Shown here piece after piece: positions 1-45,698 of a stretch of 45,698 bases of DNA. The first letter of the stretch is position 1; every line of letters begins with the position of its first letter. The notes under the pieces are model-generated. The model was not told the DNA's origin. It was given only the letters and a program-made list of their open reading frames with translations, and made no database searches. Made by a program: the position numbers and the translations under genes. Source of the stretch: Candidatus Magasanikiibacteriota bacterium (GTDB taxonomy: Bacteria; Patescibacteriota; Patescibacteriia; Magasanikbacterales; JACTTX01); assembly GCA_015661005.1 (NCBI GenBank), contig JACTTX010000007.1:1-45698 (forward strand). The letters are read 5' to 3'.

Positions 1-7
1 GGGTAAG

Positions 8-35
8 ATGAAGCAGTTATTCATAACTGTTTCAT
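8..35. repeat. Short palindrome upstream of the ISNCY-like gene
   Basis: Arms around CAGTTAT/ATAACTG extend to ATGAA/TTCAT with one mismatch and a 2-base centre. Before the IS256-like insertion it lay about 20 bases upstream of the transposase now starting at 1147, so it probably belongs to the leader of that element. No U-run follows, so it is not a clear terminator. Confidence 0.4.
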
Positions 36-60
36 CTATGATATGTATGGGATGATGGAA

Positions 61-1044
61 TCAATTCGGTTGATAATCTGTTCTTTTGCAAACAAATTTC
101 GGATGCGATCGAACGACTGCCGTGGCCCAGCGGATGAGCGATGCCGGAGTTCGGACTTTTCTTACGCCGGCACGGATGGTGTTGCCAAGGGATTCCATGA
201 CGCCGGTTGTGTTCGGGAGATTCCATTCGGGATGCGTGAGGTACAAGTGGAATGCCGGCAACTCGTCGAGGACATTATTCACGATCATGCGGATTTTTCT
301 GGGACATTCTTTTTTCGCCGCACGCTGTTTCAGCCGACGAGTGAGAAAACAGATTCGGGTTGGCGTCTGTGTCCGGAGAAGCGCCCGAATATCCTGGTAT
401 ATCTGTTCTCGCACGGTCCAGCCAGAAATCTGTTTCCGTTTCCCGCGCCGCTTCTCGAGTTCTTTCAGCAGGTGGAAATGACAGCGTTGGTGGCGCCAGC
501 CAAAGCCAATGGCTAATCCTTTGCCTCCGGCAATCCCGTCAGAAACAAGCGCAACGATGCGGTTTTTGATCGATGGGGCAATCGACGTGCCGATCAGTTT
601 TTTCCATGTCTGTACCGATTCTTTGCCCGGTCGAAGGATGGGGTCAAGGATGACTGCCTCATCTCGATCCGTTGGTTTCACCGCCAAAAAATACATCGTC
701 CAGCGCTTCCCTTGGAAGGTGTGCCAGCGGCCATCGATGATGAGGACGAGCCGTTTCCCACGGATGCGCATTGATCGCGGTTTTGAAACGACAGAGGACA
801 ATGCTCCCTGAAATCGTTTCTGAACCGCGGCCAGCGGGAGCGTGCCGCGCGTCAGATGCTTGACCTGAAAATCGTGATCGAAGACGCGCTTCACGTATCG
901 CTCCGTGTGTCGAATCCGTTTCCGACCACGGCGCCTGGGCCGAATCCGAAATGTTTTTTTGCACTGTGTGCACTGCCGGCGCTTGCCACCGGAGCGGCGG
1001 GCGCGCGCCTGACAGCAAGGCGATTTCACATGTACAGTTTTCAT
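61..1044 (-). CDS. IS256/MULE-type DDE transposase
   Basis: A 327-residue transposase of the surrounding IS. The N terminus carries a zinc ribbon (CC at about 9-10, CTQC at about 26-29) followed by an Arg-rich stretch. The DDE catalytic residues are likely the Asp in LIIDGRW (about 104), the Asp in LVSDGIAGG (about 169) and the Glu in GVMESLGNT (about 284), with the CHFH motif between, as in IS256/MULE transposases of the IS1249-like branch. The length is normal for that branch. It appears intact. A 10-bp inverted repeat surrounds its start codon (see separate entry). The subgroup assignment is from motif reading and less certain than the superfamily. Confidence 0.8.
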   Translation of the reverse strand: MKTVHVKSPCCQARARRSGGKRRQCTQCKKTFRIRPRRRGRKRIRHTERYVKRVFDHDFQVKHLTRGTLPLAAVQKRFQGALSSVVSKPRSMRIRGKRLVLIIDGRWHTFQGKRWTMYFLAVKPTDRDEAVILDPILRPGKESVQTWKKLIGTSIAPSIKNRIVALVSDGIAGGKGLAIGFGWRHQRCHFHLLKELEKRRGKRKQISGWTVREQIYQDIRALLRTQTPTRICFLTRRLKQRAAKKECPRKIRMIVNNVLDELPAFHLYLTHPEWNLPNTTGVMESLGNTIRAGVRKVRTPASLIRWATAVVRSHPKFVCKRTDYQPN

Positions 1045-1053
1045 ACATGTGAA
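1025..1053 (-). promoter_or_regulatory. Inverted repeat enclosing the IS transposase start codon
   Basis: The 10-base arms TTCACATGTA and TACATGTGAA are exact reverse complements with 9 bases between them; the AUG begins at the edge of the loop. In the minus-strand transcript this would fold the start region into a hairpin, which could lower transposase translation, or as DNA it could be an operator. Function is inferred. Confidence 0.5.
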
Positions 1054-1146
1054 ACTCTATCAGAAACAGTCGAAATTGTTTGTAAATGAGCGAAAAATTT
1101 AGTTAGCCATCAACCGAATTGATTCCATCATCCCATATGTATCACT

Positions 1147-2436
1147 ATGTCCAGGCCAGAGATAGAAAAATTCGACGTGATCCGACGTCTCATAAGAAAA
1201 GAAATCAACGGCGGCGCCGCCGCAGGACTGCTCCGTCGTTCCACCCGCCAAGTGAGACGACTGAAAGGCAAGGTGATCAAGAAAGGCGCCGCCGGACTCA
1301 TCCATGGCAATCGCGGCAAAGCCGGACACCATCGCGTGCCGGAACAAGAACGAAAAAAGATCGTCGCTCTTTTGAATAAGCGCTACCCTGACTTCGGTCC
1401 GACCTTTGCCGCGGAGAAGCTGAAAGAAACCCATGCCATTGACCGCGACCCCAACACCATCCGCGCGATCATGATCGCCGAAGAGCTATGGAAACCGCGA
1501 TCAAAAAAGAAACCACCGGAACACCGGCAGTGGCGGGAGAGAAAATCTGCCTACGGCGAGATGGAACAGTTTGACGGTTCATACGAGCATTGGCTGGAAG
1601 ATCGGGGAGGAACCGGAGAGCTTTGTTTGCTCGCTTCCATTGACGATGCCACTTCACAAGTGACGCAGGCCGTATTTGAAGATCACGAAGGAGTATTCCC
1701 CGTATTCAGGTTCTGGGATAAATATATTCGTACTCATGGCAAGCCCAGGGCTATTTATCTGGATAAATTCAGCACCTACCACATGAACCATCCTTTTGCC
1801 AAAGACAACCCCGATACGCTTACCCAATTCCAACGCGCTATGCGGGAATTGCATGTGGAAGTGATCCCGGCTAATAGTCCGCAGGCCAAAGGAAGGATTG
1901 AACGACTATTTGAAACCCTGCAAGACCGACTCATCAAAGAGCTACGCTTGGCAAGAGTATCCACCGTAGAAGAGGCCAATGAGTTTCTGAACACATATTT
2001 GCCCAAATTCAATGCTCAATTTTCGGTGGTGCCACGCCTCACCGCCAATCTGCATCAACCGCTTCCTGCCAAAGAACAGACCAAACTAGGTAGCATCTTA
2101 TCCCGACACACCGAGAGGATCATACAAAATGATTTCACCTTTAGTTTTCAAAATCAATGGTACCAATTAACCAAGTGCCAGCCGTTGACTATTTGCAAAA
2201 AGGACAAGGTGGTAGTAGAAGCAAGAACCGACCACACTGTTCACATACGGCTTCGGGGGAAGTATCTGAATTACCGAATCCTTCCGGTTCGTCCCATAAA
2301 GGCAACGCCACCGTGGATTATTGCTAAGACATCCGCACAAGTGAATGCCAGCAAAGTCCATATCCCTCCTGCTAATCACCCTTGGCGGCAAGCAACTAAC
2401 GCGACGGCACTTAAACAATTAACGACCCCCGGCTAG
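1147..2436 (+). CDS. ISNCY (IS1202/ISDol1-like) transposase
   Basis: A 429-residue integrase-core transposase. An N-terminal helix-turn-helix region (about 1-60, including STRQVRRLKGK) is followed by an rve-type DDE core: Asp in EQFDGSYEHW (about 141), Asp in IYLDKFSTY (about 203) and Glu in GRIERLFETLQD (about 257), the last motif being highly typical of the IS1202/ISDol1 group. The frame is uninterrupted. Its promoter/leader is separated from the gene by the IS256-like element that ends a few bases before the ATG, so it may now be silent. The 3' end of the element is probably the repeated AGGACATTTT sequence just downstream; the left end lies before the window or is lost. Confidence 0.82.
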   Translation: MSRPEIEKFDVIRRLIRKEINGGAAAGLLRRSTRQVRRLKGKVIKKGAAGLIHGNRGKAGHHRVPEQERKKIVALLNKRYPDFGPTFAAEKLKETHAIDRDPNTIRAIMIAEELWKPRSKKKPPEHRQWRERKSAYGEMEQFDGSYEHWLEDRGGTGELCLLASIDDATSQVTQAVFEDHEGVFPVFRFWDKYIRTHGKPRAIYLDKFSTYHMNHPFAKDNPDTLTQFQRAMRELHVEVIPANSPQAKGRIERLFETLQDRLIKELRLARVSTVEEANEFLNTYLPKFNAQFSVVPRLTANLHQPLPAKEQTKLGSILSRHTERIIQNDFTFSFQNQWYQLTKCQPLTICKKDKVVVEARTDHTVHIRLRGKYLNYRILPVRPIKATPPWIIAKTSAQVNASKVHIPPANHPWRQATNATALKQLTTPG

Positions 2437-2486
2437 GACATTTTGATTTCCCGCAAACTAGGACATTTTAATTTCCGTTTGACAGC
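2433..2486 (+). repeat. Probable right end of the ISNCY-like element with a repeated AGGACATTTT motif
   Basis: Two near-identical copies of AGGACATTTT(G/A)ATTTCC (2435-2451 and 2461-2477) directly follow the transposase stop, then TTTGACAG. Such repeated sequences are commonly transposase-binding ends. The matching left end is not visible upstream of 1147, so the element is left-truncated or extends beyond the window start. Confidence 0.45.
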
Positions 2487-2501
2487 CCTGTCCCACGCCC
2501 T

Positions 2502-2529
2502 TGTGCAACAGGGGATTGGATGGTAGAAT
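2502..2529 (+). promoter_or_regulatory. Candidate promoter for tRNA-Asn
   Basis: TTGTGC (2502-2507), a 16-base spacer and TAGAAT (2524-2529) lie 9 bases before the first tRNA nucleotide. The -35 is weak; the -10 position fits transcription starting near the tRNA 5' end. Confidence 0.4.
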
Positions 2530-2538
2530 TATTGGCAT

Positions 2539-2962
2539 TCCGAGGTAGCTCAGCGGTAGAGCAGGTGGCTGTGAAATAATTTCGAAATATGGGGGAACGA
2601 AGAAGTTACGCATCAAGAGCGGAGTACATAAAGGCGGCTGTTGCCAAACGACGCCGCCGTTTAAAAGAAATGGCCGCTCAATTTGCCATCGTGAAATACA
2701 TGCCGGAATAATCGCAGCGCCGCGTAGCAATGCGCGATGTAAAACCGGGTGAAATCGGGGAAACCCTCAAGGGCAATCCCGAGCCAAACCATGAAGGGCC
2801 GTGGTTTCATGGAAGGTGTAGAGACTAGCGAGTGAGTCCCAACAATAATCTCGCGCGAGCGCCCGGCCTCCCTCGTGGAGGATGAGATAGTCCATCCCAG
2901 TTGGTAACAGCTGGATAAATGTAACCACTTGGTCGTGGGTTCGAATCCCACCCTCGGAGCCA
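2539..2962 (+). tRNA. tRNA-Asn(GUU) interrupted by a group I intron
   Basis: The exons are 2539-2572 and 2922-2962 and give a 75-nt tRNA with encoded CCA (2960-2962). Acceptor arms TCCGAGG/CCTCGGA pair fully; D stem GCTC/GAGC, T stem GTGGG/CCCAC and anticodon stem GGTGG/CCACT (one wobble) all form. Splicing after U2572 and after G2921 yields the 7-nt loop CTGTTAA, anticodon GUU (Asn). The intron therefore sits between anticodon positions 35 and 36. Without splicing the 5' part misleadingly reads GTG (His). The gene sits between IS elements and the inverted-repeat island. Confidence 0.92.
2573..2921 (+). ncRNA. Group I self-splicing intron in tRNA-Asn
   Basis: A 349-nt intron without a homing endonuclease gene. 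The 5' exon ends in U and the intron ends in G, as group I chemistry requires. The core shows a P4-P6-like segment (about 2748-2785: AATCGGGG, GGGCAA, CCCGAGCC) and P7 arms GACTA (2823-2827) and TAGTC (2888-2892), the guanosine-binding region. Group I introns in bacterial tRNA anticodon loops are known (Leu, Arg, Ile, fMet), and introns are frequent in CPR bacteria. The exact P1/IGS pairing was not resolved by eye. Confidence 0.85.
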
Positions 2963-3003
2963 TCAAAAAAATCTGTCAGCGACAGATTTTTTTGATGGCT
3001 CCC
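2957..3003. terminator. Long palindromic terminator after tRNA-Asn
   Basis: A perfect 22-bp palindrome with a 3-base loop (AGC). The inner arms AAAAAAATCTGTC/GACAGATTTTTTT give U-runs in both directions, so it can terminate transcription from either side. The outer arms are the tRNA 3' end GGAGCCATC and its reverse complement. The right arm overlaps the start of the 198-bp inverted repeat. Confidence 0.75.
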
Positions 3004-3186
3004 GAATTAAAACCCTCTCAAACTTTTGACATTATTTTACCAAACCTAATCCACAAATCCAAAAAGCGAAATCTGCACTAATTGCCCGCCGCCACAGGCG
3101 GCGGGCAAAACCCATTGGCTCGCGGGCAAAAAATTTTCTTCCCCTTGAACCCCTCCATTTTTTGCCCGCTCGCTGAAAATATCAGG
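2989..3186 (+). repeat. Left copy of the 198-bp island inverted repeat
   Basis: Matches the reverse complement of 5638-5835 over 198 bases with three visible mismatches. It contains its own strong palindrome GCCCGCCGCC-ACA-GGCGGCGGGC (about 3084-3107) and a second nested pair GCGGGCAAAAAA/TTTTTTGCCCGC. It begins within the tRNA-Asn terminator. No coding function is evident; the two copies may be termini of a mobile unit or a dispersed repeat. Confidence 0.9.
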
Positions 3187-3226
3187 CGCATTGCCAAAGA
3201 TATTCAATACTCCTCAGTTAATCTTT

Positions 3227-3946
3227 CTAATTTTTTAGAATCCACTTTCGGGGCAATGGCCCTCCAGATGTCTCATAGATATACTTTACTAATTTAGAAA
3301 GAATTACCTTTCTTTTTTGTATATTTCCCTCCTTATAAAAATTTTCTATACGGTCTGCAAATTTTTTATCTAACTTCCTCAATTGTATCATTGTTTCGTT
3401 TGGTTGCCCTAAAAATTTCCCATTTAACTTGAGAAATAACTCTATTATATTATTCACCAATAAGTGGCTATCTAAACCAAAAGCCAAATAGTCTCTTTTC
3501 TGTATGTCGCGCTGAACTTCTCCCCAAAAATCATCAATGGAGTATTTATGCATTAAAACCTCACTATTTTTATACTTAGTTTTCAACTTCAGAATGTTTT
3601 TAGCAATAGTTTGAATCTTTTCTAAATTCCGTTGTCTTTGGAAAAGAATTCTGCCATAGGCCAGCATATGGGAAGTAATCCTACGCAAATTATTTCTGTC
3701 TTCTTTAAGATATTCTTTCGCCTCTTTTATTGTATTCAAAATAATATCAACACGAACACCATTTTTTACAAAATTATTTCTGGAAAATTTGCCTCTTTTA
3801 TTTAACAGAATATATATGTCAACATCGGAATACTTATCAAATTTATTTCTTGCCACAGATCCGAATAGCAAAATACCTAAGACATTTTTATCTCGTTTGT
3901 ATTGTTCTATCAAATCATTGCAAATTTTTTGGATAGACTTTTCCAT
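3227..3946 (-). CDS. MNT-type nucleotidyltransferase with C-terminal helical domain
   Basis: A 239-residue protein. The N-terminal region (about 20-70) carries the polymerase-beta-like nucleotidyltransferase signature GSVARNKFDKYSDVDIYIL: the GS motif plus SDVD, with a third acidic residue in VRVDIIL (about 67). The remainder (about 110-225) is an all-helical region resembling the KNTase-C/HEPN-like domains fused to such enzymes in toxin-antitoxin modules and antibiotic adenylyltransferases. The gene is much more AT-rich, with AAA/ATT/TTA codons, than its neighbours, which suggests transfer. Its ATG follows directly after the U-tract of the upstream operon's terminator and no Shine-Dalgarno is visible. 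Substrate unknown. Confidence 0.72.
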   Translation of the reverse strand: MEKSIQKICNDLIEQYKRDKNVLGILLFGSVARNKFDKYSDVDIYILLNKRGKFSRNNFVKNGVRVDIILNTIKEAKEYLKEDRNNLRRITSHMLAYGRILFQRQRNLEKIQTIAKNILKLKTKYKNSEVLMHKYSIDDFWGEVQRDIQKRDYLAFGLDSHLLVNNIIELFLKLNGKFLGQPNETMIQLRKLDKKFADRIENFYKEGNIQKRKVILSKLVKYIYETSGGPLPRKWILKN

Positions 3947-3957
3947 AAAAATAAAAT

Positions 3958-3993
3958 GGGGCTAAGGTAAGTGTATCACTTTTCCTTAGCCCC
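3958..3993 (-). terminator. Rho-independent terminator of the maturase/peptide operon
   Basis: On the minus strand GGGGCTAAGG and CCTTAGCCCC form a 10-bp stem followed by ATTTTATTTTT. It lies 16 bases past the stop codon of the small peptide and just before the nucleotidyltransferase ATG. Confidence 0.8.
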
Positions 3994-4008
3994 GTGAAGT
4001 TGCCACGT

Positions 4009-4110
4009 TTAGTGGCAGTTACTGGGACGCTGACAGGTGCAGAGCACCTTCAGCTTCGGCAACGGCTTGACCTTGAGGGCTGGCCGCTGCTTGAGCTGTG
4101 CCTTCTGCAT
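4009..4110 (-). CDS. Putative Cys-containing RiPP precursor peptide (33 aa)
   Basis: A 33-codon ORF beginning 5 bases after the maturase stop, with a strong Shine-Dalgarno (AGGAGG, 8 bases before ATG) formed by the last codons of the maturase gene, so the two are translationally coupled. The peptide has a basic, Pro/Lys/Leu-rich N-terminal part (about 1-22) and a compact C terminus CTCQRPSNCH with three cysteines (24, 26, 32). A short basic leader, a Cys-rich core and an adjacent SPASM radical SAM enzyme are the hallmarks of radical-SAM-modified peptides such as sactipeptides and ranthipeptides. A terminator follows directly. I do not recognise the family, and no protease or exporter is adjacent; function is inferred from context. 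Confidence 0.7.
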   Translation of the reverse strand: MQKAQLKQRPALKVKPLPKLKVLCTCQRPSNCH

Positions 4111-4115
4111 AGCAT

Positions 4116-5555
4116 TCACCTCCTTTCTGTTGCAGGTTGGAGAAGTTCCGGCTCTGATGCCGTCGCTTCTCGCAGTTGTTCTCGGAGAATCTCTTGGGTC
4201 ATGCGGCGGTAGAAATCGCACATTCGTTCGATCTTGGTGGTTTTCGTCGCCCGAGCGAACTCTTGCGTGATATTGCAACCACCGCCGCACTGTCCTTCGA
4301 TCATGCACCCTTTGCACATTTCCATCACTTCGGTAAGATGGTCTCTTACGAAACGATGGTAGGCAGTGCCGGGCGCATGAAACGATTGGATTTCCGAGAG
4401 ACTCCCGAGTTGGGTCGTGCTGTAGCCGCATCCATAGATGTTTCCGGACGGGCCTACGCACATGCTGTTGCCGCGGACTGCGCCGCAGAACGCGACGCGG
4501 CTTTCGAGCGTTGATTCGTTAAGATTCTCGGCTGGCCGTGACCAGAAGCCGGGAACATCAACACCTCGTGTCGCCGCGTAGCGCCGAATTCGCATCAGCT
4601 TTGCGACGATATCCTCAATCGGAATTTCCACCATATCGACAACGTCGATATCAATCCTGACGTTCTTCATGCCGCGGGCTACTGCCCAGTCGACAATAGA
4701 CTCGTCAAGTTCGTGAAAATTCTTTTCGGTAATTGTCACCGCAACGCCATCGAGCGGATATCCCGCTTGAGCCAGCGCTTCGAATCCGCGCATGATCTGA
4801 GAGAATGTGCCGCTTCCCGATTTCGTCAGTCGGACGCGATCATTTCCCTCGCGCAAGCCGTCGAGACTAGAAGCGATCTCGACGCTATGTTCTTTGAGAA
4901 TCGCGGCGATCTCTGGCGTGATGAGTGACGCATTCGTGTTGATCGAGAAGCGGAACTCAAATTCCGAGCTGTAGGTAGCACGGCAGTACTCAAGCGCTTG
5001 CTTGATAACCGGCCATGCCAACAGCGGTTCGCCTCCGCCAAAGTTGATCTCGGCGACACGCTTTCCATGCCCACGAAGAATCTCGAGATACCGATCCACT
5101 GTTCCCATGGCTGTATCGAACCGCATGAACTTCTTGGGGTTGTTGATGCGGTCAGAAGTTTCCAAGTTGTTGAAGTGGATGCAGTAGGTACAACGGAAGT
5201 TGCACGCCTCACTCATGATGAGTTCGAGATAATTGATCAGCGAGCCGCTGACGATTTCCGCCTCGCGCGTCCGCATTTTTTCTTCGAGGAACGCTCGGTC
5301 GTCAAAATCTTCTAGGACGAGGAAGTAACATCGAAGGAATTCCTCGATTGCTTCTCGATCCTCGCTCGTCAGCTCATTGCCGAGTTGCGAACAGATCGTC
5401 TTCGGCGTTGAGAAAAATTCAAGGAATTCGAGCGTCTCGACAGGAACGATTTTGGGATAACCGAACAACGAATGCCAGATTACCGCAGAGTCGCCGTTTT
5501 GGACGACCCGCACGAACGGCGACTTCACGTAGGCGACATTAAGGTTAAGTGCCAT
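4116..5555 (-). CDS. Radical SAM/SPASM peptide maturase
   Basis: A 479-residue enzyme. Residues about 1-105 form an N-terminal region of the kind that may bind leader peptides. The radical SAM core follows, with the 4Fe-4S motif CNFRCTYC (Cys 118, 122, 125) and GGGEP (173-177) for SAM binding. The C-terminal SPASM domain has eight Cys (357, 366, 376, 414, 417, 423, 427, 446) in the CX9GX4C ... CX2CX5CX3C ... C arrangement that holds two auxiliary clusters. SPASM enzymes modify peptides (PqqE, sactisynthases) or sulfatases (anSME); no sulfatase is near, while a 33-residue Cys peptide follows at once. Start: ATG with AAGGAG 6 bases upstream. Codon use and GC content differ strongly from the neighbouring nucleotidyltransferase. 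Confidence 0.85.
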   Translation of the reverse strand: MALNLNVAYVKSPFVRVVQNGDSAVIWHSLFGYPKIVPVETLEFLEFFSTPKTICSQLGNELTSEDREAIEEFLRCYFLVLEDFDDRAFLEEKMRTREAEIVSGSLINYLELIMSEACNFRCTYCIHFNNLETSDRINNPKKFMRFDTAMGTVDRYLEILRGHGKRVAEINFGGGEPLLAWPVIKQALEYCRATYSSEFEFRFSINTNASLITPEIAAILKEHSVEIASSLDGLREGNDRVRLTKSGSGTFSQIMRGFEALAQAGYPLDGVAVTITEKNFHELDESIVDWAVARGMKNVRIDIDVVDMVEIPIEDIVAKLMRIRRYAATRGVDVPGFWSRPAENLNESTLESRVAFCGAVRGNSMCVGPSGNIYGCGYSTTQLGSLSEIQSFHAPGTAYHRFVRDHLTEVMEMCKGCMIEGQCGGGCNITQEFARATKTTKIERMCDFYRRMTQEILREQLREATASEPELLQPATERR

Positions 5556-5604
5556 TGCAGGCTCCTTTCTGTGTTTGGTTTTGAATGTACTAACTCTGTT
5601 TTTG

Positions 5605-5633
5605 AATCTATCATGATTTCATTATTTTTGTAA
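5605..5633 (-). promoter_or_regulatory. Candidate promoter of the maturase/peptide operon
   Basis: On the minus strand TTACAA (5628-5633), a 17-base spacer and TAGATT (5605-5610) sit about 50 bases upstream of the maturase ATG, just inside the right inverted repeat. The boxes are imperfect but the spacing is ideal. Confidence 0.45.
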
Positions 5634-5637
5634 TTCC

Positions 5638-5835
5638 CCTGATATTTTCGGCGAGCGGGCAAAAAATGGAGGGGTTCAAGGGGAGGAAAATTTTTTGCCC
5701 GCGAGCCAATGGGTTTTGCCCGCCGCCTGTGGCGGCGGGCAATTAGTGCAGATTTCGCTTTTTGAATTTGTGGATTAGGTTTGGTAAAATAATGTCAAAA
5801 GTTTGAGAGGGTTTTAATTCGGGAGCCATCAAAAA
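5638..5835 (-). repeat. Right copy of the 198-bp island inverted repeat
   Basis: Reverse complement of 2989-3186 with three mismatches. Its outer end GGAGCCATCAAAAA (5822-5835) repeats, in direct orientation, the tRNA-Asn 3' end and following bases (2957-2970), a 14-bp att-like direct repeat bracketing the island. The promoter of the next gene starts just outside it. Confidence 0.9.
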
Positions 5836-5854
5836 GGCCCCCCGGCGCTTCCAG

Positions 5855-5863
5855 TGCTATAAT
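5855..5863 (+). promoter_or_regulatory. Extended -10 promoter giving a leaderless start
   Basis: TGC-TATAAT (TGN plus a perfect -10, 5858-5863) lies 6 bases before the ATG at 5870, which places the expected transcription start at or next to the A of the start codon. There is no good -35, consistent with an extended -10 promoter. Confidence 0.6.
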
Positions 5864-5869
5864 ATCAGA

Positions 5870-6715
5870 ATGGCCATCTCTGTCTTGAAACGCCGTGTCA
5901 ACATAAAGTATTTCATGGTGGCGTATCTGGGCGCGTTTTTAGTTTATTCCTCGTTTGCCTTGGGTCATCCGGAACGTTTACGGGGGAGTATTTTTATAAT
6001 CGCGCTTTACAGCTTCTTTGATTTACTTTGGACGTATCTTCGGGAAAGAGTGTGGTATCTGCCAACGTCATCCTGGATTTCCGGACTGATTTTATCATTG
6101 GTGGCCATTCCGGCGCCGTCATTTTTTTTAATTTTTTTGTTGCCGTTTTTAGCCGTGGCTTCTAAGCATCTTCTGTATTTTGGCAAGACGCGGCATATCT
6201 TTAATCCGGCGGCTTTTGCCATGGGCGCCTTGGCTTTTTTCACACCGACAATTTCTTGGTGGGGCGCATCGTGGGGTAACACGCCACTCATTATTATTGC
6301 CGCGGCGGCAATTTTTATTCTTTGGCGTCAAGACCGCCTTAGCGTCGCCGTTCCTTTTTTAATTTCCTACGCGATTTTTCTGGCGGCGTTCTTTCTTTGG
6401 AATGGTCTTCCATTCACTGAACTTTTTATGAACTTGCGGCCGTTGATTATTGACGGCGCGATTATTTTCTTTGCCACGGTGATATTGATTGAGCCGGTGA
6501 CATCTTCCTTTCCCACAGGCGGCGCGCGTATCTTTTATGGAGCGCTTGTCGGTTTTTTTAGCGTCGTGCTATCATACGTTGGTCAGATAAGCGTGATGCG
6601 TGAATGGCCGATTATGATTGGCGACCCTTTGATTTACGGGTTGCTCCTCGGCAATCTTTTATGCAGTTTATTATTTCTTAAATCAAAACCAAAATTGGTT
6701 TCTAATAACCCTTAA
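5870..6715 (+). CDS. RnfD/NqrB-like integral membrane protein
   Basis: A 281-residue polytopic protein with about eight or nine hydrophobic segments from residue 15 to 270. The middle part KHLLYFGKTRHIFNPAAFAM (about 98-117) and the later EPVTSSFPTGG (about 206) resemble the conserved loops of RnfD/NqrB, the FMN-carrying membrane subunits of ion-pumping ferredoxin/NADH oxidoreductases. None of the other Rnf subunits is next to it; the following genes are a cupredoxin and a Rieske protein, so it may be an orphan electron-transfer membrane subunit. Transcription probably starts at the ATG itself. Covalent FMN attachment is not verifiable by eye. Confidence 0.6.
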   Translation: MAISVLKRRVNIKYFMVAYLGAFLVYSSFALGHPERLRGSIFIIALYSFFDLLWTYLRERVWYLPTSSWISGLILSLVAIPAPSFFLIFLLPFLAVASKHLLYFGKTRHIFNPAAFAMGALAFFTPTISWWGASWGNTPLIIIAAAAIFILWRQDRLSVAVPFLISYAIFLAAFFLWNGLPFTELFMNLRPLIIDGAIIFFATVILIEPVTSSFPTGGARIFYGALVGFFSVVLSYVGQISVMREWPIMIGDPLIYGLLLGNLLCSLLFLKSKPKLVSNNP

Positions 6716-6718
6716 ACT

Positions 6719-7525
6719 ATGCGCTACAAAATTTTTGCTCTCGTTGCGGTCGTCACTCTCCTCGGCTGGGGTTGCTCGGACAAAAAAGCTCCTGCGCCGC
6801 CGGTTGCGGCGCCGCCCGGTATTGAGGCCAGCGCTCCCGTCAGTGTTCCCGTGGTGTCAAATTTAATCACCGTGGAAAATCAACCGCTCGGTAATGAACT
6901 GGTTATCAAAGGTTTTACTTTGGAAGCTCCCGGTTTTATCGCCATCAAAGAGGAAGCTAATGGCAAACCCTTCAATCTGATTGGCAACTCCGCTCTGCTT
7001 AGTCCCGGAATTTACACTGACTCCAGTTTCATCTTAATTCGCAAATCCAAAACCGGAGAAAAACTTTTTGTGCAGGTTTACGTTGATGATGGTGATGGAC
7101 AACTTAAACTTTCTTCTGATCAAGTCGCCAAGGATGAAAATGGCGCGCCACTCATGACACAAATCGTGATAACCGGCGCGAGCATAACCACGGAGAATTC
7201 GGCGACTCCGTCGGCGCCGGCTGACCCGGTCGCACCAACGGAGTCAGCGGCCAAAGAAGTTACCGTCAGTATCACCGCCGCCGGTTTTGAACCGGCCTCG
7301 GTGACGATTAAGGCCGGTGATAAAGTTACTTGGGTGAACAGAGATACCATTGAGCACTGGGTCGCTTCGGCCTTGCACCCAACGCACCAAGTGTGTCCAA
7401 CCTTGAATTCCTTTAGTGGCCTCGGGCCCAGTGATTCATTCAGCGTCGTTTTTTCTGACGTTAAAACCTGTCCGTATCATGATCACTTAAACCCCCAACT
7501 TACCGGCAAGGTGATTGTGCAATAG
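6719..7525 (+). CDS. Lipoprotein with C-terminal cupredoxin domain
   Basis: A 268-residue exported protein. A signal peptide ends in lipobox LGWGC (Cys about 19), followed by a Pro/Ala linker. Residues about 48-148 form a beta-rich domain like those found in archaeal and bacterial surface proteins. After a second Pro/Thr-rich linker comes a plastocyanin-like domain (about 178-268: VTVSITAAGFEPASVTIKAG, then IEHWVAS and CPYHDH). His of EHWV, the Cys and the His of CPYHDH are likely type 1 copper ligands. It is 3 bases after the membrane protein and 6 before the Rieske gene, so all three likely work in one extracytoplasmic electron-transfer chain. Confidence 0.8.
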   Translation: MRYKIFALVAVVTLLGWGCSDKKAPAPPVAAPPGIEASAPVSVPVVSNLITVENQPLGNELVIKGFTLEAPGFIAIKEEANGKPFNLIGNSALLSPGIYTDSSFILIRKSKTGEKLFVQVYVDDGDGQLKLSSDQVAKDENGAPLMTQIVITGASITTENSATPSAPADPVAPTESAAKEVTVSITAAGFEPASVTIKAGDKVTWVNRDTIEHWVASALHPTHQVCPTLNSFSGLGPSDSFSVVFSDVKTCPYHDHLNPQLTGKVIVQ

Positions 7526-7531
7526 TTCTAT

Positions 7532-7813
7532 ATGCCTAAACTAAATGATCTGCCGGAGAAGAAAGGAAAAATAATAAATGTTGATGGACAAACCATCGCC
7601 GTTTATCGCGATGGGGAAAAGGTGAAAGCTTTTTCTACGGTTTGTCCGCATCGCGGTTGTGATATTGATTGGAATGATACGGACGGGACTTGGGATTGTC
7701 CTTGTCATGGTTCCAGATTTGAAGCTGACGGCGCGCTTAAACACGGGCCCGCCAAACGTGGTTTGGAAAAAATTGACGTTGTGGTTGATGACGGCGAGAT
7801 CAAGGTCAAATGA
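7532..7813 (+). CDS. Rieske-type [2Fe-2S] protein
   Basis: A 93-residue single Rieske domain with both cluster motifs intact: CPHRGC (about 38-43) and CPCHGS (about 56-61), giving two Cys and two His ligands. There is no signal peptide or transmembrane segment, so it resembles soluble Rieske ferredoxins of the NirD/dioxygenase-ferredoxin type. It ends in an ATGA overlap with the acylphosphatase gene and follows the cupredoxin gene closely. It probably hands electrons to a partner in this cluster, but the partner is unknown. Confidence 0.88.
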   Translation: MPKLNDLPEKKGKIINVDGQTIAVYRDGEKVKAFSTVCPHRGCDIDWNDTDGTWDCPCHGSRFEADGALKHGPAKRGLEKIDVVVDDGEIKVK

Positions 7814-8079
7814 ATAAACATTTGATCATCAAAGTTCACGGCCACGTTCAAGGAGTTTTTTTCCGTCACTCGGCGCGGCAGAAAGCGTTGGAATTAGGGC
7901 TCAAGGGTTTTGTAAAAAATGAAAATGACGGCGCCGTTTCTATTGAAACGGAAGGATCGCCGGAAAAGTTACACGAGTTGGTGCAATGGTGTTATGCCGG
8001 ATCAGGATATTCACGAACGGATAAGGTGGAGATCTCTGAAGCGCCGCTTCAAAATTTTATTGGCTTTGAGATCATATAA
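7810..8079 (+). CDS. acyP: Acylphosphatase
   Basis: An 89-residue protein of typical acylphosphatase length, hydrolysing carboxyl-phosphate bonds such as acetyl phosphate or carbamoyl phosphate in the cytoplasm. The signature VHGHVQGVFFRHSARQKAL (about 9-27) includes the catalytic Arg of FFRH, and the catalytic Asn lies in GFVKNENDGAV (about 34-44). Start codon overlaps the stop of the Rieske gene (ATGA). Confidence 0.93.
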   Translation: MNKHLIIKVHGHVQGVFFRHSARQKALELGLKGFVKNENDGAVSIETEGSPEKLHELVQWCYAGSGYSRTDKVEISEAPLQNFIGFEII

Positions 8080-8158
8080 TAGGAGTTGTGGATAACTGGA
8101 CTCGCAGCATTCAGCGATCGTGCTATTCTATACATTATTGGTTTAATGATTGCGAAGT

Positions 8159-8392
8159 ATGAAAAAAATTATTATCTATTCCACGCCAGCCTGCCCGTAT
8201 TGCAAGATGGCTAAAGCGTATTTCCAAAAACAAAATATCGCTTACACTGATTATGATGTTTCGGCAGAGGCGGATAAGGCGAAGGAGATGGTAAAAAAAT
8301 CCGGACAGATGGGTGTGCCGGTTATTGACGTTGGCGGGAAAATTATCATCGGTTTTGAGCAGAAACAAATTGAGGAGGCGCTTAAAGCATAA
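8159..8392 (+). CDS. Glutaredoxin
   Basis: A 77-residue protein starting MKKIIIYSTPACPYCKMA: the thioredoxin fold with the CPYC dithiol active site at about 12-15, the cis-Pro in GVPVIDVGG (about 53) and the GFEQ motif near the end that contacts glutathione or its substitute. Reduces disulfides in the cytoplasm. The ATG at 8159 is preferred over an upstream in-frame TTG (8150) because homologues begin at this Lys-rich segment. Confidence 0.9.
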   Translation: MKKIIIYSTPACPYCKMAKAYFQKQNIAYTDYDVSAEADKAKEMVKKSGQMGVPVIDVGGKIIIGFEQKQIEEALKA

Positions 8393-8405
8393 ATGTTCTT
8401 TGCGT

Positions 8406-8723
8406 ATGTTGGGGACAGCAACTTTTATCGGGGAGGAATTGGAATCCGCGGAAGCGGATTACAGTGAATTGATTGAGCAATTAAGTTCCACGCATCATGG
8501 CCGCGGCGCTGAATTTCCGGTGGAGGTTATTGTTGAGGCGAATGGAATGATTGATAATCAGGAGGCCTTGGCCAAAATCGCCGCCGTTGTTTGTCAGGAG
8601 GTGGTGGAAGATGAGGAGCGTTTAGGTGATCCGACGCATCACGAGGAAATTGTCCAGGAACGCGTGGAACTTTTCCGCGAGTTGGTTGATGATTATTGCG
8701 ACGATCCGACGTGTCTTGAGTAG
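8406..8723 (+). CDS. Small acidic hypothetical protein
   Basis: A 105-residue ORF starting MLGTATFIGEELESAEAD. It is strongly acidic (many Glu/Asp, e.g. EVVEDEERLGD), has no signal peptide or membrane segment, and ends in DDYCDDPTCLE with two Cys. Codon choice resembles its neighbours and the frame is open with a start 14 bases after the glutaredoxin stop, so it is likely a real cytoplasmic protein. I do not recognise the family. A dispersed hairpin element follows. Confidence 0.55.
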   Translation: MLGTATFIGEELESAEADYSELIEQLSSTHHGRGAEFPVEVIVEANGMIDNQEALAKIAAVVCQEVVEDEERLGDPTHHEEIVQERVELFRELVDDYCDDPTCLE

Positions 8724-8745
8724 AATTCGGAGACCAAAATCTGGA

Positions 8746-8811
8746 GTGAATATCGGTCGGCAAAAAGCGTTCTTGTTCTAAGCAACACGATTTTTGCCGA
8801 CCGATATTCAC
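8746..8811. repeat. Dispersed hairpin element, copy 1
   Basis: A perfect 21-bp stem (8746-8766 with 8791-8811, beginning GTGAATATCGG) capped by a region containing TTGTTCTAAGCAACACGA. It fills the gap between the acidic hypothetical gene and the exonuclease gene. The apical sequence recurs at 20634, 30428 and 39790, while the stem sequence here is unique to this locus. Confidence 0.85.
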
Positions 8812-8830
8812 AACAGCGAAGAACTGCATT

Positions 8831-9430
8831 ATGTCCAAAGAACTTGTTTTTGACATTGAAACGCAAAATACTTTTGACGACGTCGGCTTCGGCAATCACC
8901 GCGGACTGCGGGTTTCTGTTGTCGGCGTTTACACTTATGAGGATGATCAGTATCGCGTTTTTAGAGAGGATAATTTGAAAGAAATGTGGCCGCTGTTTGA
9001 ACGGGCCGAACGACTGATCGGTTTTAACCAAGTCAGTTTTGATGTGCCGGTTTTGCAAAATTATTACGCCGGTGATCTGATGAAAATTCCGCAACTGGAT
9101 ATTTTGGCGCACATTCATCGCGCGCTCGGGTTTAGAGTCAAACTGGATGACATTGCCAAGTCCACTTTGAATACGGCCAAAAGCGCCCACGGTCTGCAGG
9201 CCGTGGAGTGGTTTAAACATGGGGAGTGGGAGAAAATTGAAAAATACTGCCTTGATGATGTGCGGATAACCCGAGAAGTATATGAGTTTGGAAAAAAGAA
9301 TCGTCAGCTTTATTATCCGGATCTGCGCGGCGGCATTCGGCCGGTGCCGGTGGTGTTTGACTTGCCGATTACGTCCGAATCCACCGGAGCGGCGAGGACG
9401 GCGCAGATTAATATGACTTTGCCTCTTTAA
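8831..9430 (+). CDS. RNase H-fold 3'-5' exonuclease (DEDDy type)
   Basis: A 199-residue protein with the DEDD exonuclease motifs: FDIET (ExoI, about 7-11), GFNQVSFDVPVL (ExoII, about 64-75) and YCLDDVRITREVYEF (ExoIII, about 140-154), with the Tyr that marks the DEDDy class. It resembles the YprB-like ribonuclease-H domain proteins and proofreading-type exonucleases that remove nucleotides from 3' ends. Stand-alone, so a role in DNA repair or RNA turnover is open. Flanked on both sides by hairpin repeat elements. Confidence 0.78.
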   Translation: MSKELVFDIETQNTFDDVGFGNHRGLRVSVVGVYTYEDDQYRVFREDNLKEMWPLFERAERLIGFNQVSFDVPVLQNYYAGDLMKIPQLDILAHIHRALGFRVKLDDIAKSTLNTAKSAHGLQAVEWFKHGEWEKIEKYCLDDVRITREVYEFGKKNRQLYYPDLRGGIRPVPVVFDLPITSESTGAARTAQINMTLPL

Positions 9431-9448
9431 CATTGAAGTTAAAAAAAA

Positions 9449-9643
9449 CAGATGGGCAAATGGTGTTTTCGATTGGCGTTGAATAGTAACCGGCAAAGGG
9501 TGTTCTTGTCTTCTGTTCAAATAGTAACCTATAATATCGTTCTTGATTGGAGAACACGATATTTATAGGTTACTATTTGAACATTACACGACATTTGCCG
9601 GTTAGTATTCAACGCAAGACAAGAACGACATTGGCTGGTCTAT
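9449..9643. repeat. Nested hairpin elements (three levels)
   Basis: The whole 223-bp gap between the exonuclease and flavoreductase genes is structured. Outer arms 9449-9475/9616-9643 pair imperfectly (about two thirds). Inside, 9476-9497 (GCGTTGAATAGTAACCGGC...) pairs with 9592-9615. Inside its loop sits a third hairpin 9515-9582 with a 26-bp stem (GTTCAAATAGTAACC...), capped by GTTCTTGATTGGAGAACACG. Each level carries pieces of the family core (GTTCTTG, ACACGACATTTGCC), which suggests that one hairpin element inserted into the loop of another. Confidence 0.8.
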
Positions 9644-9653
9644 TTTTTAACAC

Positions 9654-10340
9654 TCACGAGAATATCTCAAAATGAATATTCGTCGGCGCCACGCCGACGT
9701 TTATCAATTTGGCGCGGACGTCCTTGACCATGGCCGAAGAGCCGCAAAGATAAAATGTTTTTATGCCGCGTTTTATCTCCGGCAAAAGATGATCAGTCAC
9801 GCGGCCGCATAATCCGCTCCATGATTCGTCTGGCGCGGAAAGAGTGATCTCGTAAGAAAAATTTTTGTGAGCGACAGCCAGACCGTCTAGAAAATCACGC
9901 CAAAAAATATCTTGGATCGAGCGAACGCCAAAAATTAAATGAATCTCCCTTTGACCGCGGCGTTCATCCAAATATTCCAAAAGCATAGAGCGGTACGGCG
10001 CCATGCCCGTACCGGTCGCAACAAGAATTAACGGTTCAAGAGAGTCATCAATCGTGAATTGGCCGAGCGGGCCGCGCAATTCAATTTGCGTGCCGTGCGG
10101 CGCCTGATCTAAAAATTGCGTGGAGACACCGCCGTCAAGCGCTTTGTAACAAAAAAGCAGGGATTGGTTTTGCGTCGGCGGGGAAGCAATGGAGTAAGCG
10201 CGCTCAACAAATCCTGTCGGCGTCGGAACTTTGAACATTAAAAATTGTCCGGCTTTAAATTCTAGGGGATAATCCATGGAAAGCTGAATCTCTCGGACAT
10301 TCTTCGTGAGATTATTTTTTTTGCTTATTTTAGCCATCAT
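9654..10340 (-). CDS. FNR-like FAD/NAD(P)-binding oxidoreductase
   Basis: A 228-residue flavoprotein of the ferredoxin-NADP+ reductase superfamily. FAD is bound by RAYSIAS (about 47-53); the nicotinamide domain starts with VATGTGMAPYRSML (about 106-119) and contains YLCGSSAMVKDV (about 196-207); the chain ends in EIFS, as these reductases often end in an aromatic or acidic residue close to the flavin. No [2Fe-2S] domain is fused. It could pass electrons between NAD(P)H and the ferredoxin, Rieske or RnfD-like proteins encoded nearby. It is divergent from the Rrf2 regulator gene and shares its promoter region. Confidence 0.85.
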   Translation of the reverse strand: MMAKISKKNNLTKNVREIQLSMDYPLEFKAGQFLMFKVPTPTGFVERAYSIASPPTQNQSLLFCYKALDGGVSTQFLDQAPHGTQIELRGPLGQFTIDDSLEPLILVATGTGMAPYRSMLLEYLDERRGQREIHLIFGVRSIQDIFWRDFLDGLAVAHKNFSYEITLSAPDESWSGLCGRVTDHLLPEIKRGIKTFYLCGSSAMVKDVRAKLINVGVAPTNIHFEIFS

Positions 10341-10370
10341 AACGCCGATTTGGATCCGCGCATAAAACCC

Positions 10371-10402
10371 TTGACGGATATCATACTAAATTGCTATGAT
10401 AT
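10371..10402 (+). promoter_or_regulatory. Rrf2-gene promoter with palindromic operator
   Basis: TTGACG (10371-10376), an 18-base spacer and TATGAT (10395-10400) with the ATG at 10407 only 6 bases later (leaderless). A 25-bp palindrome, ATATCATA-9 nt-TATGATAT (10378-10402), covers the spacer and -10 box, an ideal place for autorepression. On the other strand TTGCAA-16-TATGAT (10380-10407) would drive the divergent flavoreductase through the same palindrome. Confidence 0.65.
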
Positions 10403-10406
10403 TGCA

Positions 10407-10856
10407 ATGCTGACACTCACCAGACAATCCGATTACGCCGTGCAATTTTTAAGCGCTCTTGCTAAAAACAAAAGCCGCCATCCTTTATCTATTAAATCAT
10501 TTGCTGATGAGGCGCGTCTTTCGGCGCTTTTTCTTCAGCACGTTGCCCGGAAATTGCGCGCCGCCGAAATCGTGACCAGCGTCAAGGGAACAAAAGGCGG
10601 GTACCGGCTGGCGAAACAGTCCAAGGATATCACGCTTCAGAAAATTCTTGAAGCCGTTGACGGGCCGGTAGCCATTGTTCCGTGTCTTCAAATGAACGCG
10701 CCAAAATGCCGTCATGAGTCATTTTGTGCTACACGTCGTAGTATTGGTTTTGTGAACAGCAGAATCAACCAATATCTGAACGCCTTGACGCTGACTGATC
10801 TGCTGATGGCGCGGGTTCCGGAAATTTCCGCCAAAAAAATTACCGCCGTAATATAA
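10407..10856 (+). CDS. Rrf2-family regulator, IscR-like
   Basis: A 149-residue winged-helix regulator. The N terminus LTRQSDYAVQFLSALA (about 3-18) and the SIKSFADEARLSALFLQHVARKLRAAEIVTS segment are Rrf2 hallmarks, followed by the wing KGTKGGYRLAK. Three Cys (CLQMNAPKCRHESFC, about 91-105) match the spacing region where IscR and relatives bind an Fe-S cluster. Directly followed (2 bases) by cysteine desulfurase, so it probably senses Fe-S status and controls the operon. ATG at 10407 chosen because it begins the conserved domain and lies 6 bases after a -10 box; a longer upstream frame would overlap the promoter. Confidence 0.87.
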   Translation: MLTLTRQSDYAVQFLSALAKNKSRHPLSIKSFADEARLSALFLQHVARKLRAAEIVTSVKGTKGGYRLAKQSKDITLQKILEAVDGPVAIVPCLQMNAPKCRHESFCATRRSIGFVNSRINQYLNALTLTDLLMARVPEISAKKITAVI

Positions 10857-10858
10857 AT

Positions 10859-12142
10859 ATGCCCGCGCTTCGTCACGTTTATCTTGATCACGCCGCTACC
10901 ACTCCCGTTCGCGCGGAAGTCCTCTCCGCGATGCTTCCGTATTTTTCCGACGAAGCCGGGAATCCGGGTGGACTTTATGCTGACGGCCGTCGCGCCGGCG
11001 TGGCTGTCTCCAGCGCACGCGATCGCATCGCGAAAATTTTAAATTGTCGGAACGAAGAAATTATTTTCACGGGCAGTGGAACGGAATCCGACAATTTAGC
11101 CATCTTTGGAATTGCTCGCGCTTACAAAAATAAGGGCCAACATTTAGTTGCCTCGCCGATTGAACACCACGCCGTCATCAATCCAATGGAACAATTAAAG
11201 CGCGAAGGATTTGCCTTGACTTACACGGAAATTGATGCCAGCGGACGGGTGGGCGCCAAGGAAATTATACCCAAATTGCGTGAAGACACTCTGCTCGTTT
11301 CCATAATGTACGCCAACAATGAAATCGGCGCTATTGAACCAGTGGCGGAGATTGGGAAAGCCATCCGTGAGTGGAAACGAAGCCGCGGGCGCACGCCGCT
11401 TGATCCGCCATTTTTTCACACTGATGCCTGCCAGGCGGTCGGCGTTTTGGACATTGATGTTCAAGCGCTCCAAGTTGATCTCCTCACTTTGAACGGCAGT
11501 AAAATTTATGGACCAAAAGGCATTGGCGCGCTATATCGGAAACGCGGCGTCAAAGTTCAACCGATTATTTTTGGCGGCGGACAAGAATTCCGTCTGCGTT
11601 CGGGAACGGAAAATGTTCCTTACATTGTCGGGTTGGCGACGGCTTTGGAGTTGGCGCAAGAAGAAAAAGAAAAAGAAAATGCCCGTCTTATTACATTGCG
11701 CGATTATTTTATTGCCGAACTTCATAAAAGGATTCCGAAAATCGCGCTGAACGGCCACCCGCAAGAACGGCTTCCCAATAATATCAACGTCTCCATTTTG
11801 GACATTGAAGGCGAGGCCTTGCTTTTATATCTTGACGAGGCCGGAATCGCCGCTTCCACCGGTAGCGCCTGCACCTCTGAATCCTTGGATCCCTCGCACG
11901 TGATTGTGGCCTGCGGACGTCCTTATGAATTTGCTCACGGCAGTATGCGTTTCACGCTCGGCCGGTCCACCACTTATGTGTTGGATGTTCTGCCGCCCAT
12001 CGTGGAAAAATTGCGCGCGATTTCACCGGTGCATTTAGATTTAGATGCGGACGCAGATCAAATTGCCCGGCGCGAAGCGTTTGTGAGCGACGGTGTGCCG
12101 CATTGGATGGCAAATAACAATCAAGCGATACACAGACAATAA
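10859..12142 (+). CDS. iscS: Cysteine desulfurase (NifS/IscS)
   Basis: A 427-residue PLP enzyme supplying persulfide sulfur for Fe-S cluster assembly. It starts with VYLDHAATTPVR, has TGSGTESDNLAI (PLP phosphate binding, about 71-82), the EHHAV His that stacks on PLP, and HTDACQAVG. The PLP lysine is in NGSKIYGPKGIG, where the usual His before Lys is Ser. The catalytic Cys lies in STGSACTSES (about 341), on the long mobile loop of the IscS type. The tail after about 395 is slightly extended and acidic. It sits between the Rrf2 regulator and the NifU/IscU scaffold. Confidence 0.93.
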   Translation: MPALRHVYLDHAATTPVRAEVLSAMLPYFSDEAGNPGGLYADGRRAGVAVSSARDRIAKILNCRNEEIIFTGSGTESDNLAIFGIARAYKNKGQHLVASPIEHHAVINPMEQLKREGFALTYTEIDASGRVGAKEIIPKLREDTLLVSIMYANNEIGAIEPVAEIGKAIREWKRSRGRTPLDPPFFHTDACQAVGVLDIDVQALQVDLLTLNGSKIYGPKGIGALYRKRGVKVQPIIFGGGQEFRLRSGTENVPYIVGLATALELAQEEKEKENARLITLRDYFIAELHKRIPKIALNGHPQERLPNNINVSILDIEGEALLLYLDEAGIAASTGSACTSESLDPSHVIVACGRPYEFAHGSMRFTLGRSTTYVLDVLPPIVEKLRAISPVHLDLDADADQIARREAFVSDGVPHWMANNNQAIHRQ

Positions 12143-12152
12143 ATAGAAAAAT

Positions 12153-12821
12153 ATGGAACCGCTCAATGTTTCGGCCATGCAAAAAAGCGATGTGGTGAAT
12201 GCGCGAACCGGCGAGCGCTGGTTGTATTCGCCGATTGTCAAGGATCATTTTTTCAATCCTCGCAATTTATTGTTAGAGGAACCGACCGAAGGAGATTTTG
12301 ATGCGCGGGGGACGGTCGGGAGTCCGGCCTGCGGAGACGTTATGGACATTTGGATCAAAGTTGATCGCGATCAAGATCGGATAAAGGAATTGAAATGGAA
12401 AACTTTTGGTTGCGGTTCGGCCATTGCCGCCACCTCAATGTTTTCCGTAATGGTGACGGAAAACGGCGGTATGAAAATGGCCGAGGCGCTAAAAATTAAG
12501 CCGCAAGACATTATGGAACGGTTGGGCGGCCTGCCCAACCGGAAAATTCACTGCTCGGTTTTGGCGGATAAGGCGTTTCGCAAAGCCGTCAATAATTATT
12601 TTCACGCCACCGGTCAGCATGAGCGCGTCATTGTTGAAGGCGCCCGGATCATTGACGCGCGACTCAATGTTACGGACAAAGATATTGAGGAAGCTGTCCT
12701 TGAAGGCGCCACCAATTTAGAGGAAGTTCAAAATAAACTTAAAGTAGGAGTTGGTGATCCGGCGGCAATTCCGGCGATTGAGGAACTCGTCAGATTTTAC
12801 AAAGAGAAGTATTTCGGTTAA
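12153..12821 (+). CDS. iscU: NifU/IscU-type Fe-S scaffold with degenerate BFD-like domain
   Basis: A 222-residue protein. Residues about 22-150 are an IscU scaffold with all three cluster Cys present: GSPACGD (about 60), FGCGSAIA (about 86) and KIHCSVLA (about 130). After it, residues about 165-215 follow the pattern of the NifU central [2Fe-2S] (BFD-like) domain, with NVTDKDIEEAVLEGATNLEEV aligned to the typical VT..I..AV......T.E.V, but the four expected Cys are replaced (for example GVGDPAAIPAIEEL where NifU has a CxxC). So the second cluster is probably lost. Forms the Fe-S assembly pair with the upstream desulfurase. Confidence 0.88.
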   Translation: MEPLNVSAMQKSDVVNARTGERWLYSPIVKDHFFNPRNLLLEEPTEGDFDARGTVGSPACGDVMDIWIKVDRDQDRIKELKWKTFGCGSAIAATSMFSVMVTENGGMKMAEALKIKPQDIMERLGGLPNRKIHCSVLADKAFRKAVNNYFHATGQHERVIVEGARIIDARLNVTDKDIEEAVLEGATNLEEVQNKLKVGVGDPAAIPAIEELVRFYKEKYFG

Positions 12822-12824
12822 AAT

Positions 12825-12849
12825 GCTGTGGGTATGAATGACCCACAGC
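12825..12849 (+). promoter_or_regulatory. Hairpin enclosing the ferredoxin start codon
   Basis: GCTGTGGGT and ACCCACAGC form a perfect 9-bp stem with loop ATGAATG, so the start AUG at 12834 lies exactly in the loop. It follows the iscU stop by 3 bases. No U-run follows, so a role in translation initiation is more likely than termination. The role is inferred. Confidence 0.5.
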
Positions 12850-13124
12850 TTAAACAAAAAAAAATCGCGCGGATAGAAGTTGATCGCGATCTTTGCATTG
12901 GCGCGCAGAGTTGTGTTGTTGTTGCCCCGAGCGTTTTTCAATTGGACGCGGAAAACAAAGCCGTGATTTTTAAATCAAAAGGGGATTCGGACTCCGGCCC
13001 GACCAAGCGCGAGGAACTGGCGGCCATCGCCATGGATGATGATACTTTAATGCTCGCGGCGCAATCGTGTCCAACTTTGGCAATTAAACTTTTTGATGAG
13101 GAAGGAAATCAGCTTTATCCGTAA
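12834..13124 (+). CDS. Single-cluster ferredoxin
   Basis: A 96-residue ferredoxin of the Fer4_13-like type. Cluster ligands are visible as DLCIGAQSC (about 21-27) and QSCPTLAI (about 84). The middle position of the usual CxxCxxC is Ala, so three cysteines remain, as in [3Fe-4S] ferredoxins. Encoded at the end of the iron-sulfur operon, so it may donate electrons for cluster assembly or accept them from the nearby flavoreductase. The ATG at 12834 lies in a hairpin loop; an in-frame GTG at 12828 is an alternative start. Its 3' end overlaps the next ORF by about 29 bases. Confidence 0.82.
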   Translation: MNDPQLKQKKIARIEVDRDLCIGAQSCVVVAPSVFQLDAENKAVIFKSKGDSDSGPTKREELAAIAMDDDTLMLAAQSCPTLAIKLFDEEGNQLYP

Positions 13125-14853
13125 TTTTGTGCCTTGGCGCCCGCCCGAACAATCAAGAGAAACGCCACCCAGCCAAGAAATCTCCGACGCTATCCGGCGT
13201 CTGGATTATCCGACCATAAAAAAACTTCGCCAATCGGGAGCCAAAGTGGATGAAAACCAAGTCCGGCAACGTTACCGGCAGGCCGCAGAAGAGGACGTCC
13301 CTTTTGAAATTACCAGTTTAATGGAGGCGACCGGCGTCCGTTTGGAATTACCGGTTGAATTTGTTCAGAAAAAAGCGCGGGAATGGATAATTGTCGGCTT
13401 GACGGATTACGCTATTTTACTTTCTGATTTAACGAGAATTGAAATTATTTTGGATAATCAGACGATCGAGGCGGGATGGCGGGCCGTTTTCCGTTTTGCC
13501 GGTTTGGAGCAAATAAATAAGTTTCGCGCTTTTACCGGTCAGGAACCAGCGCCGGAAATTATTGCCGAGTCCGTCAAAGATTTACTCAAGCACGGACATC
13601 TTAAGCAGGCCGTCATACTTTCTAGAGCAACCGGCGCAAAAATTAATCATGAGACAATTGACAAAACTAAATTAGCCACCCTTGATCCATCAGATCTGGA
13701 TACTATTTTATCGCGTCATCCCGAACTCGCCGAGAGTATTCCCTGGGCTGGCGGGATCATCAGGGTAAGTCGCGGGCAAAGACGATCCAGCCGCATGGAA
13801 TATGACCCCTGGGTTAAAGAGCTTGACCCTCTCGTGGCATTTGCGGTTCAAGAAAAATTTTTATCATTGCTGAATTCAGCCGATGGCGAGCTTACCGCTA
13901 AATTTGTCAAAAATTTCGGGATGGTCAATGCGCCAAAAATATTCCGGATTTGTTTGGAGCTTTGGCGAAGCGGTCAAGTTGGCGGTTTGTCCGCCGACAG
14001 TATGTCTCTTTTGCAAGAGGCTTTCGGCAAACGCCTAAAAAAATTTGAACGTGTGTCGGCCTTAATTAACGAGATTCAGCGAATGAAACAAACATTGACG
14101 CACGAAATCATCGCTGACAAAACTTCTCCGCTCCTCAAAACTAAATTGGGCGCTGAACTGCTTTCGTCGATTTTTGGAGCAACAGGATATGAAGAAAAAG
14201 ATAATCCAGCACGGATCATTGGCATCTTTGAATCGGCGCGGACACGAAATCCCGCACTTTTCAAGCTACCTTCCGGATATCATGAGGATGATGTGCGGCT
14301 CGCCAAGGCGGGCCAAAAAGAAAGAACTATTTCGTTATCATTTGTGCCTTCCCATGGACTTTTGCGGATTTATGCGCGCTACCTGGCTGGCACTTGCACG
14401 ATTGCCTCACAAGAACAACTGGCGGCCGGCGAATTTCCCAATATTCATTGTTTGGCCTTTGTGACCGGAAGAAACACACCGCGTGAACGCTTGCGCGGAT
14501 GCACACTCCTGATTGAGACAAAAACTAAAACGGGAGAGCCGATTATAATTGTGCGCGCCAATAATCCGCGTCAAAATATATTATCAGATTTAAACACCGA
14601 ACAGCTCATCCGCGCCGTTTTAGACGAAGCGATTATTATTGGCATGCGCCGAGGAATTAAAAATGTCGGTCTGCCGCTTGATGCCAGCCCTTTATCGTCA
14701 AGCAATCGCCGCGAAGTATCGGAATATTATTTTAAAAATTTCTCATCAGCGCCGCGAATTGAATTGGAAAACACCGCCGAAACGAATTTCAACGGTTACC
14801 CGATTTGGAATCCGCGCGGGCCGAATCCAGCGGTAGTTATTTGGAAAGATTAA
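13096..14853 (+). CDS. Large conserved-looking hypothetical protein
   Basis: A 585-residue cytoplasmic-looking protein with no signal peptide or membrane segment. The N-terminal two thirds (about 25-420) is rich in helices with recurring short blocks such as IKKLRQSGAKVDENQV and LKQAVILSRATGAKINHETI, suggesting degenerate ankyrin-like or other alpha-helical repeats. The last about 170 residues are alternating beta/alpha (GCTLLIETKTKTGEPIIIVRANNP, then AVLDEAIIIGMRRGIKNVGLPLD), possibly a separate enzymatic or binding domain. The start overlaps the ferredoxin gene end, implying co-transcription with the Fe-S operon. I do not recognise the family. Codon use matches the core genome. Confidence 0.7.
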   Translation: MRKEISFIRNFVPWRPPEQSRETPPSQEISDAIRRLDYPTIKKLRQSGAKVDENQVRQRYRQAAEEDVPFEITSLMEATGVRLELPVEFVQKKAREWIIVGLTDYAILLSDLTRIEIILDNQTIEAGWRAVFRFAGLEQINKFRAFTGQEPAPEIIAESVKDLLKHGHLKQAVILSRATGAKINHETIDKTKLATLDPSDLDTILSRHPELAESIPWAGGIIRVSRGQRRSSRMEYDPWVKELDPLVAFAVQEKFLSLLNSADGELTAKFVKNFGMVNAPKIFRICLELWRSGQVGGLSADSMSLLQEAFGKRLKKFERVSALINEIQRMKQTLTHEIIADKTSPLLKTKLGAELLSSIFGATGYEEKDNPARIIGIFESARTRNPALFKLPSGYHEDDVRLAKAGQKERTISLSFVPSHGLLRIYARYLAGTCTIASQEQLAAGEFPNIHCLAFVTGRNTPRERLRGCTLLIETKTKTGEPIIIVRANNPRQNILSDLNTEQLIRAVLDEAIIIGMRRGIKNVGLPLDASPLSSSNRREVSEYYFKNFSSAPRIELENTAETNFNGYPIWNPRGPNPAVVIWKD

Positions 14854-14864
14854 AAATCATAATG

Positions 14865-14892
14865 TTGATTTTTTCCCGTAAGCTGATAGAAT
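14865..14892 (+). promoter_or_regulatory. rsmI promoter, leaderless start
   Basis: TTGATT (14865-14870), 16 bases, TAGAAT (14887-14892), then 6 bases to the ATG at 14899. The expected transcription start coincides with the start codon. Confidence 0.6.
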
Positions 14893-14898
14893 AAATAC

Positions 14899-15567
14899 AT
14901 GTCTGGAGAATTGTTTATTGTGGCTACGCCCATTGGCAACCGCAACGATTTATCACCGCGGGCGGCGCAAACGCTTAAAACCGCGGATCGCGTATTGGCG
15001 GAGGATACGCGAGTGGCGCGTAAACTTTTTGATTTTCCGGCCAACGTAAAACTTCAGCCACTCCATCATCATTCCAGTGAAAAAATTTTCCGGGGAATTT
15101 TGATGGCGCTTGAAGCCGGAGAAAAAATCGCCCTGGTTTCGGACGCCGGAACGCCGGGAATTTCTGATCCCGGTAACGTCTTGATTGAATATCTTTTACG
15201 GCACGAACCGGAATTGCGGATTGTTCCCATCCCCGGACCATCGGCCGTCACCGCTCTTTTGAGTGTCAGTGGATTTCCCACGGACAGGTTTCTATTCCTT
15301 GGTTTTCCACCCAAGAAAGGCCAGACCGCGTTCTGGAAGGAAATCAATGAGACAAAAAATACGGTGATTTTTTTTGAAGCCGTGCACAGGATTTTGAAAA
15401 CCCTGTCAGCAATGCTGAATAATGTCGGCGACGTCCAAGTATGTGTCGGTCGGGAATTGACAAAGATGTTTGAAACGATTTATCGCGGAAAAATTTCGGA
15501 CGTAATTCTCAAAATTAAGGCCACGCCGCAAAAAGGGGAATATGTTATTGCCGTGCGCCGCCGATAA
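14899..15567 (+). CDS. rsmI: 16S rRNA (cytidine-1402-2'-O)-methyltransferase
   Basis: A 222-residue SAM-dependent tetrapyrrole-methylase-fold enzyme that methylates C1402 in the ribosomal P site. Recognised by FIVATPIGNRNDLSPRA (about 6-22), LAEDTRVARKLF, SDAGTPGISDPG (about 87-98) and IPGPSAVTALLSVSGF (about 118-133). It is shorter than E. coli RsmI because the C-terminal accessory domain is absent, as seen in other small genomes. Its promoter gives a leaderless mRNA; metG follows after a GC-rich hairpin. Confidence 0.94.
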   Translation: MSGELFIVATPIGNRNDLSPRAAQTLKTADRVLAEDTRVARKLFDFPANVKLQPLHHHSSEKIFRGILMALEAGEKIALVSDAGTPGISDPGNVLIEYLLRHEPELRIVPIPGPSAVTALLSVSGFPTDRFLFLGFPPKKGQTAFWKEINETKNTVIFFEAVHRILKTLSAMLNNVGDVQVCVGRELTKMFETIYRGKISDVILKIKATPQKGEYVIAVRRR

Positions 15568-15579
15568 ACCCGACCCTGC

Positions 15580-15605
15580 CATCCCCGCGGCAAGCTGCGG
15601 GGATG
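15580..15605. repeat. GC-rich hairpin between rsmI and metG
   Basis: CATCCCCGC and GCGGGGATG form a perfect 9-bp stem around GGCAAGCT. It lies 13 bases after the rsmI stop. No U-run follows, so it could be an mRNA-stabilising hairpin or a dispersed repeat rather than a terminator. Confidence 0.6.
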
Positions 15606-15622
15606 AAGGGCTGACAATAAAT

Positions 15623-17119
15623 ATGGCCAAATTTTATATCACGACGCCAATATATTATGTGAACGCCCGGCCGCATCTTGGCCACGCCTACACCAGCGTG
15701 CTCGCGGACGCTCTGGCGCGCTATCATCGCCTCAAAGGCGACGAGGTTTTTTTTCTGACCGGCACGGATGAACACGGGCAAAAAGTGGAACGTTCGGCCA
15801 AAGCCGCCGCCCAATCGCCGCAAAGATTTACTGATGAACTGTCGCAAGCGTTTCGGAATCTCACACCGGCCTTGAATCTCACCAATGATGATTTTATCCG
15901 CACCACCGAAGACCGGCATAAATTGGGCGCCCGCGAACTCTGGCGACGGGCCAAAAAATCCGGGGACATTTTCAAAAAAAAATATGCCGGCCTTTACTGC
16001 GTCGGCCATGAATCATTTATTTCCGAAAAAGATTTAATGGATGGTCAATGTCCGGAGCATTTGACGGCGCCGGAAAAAATGTCAGCGGAAAATTATTTTT
16101 TTGCTTTGTCAAAATATACGCCGCTCATCAAAGAATATTATGCGCGCCATAAAAATTTTGTCATCCCCGAGGCCAAACGAAATGAAATGCAAGCAATTTT
16201 GAATGACGGCCTGGAAGACATTTCCATTTCGCGGGAAACGTCGCAAACGTCCTGGGGCGTTCCGGTGCCGGATGACGATACCCAAGTGATGTATGTTTGG
16301 TTTGACGCTCTGACCAATTATTTGACGGCCCTGGGTTTTCCGGATGAGTCCGCCCCGCTTTTCAAAAAATTCTGGCCGACTGATGTTCACCTCGTCGGCA
16401 AAGAAATCAATCGTTTTCATTCGCTTCTTTGGCCGGCGATGCTTATCTCCGCCGGTTTAACACTGCCAGAACACATTCTTGTTCACGGCTGGATAACGGT
16501 TGACGGACAGAAGATGAGCAAAACCATCGGCAATGTCGTTGATCCATTTGAACTCGTAAAAAATTACGGCGCTGACACCGTACGTTATTTTTTTTGCCGC
16601 GAGCTTGTCATTCAAAATGACGGCGATTTTTCCTACGTCAAAATTGAGGAGCGTTATCGCGCGGATCTCTCCCATGAACTGGGAAATTTGGTTCAGCGCA
16701 CCCTCACCATGGTGGAAAAATACGCCAATGGAAAAACACCGCCGCCATCTCACGGTGAAGCGGCGCCGTATCTTGAAAGTTATCAAAACGCCATGACGAT
16801 TTTTGCGTTGGATCAAGCGCTCGCAAAAGTTTGGGAGTTTTTGGCGTCGCTGGACAAAGCCATTGAGGAGATGAAGCCGTGGGTAACGGTAAAAAAGGAT
16901 CCGGCGGCTGTGAACGCTTTGCTTTACCGCTTACTGGAATCACTGCGTCTTGCCGCCATTATGATCGCTCCGGTAATGCCGGAAACGGCGCAAAAAATTT
17001 GGACGGCGTTGGGACTCTCCACGCTTCGGCCAGAATCTGCCATACTTAAATGGGGGGGGTTAAAAGAAGGTACGCCCATTAAAAAAGGCGTGCCGCTTTT
17101 CCCGGCCTTAAATAAATAA
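15623..17119 (+). CDS. metG: Methionyl-tRNA synthetase
   Basis: A 498-residue class I synthetase charging tRNA-Met. HIGH motif appears as PHLGHAYTS (about 17-25) and KMSKS as KMSKTIG (about 297). The zinc-knuckle region reads YCVGHESFISEKDLMDGQCPEH, where a four-Cys knuckle would be expected; one Cys is His here and only two Cys remain, so metal binding may be altered or lost. A C-terminal anticodon-binding helical domain is present; the tRNA-binding OB-fold found in longer MetRS is absent. ATG 15623 chosen at the conserved MAKFYITTPIYYVN start. Confidence 0.95.
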   Translation: MAKFYITTPIYYVNARPHLGHAYTSVLADALARYHRLKGDEVFFLTGTDEHGQKVERSAKAAAQSPQRFTDELSQAFRNLTPALNLTNDDFIRTTEDRHKLGARELWRRAKKSGDIFKKKYAGLYCVGHESFISEKDLMDGQCPEHLTAPEKMSAENYFFALSKYTPLIKEYYARHKNFVIPEAKRNEMQAILNDGLEDISISRETSQTSWGVPVPDDDTQVMYVWFDALTNYLTALGFPDESAPLFKKFWPTDVHLVGKEINRFHSLLWPAMLISAGLTLPEHILVHGWITVDGQKMSKTIGNVVDPFELVKNYGADTVRYFFCRELVIQNDGDFSYVKIEERYRADLSHELGNLVQRTLTMVEKYANGKTPPPSHGEAAPYLESYQNAMTIFALDQALAKVWEFLASLDKAIEEMKPWVTVKKDPAAVNALLYRLLESLRLAAIMIAPVMPETAQKIWTALGLSTLRPESAILKWGGLKEGTPIKKGVPLFPALNK

Positions 17120-17122
17120 TTT

Positions 17123-17701
17123 ATGAACATCCTTGATATTATTCTACTCATTGTTCTTTTTGGTTTCGCGCTTTTTGGTTTTTGGTTCGGCATCATTCAC
17201 ACGATTGGCTCCCTATCCGGCGCGGTTTTAGGCGCCTTCATTGCCAGCCATTACGGAGAAACCGTGGCGCGATGGATCGTTGCCGGAAATGAGCCGTCAC
17301 TCCCGATGAAAATCACCGGATTTATCATTGCCTTTGTGGTGGTGAACCGTCTAATTGGTTTTCTTTTTTGGCTGGCGGAAAAATTTTTCAATATTGCGGC
17401 TAAACTGCCGTTTTTAACTTCAGCCAATCGTTTGCTCGGCGCTCTTCTGGGTATCTTAGAAGGAATACTCGTTGTCGGATTGACCTTGGTTTTTGCTTTA
17501 CAAAATCCTTTGACCGCCAAGACCGCCGGACGGATTGCCGCCTCTCCGATAGCGCGAACGACCATGAACACGGCGCAGGTTTTGTATCCTCTGGTTCCGC
17601 GAACTTGGAAAAAAATCAAGGAACTTGTGCCTAAGGCGATTGATTACGGCGTTAAAACTATTGACGCCAGTTTGCCGCTAACGGCCACGACCACAAAATA
17701 A
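17123..17701 (+). CDS. CvpA-family membrane protein
   Basis: A 192-residue protein with four hydrophobic segments (about 4-25, 28-45, 65-85, 100-125) and the family-typical opening MNILDIILLIVLFGFALFGFWFG. CvpA proteins (colicin V production) are inner-membrane proteins linked to cell division, envelope stress and export, with no known reaction. The C-terminal tail (about 145-192) is hydrophilic. Starts 3 bases after metG and its stop directly abuts the tatD ATG, so one transcript. Confidence 0.75.
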   Translation: MNILDIILLIVLFGFALFGFWFGIIHTIGSLSGAVLGAFIASHYGETVARWIVAGNEPSLPMKITGFIIAFVVVNRLIGFLFWLAEKFFNIAAKLPFLTSANRLLGALLGILEGILVVGLTLVFALQNPLTAKTAGRIAASPIARTTMNTAQVLYPLVPRTWKKIKELVPKAIDYGVKTIDASLPLTATTTK

Positions 17702-18556
17702 ATGTTGATTGACACGCATTGCCACATTCATTTTAAGGCCTATGACGCGGATATGGATGAGGTCATCACTCGTTCGCTGGCGGCGAGTGTTTCCATGATC
17801 ACGATCGGCACGCAATCAACAACGTCAAAAAATGGTGTGGCTGTTGCGGATGCCAACGACGGCGTTTGGTGCGCCGTTGGATTGCATCCCAATCATTTGT
17901 TCAGTGTTCCTATTGACGAAGCGGAACTGCCGTCCTTTATGACCCGCGCTGAAGATTTTGACGCGGCATATTACCGGACGCTGGCTCGGTCATCAAAAAA
18001 AGTTGTGGCCATTGGCGAATGCGGTTTGGATTATTATCGGATACCGGAAGAACTTGATCCGATGGTTGTCAAGGAAAAACAGGAACGAGTTTTTAGACAG
18101 CATCTGGATTTGTGCGAGGAGTTGAGTTTGCCGGTTGTTGTGCATGTTCGCGATGCTCATGAAGAAGTGATTCGCCTTCTCAAAGAATATCGCGAGGCCG
18201 ACAAACTGAAACGCGGCGGCGTTATTCATTGTTATTCCGGAACATGGGAGCAGGCGCAAAGATATTTTGAACTGGGATTTTTTATTTCTTTTACCGGTAC
18301 GATCACTTTTCCGCCACGGAAAGGGGAGAGTGAAAACGCGGTTTGGGAAACCATTCGGGCCGCGCCGCTGGAAATGATTATGATTGAAACCGATGCGCCG
18401 TACCTGACACCCATTCCGCACCGCGGGAAACGCAATGAGCCGACGTACGTAAAATTTGTGGCGGAAAAAATCGCCGAACTTAAAGGCGTGACTTTTGATA
18501 AAGTTGGGGCGCAAACAACAGCAAATGCGGAGAAACTTTTTGGGATTAGCGTATAA
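17702..18556 (+). CDS. tatD: TatD-family metal-dependent DNase
   Basis: A 284-residue TIM-barrel hydrolase. Metal ligands are visible: IDTHCHIHF (about 3-11), GECGLDYYR (about 105-113), VVVHVRDAHEE (about 144), VIHCYSGTW (about 176) and IETDAPYLTPIPHRGKRNEP (about 226-245). TatD proteins act as 3'-5' exonucleases in DNA repair and RNA quality control. Slightly longer than E. coli TatD (260). Start ATG directly follows the stop of the CvpA-like gene. Confidence 0.94.
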   Translation: MLIDTHCHIHFKAYDADMDEVITRSLAASVSMITIGTQSTTSKNGVAVADANDGVWCAVGLHPNHLFSVPIDEAELPSFMTRAEDFDAAYYRTLARSSKKVVAIGECGLDYYRIPEELDPMVVKEKQERVFRQHLDLCEELSLPVVVHVRDAHEEVIRLLKEYREADKLKRGGVIHCYSGTWEQAQRYFELGFFISFTGTITFPPRKGESENAVWETIRAAPLEMIMIETDAPYLTPIPHRGKRNEPTYVKFVAEKIAELKGVTFDKVGAQTTANAEKLFGISV

Positions 18557-18975
18557 ATAAAAACAAAGAACCACCATCCGTTAAAGAAGGTGGCGGTTCA
18601 ATAACCGGCGGTGGAGCGAGGAGAGTGTGCGCGTTTCTCCTCAAGCTCCACCAACCGGGTAGGCGGGTTAGTTTTCTGCGAGATCAAGTGAGTGCCCGCT
18701 TTAGTCACTCACAAGGCGCCGAAGCGCTCGTTTCTTCCCTCCTAGTGACTGTAGGCGTGCATAATGCCCTCGCCACAATCACTAGGAGGGGTACTACTGA
18801 CCGCAATTCCAGCGCTCGCACGCCGGGGGGACGCGGCAATCTCACGATGCGAGTCGCAAGAATCCTTGTCTCCCAACTGGTGCCCCCTAAACTGAGGCAG
18901 CAGAACCAGTCGCCAGGTTTACCTTCCATCGCGCTCGCGACAGAATGTTGCGGAGTTGGGCCTGGGCCAACTGTT
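18556..18975 (-). ncRNA. Probable structured ncRNA, family not recognised
   Basis: The 575-bp gap between tatD and the ATP synthase operon holds a minus-strand transcription unit: a sigma70-type promoter (18982-19010), about 420 nt without a convincing ORF, and a terminator (18556-18599). The predicted RNA is densely structured: hairpins at its 5' end (AGTTGG/CCAACT), a long one around CCCTCCTAGTGA/TCACTAGGAGGG (about 18739-18793), GTGAGTG/CACTCAC (about 18687-18713) and GGTGGAGC...GCTCCACC (about 18610-18653). I looked for RNase P, tmRNA, SRP and 6S RNA landmarks and could not confirm any, though a divergent RNase P RNA is not excluded. Confidence 0.65.
18568..18599 (-). terminator. Terminator of the ncRNA
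   Basis: On the minus strand GAACCGCCACC pairs with GGATGGTGGTTC (with wobbles) and is followed by TTTGTTTTTAT. It has a U-run only in the minus direction; in the plus direction it would not terminate tatD well. Confidence 0.7.
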
Positions 18976-18981
18976 GAGAAC

Positions 18982-19010
18982 ACTCTAACACCTCCGGCGA
19001 ATACTGTCAA
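18982..19010 (-). promoter_or_regulatory. Promoter of the ncRNA
   Basis: On the minus strand a perfect TTGACA (19005-19010), a 17-base spacer and TAGAGT (18982-18987). It is divergent from the ATP synthase promoter about 75 bases away. Confidence 0.7.
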
Positions 19011-19081
19011 TAGCAAAATCCCTCCAAATCAAATAAAATCGCTTAATTTAGCAAAAAGAATTAGATAAATTTTATTACAAA

Positions 19082-19110
19082 TTGACACTCTCCCAAAAAA
19101 ACCGTACAAT
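19082..19110 (+). promoter_or_regulatory. ATP synthase operon promoter
   Basis: TTGACA (19082-19087), exactly 17 bases, TACAAT (19105-19110): the best sigma70-type promoter in the window. Transcription should start near 19117, so the first gene must begin after that; the GTG at 19132 fits. Confidence 0.8.
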
Positions 19111-19131
19111 TTGAGCGTTCAGGGCAACATT

Positions 19132-19416
19132 GTGGATAACTTTCCAGAGCAAAAACCCAACCAAAAAAGTGGCCAAAATCAAAATGACCGCCGCTATATT
19201 TTGCTTGGATTGAAAATCGTCGGCGAGTTTGGCATCACTATCGCCGCGCCAATCGTGTTATTGAGTTGGATTGGGAAACGGCTTGATATAAAATACGGCA
19301 CGGCGCCGTGGCTACTCATTCTAAGTTTCTTCGTCGCCTTCAGTATTTCCGCCTTCAGAATCTGGAAACGTTCTAAAGCCCTTGCCAAAGAATACGAATC
19401 AATTGAGAAAAAATGA
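19132..19416 (+). CDS. AtpI/AtpZ-like ATP synthase accessory membrane protein
   Basis: A 94-residue protein with two transmembrane segments (about 27-47 and 60-80) after a hydrophilic N terminus and before a charged tail. This size, layout and first position in the operon match AtpI/AtpZ proteins, which assist c-ring assembly or Mg2+ supply. The GTG at 19132 is chosen because the in-frame TTG at 19111 would lie right after the -10 box, before the expected transcription start. Ends 1 base before the atpB ATG. Confidence 0.72.
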   Translation: MDNFPEQKPNQKSGQNQNDRRYILLGLKIVGEFGITIAAPIVLLSWIGKRLDIKYGTAPWLLILSFFVAFSISAFRIWKRSKALAKEYESIEKK

Positions 19417-19417
19417 T

Positions 19418-20185
19418 ATGTCCGTTTCCTTAGCGGCTGAACCGCTTACCCATTTGGGCTCACTGCCGATTACCAATGCGCTTCTGAACAGTTGGATCGC
19501 CGTTTCCATCATCATTGCGCTCGGCGCGGTTTTGCGCGTAAAAAAATCCCGCGTTCCCAAAGGAATTCAAAACGCCGCTGAAGCCGTGATTGAACTTTTT
19601 TTGAACTTCATTGATCAGGTAACGCAGAATCGCGCCAAGTCAAAAAAATTTCTGCCCATTGTCGGTTCGCTTTTTCTTTTTATCGTTCTTTCCAACTTGC
19701 TGGCGCAAATTCCCGGCACTGGCACGATTGGCCTCAAAGAAATTGAACACGGCATTCCCACCATTATCCCCTTATTGCGTCCGGCCACTTCGGATTTAAC
19801 GATTGGTTTTTTCCAGCACGCCAACAAGTTTATTAACCTTGGCGGAATTTGGCAATCATTTCGTCACGGCGGCATTGCCATTTTTACGGCCGTCATTGAA
19901 TTTATGGTCGGTCTCATTGAACTTGTTTCGGAAGTCGCTAAAATACTTTCACTCTCTCTCCGTTTATTCGGCAATATTTTTGCCGGTGAAGTTCTGCTGA
20001 CCGTTCTTTCATCATTGGTGGCATTTCTGATGCCTCTGCCGTTTCAATTTTTGGAATTGATCGTGGCCGTCATTCAAGCCATGGTTTTTTCCATGCTGAC
20101 TTTGGTTTATCTGGAAATCGCCACCACCGCGCCGCACGGGAATGAAGAAACGCCTAACGCGGCCGCCGCATCGGCGCATTCGTGA
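19418..20185 (+). CDS. atpB: F-type ATP synthase subunit a
   Basis: A 255-residue, roughly six-helix membrane protein forming the proton half-channels. The essential Arg is in LSLSLRLFGNIFAGE (about 185), and the last helix contains PFQFLELIVAVIQAMVFSMLTLVYL with the conserved Gln and Tyr. The ATG at 19418 directly follows the previous stop; an upstream frame is less likely. The C-terminal tail is Ala/Ser-rich. A cluster of hairpins separates it from atpE. Confidence 0.93.
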   Translation: MSVSLAAEPLTHLGSLPITNALLNSWIAVSIIIALGAVLRVKKSRVPKGIQNAAEAVIELFLNFIDQVTQNRAKSKKFLPIVGSLFLFIVLSNLLAQIPGTGTIGLKEIEHGIPTIIPLLRPATSDLTIGFFQHANKFINLGGIWQSFRHGGIAIFTAVIEFMVGLIELVSEVAKILSLSLRLFGNIFAGEVLLTVLSSLVAFLMPLPFQFLELIVAVIQAMVFSMLTLVYLEIATTAPHGNEETPNAAAASAHS

Positions 20186-20190
20186 ACAAT

Positions 20191-20306
20191 CGGCGGCTAT
20201 CTCGCGAACAAACTTTGCGAGGTAGCCGTCGGGTGTGCACCCGATCAGCGACAATGCGAGAATAAATTCCTTCCCTCTCGCGGACCCGCTGACACTTAAA
20301 GGTCGT
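20191..20306 (+). repeat. Hairpin-rich spacer between atpB and atpE
   Basis: Three consecutive inverted repeats: CGGCGGCTATCTCGC with GCGAGGTAGCCGTCG (20191-20231, two wobble-type mismatches), the perfect palindrome TCGGGTGTGCACCCGA (20229-20244), and GCGAG...CTCGC (about 20256-20282). They precede the gene for the high-copy c subunit, where mRNA structures often tune stoichiometry; that role is inferred. Confidence 0.65.
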
Positions 20307-20525
20307 ATGGAACCAGAAGTTGCAAAAATTTTGGCCAAAGGTTTTACCATGGCCATTGGCGGCTTTGCGCCGGCTTTAGCCATTGGCAAAATTGTTGCCA
20401 AGGCCATGGAGGCCATTGGCCGCAATCCGGAAGCGTCCGGCAAGTTGTTTGTGCCCATGCTTTTGGGCGCGGCGTTTGCCGAAGCGATCGCGATTTATTC
20501 GCTGGTCGTGGCGTTTACGTTGTAA
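20307..20525 (+). CDS. atpE: F-type ATP synthase subunit c
   Basis: A 72-residue hairpin of two membrane helices, the proteolipid of the rotor ring. The ion-carrying carboxylate is Glu in AFAEAIAIYSLVV (about 57). The residues after it (A-I-A-I-Y) lack the Ser/Thr pair of Na+-binding c subunits, favouring H+ as coupling ion. Loop motif AIGRNPEASGK contains the Arg that docks onto the central stalk. ATG 20307 gives the family's usual length; a longer upstream frame runs through the hairpin region. Confidence 0.93.
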   Translation: MEPEVAKILAKGFTMAIGGFAPALAIGKIVAKAMEAIGRNPEASGKLFVPMLLGAAFAEAIAIYSLVVAFTL

Positions 20526-20554
20526 CGTTGCTACTTGGCGGAGAACGTTAAATC

Positions 20555-20623
20555 CGCAGGAGTTCGGTGTGTGTCGTTCGGCGACCTCGGACGAAATGGT
20601 CGCCGAGACGACACACACCTGCG
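20555..20623. repeat. Long hairpin downstream of atpE
   Basis: Arms 20566-20586 (GGTGTGTGTCGTTCGGCGACC) and 20598-20619 pair over 21 bp with one bulge, extended by CGCAGG/CCTGCG (20555-20560, 20618-20623). No U-run follows. Located between atpE and atpF next to a dispersed hairpin element, it may stabilise the atpE mRNA or attenuate downstream transcription. Confidence 0.7.
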
Positions 20624-20627
20624 CTCT

Positions 20628-20705
20628 CTACCAGCGATAGCAATGCGCAAATGTCGTTCTTGTTCTAAGCAACACGACATTTGCGCATTGCTATCGCGAA
20701 GGTAG
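20628..20705. repeat. Dispersed hairpin element, copy 2
   Basis: Stem GCGATAGCAATGCGCAAATG... (20634-20657) with its complement ending at 20697, 24 bp perfect, capped by TTGTTCTAAGCAACACGA and extended outward by CTACC/GGTAG. It occupies the atpE-atpF gap. Confidence 0.88.
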
Positions 20706-20730
20706 CGTTGCGGCCGCCTTCAAATAATCT

Positions 20731-21279
20731 ATGGAACCGGAAGTTGTTAAAGAATCATTTGTTCAACTGCTGGGCATCAATTGGAAACTTTTCCTTGCCC
20801 AATTGGTGAATTTTGTGATTGTGCTTTTGGTGCTTTGGCGTTGGGTTTTCAAGCCGCTCGTCAAACACATGGATGAGCGCTCCAAAAAAATTGAAAAAAG
20901 TTTGGATGACGCCAAGCTGATTGAAGAGCGAATGAAAAACAGCGTCGCGGAGCGAGAAAATATATTGAAGGAAGCGCGTCATGAGGCGCAGAAAGTAATT
21001 GCGGAAGGGAAGGAAACGGCCGACAAGCGCCGTGAGGAAATGATGAGCAAGGCCAAAGACGAAGTGACCAATGTCATCGCCGCGGCCAAGTTGCAGATTG
21101 CTCATGATCAAGTTAGTGCGCGGGTAGAATTGCGCCAAGAAACCGCGTCCTTGGTGGCAGCGCTCACGGAAAAAATTCTTGGTGAAAAAATTGACGCCAA
21201 AAAAGACCGGGAATTGCTGGAGGCGGCAATGGTAGACGTGCAAGGTGTCACTCTCAAAGGCGCCACTTCTAAATTATGA
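20731..21279 (+). CDS. atpF: F-type ATP synthase subunit b
   Basis: A 182-residue peripheral-stalk subunit: one N-terminal membrane helix (about 18-38, FLAQLVNFVIVLLVLWRWVF) followed by a long charged coiled coil (about 45-160, e.g. RSKKIEKSLDDAKLIEERMK) and a short C-terminal delta-binding part. Overlaps atpH by ATGA. The last codons (GVTLKGAT) are duplicated in the atpD-atpC gap. Confidence 0.9.
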   Translation: MEPEVVKESFVQLLGINWKLFLAQLVNFVIVLLVLWRWVFKPLVKHMDERSKKIEKSLDDAKLIEERMKNSVAERENILKEARHEAQKVIAEGKETADKRREEMMSKAKDEVTNVIAAAKLQIAHDQVSARVELRQETASLVAALTEKILGEKIDAKKDRELLEAAMVDVQGVTLKGATSKL

Positions 21280-21653
21280 AAAAAAATATCGCCGCCAAAT
21301 ACGCGGACGCATTGATTCAATTGCTTGAGGGAAAATCGCGGAATCAAGGTGAAGGCGTGATCACTAATTTTGTGGCGGCCATAAAAAAACAGGGCCAAAC
21401 GCGATTACTCCCAAGCATCTTGACGGCCACCGCCAAAAAACTGGAACTGGCGCGCAAAAAAAAATCAGCCACCGTTGTTACCGCTCATCGCGTTAGTGAA
21501 GAATTGCAAAAAAAATTTAAAACATTGCTCGGCAAAGAATTTGTGTATCTTGAAGAAGATGCCCGCGTTCTTGGCGGCGTGATGATCAAAATGGAGGACG
21601 TCATTATTGACGCCACGGTCAAAGGTTCTTTGGAAAGGTTCAAAAAATTTTAG
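21276..21653 (+). CDS. atpH: F-type ATP synthase subunit delta (short)
   Basis: A 125-residue OSCP/delta subunit linking the b stalk to F1. It keeps the opening IAAKYADALIQLLEGK and the C-terminal domain ELQKKFKTLLGKEFVYLEEDARVLGGVMIKMEDVIIDATVKGSLERF, which is diagnostic. It is about 50 residues shorter than usual (about 175), so the N-terminal helical domain is reduced, in line with the short stalk proteins of small-genome bacteria. ATGA overlap with atpF. Confidence 0.85.
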   Translation: MKKNIAAKYADALIQLLEGKSRNQGEGVITNFVAAIKKQGQTRLLPSILTATAKKLELARKKKSATVVTAHRVSEELQKKFKTLLGKEFVYLEEDARVLGGVMIKMEDVIIDATVKGSLERFKKF

Positions 21654-21668
21654 CGCAATAATTACGAT

Positions 21669-23085
21669 ATGCCCACCACCTCTGAATACATTTTAGAATC
21701 ACTCAAGAAACAAATTGCCGGTTTTGAGAATGGCGCGGACGTGCAAGAAATCGGCACGGTGATTGAAGTCGGCGACGGCATTACCCGCATGACCGGACTA
21801 ACTGCGTGCCAAGCCAGTGAAATGCTGGAATTTCCGGCCGCGCCCAACGTCAATGTTTCTACTTTTGGCGTTGTTTTGAACTTGGAAGAGGAAACCGTCG
21901 GCGCCATGATCTTGGGCGAGTACAAACATTTGAAAGAAGGGGACACGGTCAAACGCACCAAACGCATTCTTTCCGTGCCGGTCGGCGAGGCCTTTGTCGG
22001 CCGCGTGGTAAATCCGCTCGGCCAACCGCTTGACGGCAAAGGCGCCGTTAAAGAAACCAAGTTTTATCCAATTGAAAAGGTCGCGCCCGGCGTTTTGGCG
22101 CGGCAACCGGTGCATCAACCGGTGCAAACCGGTATCAAAGCCATTGACGCGATGATTCCGATCGGTCGCGGACAGCGTGAACTGATCATCGGTGACCGTC
22201 AAACCGGCAAAACGGCGGTGGCCGTTGATGCCATTATCAATCAAAAAGACATTATCTGTGTCTACGTTGCCATTGGCCAGAAGGAATCAAAAGTGGCGCG
22301 AATCGTGGCCAAATTGGAAGAAGCCGGCGCTATGAAGCACACCATTGTGGTGGTGGCCGGCGCTTCTGATCCGGCCGCGCTTTCTTTTATTGCGCCCTAT
22401 GCCGGTTCAGCCATGGGCGAATATTTTATGGATCGAAGCATACCCCGGAGACATTTTTTATCTGCACTCGCGTCTGCTGGAACGGGCCGCCAAGATGAGT
22501 GAAAAAAACGGCGGCGGATCATTGACCGCTCTTCCCATTATTGAAACGCAAGCCGGTGATGTCTCGGCTTACATTCCAACGAACGTCATTTCTATCACCG
22601 ACGGTCAGATTTATTTGGAGTCGGATTTGTTTTATCGCGGAATCCGTCCGGCTTTGAATGTGGGGCTTTCCGTTTCCCGTGTCGGCGGGGCGGCGCAAAT
22701 TAAGGCCATGAAAAAAGTGGCCGGACGTTTGCGTTTGGATTTGGCGCAGTTTCGGGAACTGGAGGCCTTTGCGCAATTTGCCACGGATTTGGATGAAGCC
22801 ACGCGGAACCAAATTGAGCGCGGTCGGCGGACGGTGGAAATTTTGAAGCAACCGCAATACCAACCAATGGCCGTCGAACATCAGGTGGCCATCATTTATG
22901 CCGTCATCAACGGTTACCTTGATGACGTGCTGGTTGAAGAAGTTCGCGGTTGGGAATCAAAATTCCACGATTATCTTGACGGCGTCGGCGCCAAAGCCCT
23001 TGATCTTCTGCGGGAGAAAAAAGAATTGAGTGAAGATGTTGAGAAGGCGCTCAAAAAAACGATAGAGAATTTTAAGAAGGTCTAA
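21669..23085 (+). pseudogene. atpA: F-type ATP synthase subunit alpha, frameshifted by an internal deletion
   Basis: The N-terminal part (21669 to about 22434) reads normally through [13 protein letters not shown] (Walker A) to AMGEYFMD, and the C-terminal part (from about 22437 in another frame) resumes at [21 protein letters not shown] and continues through [10 protein letters not shown] to the end. Compared with E. coli alpha, the 32 residues between these motifs (the IYDDLSKQAVAYRQ region) are missing apart from one base; restoring 95 nt gives 1512 nt, exactly 504 codons. The first frame ends prematurely at 22502. Either the gene is broken or the assembly lost 95 bases; neighbouring atp genes are intact, so an artefact is plausible. 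Confidence 0.85.
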
Positions 23086-23110
23086 TTACCAAAAGGGGGA
23101 CAGTTCTAAA

Positions 23111-23198
23111 GGGGACACTTCTAAACGCAAAGCGTTTAGAAGTGTCCCCAAGGGAAATTTAGAAGTGTCCCCAAGGGAAATTTAGAAGTGTCCCCAAG
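23111..23198. repeat. Palindrome and 23-bp tandem repeats between atpA and atpG
   Basis: GGGGACACTTCTAAACGC and its complement form a perfect 18-bp stem with a 3-base loop (23111-23149). The right arm continues into 2.8 tandem copies of a 23-bp unit beginning TTTAGAAGTGTCCCC (23135-23157, 23158-23180, 23181-23198). GGGGACACTTCT palindromes resemble REP-type sequences mobilised by RAYT (IS200-like) transposases; no such transposase is in this window. Confidence 0.8.
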
Positions 23199-23203
23199 AA
23201 CAT

Positions 23204-24126
23204 ATGGCTGTTTCTACTCGGGTCATTAAATCCCGCATCAAATCCATCCGCAGCACGCGCAAGATCACCAAAGCCATGGAGTTGGTAGCCGCTTCCAAAA
23301 TGCGCAAAGCCGTGGCCGCCGCTCTTGGCAGTCGCACTTACGCGCAATTGGGATGGGAACTCTTGACGCACTTGAGCGCTGGGCGAATTTCCCGCAAGCA
23401 TCCGTTACTGGCGCATCGTCCGCCGCGCCGTGTCTTGCTTTTGGTTATCACGAGCAATCGCGGGTTGGCCGGCGGCTTGAACGCCAACATCATTAGAAAA
23501 GTCGTTGAACAATTAAAAAATCCGGCGCTTAAGGAAGTGACCCTAGTGACCATTGGAAAAAAGGGGGAACGGGCCTTGGCGCGGTTGGGCAAACCAATAC
23601 TTGCTTCCTTTCACACCATCGCCGACAAGCCGTCCATTATTGACGCCGGGCCGATCAGCCGTTTGGTGATTGAAGAATATGCCGCCAAGAAATTTGATCA
23701 AGTGATCATTGCCTACACTGATTTCATTTCTGCCATCTTGCAAAAACCCAAATTGCGGCAGATACTGCCGATACGAACGGCGGATATTGATGCCCAGCTT
23801 CAAGAATTATCAGCCGATGCGGGTGAGACACCGAAAGCCAGCGCGAAATTTGAAGGTTTTGGACGCGGCGCTGATTATCTTTTTGAACCATCGCCGGATA
23901 TTGTGCTGGAAATGATGATCAATCGGCTGGTGGAAGTGCAGATTTATCAGGCGCTTTTGGAATCAACGGCGTCGGAACATTCCTCGCGGATGTTGGCGAT
24001 GCGTAACGCCTCGGATGCGGCCGGCGAGATGATTGATGATCTTACTTTTTCATTCAACCAAGCGCGGCAAGCCGGAATTACGCGGGAAATTTCCGAAATT
24101 AGCGCAGGCAAGGCGGCGTTAGAATG

Positions 24127-24127
<1 letters not shown>
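23204..24127 (+). CDS. atpG: F-type ATP synthase subunit gamma
   Basis: A 307-residue central-stalk rotor subunit. The N-terminal helix IKSRIKSIRSTRKITKAMELVAASKMRKA (about 9-37) and the C-terminal helix ASEHSSRMLAMRNASDAAGEMIDDLTFSFNQARQAGITREISEI (about 257-300) form the coiled coil inside the alpha3beta3 ring and are both intact. ITSNRGLAGGLN (about 82) is also typical. Preceded by a tandem-repeat region; the ATG lies 5 bases after it. Confidence 0.93.
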
Positions 24128-25562
<1,435 letters not shown>

Positions 25563-25568
25563 GGAATA

Positions 25569-25599
25569 AGGTGTCACTCTCAAAGGTGCCACATCTAAT
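25569..25599 (+). repeat. 31-bp copy of the atpF 3' end upstream of atpC
   Basis: Matches 21242-21272 (AAGGTGTCACTCTCAAAGG...) with two mismatches. In atpF it encodes GVTLKGATS; here it is in frame with atpC but directly preceded by an in-frame TAA, so it is noncoding. Both copies end a few bases before the next start codon. Confidence 0.8.
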
Positions 25600-25605
25600 T
25601 ACGGT

Positions 25606-26046
25606 ATGATGTTTGAAATTACCACGCCGGAACGCACCGTCTTCAAGGAAGATGTTGATCAGATTACTCTGCCAACCTTGCAGGGTGAAATCACCGTGCT
25701 TCCGCATCACCTTCCGCTCGTGTCCGTGATTAAGCCGGGCACGATTCGGATTTTGAAAAATGGAGCGGAAGAGTGGTTAGCCGTGGCCGGCGGATTTATT
25801 GAAGTGCGGCCGGATAATCGCGTGATTGTGTTGGCGGATACGGCTGAACGGGCGGAAGAAATTGACACGGAACGGGCGGCGGAAGCGCGGGCCCGCGCCG
25901 AAAAACTTTTGATCGAGAAAAAATTTGATGACGTTGAATATTCAACTTTTGCCGCCAAATTGGAACGGGAGCTGGCGCGCTTGCGGGTGGCCGGACGCAA
26001 ACGGCGCGGACATGGGTTTGCGGAAGCGCCCAGCGAAAAAGAGTAA
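25606..26046 (+). CDS. atpC: F-type ATP synthase subunit epsilon
   Basis: A 146-residue subunit with the N-terminal beta sandwich (MFEITTPERTVFKEDVDQITLPTLQGEITVLPHHLPLVSVIKPG, about 2-45) and WLAVAGGFIEVRPDNRVIVLAD (about 58-79), followed by a two-helix C-terminal domain (about 85-130) that can inhibit ATP hydrolysis. Slightly longer at the C terminus than E. coli epsilon. Either of two adjacent ATGs (25606, 25609) can be the start. Last gene of the ATP synthase operon. Confidence 0.93.
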   Translation: MMFEITTPERTVFKEDVDQITLPTLQGEITVLPHHLPLVSVIKPGTIRILKNGAEEWLAVAGGFIEVRPDNRVIVLADTAERAEEIDTERAAEARARAEKLLIEKKFDDVEYSTFAAKLERELARLRVAGRKRRGHGFAEAPSEKE

Positions 26047-26052
26047 CCCGCC

Positions 26053-26709
26053 ATGAATGTCCGCCACGCTTATCAAATTTTGCTCCGGAAACACGGGCCG
26101 CAGGGATGGTGGCCGACAACCATCCGCGGCGAGAAGTCGGCGCGTTATTTTTTTAAAAAAAATCGGTGTTGCACGCCAACAGAACTTTTTGAAATTTGCG
26201 TCGGCGCGATTTTGACGCAAAATACTTCGTGGACAAATGTGACCAAAGCGCTGGCCTGTTTGTGCGCGGCCAAACTTATGGATCCGCGGAAAATTATTTC
26301 TGCTCGCGCCGCCAAACTCCACAAATGCCTGCGCTCGTCCGGCTACTGGCGGCAAAAAACAAAAAAGCTCAAAATTTTTTCTAAATGGCTCGTTAAAAAT
26401 TACCTCAGCGACTTAAGAAAATTTTTTAAAAAAGATTTACCGGAGGCGCGGCGGGAATTGCTGGGTCTTTGGGGAATTGGGGAGGAAACCGCGGACTCAA
26501 TTCTCTTATACGCCGGCGGAAAACCGATTTTCGTGATTGACGCTTACACCAAGAAATTTTGCGGCCGCCACGGCGTTCGTCTCAAAACTTATGACGAGTA
26601 TCGGCTTTTTTTTGAGCGCCGTTTGCGCGGAGTGAAAAATCGTGTCAAAGTGTATCAGGAATTCCACGCTTTGATTGTGGCATGGGGAAAGGAGATCAAA
26701 AAACAATGA
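26053..26709 (+). CDS. HhH-GPD DNA glycosylase, MagIII/EndoIII-like
   Basis: A 218-residue DNA repair glycosylase. The helix-hairpin-helix and catalytic loop read LLGLWGIGEETADSILLYAGGKPIFVIDAYTKKF (about 136-169): the catalytic Asp is in VIDAY, while the Lys that EndoIII uses as lyase nucleophile (GVGRKTA) is replaced by Glu (GIGEETA). That points to a monofunctional glycosylase, as in the 3-methyladenine glycosylase MagIII, with which it also shares AILTQNTSWTNVTKAL (about 54-69). The C-terminal four-Cys Fe-S loop of EndoIII is absent. Overlaps the helicase gene by 4 bases. Confidence 0.82.
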   Translation: MNVRHAYQILLRKHGPQGWWPTTIRGEKSARYFFKKNRCCTPTELFEICVGAILTQNTSWTNVTKALACLCAAKLMDPRKIISARAAKLHKCLRSSGYWRQKTKKLKIFSKWLVKNYLSDLRKFFKKDLPEARRELLGLWGIGEETADSILLYAGGKPIFVIDAYTKKFCGRHGVRLKTYDEYRLFFERRLRGVKNRVKVYQEFHALIVAWGKEIKKQ

Positions 26710-29690
26710 ACAACAAAGAAGATCTGCTGGCGGATTTAAATGATGAACAACGGGCCGCGGTCACTCATACCGACGGGCCGCTTTTGATAGTTGCCGGCGC
26801 CGGAACCGGCAAGACCAGCGTCATCACGCGGCGGGTTGCCTGGTTGATTAAAGAAAAAAAGGCCCAGCCCGAAGAGATTCTGGCCCTCACTTTCACGGAA
26901 AAAGCGGCCGCGGAAATGCAGGATCGCGCCGACCTGCTCATTGGCTACGACGCGGTGAGCGTTACCATTTCCACTTTTCATTCTTTTTGCCAGCGCTTGT
27001 TGGAACATTACGGTTTGGAAATCGGCCTTCCCAATCAATTTCGTTTGTTCAAAGAAAGTGACGCCTGGCTTCTGATCCGTGAACATCTGGATGAATTTAA
27101 TTTTGATTATTTTCGGCCGCTTGGCAATCCCACCAAATTCATCAGCGCCCTACTCCGGCATTTTTCCCGCGCCAAGGATGAATTTATAACGCCGCAGGAG
27201 TACTTGGACTACGCGGAATCAGAAGTGGCCTTAACTGATAACGCGGAATTCGGCGCGGAAGAAAAAAAACGTCTGATGGAATTGGCCAATGCTTATCATC
27301 AATATCAGCGTTTGCTTTTGGCCAAAGGCGCGATGGATTTTGGCGATTTGATTTTTTATGCGCTGACACTCCTCCGAGAACGGCCGTTAATCGCGCGGGA
27401 AATTGCCAAGCGCTATCGCTACGTTCTGGTTGATGAGTTTCAGGACACCAATTACGCGCAATACACGCTGATTAAGGAACTGGCGGCCCACGGCTCGCAA
27501 ATTACCGTTGTCGGCGATGATGATCAGGCGATTTACAAATTTCGCGGCGCGTCGGTCAGCAATATCTTGATGTTCAAAAAGGATTTTCCCAACGCCGTCA
27601 CCGTTCTTCTTACCAGAAATTATCGCAGTCATCAAACAATTTTGGACACTTCGTACGGTTGCATTCAGTTTAACAATCCTCACCGTTTAGAAGCGGATGC
27701 GGCGCAGGGCATCGTGAAAAAACTTCACGCCTGCGCCAACCGCCCGGACGGCTTTGTGCGGCATTGGCACAGCGCCGCCTTGGAGCAGGAAACGCGGACG
27801 GTGGCCGAGGAGATCTTAAAAATTAAAGAGCGAGTGGCGGCGGCCGGAGAACCCGCTCCGACCATGGCCATTCTTGCTCGCGCCAATGCCCATTTGGCGC
27901 CATTTGCTCAAGCACTATCCGGCCGCGGCATCAATCATCACGTTCACCAAGCCAACGGTTTTTACCGCCAGCCGGTTGTGCTTGACTGTTTGGCGGTTCT
28001 CCGCACTCTCCGCAATTACCATGACAACGTTTCCATGCATCATGTTTTGTCATTGCCGTCGCTTAATGTTCCGCCGACGGATTTGATGCGCCTCACTCAT
28101 TACGCCGGAAAAAAATCCATTCCTTTTTTTATCACGATTCCCCAAGCGGCGTCGCTCGGAATCAGCCCCGAAGGCGTAACCACCCTTCAAAAAGCGCATA
28201 GATTATTAAGCGAACTCATGCAAAAAACAAAAACGGAAAAGACCTCACGGCTGATTTATGATTTTTTGGAACGTTCGGGCTACTTAACAACGCTGGGAAC
28301 GCAAGCGCAAACTGATGAAAAAGCGGCGGCGGCAATTCTGACATTGCAAAAGTTATTGGAAAAAATTTCTGAATTTGAAATGACGGCCGCCAAACCAACG
28401 CTTAACCAATTCCTCTGGACGATTGATGCCTTGATTGATGCCGGTGATGAAGGTGAGATGGGTGAAAGAGAAACGCCGACGGCTGATCGTGTTCACCTGA
28501 TGACCGTGCATGCCGCCAAGGGACTAGAATTTGACTACGTTTTTGTGGTTAATTTGGTGGAACAAAGATTCCCGTCCCAAGAACGTTCCGATCCGCTGGA
28601 ACTTCCCGCGGCGCTTATTAAGGATGTCATTACCGGCGGCGACACGCACACAGAAGAGGAACGCCGACTTTTTTACGTGGCTTCTACGCGCGCCCGCCGC
28701 GGTTTGTATTTAATGTCCGCGGAAAGTTATGGCGGCGTTCGTAGCCGCAAAATTTCGCGATTTGTAACCGAGTGCGGACTGGAGAGGGAAGCATCGGCGC
28801 TCTTGACATCCGCGAATTTTGAAACGCCGCTTCCGAGCGCGGAAACCATGATTAACGAACCGACCTTAACGCTCCCGGAAAAATTTTCTTATTCGCAACT
28901 CAAAACTTTTGACACCTGTCCGCTTCAATATAAGTTCGCTTATATTTTGAAAATTCCGGTGCGCGGCAAAGCCAGTTTCAGTTTCGGACAATCCATTCAC
29001 GGAACCCTGCAAGCGTTTTATGAACGTCTGCGGGATTTGAACAGCCAACATCAGGTCTCGCTTTTTGGCGCGCCGGAAGCGCCTTCTCCCGCCGCCGTCG
29101 CTACCGAACCGAAAAAAATAAAAGTTCCGACGCTTGAAGAACTCTTAACGCTTTACGAGGATCATTGGATTGGCGATTGGTATAACGACGCCGCGGAAAA
29201 GAAACGTTACTTTGAAAAAGGTAAAAAAATTCTCAAGGATTTTTATGATGCCCAGACCGAATCGTGGACTATTCCAACAGCGCTGGAAAAATGGTTTGAC
29301 ATTCGTGTTGGCAAATATAAATTGCACGGTCGGATTGACCGCATTGACACCAATCCGGACGGGACTCTGCACATCATTGATTACAAAACCGGCGCGGCCA
29401 AAGAAATCTTGACCGCGGATGATAAGGAACAACTTTTAATTTACCAGCTGGCCATCAATGAGGATTTGAATCTGCGGCATCTGGGCCAACCGGCCAAATT
29501 GACTTACATGTACCTTGATGAAGGTCAGGAGCTTTCCTTTATCGGCGAGCCGGACAATTTACGGAAAGTCAAGGAAAAAATCGCCGGAGAAATTGAACAA
29601 ATTCGCGCTTCTGATTTTACGCCCAAGCCCTCGCCATTCAGTTGCCGCCATTGCGATTTTGTGAACATTTGCCCCTTTCGGCAGATTTGA
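26706..29690 (+). CDS. UvrD/PcrA-type helicase fused to a PD-(D/E)XK nuclease with Fe-S motif
   Basis: A 994-residue superfamily 1 helicase. Walker A GAGTGKTSV (about 31-39), motif Ia/Ib ALTFTEKAAAEM, Walker B VDEFQDTNYAQ (about 245), motif III VVGDDDQAIYKFRGA, motif V/VI MTVHAAKGLEFDYVFV and ERRLFYVASTRARRGLYLM are intact. From about 725 the chain is a RecB/AddB-like nuclease: HGRIDRID and HIIDYKTG (about 880-900) hold the catalytic Asp/Lys, and Cys of FDTCPLQYKF plus CRHCDFVNICPF at the end form the four-Cys Fe-S cluster site. It probably resects DNA ends like AddAB. Start ATG overlaps the glycosylase stop; an earlier in-frame start at 26682 is less likely. Confidence 0.9.
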   Translation: MNNKEDLLADLNDEQRAAVTHTDGPLLIVAGAGTGKTSVITRRVAWLIKEKKAQPEEILALTFTEKAAAEMQDRADLLIGYDAVSVTISTFHSFCQRLLEHYGLEIGLPNQFRLFKESDAWLLIREHLDEFNFDYFRPLGNPTKFISALLRHFSRAKDEFITPQEYLDYAESEVALTDNAEFGAEEKKRLMELANAYHQYQRLLLAKGAMDFGDLIFYALTLLRERPLIAREIAKRYRYVLVDEFQDTNYAQYTLIKELAAHGSQITVVGDDDQAIYKFRGASVSNILMFKKDFPNAVTVLLTRNYRSHQTILDTSYGCIQFNNPHRLEADAAQGIVKKLHACANRPDGFVRHWHSAALEQETRTVAEEILKIKERVAAAGEPAPTMAILARANAHLAPFAQALSGRGINHHVHQANGFYRQPVVLDCLAVLRTLRNYHDNVSMHHVLSLPSLNVPPTDLMRLTHYAGKKSIPFFITIPQAASLGISPEGVTTLQKAHRLLSELMQKTKTEKTSRLIYDFLERSGYLTTLGTQAQTDEKAAAAILTLQKLLEKISEFEMTAAKPTLNQFLWTIDALIDAGDEGEMGERETPTADRVHLMTVHAAKGLEFDYVFVVNLVEQRFPSQERSDPLELPAALIKDVITGGDTHTEEERRLFYVASTRARRGLYLMSAESYGGVRSRKISRFVTECGLEREASALLTSANFETPLPSAETMINEPTLTLPEKFSYSQLKTFDTCPLQYKFAYILKIPVRGKASFSFGQSIHGTLQAFYERLRDLNSQHQVSLFGAPEAPSPAAVATEPKKIKVPTLEELLTLYEDHWIGDWYNDAAEKKRYFEKGKKILKDFYDAQTESWTIPTALEKWFDIRVGKYKLHGRIDRIDTNPDGTLHIIDYKTGAAKEILTADDKEQLLIYQLAINEDLNLRHLGQPAKLTYMYLDEGQELSFIGEPDNLRKVKEKIAGEIEQIRASDFTPKPSPFSCRHCDFVNICPFRQI

Positions 29691-29718
29691 AATCGTGTTA
29701 CAATGCGGGTATAAAGCC

Positions 29719-30009
29719 ATGCAGACCATCAAGCACATCATCTCCGGAGTTCCGGCCCGCGTCGGCATTGACAAACAGTTGGAAGCGGCGCGGGTCATTG
29801 AAATTACCGCAAAAATTCTGACGGATATTTTTGGCGCGGAAAAAGCCAAGTCCATGAAGCCGCTTTATCTCAAAAACCGCACCATCACCATTGCCACGCT
29901 GTCACCGGCCGTGGCCCAGGATTTAAAACTCAAGGAAAAACAAATCGTCGGAGAACTCAATAAGGCCTTTCCGGACGCCAAAGTGGAACGCATCCGTTAC
30001 CTCCTATGA
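29719..30009 (+). CDS. DUF721-like (DciA-type) small protein
   Basis: A 96-residue basic protein with a helical N terminus and a beta/alpha part KPLYLKNRTITIATLSPAVAQDLKLKEKQIVGELNKAF that follows the DUF721 pattern (a short KH-like fold; DciA, the replicative-helicase loader, belongs here). The ATG at 29719 lies about 15 bases after a TACAAT -10-like box. Its TGA overlaps the next gene's ATG. The family call is tentative because the domain is short and variable. Confidence 0.5.
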   Translation: MQTIKHIISGVPARVGIDKQLEAARVIEITAKILTDIFGAEKAKSMKPLYLKNRTITIATLSPAVAQDLKLKEKQIVGELNKAFPDAKVERIRYLL

Positions 30010-30392
30010 CCTTGAAGCAATATCTGGCGCTGATGGCCATTGGCACAATTTTTTGCTGGGGCATTTGGACATTCGTTCTTTTCACGATTAACCCGACGCA
30101 CGCCAGTATTTTTGGTTTTGTATTTTTTTATTTAAGCTTACTGCTGTCATTAGTTGGGACTTTTGCCGTGATCGGATTAATAATCCGTTTGCTGAAACAT
30201 CAGGATGAAATTATCTTCCGCCATGTCAAACAAACTTTCCGGCGCGGAATCTTGCTCGGGAGCTTAATTGTGGCGGCTCTGCTTTTCAAATCATTCGGCT
30301 TGCTCTATTGGTGGACAACCTTATTTTTAATCATCGTTGTCGCCAGTATTGAAGCCTTGTCGGTAATGGAGAGAAGAGTCGGTTTAAAGTAA
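30006..30392 (+). CDS. Small membrane protein, unknown
   Basis: A 128-residue protein with about four hydrophobic segments (about 7-27, 33-62, 83-95, 98-118) separated by a basic loop KHQDEIIFRHVKQTFRRG, which by the positive-inside rule lies in the cytoplasm. No catalytic motif is visible and I do not recognise the family. The start overlaps the preceding DUF721-like gene by 4 bases, so they are co-transcribed. A dispersed hairpin element follows. Confidence 0.6.
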   Translation: MTLKQYLALMAIGTIFCWGIWTFVLFTINPTHASIFGFVFFYLSLLLSLVGTFAVIGLIIRLLKHQDEIIFRHVKQTFRRGILLGSLIVAALLFKSFGLLYWWTTLFLIIVVASIEALSVMERRVGLK

Positions 30393-30427
30393 AATAATGT
30401 TGAATAGAATGCGCCAATATCGTGTAT

Positions 30428-30496
30428 TGTTGAATAGTTATCGGCAAATGGCGTTCTTGTTCTAAGCAACACGACATTTGCCGATAACTTTCAACA
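30428..30496. repeat. Dispersed hairpin element, copy 3
   Basis: Left arm 30428-30450 (TGTTGAATAGTTATCGGC...) pairs with 30471-30496 over about 25 bp with one bulge, capped by TTGTTCTAAGCAACACGA. A partial left arm of a second copy (TGTTGAATAG...CCAATATCGTG, about 30399-30425) lies directly upstream. Sits between the membrane-protein gene and proS. Confidence 0.87.
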
Positions 30497-30527
30497 GACA
30501 GGTTACTCGGGTTACTATGGAATAAAT

Positions 30528-31772
30528 ATGAATCAATCAACATTATTCGGAAAAACTTCCAAGACCTCACCCAAAGATGAGGTTTCCACGAACGCCAATC
30601 TGCTGATTCGCGGTGGGTTTGTGGACAAAGTTATGGCCGGCGTTTACTCATATCTGCCGCTCGGATTAAGAGTTCTCCAAAAAGTTCAAAATATTATTCG
30701 TGAGGAGATGAACGCGCTCGGCGGCCAAGAAATTCTGATGCCGGCGCTTCAACCCAAGGAACCGTGGATGCAGACCGGCCGTTGGAGCGACCCTGGACCG
30801 GAAGTGATGTTTCGGGTCATTGGAAGAGAGGATAAAGAATTCGGACTTGGCTGGACGCATGAGGAAATCGTGACGCCGTTGGCTAAAAAATTTATCAGTT
30901 CTTATAAGGATTTGCCGCTGGCACTTTTTCAGATTCAGGATAAATTCAGAAATGAACCACGCGCCAAATCCGGAATTTTACGTGGCCGCGAGTTCAATAT
31001 GAAAGACCTTTATAGTTTTCACGCCAATCAAGACGACTTGAATACATTTTATGATCAAGCACAGAAGGCGTACGCCAAAATTTTTGACCGGTGCGGTCTT
31101 CATGCTTTAGTGACGGAAAGTTCGGGCGGCGCTTTTTCCAAATACTCGCACGAGTTCCAAGTGCTGACGGAAAATGGTGAGGACATAATTTTTTATTGTT
31201 CAAAATGTGAATATGCGCAGAATCGTGAAATCAGTGAGTATAAAACCGGTGATCAATGTCCAAAGTGCAATGGTGTGATGGCGGAAGGGAAGGCCATTGA
31301 AGTTGGAAATATTTTCAAACTCAAAACGCGATTCACCGACGCTTTTGACGTCAAATTCACTGATGAAAACGGAAAACAACAACCGGTCCTGATGGGCTGT
31401 TATGGAATCGGGCCATCGCGCGTGATGGGCGCCATTGTGGAAACGTGTAATGATGGCGCCGGAATTATTTGGCCCGCGGCCGTGGCGCCTTATGACGCCC
31501 ATATTATCCCGCTTGGGGAAGAAGAAATCGTCACCGAACTTTTAGACGAAGTCGTTGAAGAGCTGGAAGATGCCGGAGTATCGGTTTTGGTTGATGATCG
31601 CGCCGCCACGGTCGGCGCCAAATTTGCCGACGCGGACTTGATTGGTCTGCCGACGCGGATTGTGGTAAGCTCAAAGTCGTTGAGTAAAGGCGGCGTTGAG
31701 GTCAAACGCCGCCGTGAGCAAACGGCAGAAATAATTAGCAAAAAAGACGTTCTTACCTGGTTACAGAAATAA
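30528..31772 (+). CDS. proS: Prolyl-tRNA synthetase, short form with zinc ribbon
   Basis: A 414-residue class II synthetase charging tRNA-Pro. Motif 1 (AGVYSYLPLGLRVLQKV, about 37-53), motif 2 (FRNEPRAKSGILRGREFNMKD, about 142-162) and motif 3 (GCYGIGPSRVMGAIVE, about 288-303) are present, with an anticodon-binding HGTP domain after about 322. In place of the large editing (INS) domain of E. coli ProRS there is a compact four-Cys ribbon YCSKCEYAQNREI...CPKCNG (about 223-247). Ala-tRNA-Pro editing in cis is therefore absent. Confidence 0.95.
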   Translation: MNQSTLFGKTSKTSPKDEVSTNANLLIRGGFVDKVMAGVYSYLPLGLRVLQKVQNIIREEMNALGGQEILMPALQPKEPWMQTGRWSDPGPEVMFRVIGREDKEFGLGWTHEEIVTPLAKKFISSYKDLPLALFQIQDKFRNEPRAKSGILRGREFNMKDLYSFHANQDDLNTFYDQAQKAYAKIFDRCGLHALVTESSGGAFSKYSHEFQVLTENGEDIIFYCSKCEYAQNREISEYKTGDQCPKCNGVMAEGKAIEVGNIFKLKTRFTDAFDVKFTDENGKQQPVLMGCYGIGPSRVMGAIVETCNDGAGIIWPAAVAPYDAHIIPLGEEEIVTELLDEVVEELEDAGVSVLVDDRAATVGAKFADADLIGLPTRIVVSSKSLSKGGVEVKRRREQTAEIISKKDVLTWLQK

Positions 31773-31923
31773 TTCAGCACGATTTTACCTGCTCGTAGCG
31801 GTTTAATAGTCAGCGGGTGCAGGGGTATCCCGAGTTCGCGACCGTTTCGCCCAAAGTCGCGGCGCGGGATACCCCTGCATCCGCCTTTTGACCATTATAC
31901 CAGCGGTAAAATCGTGCTGAATT
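31771..31923. repeat. 153-nt long hairpin between proS and mreB
   Basis: The outer arms (31771-31789, AATTCAGCACGATTTTACC, and 31905-31923) are perfect over 19 bp. The inner arms 31813-31831 (GCGGGTGCAGGGGTATCCC) and 31866-31884 pair over 19 bp with one wobble, and the segments between are partly complementary. It starts on the last base of the proS stop region and ends 10 bases before mreB. Its sequence is unrelated to the TTGTTCTAAGC family. It may act as a terminator/processing structure or be another mobile palindrome. Confidence 0.8.
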
Positions 31924-31933
31924 TTTCATCATT

Positions 31934-32974
31934 ATGTTTGATAAATTCTTCGGTCGATTTTCCAAAGATCTCGGCATTGATCTCGGCACCACCAATATCC
32001 GCATTTATGTGCGGGATAAGGGTATTGTCATCAATGAACCATCAGTCGTGGCCGTGAATATAAAAACAGAACAGATTCTTGCTGTCGGCAACGAAGCTCG
32101 GGAAATGGTGGGGAAGACCCCGCCGCATATAATTACGGCGCGACCTCTTGGCAACAGTATTATTGCTGATTTTGAAATCACGGAAAAACTTCTCAAATAT
32201 TTTATTGATAAAGTTCATGCCGAAGGTTTCACGATGGTCCCGCGGCCGCGGGTGGTGGTCGGTGCGCCTCTTGAGATCACGGAAGTGGAGCGCAAAGCCG
32301 TTGAGGATGCCGTTCTTTCCGCCGGCGCCAGAGAGGTTCACATTGTGGAAACACCAATGTCGGCGGCTATTGGCGGCCGTCTTCCCATTGAAGAACCAAC
32401 CGGATCAATGATCGTGGATTTGGGCGGCGGCACGAGCCAAGTGGCGGTCATTTCTCTTTCCGGTATTGTCACTCGTCAATCCATACCAATCGGCGGCGAG
32501 GAGTTGAACAAAAATATTGTTCAATACTGCCGCGACGTTTTTAATCTCCTAATTGGCGAACGACACGCCGAGAGAATCAAAATGGAAATCGGCTCGGCCG
32601 TTGTGCCGTCGGAGTCGGCCTCGGTCAATATTCGCGGCCGTGATTTATTGAGTGGCTTGCCCAAGGAAATTACGGTGACCGATTCCCATGTTCGTGAAGC
32701 TACCGGTCGTTCTCTCCGCGCCATTGTTGAGCAGATAAAATTAGCGCTGGAAGTGACGCCGCCAGAGTTGGTTTCGGATATTCATGAGCGGGGTATGGTT
32801 TTAACCGGTGGCGGCGCTCTGCTTAGAGGCATGAGCGCGCTCATTGCCAGCGCCACGGACATCCCCGTCCGTATTGCCGATGACCCATTGACCTGTATGG
32901 TTCGCGGCGCTGGATATCTCTTAGAAAATCCGGAATTGCTCAAGGAAATTGAAGTCCCTTTTGAGAGAGAGTAA
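31934..32974 (+). CDS. mreB: Rod-shape actin homologue MreB
   Basis: A 346-residue actin-fold ATPase that forms membrane-bound filaments guiding lateral cell-wall synthesis. Phosphate 1 motif GIDLGTTNIRIYV (about 14-26), connect and phosphate 2 motif MIVDLGGGTSQVAVISLSG (about 159-177) and adenosine motif VLTGGGALLRGMSALI (about 289-304) are intact. The N-terminal MFDKFFGRFSKD is the usual amphipathic membrane-binding segment. First gene of mreBCD-mrdA; suggests rod-shaped or elongating cells. Confidence 0.95.
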   Translation: MFDKFFGRFSKDLGIDLGTTNIRIYVRDKGIVINEPSVVAVNIKTEQILAVGNEAREMVGKTPPHIITARPLGNSIIADFEITEKLLKYFIDKVHAEGFTMVPRPRVVVGAPLEITEVERKAVEDAVLSAGAREVHIVETPMSAAIGGRLPIEEPTGSMIVDLGGGTSQVAVISLSGIVTRQSIPIGGEELNKNIVQYCRDVFNLLIGERHAERIKMEIGSAVVPSESASVNIRGRDLLSGLPKEITVTDSHVREATGRSLRAIVEQIKLALEVTPPELVSDIHERGMVLTGGGALLRGMSALIASATDIPVRIADDPLTCMVRGAGYLLENPELLKEIEVPFERE

Positions 32975-32983
32975 ATAGCATTA

Positions 32984-33074
32984 AACATGAAACATAAAAG
33001 ATAAAACATTTTTCAAAGGAATGCGGCCGAAGGCCGCGCCTTGATGTACTGTTATCTGTTTTATGTTAAATGTT
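32984..33074. repeat. Inverted repeat between mreB and mreC
   Basis: Arms about 32984-33008 and 33051-33074 (AACAT..AACATAAAA.. and its complement) pair imperfectly over about 24 bp, with a GC-rich hairpin GCGGCC-GAA-GGCCGC (33023-33037) in the middle. It fills the 108-bp gap before the mreC ATG. Confidence 0.6.
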
Positions 33075-33082
33075 ATCCCAAT

Positions 33083-33877
33083 ATGCGTCGTCGTGTCGTC
33101 TTCTCCGCCATTATCATTCTCCTCTTGATTGGCGCGCACGCCTTGGGCTGGCTTAAGCCCATTGAACGCGGCGCTCTTTATGTAATTTCTCCGGTCAGTC
33201 GTTTTTTTTACAACGTCGGCATTTCCTTGAAGGGAAGAACCCGCTGGTTAGAAGCGCGGAAAAATTTGGAAAAAAATTTGGATTCACTTACCGATGATAA
33301 CGCGCGTTTGCGTCAGGCCTTGGTTGACGCTGATCTCTTGCGCCAGGAAAATTTTGAATTGCGCCGTCTCTTAAATTTCACTACCAGCACGCTCCGGACC
33401 GGAATTGCCGCCGCTATTCTTGGTCGTACGCCCTCCGGCGCCGCCAATCTTTTAATCGCCGATCGCGGAAAAAATTCCGGCGTCACTAAGGGGTCGCCGG
33501 TTGTCGCCGCTTATGGCGTGCTCGTCGGCATTGTGGAGGATGTGCAGGACGACACGGCCTACATCCGACTTCTCTCCGACGGTCAAAGCAAGGTCGCCGC
33601 CACAACTCTTGGACGTTCCCAGTCGCTTGGTATCGTCTCCGGCGGTTTTGGTTTAGCTCTGCGTCTGGATCTCATTCCTCAAAATGAGGAAATTCATGAG
33701 CGCGATTTAATTATCACCTCGGGATTGGAAGATGCTATCCCCAAGGGACTCATCATCGGAGAAATTGAGGCCATTCAAAAAGAACCGTTCGCCCCTTTTC
33801 AGCATGCCCGCGTGAAACCAGCAACAACTTATGAAACGGTGAGAAACATTTTGATTCTGCCATCGCTCGGCCGCTGA
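33083..33877 (+). CDS. mreC: Rod-shape protein MreC
   Basis: A 264-residue bitopic protein: an N-terminal membrane helix (RRVVFSAIIILLLIGAHALGW, about 3-23), a coiled coil (about 55-95, with LEKNLDSLTDDNARLRQAL) and two beta domains (about 100-264, e.g. RGKNSGVTKGSPVVAAYGVLVGIVEDV and RDLIITSGLEDAIPKGLIIGEI), the MreC layout. It links MreB to PBP2 outside the membrane. ATG 33083 selected since an upstream in-frame start would put a repeat-derived peptide before the membrane helix. mreD follows after 1 base. Confidence 0.93.
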   Translation: MRRRVVFSAIIILLLIGAHALGWLKPIERGALYVISPVSRFFYNVGISLKGRTRWLEARKNLEKNLDSLTDDNARLRQALVDADLLRQENFELRRLLNFTTSTLRTGIAAAILGRTPSGAANLLIADRGKNSGVTKGSPVVAAYGVLVGIVEDVQDDTAYIRLLSDGQSKVAATTLGRSQSLGIVSGGFGLALRLDLIPQNEEIHERDLIITSGLEDAIPKGLIIGEIEAIQKEPFAPFQHARVKPATTYETVRNILILPSLGR

Positions 33878-33878
33878 T

Positions 33879-34382
33879 ATGTGGCGCTTCCGCTCCATCA
33901 TCTTGATAGCATCAATTTTACTTTTACAAACCGCTTTGGCCAATTTTTTTTCGTTCCCTTGGCGTTTAATTCCGGTCATTATGATTTTTTTAATTTTCCG
34001 TATCTTTCGCGGCGCGGATAAATCCCTGACTTGGCTCATTGTGATCTTCGGATTTTTTTTTGAACTTTTCCGCGATGCCCCCTTTGGCGCCAATCTTCTG
34101 GCGACACTGACCACAGTTGGTGTCGGTCAATGGTTCGCTGAAAGAATCTTAACCAATCGAACATTACCAGCAATTTTAATACTCGCACTTCTCTCTTCAT
34201 TGGTTTTTCGCTTGATGGTTGTTGGAATCACTTTGCTTGTGGCTTTGCGCACGCCGACCGCGGAGACAATATCTTTTTCTGGTGTCGCCGTGGTTATGAT
34301 TTGGGAAATGGCTTTTACAATTTTTGGAACGGCCTTCATTTACGGCATTTGGAGGCGCAACCATACCGTTTCCAGCTTCTAA
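33879..34382 (+). CDS. mreD: Rod-shape protein MreD
   Basis: A 167-residue hydrophobic protein with five or six transmembrane segments, including SIILIASILLLQTALANFFSFPW (about 5-27) and a segment with FFFELFRDAPFGANLLA, where ELFRDAPFG matches the conserved cytoplasmic loop of MreD (E-x-x-x-x-P-x-G). Assigned by this motif plus position between mreC and mrdA. Part of the elongasome. Confidence 0.88.
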   Translation: MWRFRSIILIASILLLQTALANFFSFPWRLIPVIMIFLIFRIFRGADKSLTWLIVIFGFFFELFRDAPFGANLLATLTTVGVGQWFAERILTNRTLPAILILALLSSLVFRLMVVGITLLVALRTPTAETISFSGVAVVMIWEMAFTIFGTAFIYGIWRRNHTVSSF

Positions 34383-34403
34383 TCTTCAGCTTCTTTCTTC
34401 CTC

Positions 34404-36431
34404 ATGCCTCCCATTCTCCCAAAATTTGATTATTCGCCGGATTTCAAACTGACCGGTAAATATCGGTTTGATTGGGTTCAAAATGTAGCGCCGCCGGACG
34501 CCACGGCGCCTATGATCAGCGCTTCTCCGCGCTCATTTTTGGGATTGTCCTTGGGATCAAAACAAATTTTAACGCTCCTCATTATTATCGCGATTGGTTT
34601 TGCCGCCCTGCTGGGACGTTTGATTTATTTACAAACCGTCAAGGGCGGATATTTTTTGGCCGCGGCCGAACAAAACCGCATCCGCATTGTACCGATTCCG
34701 GCCGAACGCGGAATCATTACGGATCGCATGGGTGTATCATTGGTGGAAAATATTCCTAATTTTTCCATCGTGCTGGCGCCGCAGGATTTGCCGCGCCACA
34801 AGGAGGAACGAAGCGCCATCATCAAGGACATCAGTGAGGAACTGAATGATTCACCGGAGAGAATTGAGGGGCTGGTTCAGGATTACCAAGCGTACCGTTT
34901 TGATTCGCTGATCCTCAAAGATAATGTCACTTATGAGGAAGCGCTCAAAGTGATTTTGAGCGGGAAAAGCATTCCTGGCTTACGGGTGGAGCGCGGAATG
35001 CGCCGCCAGTATCCGGGCACGAGCGCATCATCATCAACGCGCGCGGTGGCCTTGTCTCATATTTTGGGGTATCTCGGAAAAGTTACCAAAGATGAATTGA
35101 ATGATCTCAAAGCCAGCGGTTATCTGCCCACAGATACAATTGGCCGCGTCGGCGTGGAAGCGAGTTATGAAAAATTTTTGCGCGGCGTTTACGGCCGACG
35201 CTACATTGAAGTGAATGCTCGCGGCGAAGAGTTAAACACCGTAGCTGAAGATTTGCCCACCCCCGGCGCTACGGTAGCGTTGACGATTGACTTGGACGCG
35301 CAAATTGCGCTGGAAACGGCGTTGAACCGCGTTTTGACGGCTAATCATAAAAAACGCGGTAGCGCCATTGCCATGGATCCGCGCAATGGCCAGATTATCG
35401 CGATAGTAAGTTTGCCGGCCTTTGACAATAATGAATTTGCCCGCGGCATTAGCGCCGAGGAATATGACCGTCTTCTGAATGATGAAAATACCCCGCTCTT
35501 CAGCCGTGCCGTCGGCGGCGCCTTTCCCTCCGGTTCCGTGATTAAACCATTGGTCGCGGTGGGCGCGCTCGCTGAAGGAATTATCACGCGCGAAACATCT
35601 TTTTTAAGTGTCGGTGGAATTCAGGTTGGGCCGTGGTTTTTTTCGGACTGGAAAGCTGGTGGACACGGCATCACCAATGTCACCAAAGCGCTGGCGCAAT
35701 CCGTGAATACATTTTTTTACATGATTGGCGGCGGTTATGAAAAATTCACCGGACTTGGAATTGAGCGGCTCACAAAATATTACAAACTTTTTGGCTTAAG
35801 CGTGGCGACGGGAATTGATTTGCCCGGCGAGACCAGTGGTTTCATTCCCAGCAAAGAATGGAAAGAAAAAAAGAAAGGCGAGCGCTGGTATATCGGCGAC
35901 ACTTATAATGTTTCTATCGGTCAAGGTGATGTGCTGGTCACACCGCTCCAAATGGCGGACGCCACGGCCGCGATCGCGAACGGTGGCGTGCTCTTGAAGC
36001 CGAAAATCGGAATGACCATCAAGCCGCCCCAAGGCCCGGCACAAAATATTCCGGCCGAAGTGATTCGGCATATGCCGTTTGGGGTCGGCCCGCTTCAAAT
36101 TGTCCGCGAGGGTATGCGTTTGGCGGTTCAAGACGGTTCGGCGCGCTCATTAAATACTCTACCCATTCATGTTGCCGGCAAAACCGGCACGGCCCAGTGG
36201 TCGGATAAACATCCAACCCACGCCTGGTTCACCGGTTTTGCGCCTTACGAAAATCCGCAAATCGTGGTCACCGTAATGATTGAGGAAGGCGGAGAGGGGA
36301 GCGCGGTGGCCGTGCCCGTAGTCAAGGAATTCCTGCTCTGGTGGGCAGCCCATCGCGGCGCTTGGCACCGTTTTGCGGCCGTTGTATCCTTATCAATACG
36401 TTCAACGATTCTGTTGAACGTTTGTTATTGA
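34404..36431 (+). CDS. mrdA: Penicillin-binding protein 2 (elongasome transpeptidase)
   Basis: A 675-residue class B PBP. A proline-rich cytoplasmic N terminus (about 1-50) precedes one membrane helix (ILTLLIIIAIGFAALLGRLIYLQ, about 53-75), the dimerisation/pedestal domain (about 85-270) and the transpeptidase domain. Active-site motifs: SGSVIK (Ser about 373), SVN (about 433) and KTGTAQW (about 593). It cross-links peptidoglycan during elongation together with MreBCD. The C terminus ends in a short hydrophobic extension whose codons form the terminator stem. No rodA follows in this window. Confidence 0.95.
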   Translation: MPPILPKFDYSPDFKLTGKYRFDWVQNVAPPDATAPMISASPRSFLGLSLGSKQILTLLIIIAIGFAALLGRLIYLQTVKGGYFLAAAEQNRIRIVPIPAERGIITDRMGVSLVENIPNFSIVLAPQDLPRHKEERSAIIKDISEELNDSPERIEGLVQDYQAYRFDSLILKDNVTYEEALKVILSGKSIPGLRVERGMRRQYPGTSASSSTRAVALSHILGYLGKVTKDELNDLKASGYLPTDTIGRVGVEASYEKFLRGVYGRRYIEVNARGEELNTVAEDLPTPGATVALTIDLDAQIALETALNRVLTANHKKRGSAIAMDPRNGQIIAIVSLPAFDNNEFARGISAEEYDRLLNDENTPLFSRAVGGAFPSGSVIKPLVAVGALAEGIITRETSFLSVGGIQVGPWFFSDWKAGGHGITNVTKALAQSVNTFFYMIGGGYEKFTGLGIERLTKYYKLFGLSVATGIDLPGETSGFIPSKEWKEKKKGERWYIGDTYNVSIGQGDVLVTPLQMADATAAIANGGVLLKPKIGMTIKPPQGPAQNIPAEVIRHMPFGVGPLQIVREGMRLAVQDGSARSLNTLPIHVAGKTGTAQWSDKHPTHAWFTGFAPYENPQIVVTVMIEEGGEGSAVAVPVVKEFLLWWAAHRGAWHRFAAVVSLSIRSTILLNVCY

Positions 36432-36440
36432 TTATTTTTT
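36399..36440 (+). terminator. Terminator of the mreBCD-mrdA operon
   Basis: CGTTCAAC and GTTGAACG form a perfect 8-bp stem with loop GATTCT (36399-36420), followed by TTTGTTATTGATTATTTTTT. It overlaps the last codons of mrdA. Confidence 0.75.
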
Positions 36441-36475
36441 CAGGCCTCTATCTCCCGGGTTCTTAATTTCCCACT

Positions 36476-36949
36476 ATGTCTCAATCCGACCAAATGTACC
36501 TCACCGAAGAGGGCTACAAAAAATTAACTGAAGAGCACGATCACCTCAAAAATCACGTCGTGAAAGAGGTGGCCGAACTCATTGATACAGCCAAACAGCA
36601 AGGCGATCTCTCCGAGAACGCCGAGTATCAAGAGGCCAAAGAGCGCATGGCTTTTGTTCAAGGCCGTATTTTGGAATTGGAAGACACCCTGTCTCGGGCC
36701 GCTATCATTCGCGAGCAAGAGGGAACCAAAGTTGTTCAAGTGGGAACAACGGTTAAAGTGCGCGATGAAGCCGAGCGGGAAAAAGAATACACCATTGTCG
36801 GATCCAGTGAAGCTGACCCACTGGTCGGCCGCATTTCCAATGAATCGCCAATCGGTCAATCCTTTCTTGGCCGCGCCGTGAATGAAGAAGTGATTGTTGC
36901 CACGCCCAGCGGCAAGAAAATCAAATACACGATTTTGGAAATTAAATGA
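36476..36949 (+). CDS. greA: Transcription elongation factor GreA
   Basis: A 157-residue factor that rescues backtracked RNA polymerase by stimulating transcript cleavage. The N-terminal antiparallel coiled coil (about 8-76) has the acidic tip DLSENAEYQEAKERM (about 42-56), which carries the catalytic Asp/Glu pair; the C-terminal FKBP-like domain (about 80-157) contains VGSSEADPLVGRISNESPIGQSFLGR, a GreA signature. Length normal. Confidence 0.96.
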   Translation: MSQSDQMYLTEEGYKKLTEEHDHLKNHVVKEVAELIDTAKQQGDLSENAEYQEAKERMAFVQGRILELEDTLSRAAIIREQEGTKVVQVGTTVKVRDEAEREKEYTIVGSSEADPLVGRISNESPIGQSFLGRAVNEEVIVATPSGKKIKYTILEIK

Positions 36950-36969
36950 TTGTTCTTTGAATAATCGCT

Positions 36970-36999
36970 TTGACCAATCGCGCCATTTTGTTGTATAAT
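36970..36999 (+). promoter_or_regulatory. lysS promoter
   Basis: TTGACC (36970-36975), 18 bases, TATAAT (36994-36999), then 9 bases to the ATG at 37009. The mRNA leader would be only about 3 bases long. The promoter rules out the earlier in-frame TTG at 36970 as the start. Confidence 0.65.
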
Positions 37000-37008
37000 T
37001 TTGGCACT

Positions 37009-38541
37009 ATGAAGCCCAAAGCTATGGCGGCAAACCCCATTATCGCGGCCAATCCCATTGAAGAATCGGCCAGCCGCTTATCCAAACTTGAGCGTATTAA
37101 GAAAAGCGGAGCCAATCCGTATCCGCAGTGGACTGGACGAACACACACCATTGCCAATGTCTTAGAGAATTTTGACGTCCTGGCGGCAGAGCAAAAAGAA
37201 GTTGTCATTGCCGGACGTTTGCGCGCACTGCGCGGACAGGGCGGCACGACTTTTGGTAATTTGGAAGACGCCTCGGGACGCGTCCAAGTATTTTTCCGTA
37301 AAGACAATCTTCCCGCTGATCTTTATCTCCGTCTTGAGAAAGAAATTGATCTCGGCGATTTTTTGGCTGTTTACGGAAAGCTCATGACCACCAAAACGGG
37401 AGAGAAAACCGTGTTGGTAACGTCATGGCGGCTAATTTCCAAAGCGCTCTTGCCGCTTCCTGATAAATTTCACGGTCTCGCTGATGTTGAAATGCGTTAT
37501 CGCCAACGGTATTTGGATTTGCTCGCCAATCCGGAATCCATGCGCATCGCCAAAATAAGAAGCAATGTCGTTAAATGGATTCGTGAATTTTTTGATCATC
37601 GCGATTTTATAGAAGTAGAGACGCCAATCTTGCAAGCCATCCCGGGCGGCGCCAGCGCCCGGCCGTTCAAAACCCATCATAACGCGCTGGACGTTGATTT
37701 ATATTTGCGCGTCGCGCCGGAGTTATATTTGAAGCGGTTGATTGTCGGCGGTTTTGAAAAGGTTTATGAGATGGCGCGTTGTTTTAGGAATGAGGGTATA
37801 GATCATGCCCATAATCCAGAGTTCACCCAGATTGAGTTTTATTGGGCGTATGCGGATTATGAGATGTTGATGAAATTGACGGAAGAATTGCTTGGCGGGT
37901 TGGTGGAGCGTATTTACGGGAAGCGCCAATTTGAATATGAAGGAGCGGCGCTTAATTTTAAGGCGCCGTTTCCGCGCCTAACTTTTCGCGACGTTATTTT
38001 CAAGGAAACGAAAATTGATCTTGATAAAGTGAGAGAAACTAAAACGTTAAAAAAAGAAATTGAAAAATATCTCCGAACTATTATTCATGTCCAACAAGCA
38101 ACGTTCAGTTTTGCTGGATTCAACAGCTTTAGCGAGCTTGCTGATCAACTCTATAAATACTCCTGTCGGCCAAAAATAATTCAACCCACTTTTATCACTG
38201 ATTATCCGGCGGAAATGATCCCGCTCGCCAAACGCAAAGAGGATGATCAAAGTAAAATAGCCACCATGCAATTGGTGGTGAACGGTTTAGAAATTTGCAA
38301 GGCATACAATGAGCTGAACGACCCCATTGACCAGGAAGAGCGGTTTCATGAGCAACAAGCGTTAAGGGAGAGGGGGGCGGAAGAGGCCATGTGGTTTGAT
38401 GAAGATTATGTGATCGCGCTCAAACACGGAATGCCGCCAACCGCCGGTTTTGGCATGGGGATTGACCGTCTGTTGCAGGTTTTAACCGGTAGTCATAATC
38501 TGAAAGAGGTGATTTTGTTTCCGACTCTGCGGCCCAAGTGA
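37009..38541 (+). CDS. lysS: Lysyl-tRNA synthetase (class II)
   Basis: A 510-residue class II synthetase. The N-terminal OB-fold anticodon domain (about 45-150, with VVIAGRLRALRGQGGTTFGNLEDASGRVQVF) is followed by the catalytic core: motif 2 FEKVYEMARCFRNEGIDHAHNPEFTQIEFYWAY (about 246-278) and motif 3 GFGMGIDRLLQVLTG (about 482-496). All key regions look intact. Start ATG 37009 is fixed by the promoter. The TGA overlaps a possible GTG of the following gene. Confidence 0.96.
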   Translation: MKPKAMAANPIIAANPIEESASRLSKLERIKKSGANPYPQWTGRTHTIANVLENFDVLAAEQKEVVIAGRLRALRGQGGTTFGNLEDASGRVQVFFRKDNLPADLYLRLEKEIDLGDFLAVYGKLMTTKTGEKTVLVTSWRLISKALLPLPDKFHGLADVEMRYRQRYLDLLANPESMRIAKIRSNVVKWIREFFDHRDFIEVETPILQAIPGGASARPFKTHHNALDVDLYLRVAPELYLKRLIVGGFEKVYEMARCFRNEGIDHAHNPEFTQIEFYWAYADYEMLMKLTEELLGGLVERIYGKRQFEYEGAALNFKAPFPRLTFRDVIFKETKIDLDKVRETKTLKKEIEKYLRTIIHVQQATFSFAGFNSFSELADQLYKYSCRPKIIQPTFITDYPAEMIPLAKRKEDDQSKIATMQLVVNGLEICKAYNELNDPIDQEERFHEQQALRERGAEEAMWFDEDYVIALKHGMPPTAGFGMGIDRLLQVLTGSHNLKEVILFPTLRPK

Positions 38542-38543
38542 TT

Positions 38544-39374
38544 ATGAAAATTTTGATAACTCATCACAACCCCCACCTGGACGACATCTGCGGCATGTGG
38601 CTCTTGGAGCGGCTTGATGCGTCATTTAAGAATGCAAAACATTCTTATGTGGCCGCCAATCCTGATGTTTTGCACAAAAAAATTTTGAGTGATGCCAATC
38701 ATGTGCCGGTTGGTGTTGGCCGCGGAGCGTTTGATGAACATAAAGGGGACATTGGAGATAGCGCCGCCAGTTTGGTCTGGAAATTTTTAAAAAAGAAAGG
38801 GCTGAAAATGACGGTTTTGGAAATAGCCGCAATGGACGAGTTAGTGGAATGGGTAAAAATTGGGGATCAAGGCAAACTCACTGGCCAAGTATTTCAAGAA
38901 TTTTTGCCGCACGTTCCCATCACTTACATTCCTAAAATGAAAGGAAAAAATTCTGATGACGCCACCGTTTTTGGTTATCTTTATCTGGACGGCATTTTTG
39001 AAGGCCTCAAGGAAAAACATTTATTGCTCAAGGACTGGAAGCATCGCCTCACTTTCCAGACGCGATGGGGACGGGGAGTGGCCGTGGAATCGGCCGTTTC
39101 ATCAGATATCGTCGGTCGCCAAGCCCTGCTTACCGGTCACGTTATTTATATTATCGTCAACCCTCAAAGCAAATTCCGATCGGCCCGCGCCAGCGCCAAG
39201 AGCCGCGTTGATTTTACTCGCGCTTATGAAAAAATGAAAACTCTGGAGCCGAAAGCCGAATGGTATTTGCATCACAGCAAAAAACTCCTGATCTGCGGCT
39301 CAACGGTGGCGGCCAATGTATATCTTTCCAAGATACCGTTAAAGACGCTGGCGGAGATTGTAAAAAAGTCATAA
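38544..39374 (+). CDS. Unknown protein, possibly MYG1/DHH-like phosphoesterase
   Basis: A 276-residue cytoplasmic protein. The N terminus KILITHHNPHLDDICGMWLLERL has the look of a metal-binding H-x-P-x-L-D-D motif, and a second block GRGAFDEHKGDIGDSAASLVWKFLKKKG (about 56-83) recalls the FDHH segment of MYG1-type and DHH-type hydrolases. The remainder (e.g. WGRGVAVESAVSSDIVGRQALLTGHVIYIIVNP) is unlike anything I can name. Encoded between lysS and a cytidylyltransferase. The family suggestion is weak; treat it as a hypothetical protein with possible metal ligands. Confidence 0.5.
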   Translation: MKILITHHNPHLDDICGMWLLERLDASFKNAKHSYVAANPDVLHKKILSDANHVPVGVGRGAFDEHKGDIGDSAASLVWKFLKKKGLKMTVLEIAAMDELVEWVKIGDQGKLTGQVFQEFLPHVPITYIPKMKGKNSDDATVFGYLYLDGIFEGLKEKHLLLKDWKHRLTFQTRWGRGVAVESAVSSDIVGRQALLTGHVIYIIVNPQSKFRSARASAKSRVDFTRAYEKMKTLEPKAEWYLHHSKKLLICGSTVAANVYLSKIPLKTLAEIVKKS

Positions 39375-39385
39375 AGACGGCGGAT

Positions 39386-39790
39386 ATGAAAACCGTGATG
39401 GTCTTTGGCACGTTTGATGTTCTGCACTTGGGGCACATTGCTTTTTTAAAAGCGGCCCGTCGGCATGGGGACAGATTGGTGGTAATTGTGGCCAGAGACG
39501 CCGCGGCTGAACGACTTAAAAAAACCAAATTAAGGTTTAAAGAAGGGGAGAGAGCGCAAATGCTTCGTGAACTGCGCTTGGTGGATGAAGCGGTAAGCGG
39601 CGCAAAAGCCAACTTCCGAAAAGCGGTGGCTGTTTACAAACCATTCGTGATTGCCTTAGGATATGATCAGGAGGCGTATGTGAATGAACTGCGCCGCTTC
39701 TTAACCAGCAAAGGTTTGAACACAAAAGTTGTTCGGCTTAAAGCGTTTAAGGCGCGAAGGTACAAGACAAGTTTATTTATTAATCGTTAG
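39386..39790 (+). CDS. Cytidylyltransferase-like nucleotidyltransferase
   Basis: A 134-residue enzyme of the HxGH nucleotidyltransferase superfamily. VMVFGTFDVLHLGHIAFLKAAR (about 4-25) contains the nucleotide-binding HLGH, and the C-terminal part includes ALGYDQEAYVNEL in place of the usual GxDQ and KTSLFI in the ISSTxIR position. Size matches TagD/GlpD-like glycerol-3-phosphate cytidylyltransferases and archaeal-type FAD synthetase RibL; substrate undecided. ATG 39386 chosen at the conserved beta strand; the longer frame overlaps the previous gene. Confidence 0.8.
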   Translation: MKTVMVFGTFDVLHLGHIAFLKAARRHGDRLVVIVARDAAAERLKKTKLRFKEGERAQMLRELRLVDEAVSGAKANFRKAVAVYKPFVIALGYDQEAYVNELRRFLTSKGLNTKVVRLKAFKARRYKTSLFINR

Positions 39791-39853
39791 CAACAGGCGA
39801 GTGCAAATGTTGTTCTTGTTCTAAGCAACACGACATTTGCACCGGCCTGTTGC
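39790..39853. repeat. Dispersed hairpin element, copy 4
   Basis: Arms GCAACAGGC...TGCAAATGT (39790-39810) and complement ending 39853, with a small internal mismatch (GAG versus CC), capped by TTGTTCTAAGCAACACGA. It overlaps the last base of the preceding stop codon and ends 10 bases before the serS ATG. Confidence 0.85.
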
Positions 39854-39863
39854 GACACACTCT

Positions 39864-41093
39864 ATGTTAGACATTGACTTCATCCGCAAAAATTTGGAGA
39901 CCGTCAAACGCAACAATTCAGCGTGCGGCGTTGTTGTTGATCTCCATGCGCTGGTGGCGCTTGATGATGAACGGCGCGGTTTGATTCGTGAGATTGAAGA
40001 TCTGCGCGCCATGCGCAATAAAAAATCCAAAACTAAACCAACAGCGCCGGAAATTGAAAAAATGCGATTGGTGGGGGATAAGATTGCGGAAAAAGAAGAA
40101 TCTCTGCGCAACGTGGAATCATCGTGGCGCCGCTTGATGTTAGAGTTGCCGAATATTAAAGATAAAAGCGTGCCGGTCGGTCTGGATGAGGCGTCCAATG
40201 AAGTTCTGCGGTCTTGGGGCGCCAAACCAACTTTCACTTTTAAGCCGCGTCCATATTTTGAACTGGCCGCGGTGACGCCGTTCATTGACACGGAAAAAGC
40301 GGCCAAGGTTTCCGGTAGTCGTTTCTTTTACCTTCGCGGGCCATTGGTGCGTTTGGAACGCGCTCTGATTCAATTTGCATTTGATGAATTGACGCAAGGC
40401 GGGTTTGAACCCATTTTGCCGCCGCTCATGGTAAAAGAAGAGGCCATGCTCGGCACCGGTCATTTTCCGGCGAGCCGTAATGAAATTTACGCCGTTAATC
40501 CCGGTGAGGATAATCTTTACCTTATTGGAACCGGGGAAGTCCCGCTCTTGTCTTATCACGCCGGAGAAGCTCTGATGGCAGAGGAGCTTCCTAAAAAATA
40601 CGTTACGGTGACGCCATGTTTTCGCCGCGAGGCCGGTTCTTATGGTAAAGACACCTCTGGTATTTTGCGCGTGCACCAATTTTATAAAGTGGAAATGTTT
40701 GTATTCTGTGCACCGGATCAATCTGTCAAACTACATGAAGAATTATTGGCGGCCGAAGAAGCAATTTATCAGGCGCTCGGCCTGCATTATCAGGTGGTGG
40801 CCAATTCCACCGGCGATTCCGGACGCGGCGCCGTCAAACAATACGACATTGAGGCCTGGTTTCCGTCGCAGAATAAATATCGTGAACTGACGTCAACAAG
40901 CAACACCACGGATTTCCAAACACGGCGCGTCGGCATAAAAATTGCGGGTGGGGAATTGGCGCACTCCCTGAACGGCACCGGCATTTCTGACCGCGCGATG
41001 CTGGCCGTCCTTGAACAATTTCAAAATTCTGATGGCGGCGTGACCATCCCTAACGTTTTGCGACGCTATACCGGATTTAGTGAAATCGTGTAA
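39864..41093 (+). CDS. serS: Seryl-tRNA synthetase
   Basis: A 409-residue class II synthetase. The N-terminal tRNA-binding coiled coil spans about 28-100; motif 2 is TPCFRREAGSYGKDTSGILRVHQFYKVEMF (about 250-280) and the serine-binding TSTSNTTDFQTRR (about 341-353) precedes motif 3 (LNGTGISDRAMLAVLEQFQ). Length close to the E. coli enzyme (430). ATG 39864 is preferred over an upstream start lying in the hairpin repeat. ftsQ-like gene begins 7 bases downstream. Confidence 0.96.
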   Translation: MLDIDFIRKNLETVKRNNSACGVVVDLHALVALDDERRGLIREIEDLRAMRNKKSKTKPTAPEIEKMRLVGDKIAEKEESLRNVESSWRRLMLELPNIKDKSVPVGLDEASNEVLRSWGAKPTFTFKPRPYFELAAVTPFIDTEKAAKVSGSRFFYLRGPLVRLERALIQFAFDELTQGGFEPILPPLMVKEEAMLGTGHFPASRNEIYAVNPGEDNLYLIGTGEVPLLSYHAGEALMAEELPKKYVTVTPCFRREAGSYGKDTSGILRVHQFYKVEMFVFCAPDQSVKLHEELLAAEEAIYQALGLHYQVVANSTGDSGRGAVKQYDIEAWFPSQNKYRELTSTSNTTDFQTRRVGIKIAGGELAHSLNGTGISDRAMLAVLEQFQNSDGGVTIPNVLRRYTGFSEIV

Positions 41094-41100
41094 CACCGCT

Positions 41101-42018
41101 ATGTCCCGCATTCCCCGTGATTTCCACCATGGAAAATACACCAATCCTTTTCAAAAAATCCGCACCCACGTTAGTAAACCGCCGTCAAAGATACGCCGCA
41201 CGCTCGGCATTATTTTATTGCCAATCATTCTCATGGCTTGGGGAGTAATGCTTTTAAGGCATCCGTACTTTGATTTACGTTTAGTTACCATTAATGGCCT
41301 GGAACGTATTGAGGAAAGCGCCGTGCGCCGCATCGTTGAAGAATATTTAAACGGCAAAACATGGTGGCTACTGCGCCACCGTAATTATTTTGTCGCCACC
41401 CGGCGGGGCATCTCCACCGCTGTTCAAAAAAAATTTAAGTTTGACAATGTTAACGTTACTTTCAAATTTCCTCATGAGATAAATATTTCCTTTAAGGAAA
41501 CGGAGCGGGCCTTTCTCGCCGCCACGATTCAGGGCGACATTTACTACGCCTCCGGCACGGGGGAGTTGATTGAGCCGGTTCAAATCCCCGGTGATCTGCA
41601 AAATATTTTAAGTACCGCCTCCTTGATGCCGGCTGTTGTGCCAACCAGCACACTGGTTTCAGCGTTCAAGACCCTTCATGCCGAACACACTGACCTTCCT
41701 CTGATTATTTTCGGAAAAACAACTCCAGCCAGTTTAGGTGATAATATAATAACGGCTACAATGACTGATGACATTTTAAAACTTATTCAGCAACTTAAAA
41801 CAGGCGGATTGGAAATAAGTTTTGTGATTGTGCCAGTTGAAACACTGCCCGAAGCCGATTTTTATACGAACGAGGGGTGGGGGATCTATCTAAATCTTGC
41901 CAATGATCCGCAATCAGCGGTGGAACGCCTAAACACACTCCTTAAAACAAAAATTAAAATCCGCAAGGGTCTACTCTACGTTGATTTACGTTTCGGTGAT
42001 CGTGTCTATTATCAATGA
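41101..42018 (+). CDS. ftsQ: FtsQ/DivIB-like cell division protein
   Basis: A 305-residue bitopic protein: a basic cytoplasmic N terminus (about 1-35), one membrane helix (TLGIILLPIILMAWGVMLL, about 39-57), then a POTRA domain (about 63-135, YFDLRLVTINGLERIEESAVRRIVEEYLNGKTWWLL) and a C-terminal beta domain (about 140-290). This layout is typical of FtsQ/DivIB, which recruits FtsL/FtsB and septal synthases. The C-terminal half is poorly conserved, so the call rests on topology and POTRA. Confidence 0.75.
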   Translation: MSRIPRDFHHGKYTNPFQKIRTHVSKPPSKIRRTLGIILLPIILMAWGVMLLRHPYFDLRLVTINGLERIEESAVRRIVEEYLNGKTWWLLRHRNYFVATRRGISTAVQKKFKFDNVNVTFKFPHEINISFKETERAFLAATIQGDIYYASGTGELIEPVQIPGDLQNILSTASLMPAVVPTSTLVSAFKTLHAEHTDLPLIIFGKTTPASLGDNIITATMTDDILKLIQQLKTGGLEISFVIVPVETLPEADFYTNEGWGIYLNLANDPQSAVERLNTLLKTKIKIRKGLLYVDLRFGDRVYYQ

Positions 42019-42131
42019 CACAAAATGGCCTGATGCGCAGGGAATAGCCAAAAGGCCCGGTTGAATTGATTGGTGTAGCGTCGTACAATATACCTTTTGC
42101 GACACAACTGTCAAAAAAGGACTCAAGTGGC

Positions 42132-42161
42132 TTACCACGATTCTACTATTTGATGTATAAT
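42132..42161 (+). promoter_or_regulatory. Promoter of the surface-protein gene
   Basis: TTACCA (42132-42137), 18 bases, TATAAT (42156-42161). The expected start near 42168 leaves a leader of about 40 bases, which is long for this window and very AT-rich; no clear Shine-Dalgarno is visible. Confidence 0.5.
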
Positions 42162-42206
42162 AAACGATACAAATATACAAATGGATACTAATAATATTAA
42201 AATTAT

Positions 42207-43475
42207 ATGACCAAACTTTCATCAACGGTTAAAATTATTCTCGCCGCCGTGTTGTTAATTCTCACCCAGCTTCTAGTCACTCTGCCAGCCCACGCCGCCA
42301 GTTTGCCATCCGGCACGCTGATCAAGGGTCCGTTTATGACCTCCGTCTATTTAATTAAAGACGACGGCAAACGCCACCCCTTCCCTCTCCAAAGTATTTT
42401 TGAAAGTCGCTATGGCCGCGACTTCAGCAAAGTGCAAACAGTCAGCGCTGATGAGCTCGCCAGCTATTCGCTTGGCGCCAATGTTGCGTTTGCGCCAAAT
42501 AGTATTATTAAAATCGTGACTGATCCTAAAGTTTATAAGGTCCTGGATGACCAAGGCACGATTGAATGGATCCAAACGGAATTGGAATTTTTAACGCAGG
42601 GTTTTTCTTTCAAGGAAGTTAAAGACGTTCCGGATACTTTTTTTCTTGACTACACCATGAAGGCCGCCGCTCCTGTCACCAGTCCGGAACCAGCGCCAGC
42701 CGTGCCCACGCCGCCGGTGACTGAAGCGCCATTCATCAGCACGGTGCGTATTACAACACCGAACTATACCGATGCCCAGGTCTATTTTACGACGAATCGC
42801 GTTACGACTGATACGGTGGAGCTCCTAGACTCAAATGGCAGTGTTCTCGCGACTAATGAACTGCTGACGTCGGCCATGACTCACGAGACGAGTTTCCGGA
42901 ATATCTTAACGCCGGCGCAAAAATATTCACTGCGCATCACTTCAAAAACTGCGGACTGGCAGACGGTTTCACGAACCGACGCTTTCATGAGCAAGACCGA
43001 CGTGCTGGTGACCCACGTCATTGACGAGCCACAAGGGTCCGAGATGATGCAACCAAATGTCGTGGCGGCCAGAATGCGGATTACCAATCAAAGCACGAGC
43101 CCGATCACCATTGATAAATTTGTCTTGATTTTTGAGAGTCCGATCCCAGCGCGAATGGCTTCAATCGCCAAAAATATTTCTATACAAGTATCACCCGTAA
43201 ATTCAATCGTTCAAAATCTTGTGGCTAATAAGTCTATTGGATCAGGCGTCGTCTGGACTAATACCAGCGGCTTCCAAGCTATAAATACTGATTACTCGCT
43301 TGATCCGGGCGTGGCTTATTTCTTAACAATAACCATTGACGGTCTCCAGAATATCGGACGTGACGATATCACGATTGGTGCGTATCTGCGAACGATTCTT
43401 GATAAACTCTATGTCCGCGGCGACTTTAGCGTTTATCGTGAGCCAGAAAAATACGGCGAGCTGATTGTAAAATAA
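42207..43475 (+). CDS. Secreted surface protein with Patescibacteria-type N-terminal module
   Basis: A 422-residue exported protein. A signal peptide (about 1-30) ends in PAHAAS. The module GTLIKGPFMTSVYLIKDDGKRHPFPLQSIFESRYG...ELASYSLGANVAFAPNSIIKIVTDPKVYKVLDDQGTIEWI (residues about 35-125, shown with a gap) is of the kind repeated in putative S-layer or cell-wall proteins of Patescibacteria. A Pro-rich linker (about 150-175) leads to a fibronectin-III-like domain (about 178-265) and a further beta-rich domain (about 265-420). No membrane anchor after the signal peptide, so it is probably secreted or attached noncovalently. It has its own promoter. Confidence 0.75.
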   Translation: MTKLSSTVKIILAAVLLILTQLLVTLPAHAASLPSGTLIKGPFMTSVYLIKDDGKRHPFPLQSIFESRYGRDFSKVQTVSADELASYSLGANVAFAPNSIIKIVTDPKVYKVLDDQGTIEWIQTELEFLTQGFSFKEVKDVPDTFFLDYTMKAAAPVTSPEPAPAVPTPPVTEAPFISTVRITTPNYTDAQVYFTTNRVTTDTVELLDSNGSVLATNELLTSAMTHETSFRNILTPAQKYSLRITSKTADWQTVSRTDAFMSKTDVLVTHVIDEPQGSEMMQPNVVAARMRITNQSTSPITIDKFVLIFESPIPARMASIAKNISIQVSPVNSIVQNLVANKSIGSGVVWTNTSGFQAINTDYSLDPGVAYFLTITIDGLQNIGRDDITIGAYLRTILDKLYVRGDFSVYREPEKYGELIVK

Positions 43476-43487
43476 ACCCGATCCATC

Positions 43488-44843
43488 TTACGGAAGAAAA
43501 TCAAGCGGGTTTAACGGAATTCCGTTTAAGCGAACTTCAAAATGGAGATGTGGGCCAGTGGCAAAGGGTCCGGCGCCGGACGTTCCCGGGCGTCCGCCGG
43601 ACAAAGCAATAACGTCTCCCCTGCCGACAAACTGATCTTCTTTGACCAAGAGCCGAGAAACGTGTCCATACACGGTGGCATAGCCGCCGGTGTGCACAAT
43701 CATCACATAACTGTAACCCATGCCGGCGTCGCGGGCACGGGCAATATACCCGGGGGCGGCCGCTTGAATGGCCGTCCCCTGCCCAGCTCTGATGTCAATG
43801 CCCGAGTGCTCAAAAAAAGAACGGTACGGGTAATCGGGGTCATGAAAAGTGGCGTTAATAACCCGCGATGGCACGGGCCAGGTAAAAATCGCTTCGCCAA
43901 GATTTTTAAACTTATCAACGCTTTCTAATTTCTTCCGTATCGTTTTCTCAATGTCGCTAATTTCCGCTTCCGTCTGCTGATAAACAACTCGCAGATTGCT
44001 TACTAATTTGTGAAACTTAAGCTCCGAGTTGCGGGTGTCAGCAATCAAACGTGACTTCGTCTCCCGCTGTTCGTCAACTTTGCTATGCTGGCCTTCCAAA
44101 ACTTTTTTTAGCTCCAATAATTTCTGCGTCCGCTCCCCCTTTGCCTTCCTTTGCGACTCCAAATTTTCTTTGACTAGTCGTACCGAACGCGTTAGATCTC
44201 CAATGTCAACGGACAAATCCTGCACCGAACGCAAATCATTGAAAAAATCGGAAAAAGTCGGCCGCGTCAAAAGAATTTCTACATAGGAGGTGCGGTCACG
44301 CATACTAACTTGACGCAAAAGCGCGGATAATTTTTTTTGTGACGCGGTCAAGCGCGACTGTGCCGCGGTAATTTGACTGTCGAGACCCTTAATTTCCAAT
44401 TTCAAGACATCTGTTTCCGCTTCTGTTGCTTGAACGTCCAATTTGATTTTCTCCAAGCGATTGTCAATAATAGAAATTTGATTGGCCAGGGATAATTGTT
44501 CCGTCTGCTTCACCTGAATATTTTTATTGTAGGCGGCAATGTCTTTCTCAATATCCTTAATTTTTGCCTTTTTCTCGTCAATTTTACGGCTAAGCTCCTT
44601 CAGTGACTCGTTTGAAGGTTCACCACTTTCAGGCGTACTACTGGCGCTCACACCCGAACTGGTGGTTGATTCACTTTTGACTGGCGTGGACGACACCTCT
44701 TCTGCCGCGACCGGCCGAGAAGTCAGCACGAATGGAATAGAGAACAAAGAACAGAGAACAAAAAAAATGATAGGCAATGTTTTTTTATTGCCAGTCCGTA
44801 ATATCCCTCGTTCTCTATTCTCAATTCTTAATTCCATATCCAT
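43488..44843 (-). CDS. EnvC-like murein hydrolase activator, M23 (LytM) domain
   Basis: A 451-residue exported protein. A signal peptide covers about 24-47 (IIFFVLCSLFSIPFVL ... VAA), then a Ser/Thr-rich linker, a long coiled coil (about 80-320) and a C-terminal LytM/M23 domain (about 335-451). The zinc-site motifs HSGIDIRAG, HVS and GPHLHFEV are present, so the domain may be an active endopeptidase rather than a pure activator. EnvC-like proteins drive daughter-cell separation by activating amidases. The N-terminal 20 residues before the signal peptide are unusually polar, so the real start may be later. Convergent with the surface-protein gene, 12 bases apart. Confidence 0.85.
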   Translation of the reverse strand: MDMELRIENRERGILRTGNKKTLPIIFFVLCSLFSIPFVLTSRPVAAEEVSSTPVKSESTTSSGVSASSTPESGEPSNESLKELSRKIDEKKAKIKDIEKDIAAYNKNIQVKQTEQLSLANQISIIDNRLEKIKLDVQATEAETDVLKLEIKGLDSQITAAQSRLTASQKKLSALLRQVSMRDRTSYVEILLTRPTFSDFFNDLRSVQDLSVDIGDLTRSVRLVKENLESQRKAKGERTQKLLELKKVLEGQHSKVDEQRETKSRLIADTRNSELKFHKLVSNLRVVYQQTEAEISDIEKTIRKKLESVDKFKNLGEAIFTWPVPSRVINATFHDPDYPYRSFFEHSGIDIRAGQGTAIQAAAPGYIARARDAGMGYSYVMIVHTGGYATVYGHVSRLLVKEDQFVGRGDVIALSGGRPGTSGAGPFATGPHLHFEVRLNGIPLNPLDFLP

Positions 44844-44858
44844 ATTTTACCTTCTTTC

Positions 44859-45698
44859 CTATATCACGGAAAGCACCCCCACAGCGTGCCGCAATCTCTC
44901 CATCGTTTTTTTCCTTCCGAGAATCTCTGCCACAACAAACGGCGGCGGCGAGGTGATAGCGCCAGTCAAGGCCGTACGCAGGGGCCAGAGGACATCGCCG
45001 ACGCCCAATTTCTGCTCGCCGACCAATTTTCTTATGTGACGCTCCAATTTTTCTTCGGTCCACTCCCCTATTTTTAGGGTCTCCAATTTTTCCACCAACA
45101 CTCCAAGAATTTTTTTGGTTTCATCATGCGTTGATTTTTTCCAAACGAGCAACGCCGATTCATAAGGCGGTAAATCTTGAAAGAAAAAATATGAATCACC
45201 ACCAATATCGGAAAGTTTTTTCATCCGCTCGCGCTCTAGAGCCACAATTTTAGAAAGCCACGGCAAAGTAACTTTCTCCCCGTTCGCGGCCAGATAAAGC
45301 GTCCGACCCTTTTTTTCTAACAATTTTTTTTCCACTAAAAATGGTATGGAGGCGTCCACCAGTTTGCCAATCGGCAGACGCTTGATGTATTGCCCGTTCA
45401 ACCAATCTAGTTTTTCCAGATTAAAAATCGCGCCGGACTTATTTATTTTTGACAATTCAAAGGTGGTAATGAGTTCTTTGAGATTAAACATTTCCCGATC
45501 CGCCGACGGATTCCACCCCAAGAGCGCGACAAAATTAATGAGGGCGTCCGGCAAATATCCTTTTTTCAAAAATTCCTCAACCGCCACATCCCCTTGGCGC
45601 TTGGATAGTTTTGACCGGTCAGCGTTGAGGAGGAGCGGCAAATGGGCAAATTCCGGCGGCTTCCAGCCAAACGCCTCGTACAAAAGGATGTGCTTAGG
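44859..45698 (-). CDS. gltX: Glutamyl-tRNA synthetase, C-terminal part (runs off the window)
   Basis: The last 279 residues of a class I GluRS; the reading frame continues past the window edge (PKHILLYEAFGWKPPEFAHLPLLLNADRSKLSKRQGD is read at the edge in separate blocks). The KMSKS-type loop is LSKRQGD (about 28-34 of this fragment), followed by the anticodon-binding alpha-helical cage with FVALLGWNPSADREMFNLKELI. The end RLRHAVGVLSVI is normal. N-terminal HIGH half is outside. The M23 gene starts 15 bases downstream, so both share a transcript. GluRS or GlnRS-like specificity cannot be distinguished here. Confidence 0.92.
   Translation of the reverse strand, partial: PKHILLYEAFGWKPPEFAHLPLLLNADRSKLSKRQGDVAVEEFLKKGYLPDALINFVALLGWNPSADREMFNLKELITTFELSKINKSGAIFNLEKLDWLNGQYIKRLPIGKLVDASIPFLVEKKLLEKKGRTLYLAANGEKVTLPWLSKIVALERERMKKLSDIGGDSYFFFQDLPPYESALLVWKKSTHDETKKILGVLVEKLETLKIGEWTEEKLERHIRKLVGEQKLGVGDVLWPLRTALTGAITSPPPFVVAEILGRKKTMERLRHAVGVLSVI

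Follow-up and report, generated by a model that had tools for sequence, protein, structure and literature searches.

The question raised by this locus is whether the short reading frame lying directly behind a radical SAM/SPASM enzyme is a genuine gene and, if so, what kind of product the two could make together. The window, i.e. the whole stretch of 45,698 nucleotides that was analysed, comes from a Candidatus Magasanikiibacteriota bacterium. Peptide cores acquire thioether, C-C or other bonds through maturases of the SPASM type, and the earlier note had proposed here a new pair of SPASM maturase and precursor in a CPR bacterium, organized as a closed unit of promoter, maturase, peptide and terminator. 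The features concerned are the following:

4116-5555, minus strand: radical SAM/SPASM peptide maturase, 479 aa (ORF with ATG start; invariant Cys sets)
4117-4126, minus strand: Shine-Dalgarno sequence of the precursor, AAAGGAGGTG, overlapping the maturase stop (read from the sequence; strong counterparts in other loci)
4009-4110, minus strand: precursor peptide, 33 aa, MQKAQLKQRPALKVKPLPKLKVLCTCQRPSNCH (found in 19 of 19 intact loci; pN/pS)
4012-4038, minus strand: conserved core of the precursor, TCQRPSNCH, forming its very C-terminal end (T, C, S, N and C invariant)
3949-3993, minus strand: terminator hairpin and T-rich tail 3' of the precursor (stem GGGGCTAAGG/CCTTAGCCCC, -21.9 kcal/mol)

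The maturase contains the radical SAM motif CxxxCxxC (C118/C122/C125) and a seven-Cys SPASM set (C357-x13-G-x4-C376, C414-x2-C417-x5-C423-x3-C427, C446). The complete Cys sets claimed from the letters alone are real: the ORF is confirmed and both sets are unchanged in an alignment of 14-15 homologues. The protein remains below the cut-off of every family shown. The top NCBIfam model is PapB, with 146 bits for a cut-off of 340, and the SCIFF/CteB family TIGR03974 reaches 92 bits for a cut-off of 425; sulfatase maturases and the other named SPASM families were discarded with scores well below their cut-offs. The AlphaFold model of the maturase resembles TigE (PDB 8vpo) and CteB. TigE is the closest solved structure (fold E-value 4e-25, the N-terminal domain included), and the profile match to this protein covers residues 7-457 with an E-value of 2e-55. 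In the same model, the N-terminal domain (approximately residues 8-81) is composed of strands and three helices with a mean pLDDT of 75; it is predicted to be RRE-like, and leader binding is inferred from this likeness. In virus, phage and plasmid collections, only distant SPASM proteins matched the maturase. A role in anti-phage defence was considered and rejected, PADLOC giving domain-level matches only (viperin radical SAM core, PDC-S09), and two weak matches of the maturase, L079 and L087, proved to be SPASM proteins of another kind, with no peptide of this type.

The precursor ORF begins 5 nt past the maturase stop and its Shine-Dalgarno sequence, AAAGGAGGTGA, overlaps the maturase TGA; coordinates and sequence thus bear out the 33-residue frame and strong Shine-Dalgarno described in the earlier note. 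The terminator hairpin (3958-3993, with a 10-bp G+C-rich stem) was missed by a simple scan because its loop exceeds 8 nt, and the comparison of cassettes places hairpins 3' of most precursors. The notion of a closed unit survives only in part: the terminator is present, a simple scan found no consensus promoter upstream of the maturase, and closure has to be abandoned since a third gene, presented below, belongs to the cassette.

A scan of GTDB representative genomes produced 14 loci with a maturase 50-92% identical to that of the window. Nearly all come from CPR bacteria (Brennerbacteria, Ryanbacteria, Portnoybacteria, Peregrinibacteria, Parcubacteria and other Patescibacteria); one, L001, bears an Omnitrophica label that may reflect misbinning. 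Combined with the loci of the genome searches, they constitute clade A, a set of 19 separate intact loci. The absence of a conserved peptide behind homologous maturases had been named in advance as a refutation of the proposal. This check was run, and all 19 loci have, behind the maturase, an ORF of 24-35 codons preceded by a Shine-Dalgarno sequence. A sister clade, clade B, comprises five maturases that are 30-37% identical to that of the window (loci L057-L061, re-fetched as L068-L072), and an ORF of 20-31 codons ending in GKRTxCK lies behind the maturase in five of five readable loci. The pairing of maturase and precursor is therefore well supported by comparison of the loci.

Residues T25, C26, S30, N31 and C32 of the precursor are invariant across clade A, and the last residue is H, K or R in 17 of the 19 peptides, the exceptions being L067 (S) and L065 (AKS). 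Conservation does not extend to the first Cys of CTC: the CxC-x5-C pattern initially put forward reduces to C-x5-C and the conserved motif becomes T-C-x2-[PQS]-S-N-C. Clade A and clade B precursors have in common an [S/T]-x-C-basic signature near the C-terminus; the last Cys could be inferred to be their common modification site, provided that the enzymes of both clades do the same chemistry. Among close relatives, the pN/pS ratio is 0.12 for the final nine codons, against 0.42 for the leader. Judged by this ratio, the core is under strong purifying selection acting in frame; together with the presence of the peptide in all 19 intact loci, this shows that the short ORF is a true gene. The core can also be recovered without reference to the enzyme. 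Indeed, when 381 genomes were scanned for a DNA pattern covering the core and its stop codon, with the maturase ignored, six matches were obtained: four intact cassettes (one of them spanning two contigs), a cassette in decay, and a match, TCGGSCNCN in G465, situated away from any cassette and attributed to chance. The cassette is rare, being present in 12 of 381 genomes of the class when both clades are counted.

The existence of a new maturase/precursor pair in CPR bacteria is thus upheld by the 19 loci, whereas two properties of the cassette, its third gene and its mobility, had escaped the earlier note, and with them the inference of an antibiotic-like product accompanied by self-immunity. 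In the window the third gene is:

3227-3946, minus strand: nucleotidyltransferase, 239 aa, proposed self-immunity gene (Pfam Polbeta/NTP_transf_2; ANT(4') fold)

A third gene is found in all 19 clade A loci and encodes a nucleotidyltransferase in 10 of them and a GNAT acetyltransferase in the other 9 (truncated by the contig end in L004). In clade B it is convergent, ends 15-34 nt from the precursor and encodes an APH-family kinase in four loci and a Tet-like MFS pump, most similar to Tet(40)/TetA(P), in one. A terminator separates the nucleotidyltransferase gene from the precursor in most loci, and the flanks beyond the third genes are mostly unrelated housekeeping genes. The clade A cassette has no exporter or dedicated protease, as had been remarked from the window alone. 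The linkage of the third gene does not result from chance: in the 12 genomes tested, APH genes number 1-3 and PF13302 GNAT genes 0-2 per genome, and no full-length nucleotidyltransferase of the cassette type occurs away from a cassette.

The AlphaFold model of the window nucleotidyltransferase (pLDDT 86) matches the ANT(4') kanamycin nucleotidyltransferase over its full length (TM 0.65, about 250 columns), including the C-terminal helical domain of the ANT fold. Its fold is also similar to those of LinB, ANT(6) and HalB of the Hailong defence system, and MNT antitoxins match its N-terminal domain only. By profile, the best solved relatives of the GNAT proteins are aminoglycoside and streptothricin acetyltransferases, and those of the APH proteins are hygromycin kinases. 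These likenesses to resistance enzymes are distant, with 10-16% identity by fold. The third-gene proteins fall within the wider Pfam families; the cut-offs of the curated resistance families are not reached (Lnu(H), 31 of 540 bits; AAC(6'), about 30-34 of 250-450; APH(3'), 31 of 205; Tet(40), 86 of 800). The type VII antitoxin MntA was examined as an identity for the nucleotidyltransferase and rejected, with 25 bits for a cut-off of 60 and no separate HEPN gene seen adjacent. ANT-, GNAT- and APH-type enzymes are also known to act on metabolites and proteins.

The cassette of the window lies between two repeat arms:

2989-3198, plus strand: left arm of a 210-nt inverted repeat flanking the cassette (97% complementary to 5626-5835)
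5626-5835, minus strand: right arm of the 210-nt inverted repeat (pairs with 2989-3198)

This repeat, of which only two copies exist in the 870-kb genome, encloses all three genes, and the L005 cassette is likewise flanked by inverted repeats of a different length. From locus to locus, DNA similarity extends in most cases from at most 40 nt upstream of the maturase start to approximately where the third gene ends, the flanks being unrelated, and differently named CPR phylum-level lineages hold loci with 85-92% maturase identity. According to these alignments, the cassette moves horizontally as a 2.4-kb unit, by means of a mover that is still unidentified. The G+C contents of the maturase (53%) and nucleotidyltransferase (30%) genes suggest that they have different histories. 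A relative combining the same flanking genes with an empty site was not found in 29 genomes.

The surroundings of the repeat deserve description. At 2539-2962, a tRNA gene contains a group I intron (Rfam RF00028, 2683-2914), and joining of the exons by the group I rule, with exon 1 extending to 2572 and exon 2 starting from 2922, results in a tRNA-Asn(GTT). The left repeat arm begins directly behind this gene. The tRNA 3' end, GGAGCCATCAAAAA (2956-3002 region), has an inverted copy at 2981-3002 and a second copy at 5824-5846, at the outer end of the right arm; these copies suggest a tRNA-associated integration. Two transposase-like ORFs are situated to the left of the tRNA gene (61-1044; 1147-2436, the latter with weak HTH and rve_3 matches), beside 36-nt repeats at 39-74 and 1109-1144. 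In clade B, two cassettes from different families (L070, 4430-7492; L071, 1-3792) have common downstream neighbours, an HTH protein and a sigma factor, which suggests either the same insertion site or vertical inheritance.

The third gene itself can be exchanged. At L005, what remains of a nucleotidyltransferase gene, its 3' part, comes directly after the GNAT gene, which demonstrates that the GNAT gene replaced it. The last 12 residues of the precursor are identical in the window and in L005, and the third genes are respectively a nucleotidyltransferase and a GNAT; the third gene is consequently not matched to the core sequence. How frequently such events took place is less certain. On the maturase tree, the label of the third gene changes about five times (bootstrap range 4-6 for GNAT), the well-supported branches alone force one change, and the support for repeated swaps is weak. 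At L096, the nucleotidyltransferase has kept its full length and its GS...DxD motif, the maturase and the greater part of the leader having been lost. Such a retention is what selection for resistance would give, in this single case.

Other genes adjoin the cassette in a few relatives. A gene for an MvdD-like ATP-grasp peptide ligase adjoins the intact cassette of L067 (1518-2462), and another was recognized by eye behind the broken maturase of L014 (from about 4420), hinting at a contact with CPR graspetide loci. Genes for SAM-dependent methyltransferases adjoin the GNAT-type cassettes of L065 (4869-5492, TehB-like) and L005 (4443-4814); they may be extra tailoring or immunity genes.

Taken together, these data are best accounted for by a minimal, mobile RiPP cassette with an antibiotic-like product and a swappable self-immunity gene, an interpretation considered probable even if the chemistry, the leader binding, the activity and the immunity are all inferred. 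The RRE-like domain of the maturase would bind the leader of the 33-aa precursor, a basic stretch rich in Pro and Lys, and the enzyme would modify the core TCxx[P/Q/S]SNC; a radical crosslink via one or both conserved Cys is the probable modification. A host peptidase would then remove the leader, releasing an antibiotic-like inhibitor. The third gene would provide producer immunity by inactivating the product inside the cell, through adenylylation in the window and acetylation in about half of the relatives; in clade B, the product would be phosphorylated or pumped out. Since chemically unlike inactivating enzymes and a pump occupy one slot, protection of the producer is inferred to be their simplest common role, and inactivation in the cytosol suggests that the target is probably intracellular as well.

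The third enzymes could instead perform the final biosynthetic step, the adenylylation, acetylation or phosphorylation creating the active molecule. MccB adenylates the microcin C precursor and GNATs acylate other RiPPs. The fixed position behind the precursor is consistent with such a tailoring function, and the methyltransferases of L005 and L065, together with the ATP-grasp gene beside L067, indicate that tailoring genes can join these loci. It is nevertheless unlikely, as the same slot holds different chemistries and an MFS pump in spite of the near-identical cores of the window and L005, the L096 nucleotidyltransferase persists without a maturase, and the nucleotidyltransferase gene stands behind the terminator in most loci.

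Still less plausible is an addiction module of the toxin-antitoxin kind, in which the unexported modified peptide would harm a cell losing the cassette and the third enzyme would be the antidote. A mobile, compact and patchily distributed cassette without exporter would suit this role, as would the resemblance of the nucleotidyltransferase N-terminal domain to MNT antitoxins, but ANT(4') matches the protein over its whole length and MNT in part only, a toxin dependent on a maturase would be unusual, and an efflux pump is encoded at one of the clade B loci. Short precursors with a C-terminal core (PqqA, MftA) also give rise to PQQ and mycofactocin, and the short precursor, fixed C-terminal core and lack of exporter are reminiscent of these systems; the Cys/His-rich precursor ends could moreover bind metal. 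That the product is a small cofactor, signal or metal ligand rather than an antibiotic is however very improbable, because no redox enzyme or other cofactor user is linked, the third genes are of resistance types, and the cassette is both rare and mobile. An antibiotic-like product with self-immunity accordingly remains the preferred reading.

Several known systems can be compared with the cassette so understood. Microcin C (MccA-MccE) derives from a very short precursor, and a cytosolic acetyltransferase inactivates the product as a self-immunity, in parallel with the immunity proposed here; however, MccB is an adenylating and not a radical SAM enzyme, an exporter is present and there is no sequence relation. 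The PapB/PapA ranthipeptides (NF047865), the best-scoring curated family, also rely on a radical SAM/SPASM enzyme whose precursor contains Cys, but the PapA-type Cys-x3-Asp repeats are absent and the maturase score is far from the PapB cut-off. CteB, the SCIFF maturase (PDB 5wgg), has the same succession of RRE, radical SAM and SPASM domains as the window maturase and forms a Cys thioether; its six-Cys precursor is missing, the cassette precursor having two conserved Cys. TigE, although closest by fold and profile, shows only 19% identity, and belongs with the cyclopropylglycine-forming enzymes. In this group, TvgB acts on repeated TVGG motifs (PMC9062424), which the cassette precursor lacks. 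RiPP loci have been described in CPR bacteria in the form of graspetides, some with a SPASM enzyme or a methyltransferase (PMC8939145); these are centred on an ATP-grasp ligase, found here only beside L067 and the broken L014. Full-text literature searches, subscription papers excluded, retrieved those graspetides only and no report of the present system. The precursor matches no Pfam or NCBIfam model. Together with the maturase scores and the silence of the literature, this designates a RiPP of the radical SAM kind whose precursor family is probably new and whose interchangeable immunity slot, itself inferred, is unusual. Gene callers easily overlook precursors of 20-35 aa, and the family is therefore probably under-annotated.

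A broader proposition, which is possible but no better than tentative, is that CPR bacteria possess a class of ultra-short RiPP antibiotics carried by mobile cassettes, in which the immunity slot takes any antibiotic-inactivating or efflux gene. If so, radical modification of a TCxxPSNC or GKRTxC core could be unprecedented, and competition among CPR bacteria would be a natural setting selecting resistance-type enzymes, for which a single slot occupied by ANT-, AAC-, APH- and Tet-type genes would give the concrete ecological context. CPR bacteria are ultrasmall organisms, for the most part uncultured, and little secondary metabolism is attributed to them. A three-gene cassette with its inferred immunity partner would make their chemical competition directly testable in E. 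coli, and the data suggest that bacteria regarded as poor producers of antibiotics carry a system of this kind not described before.
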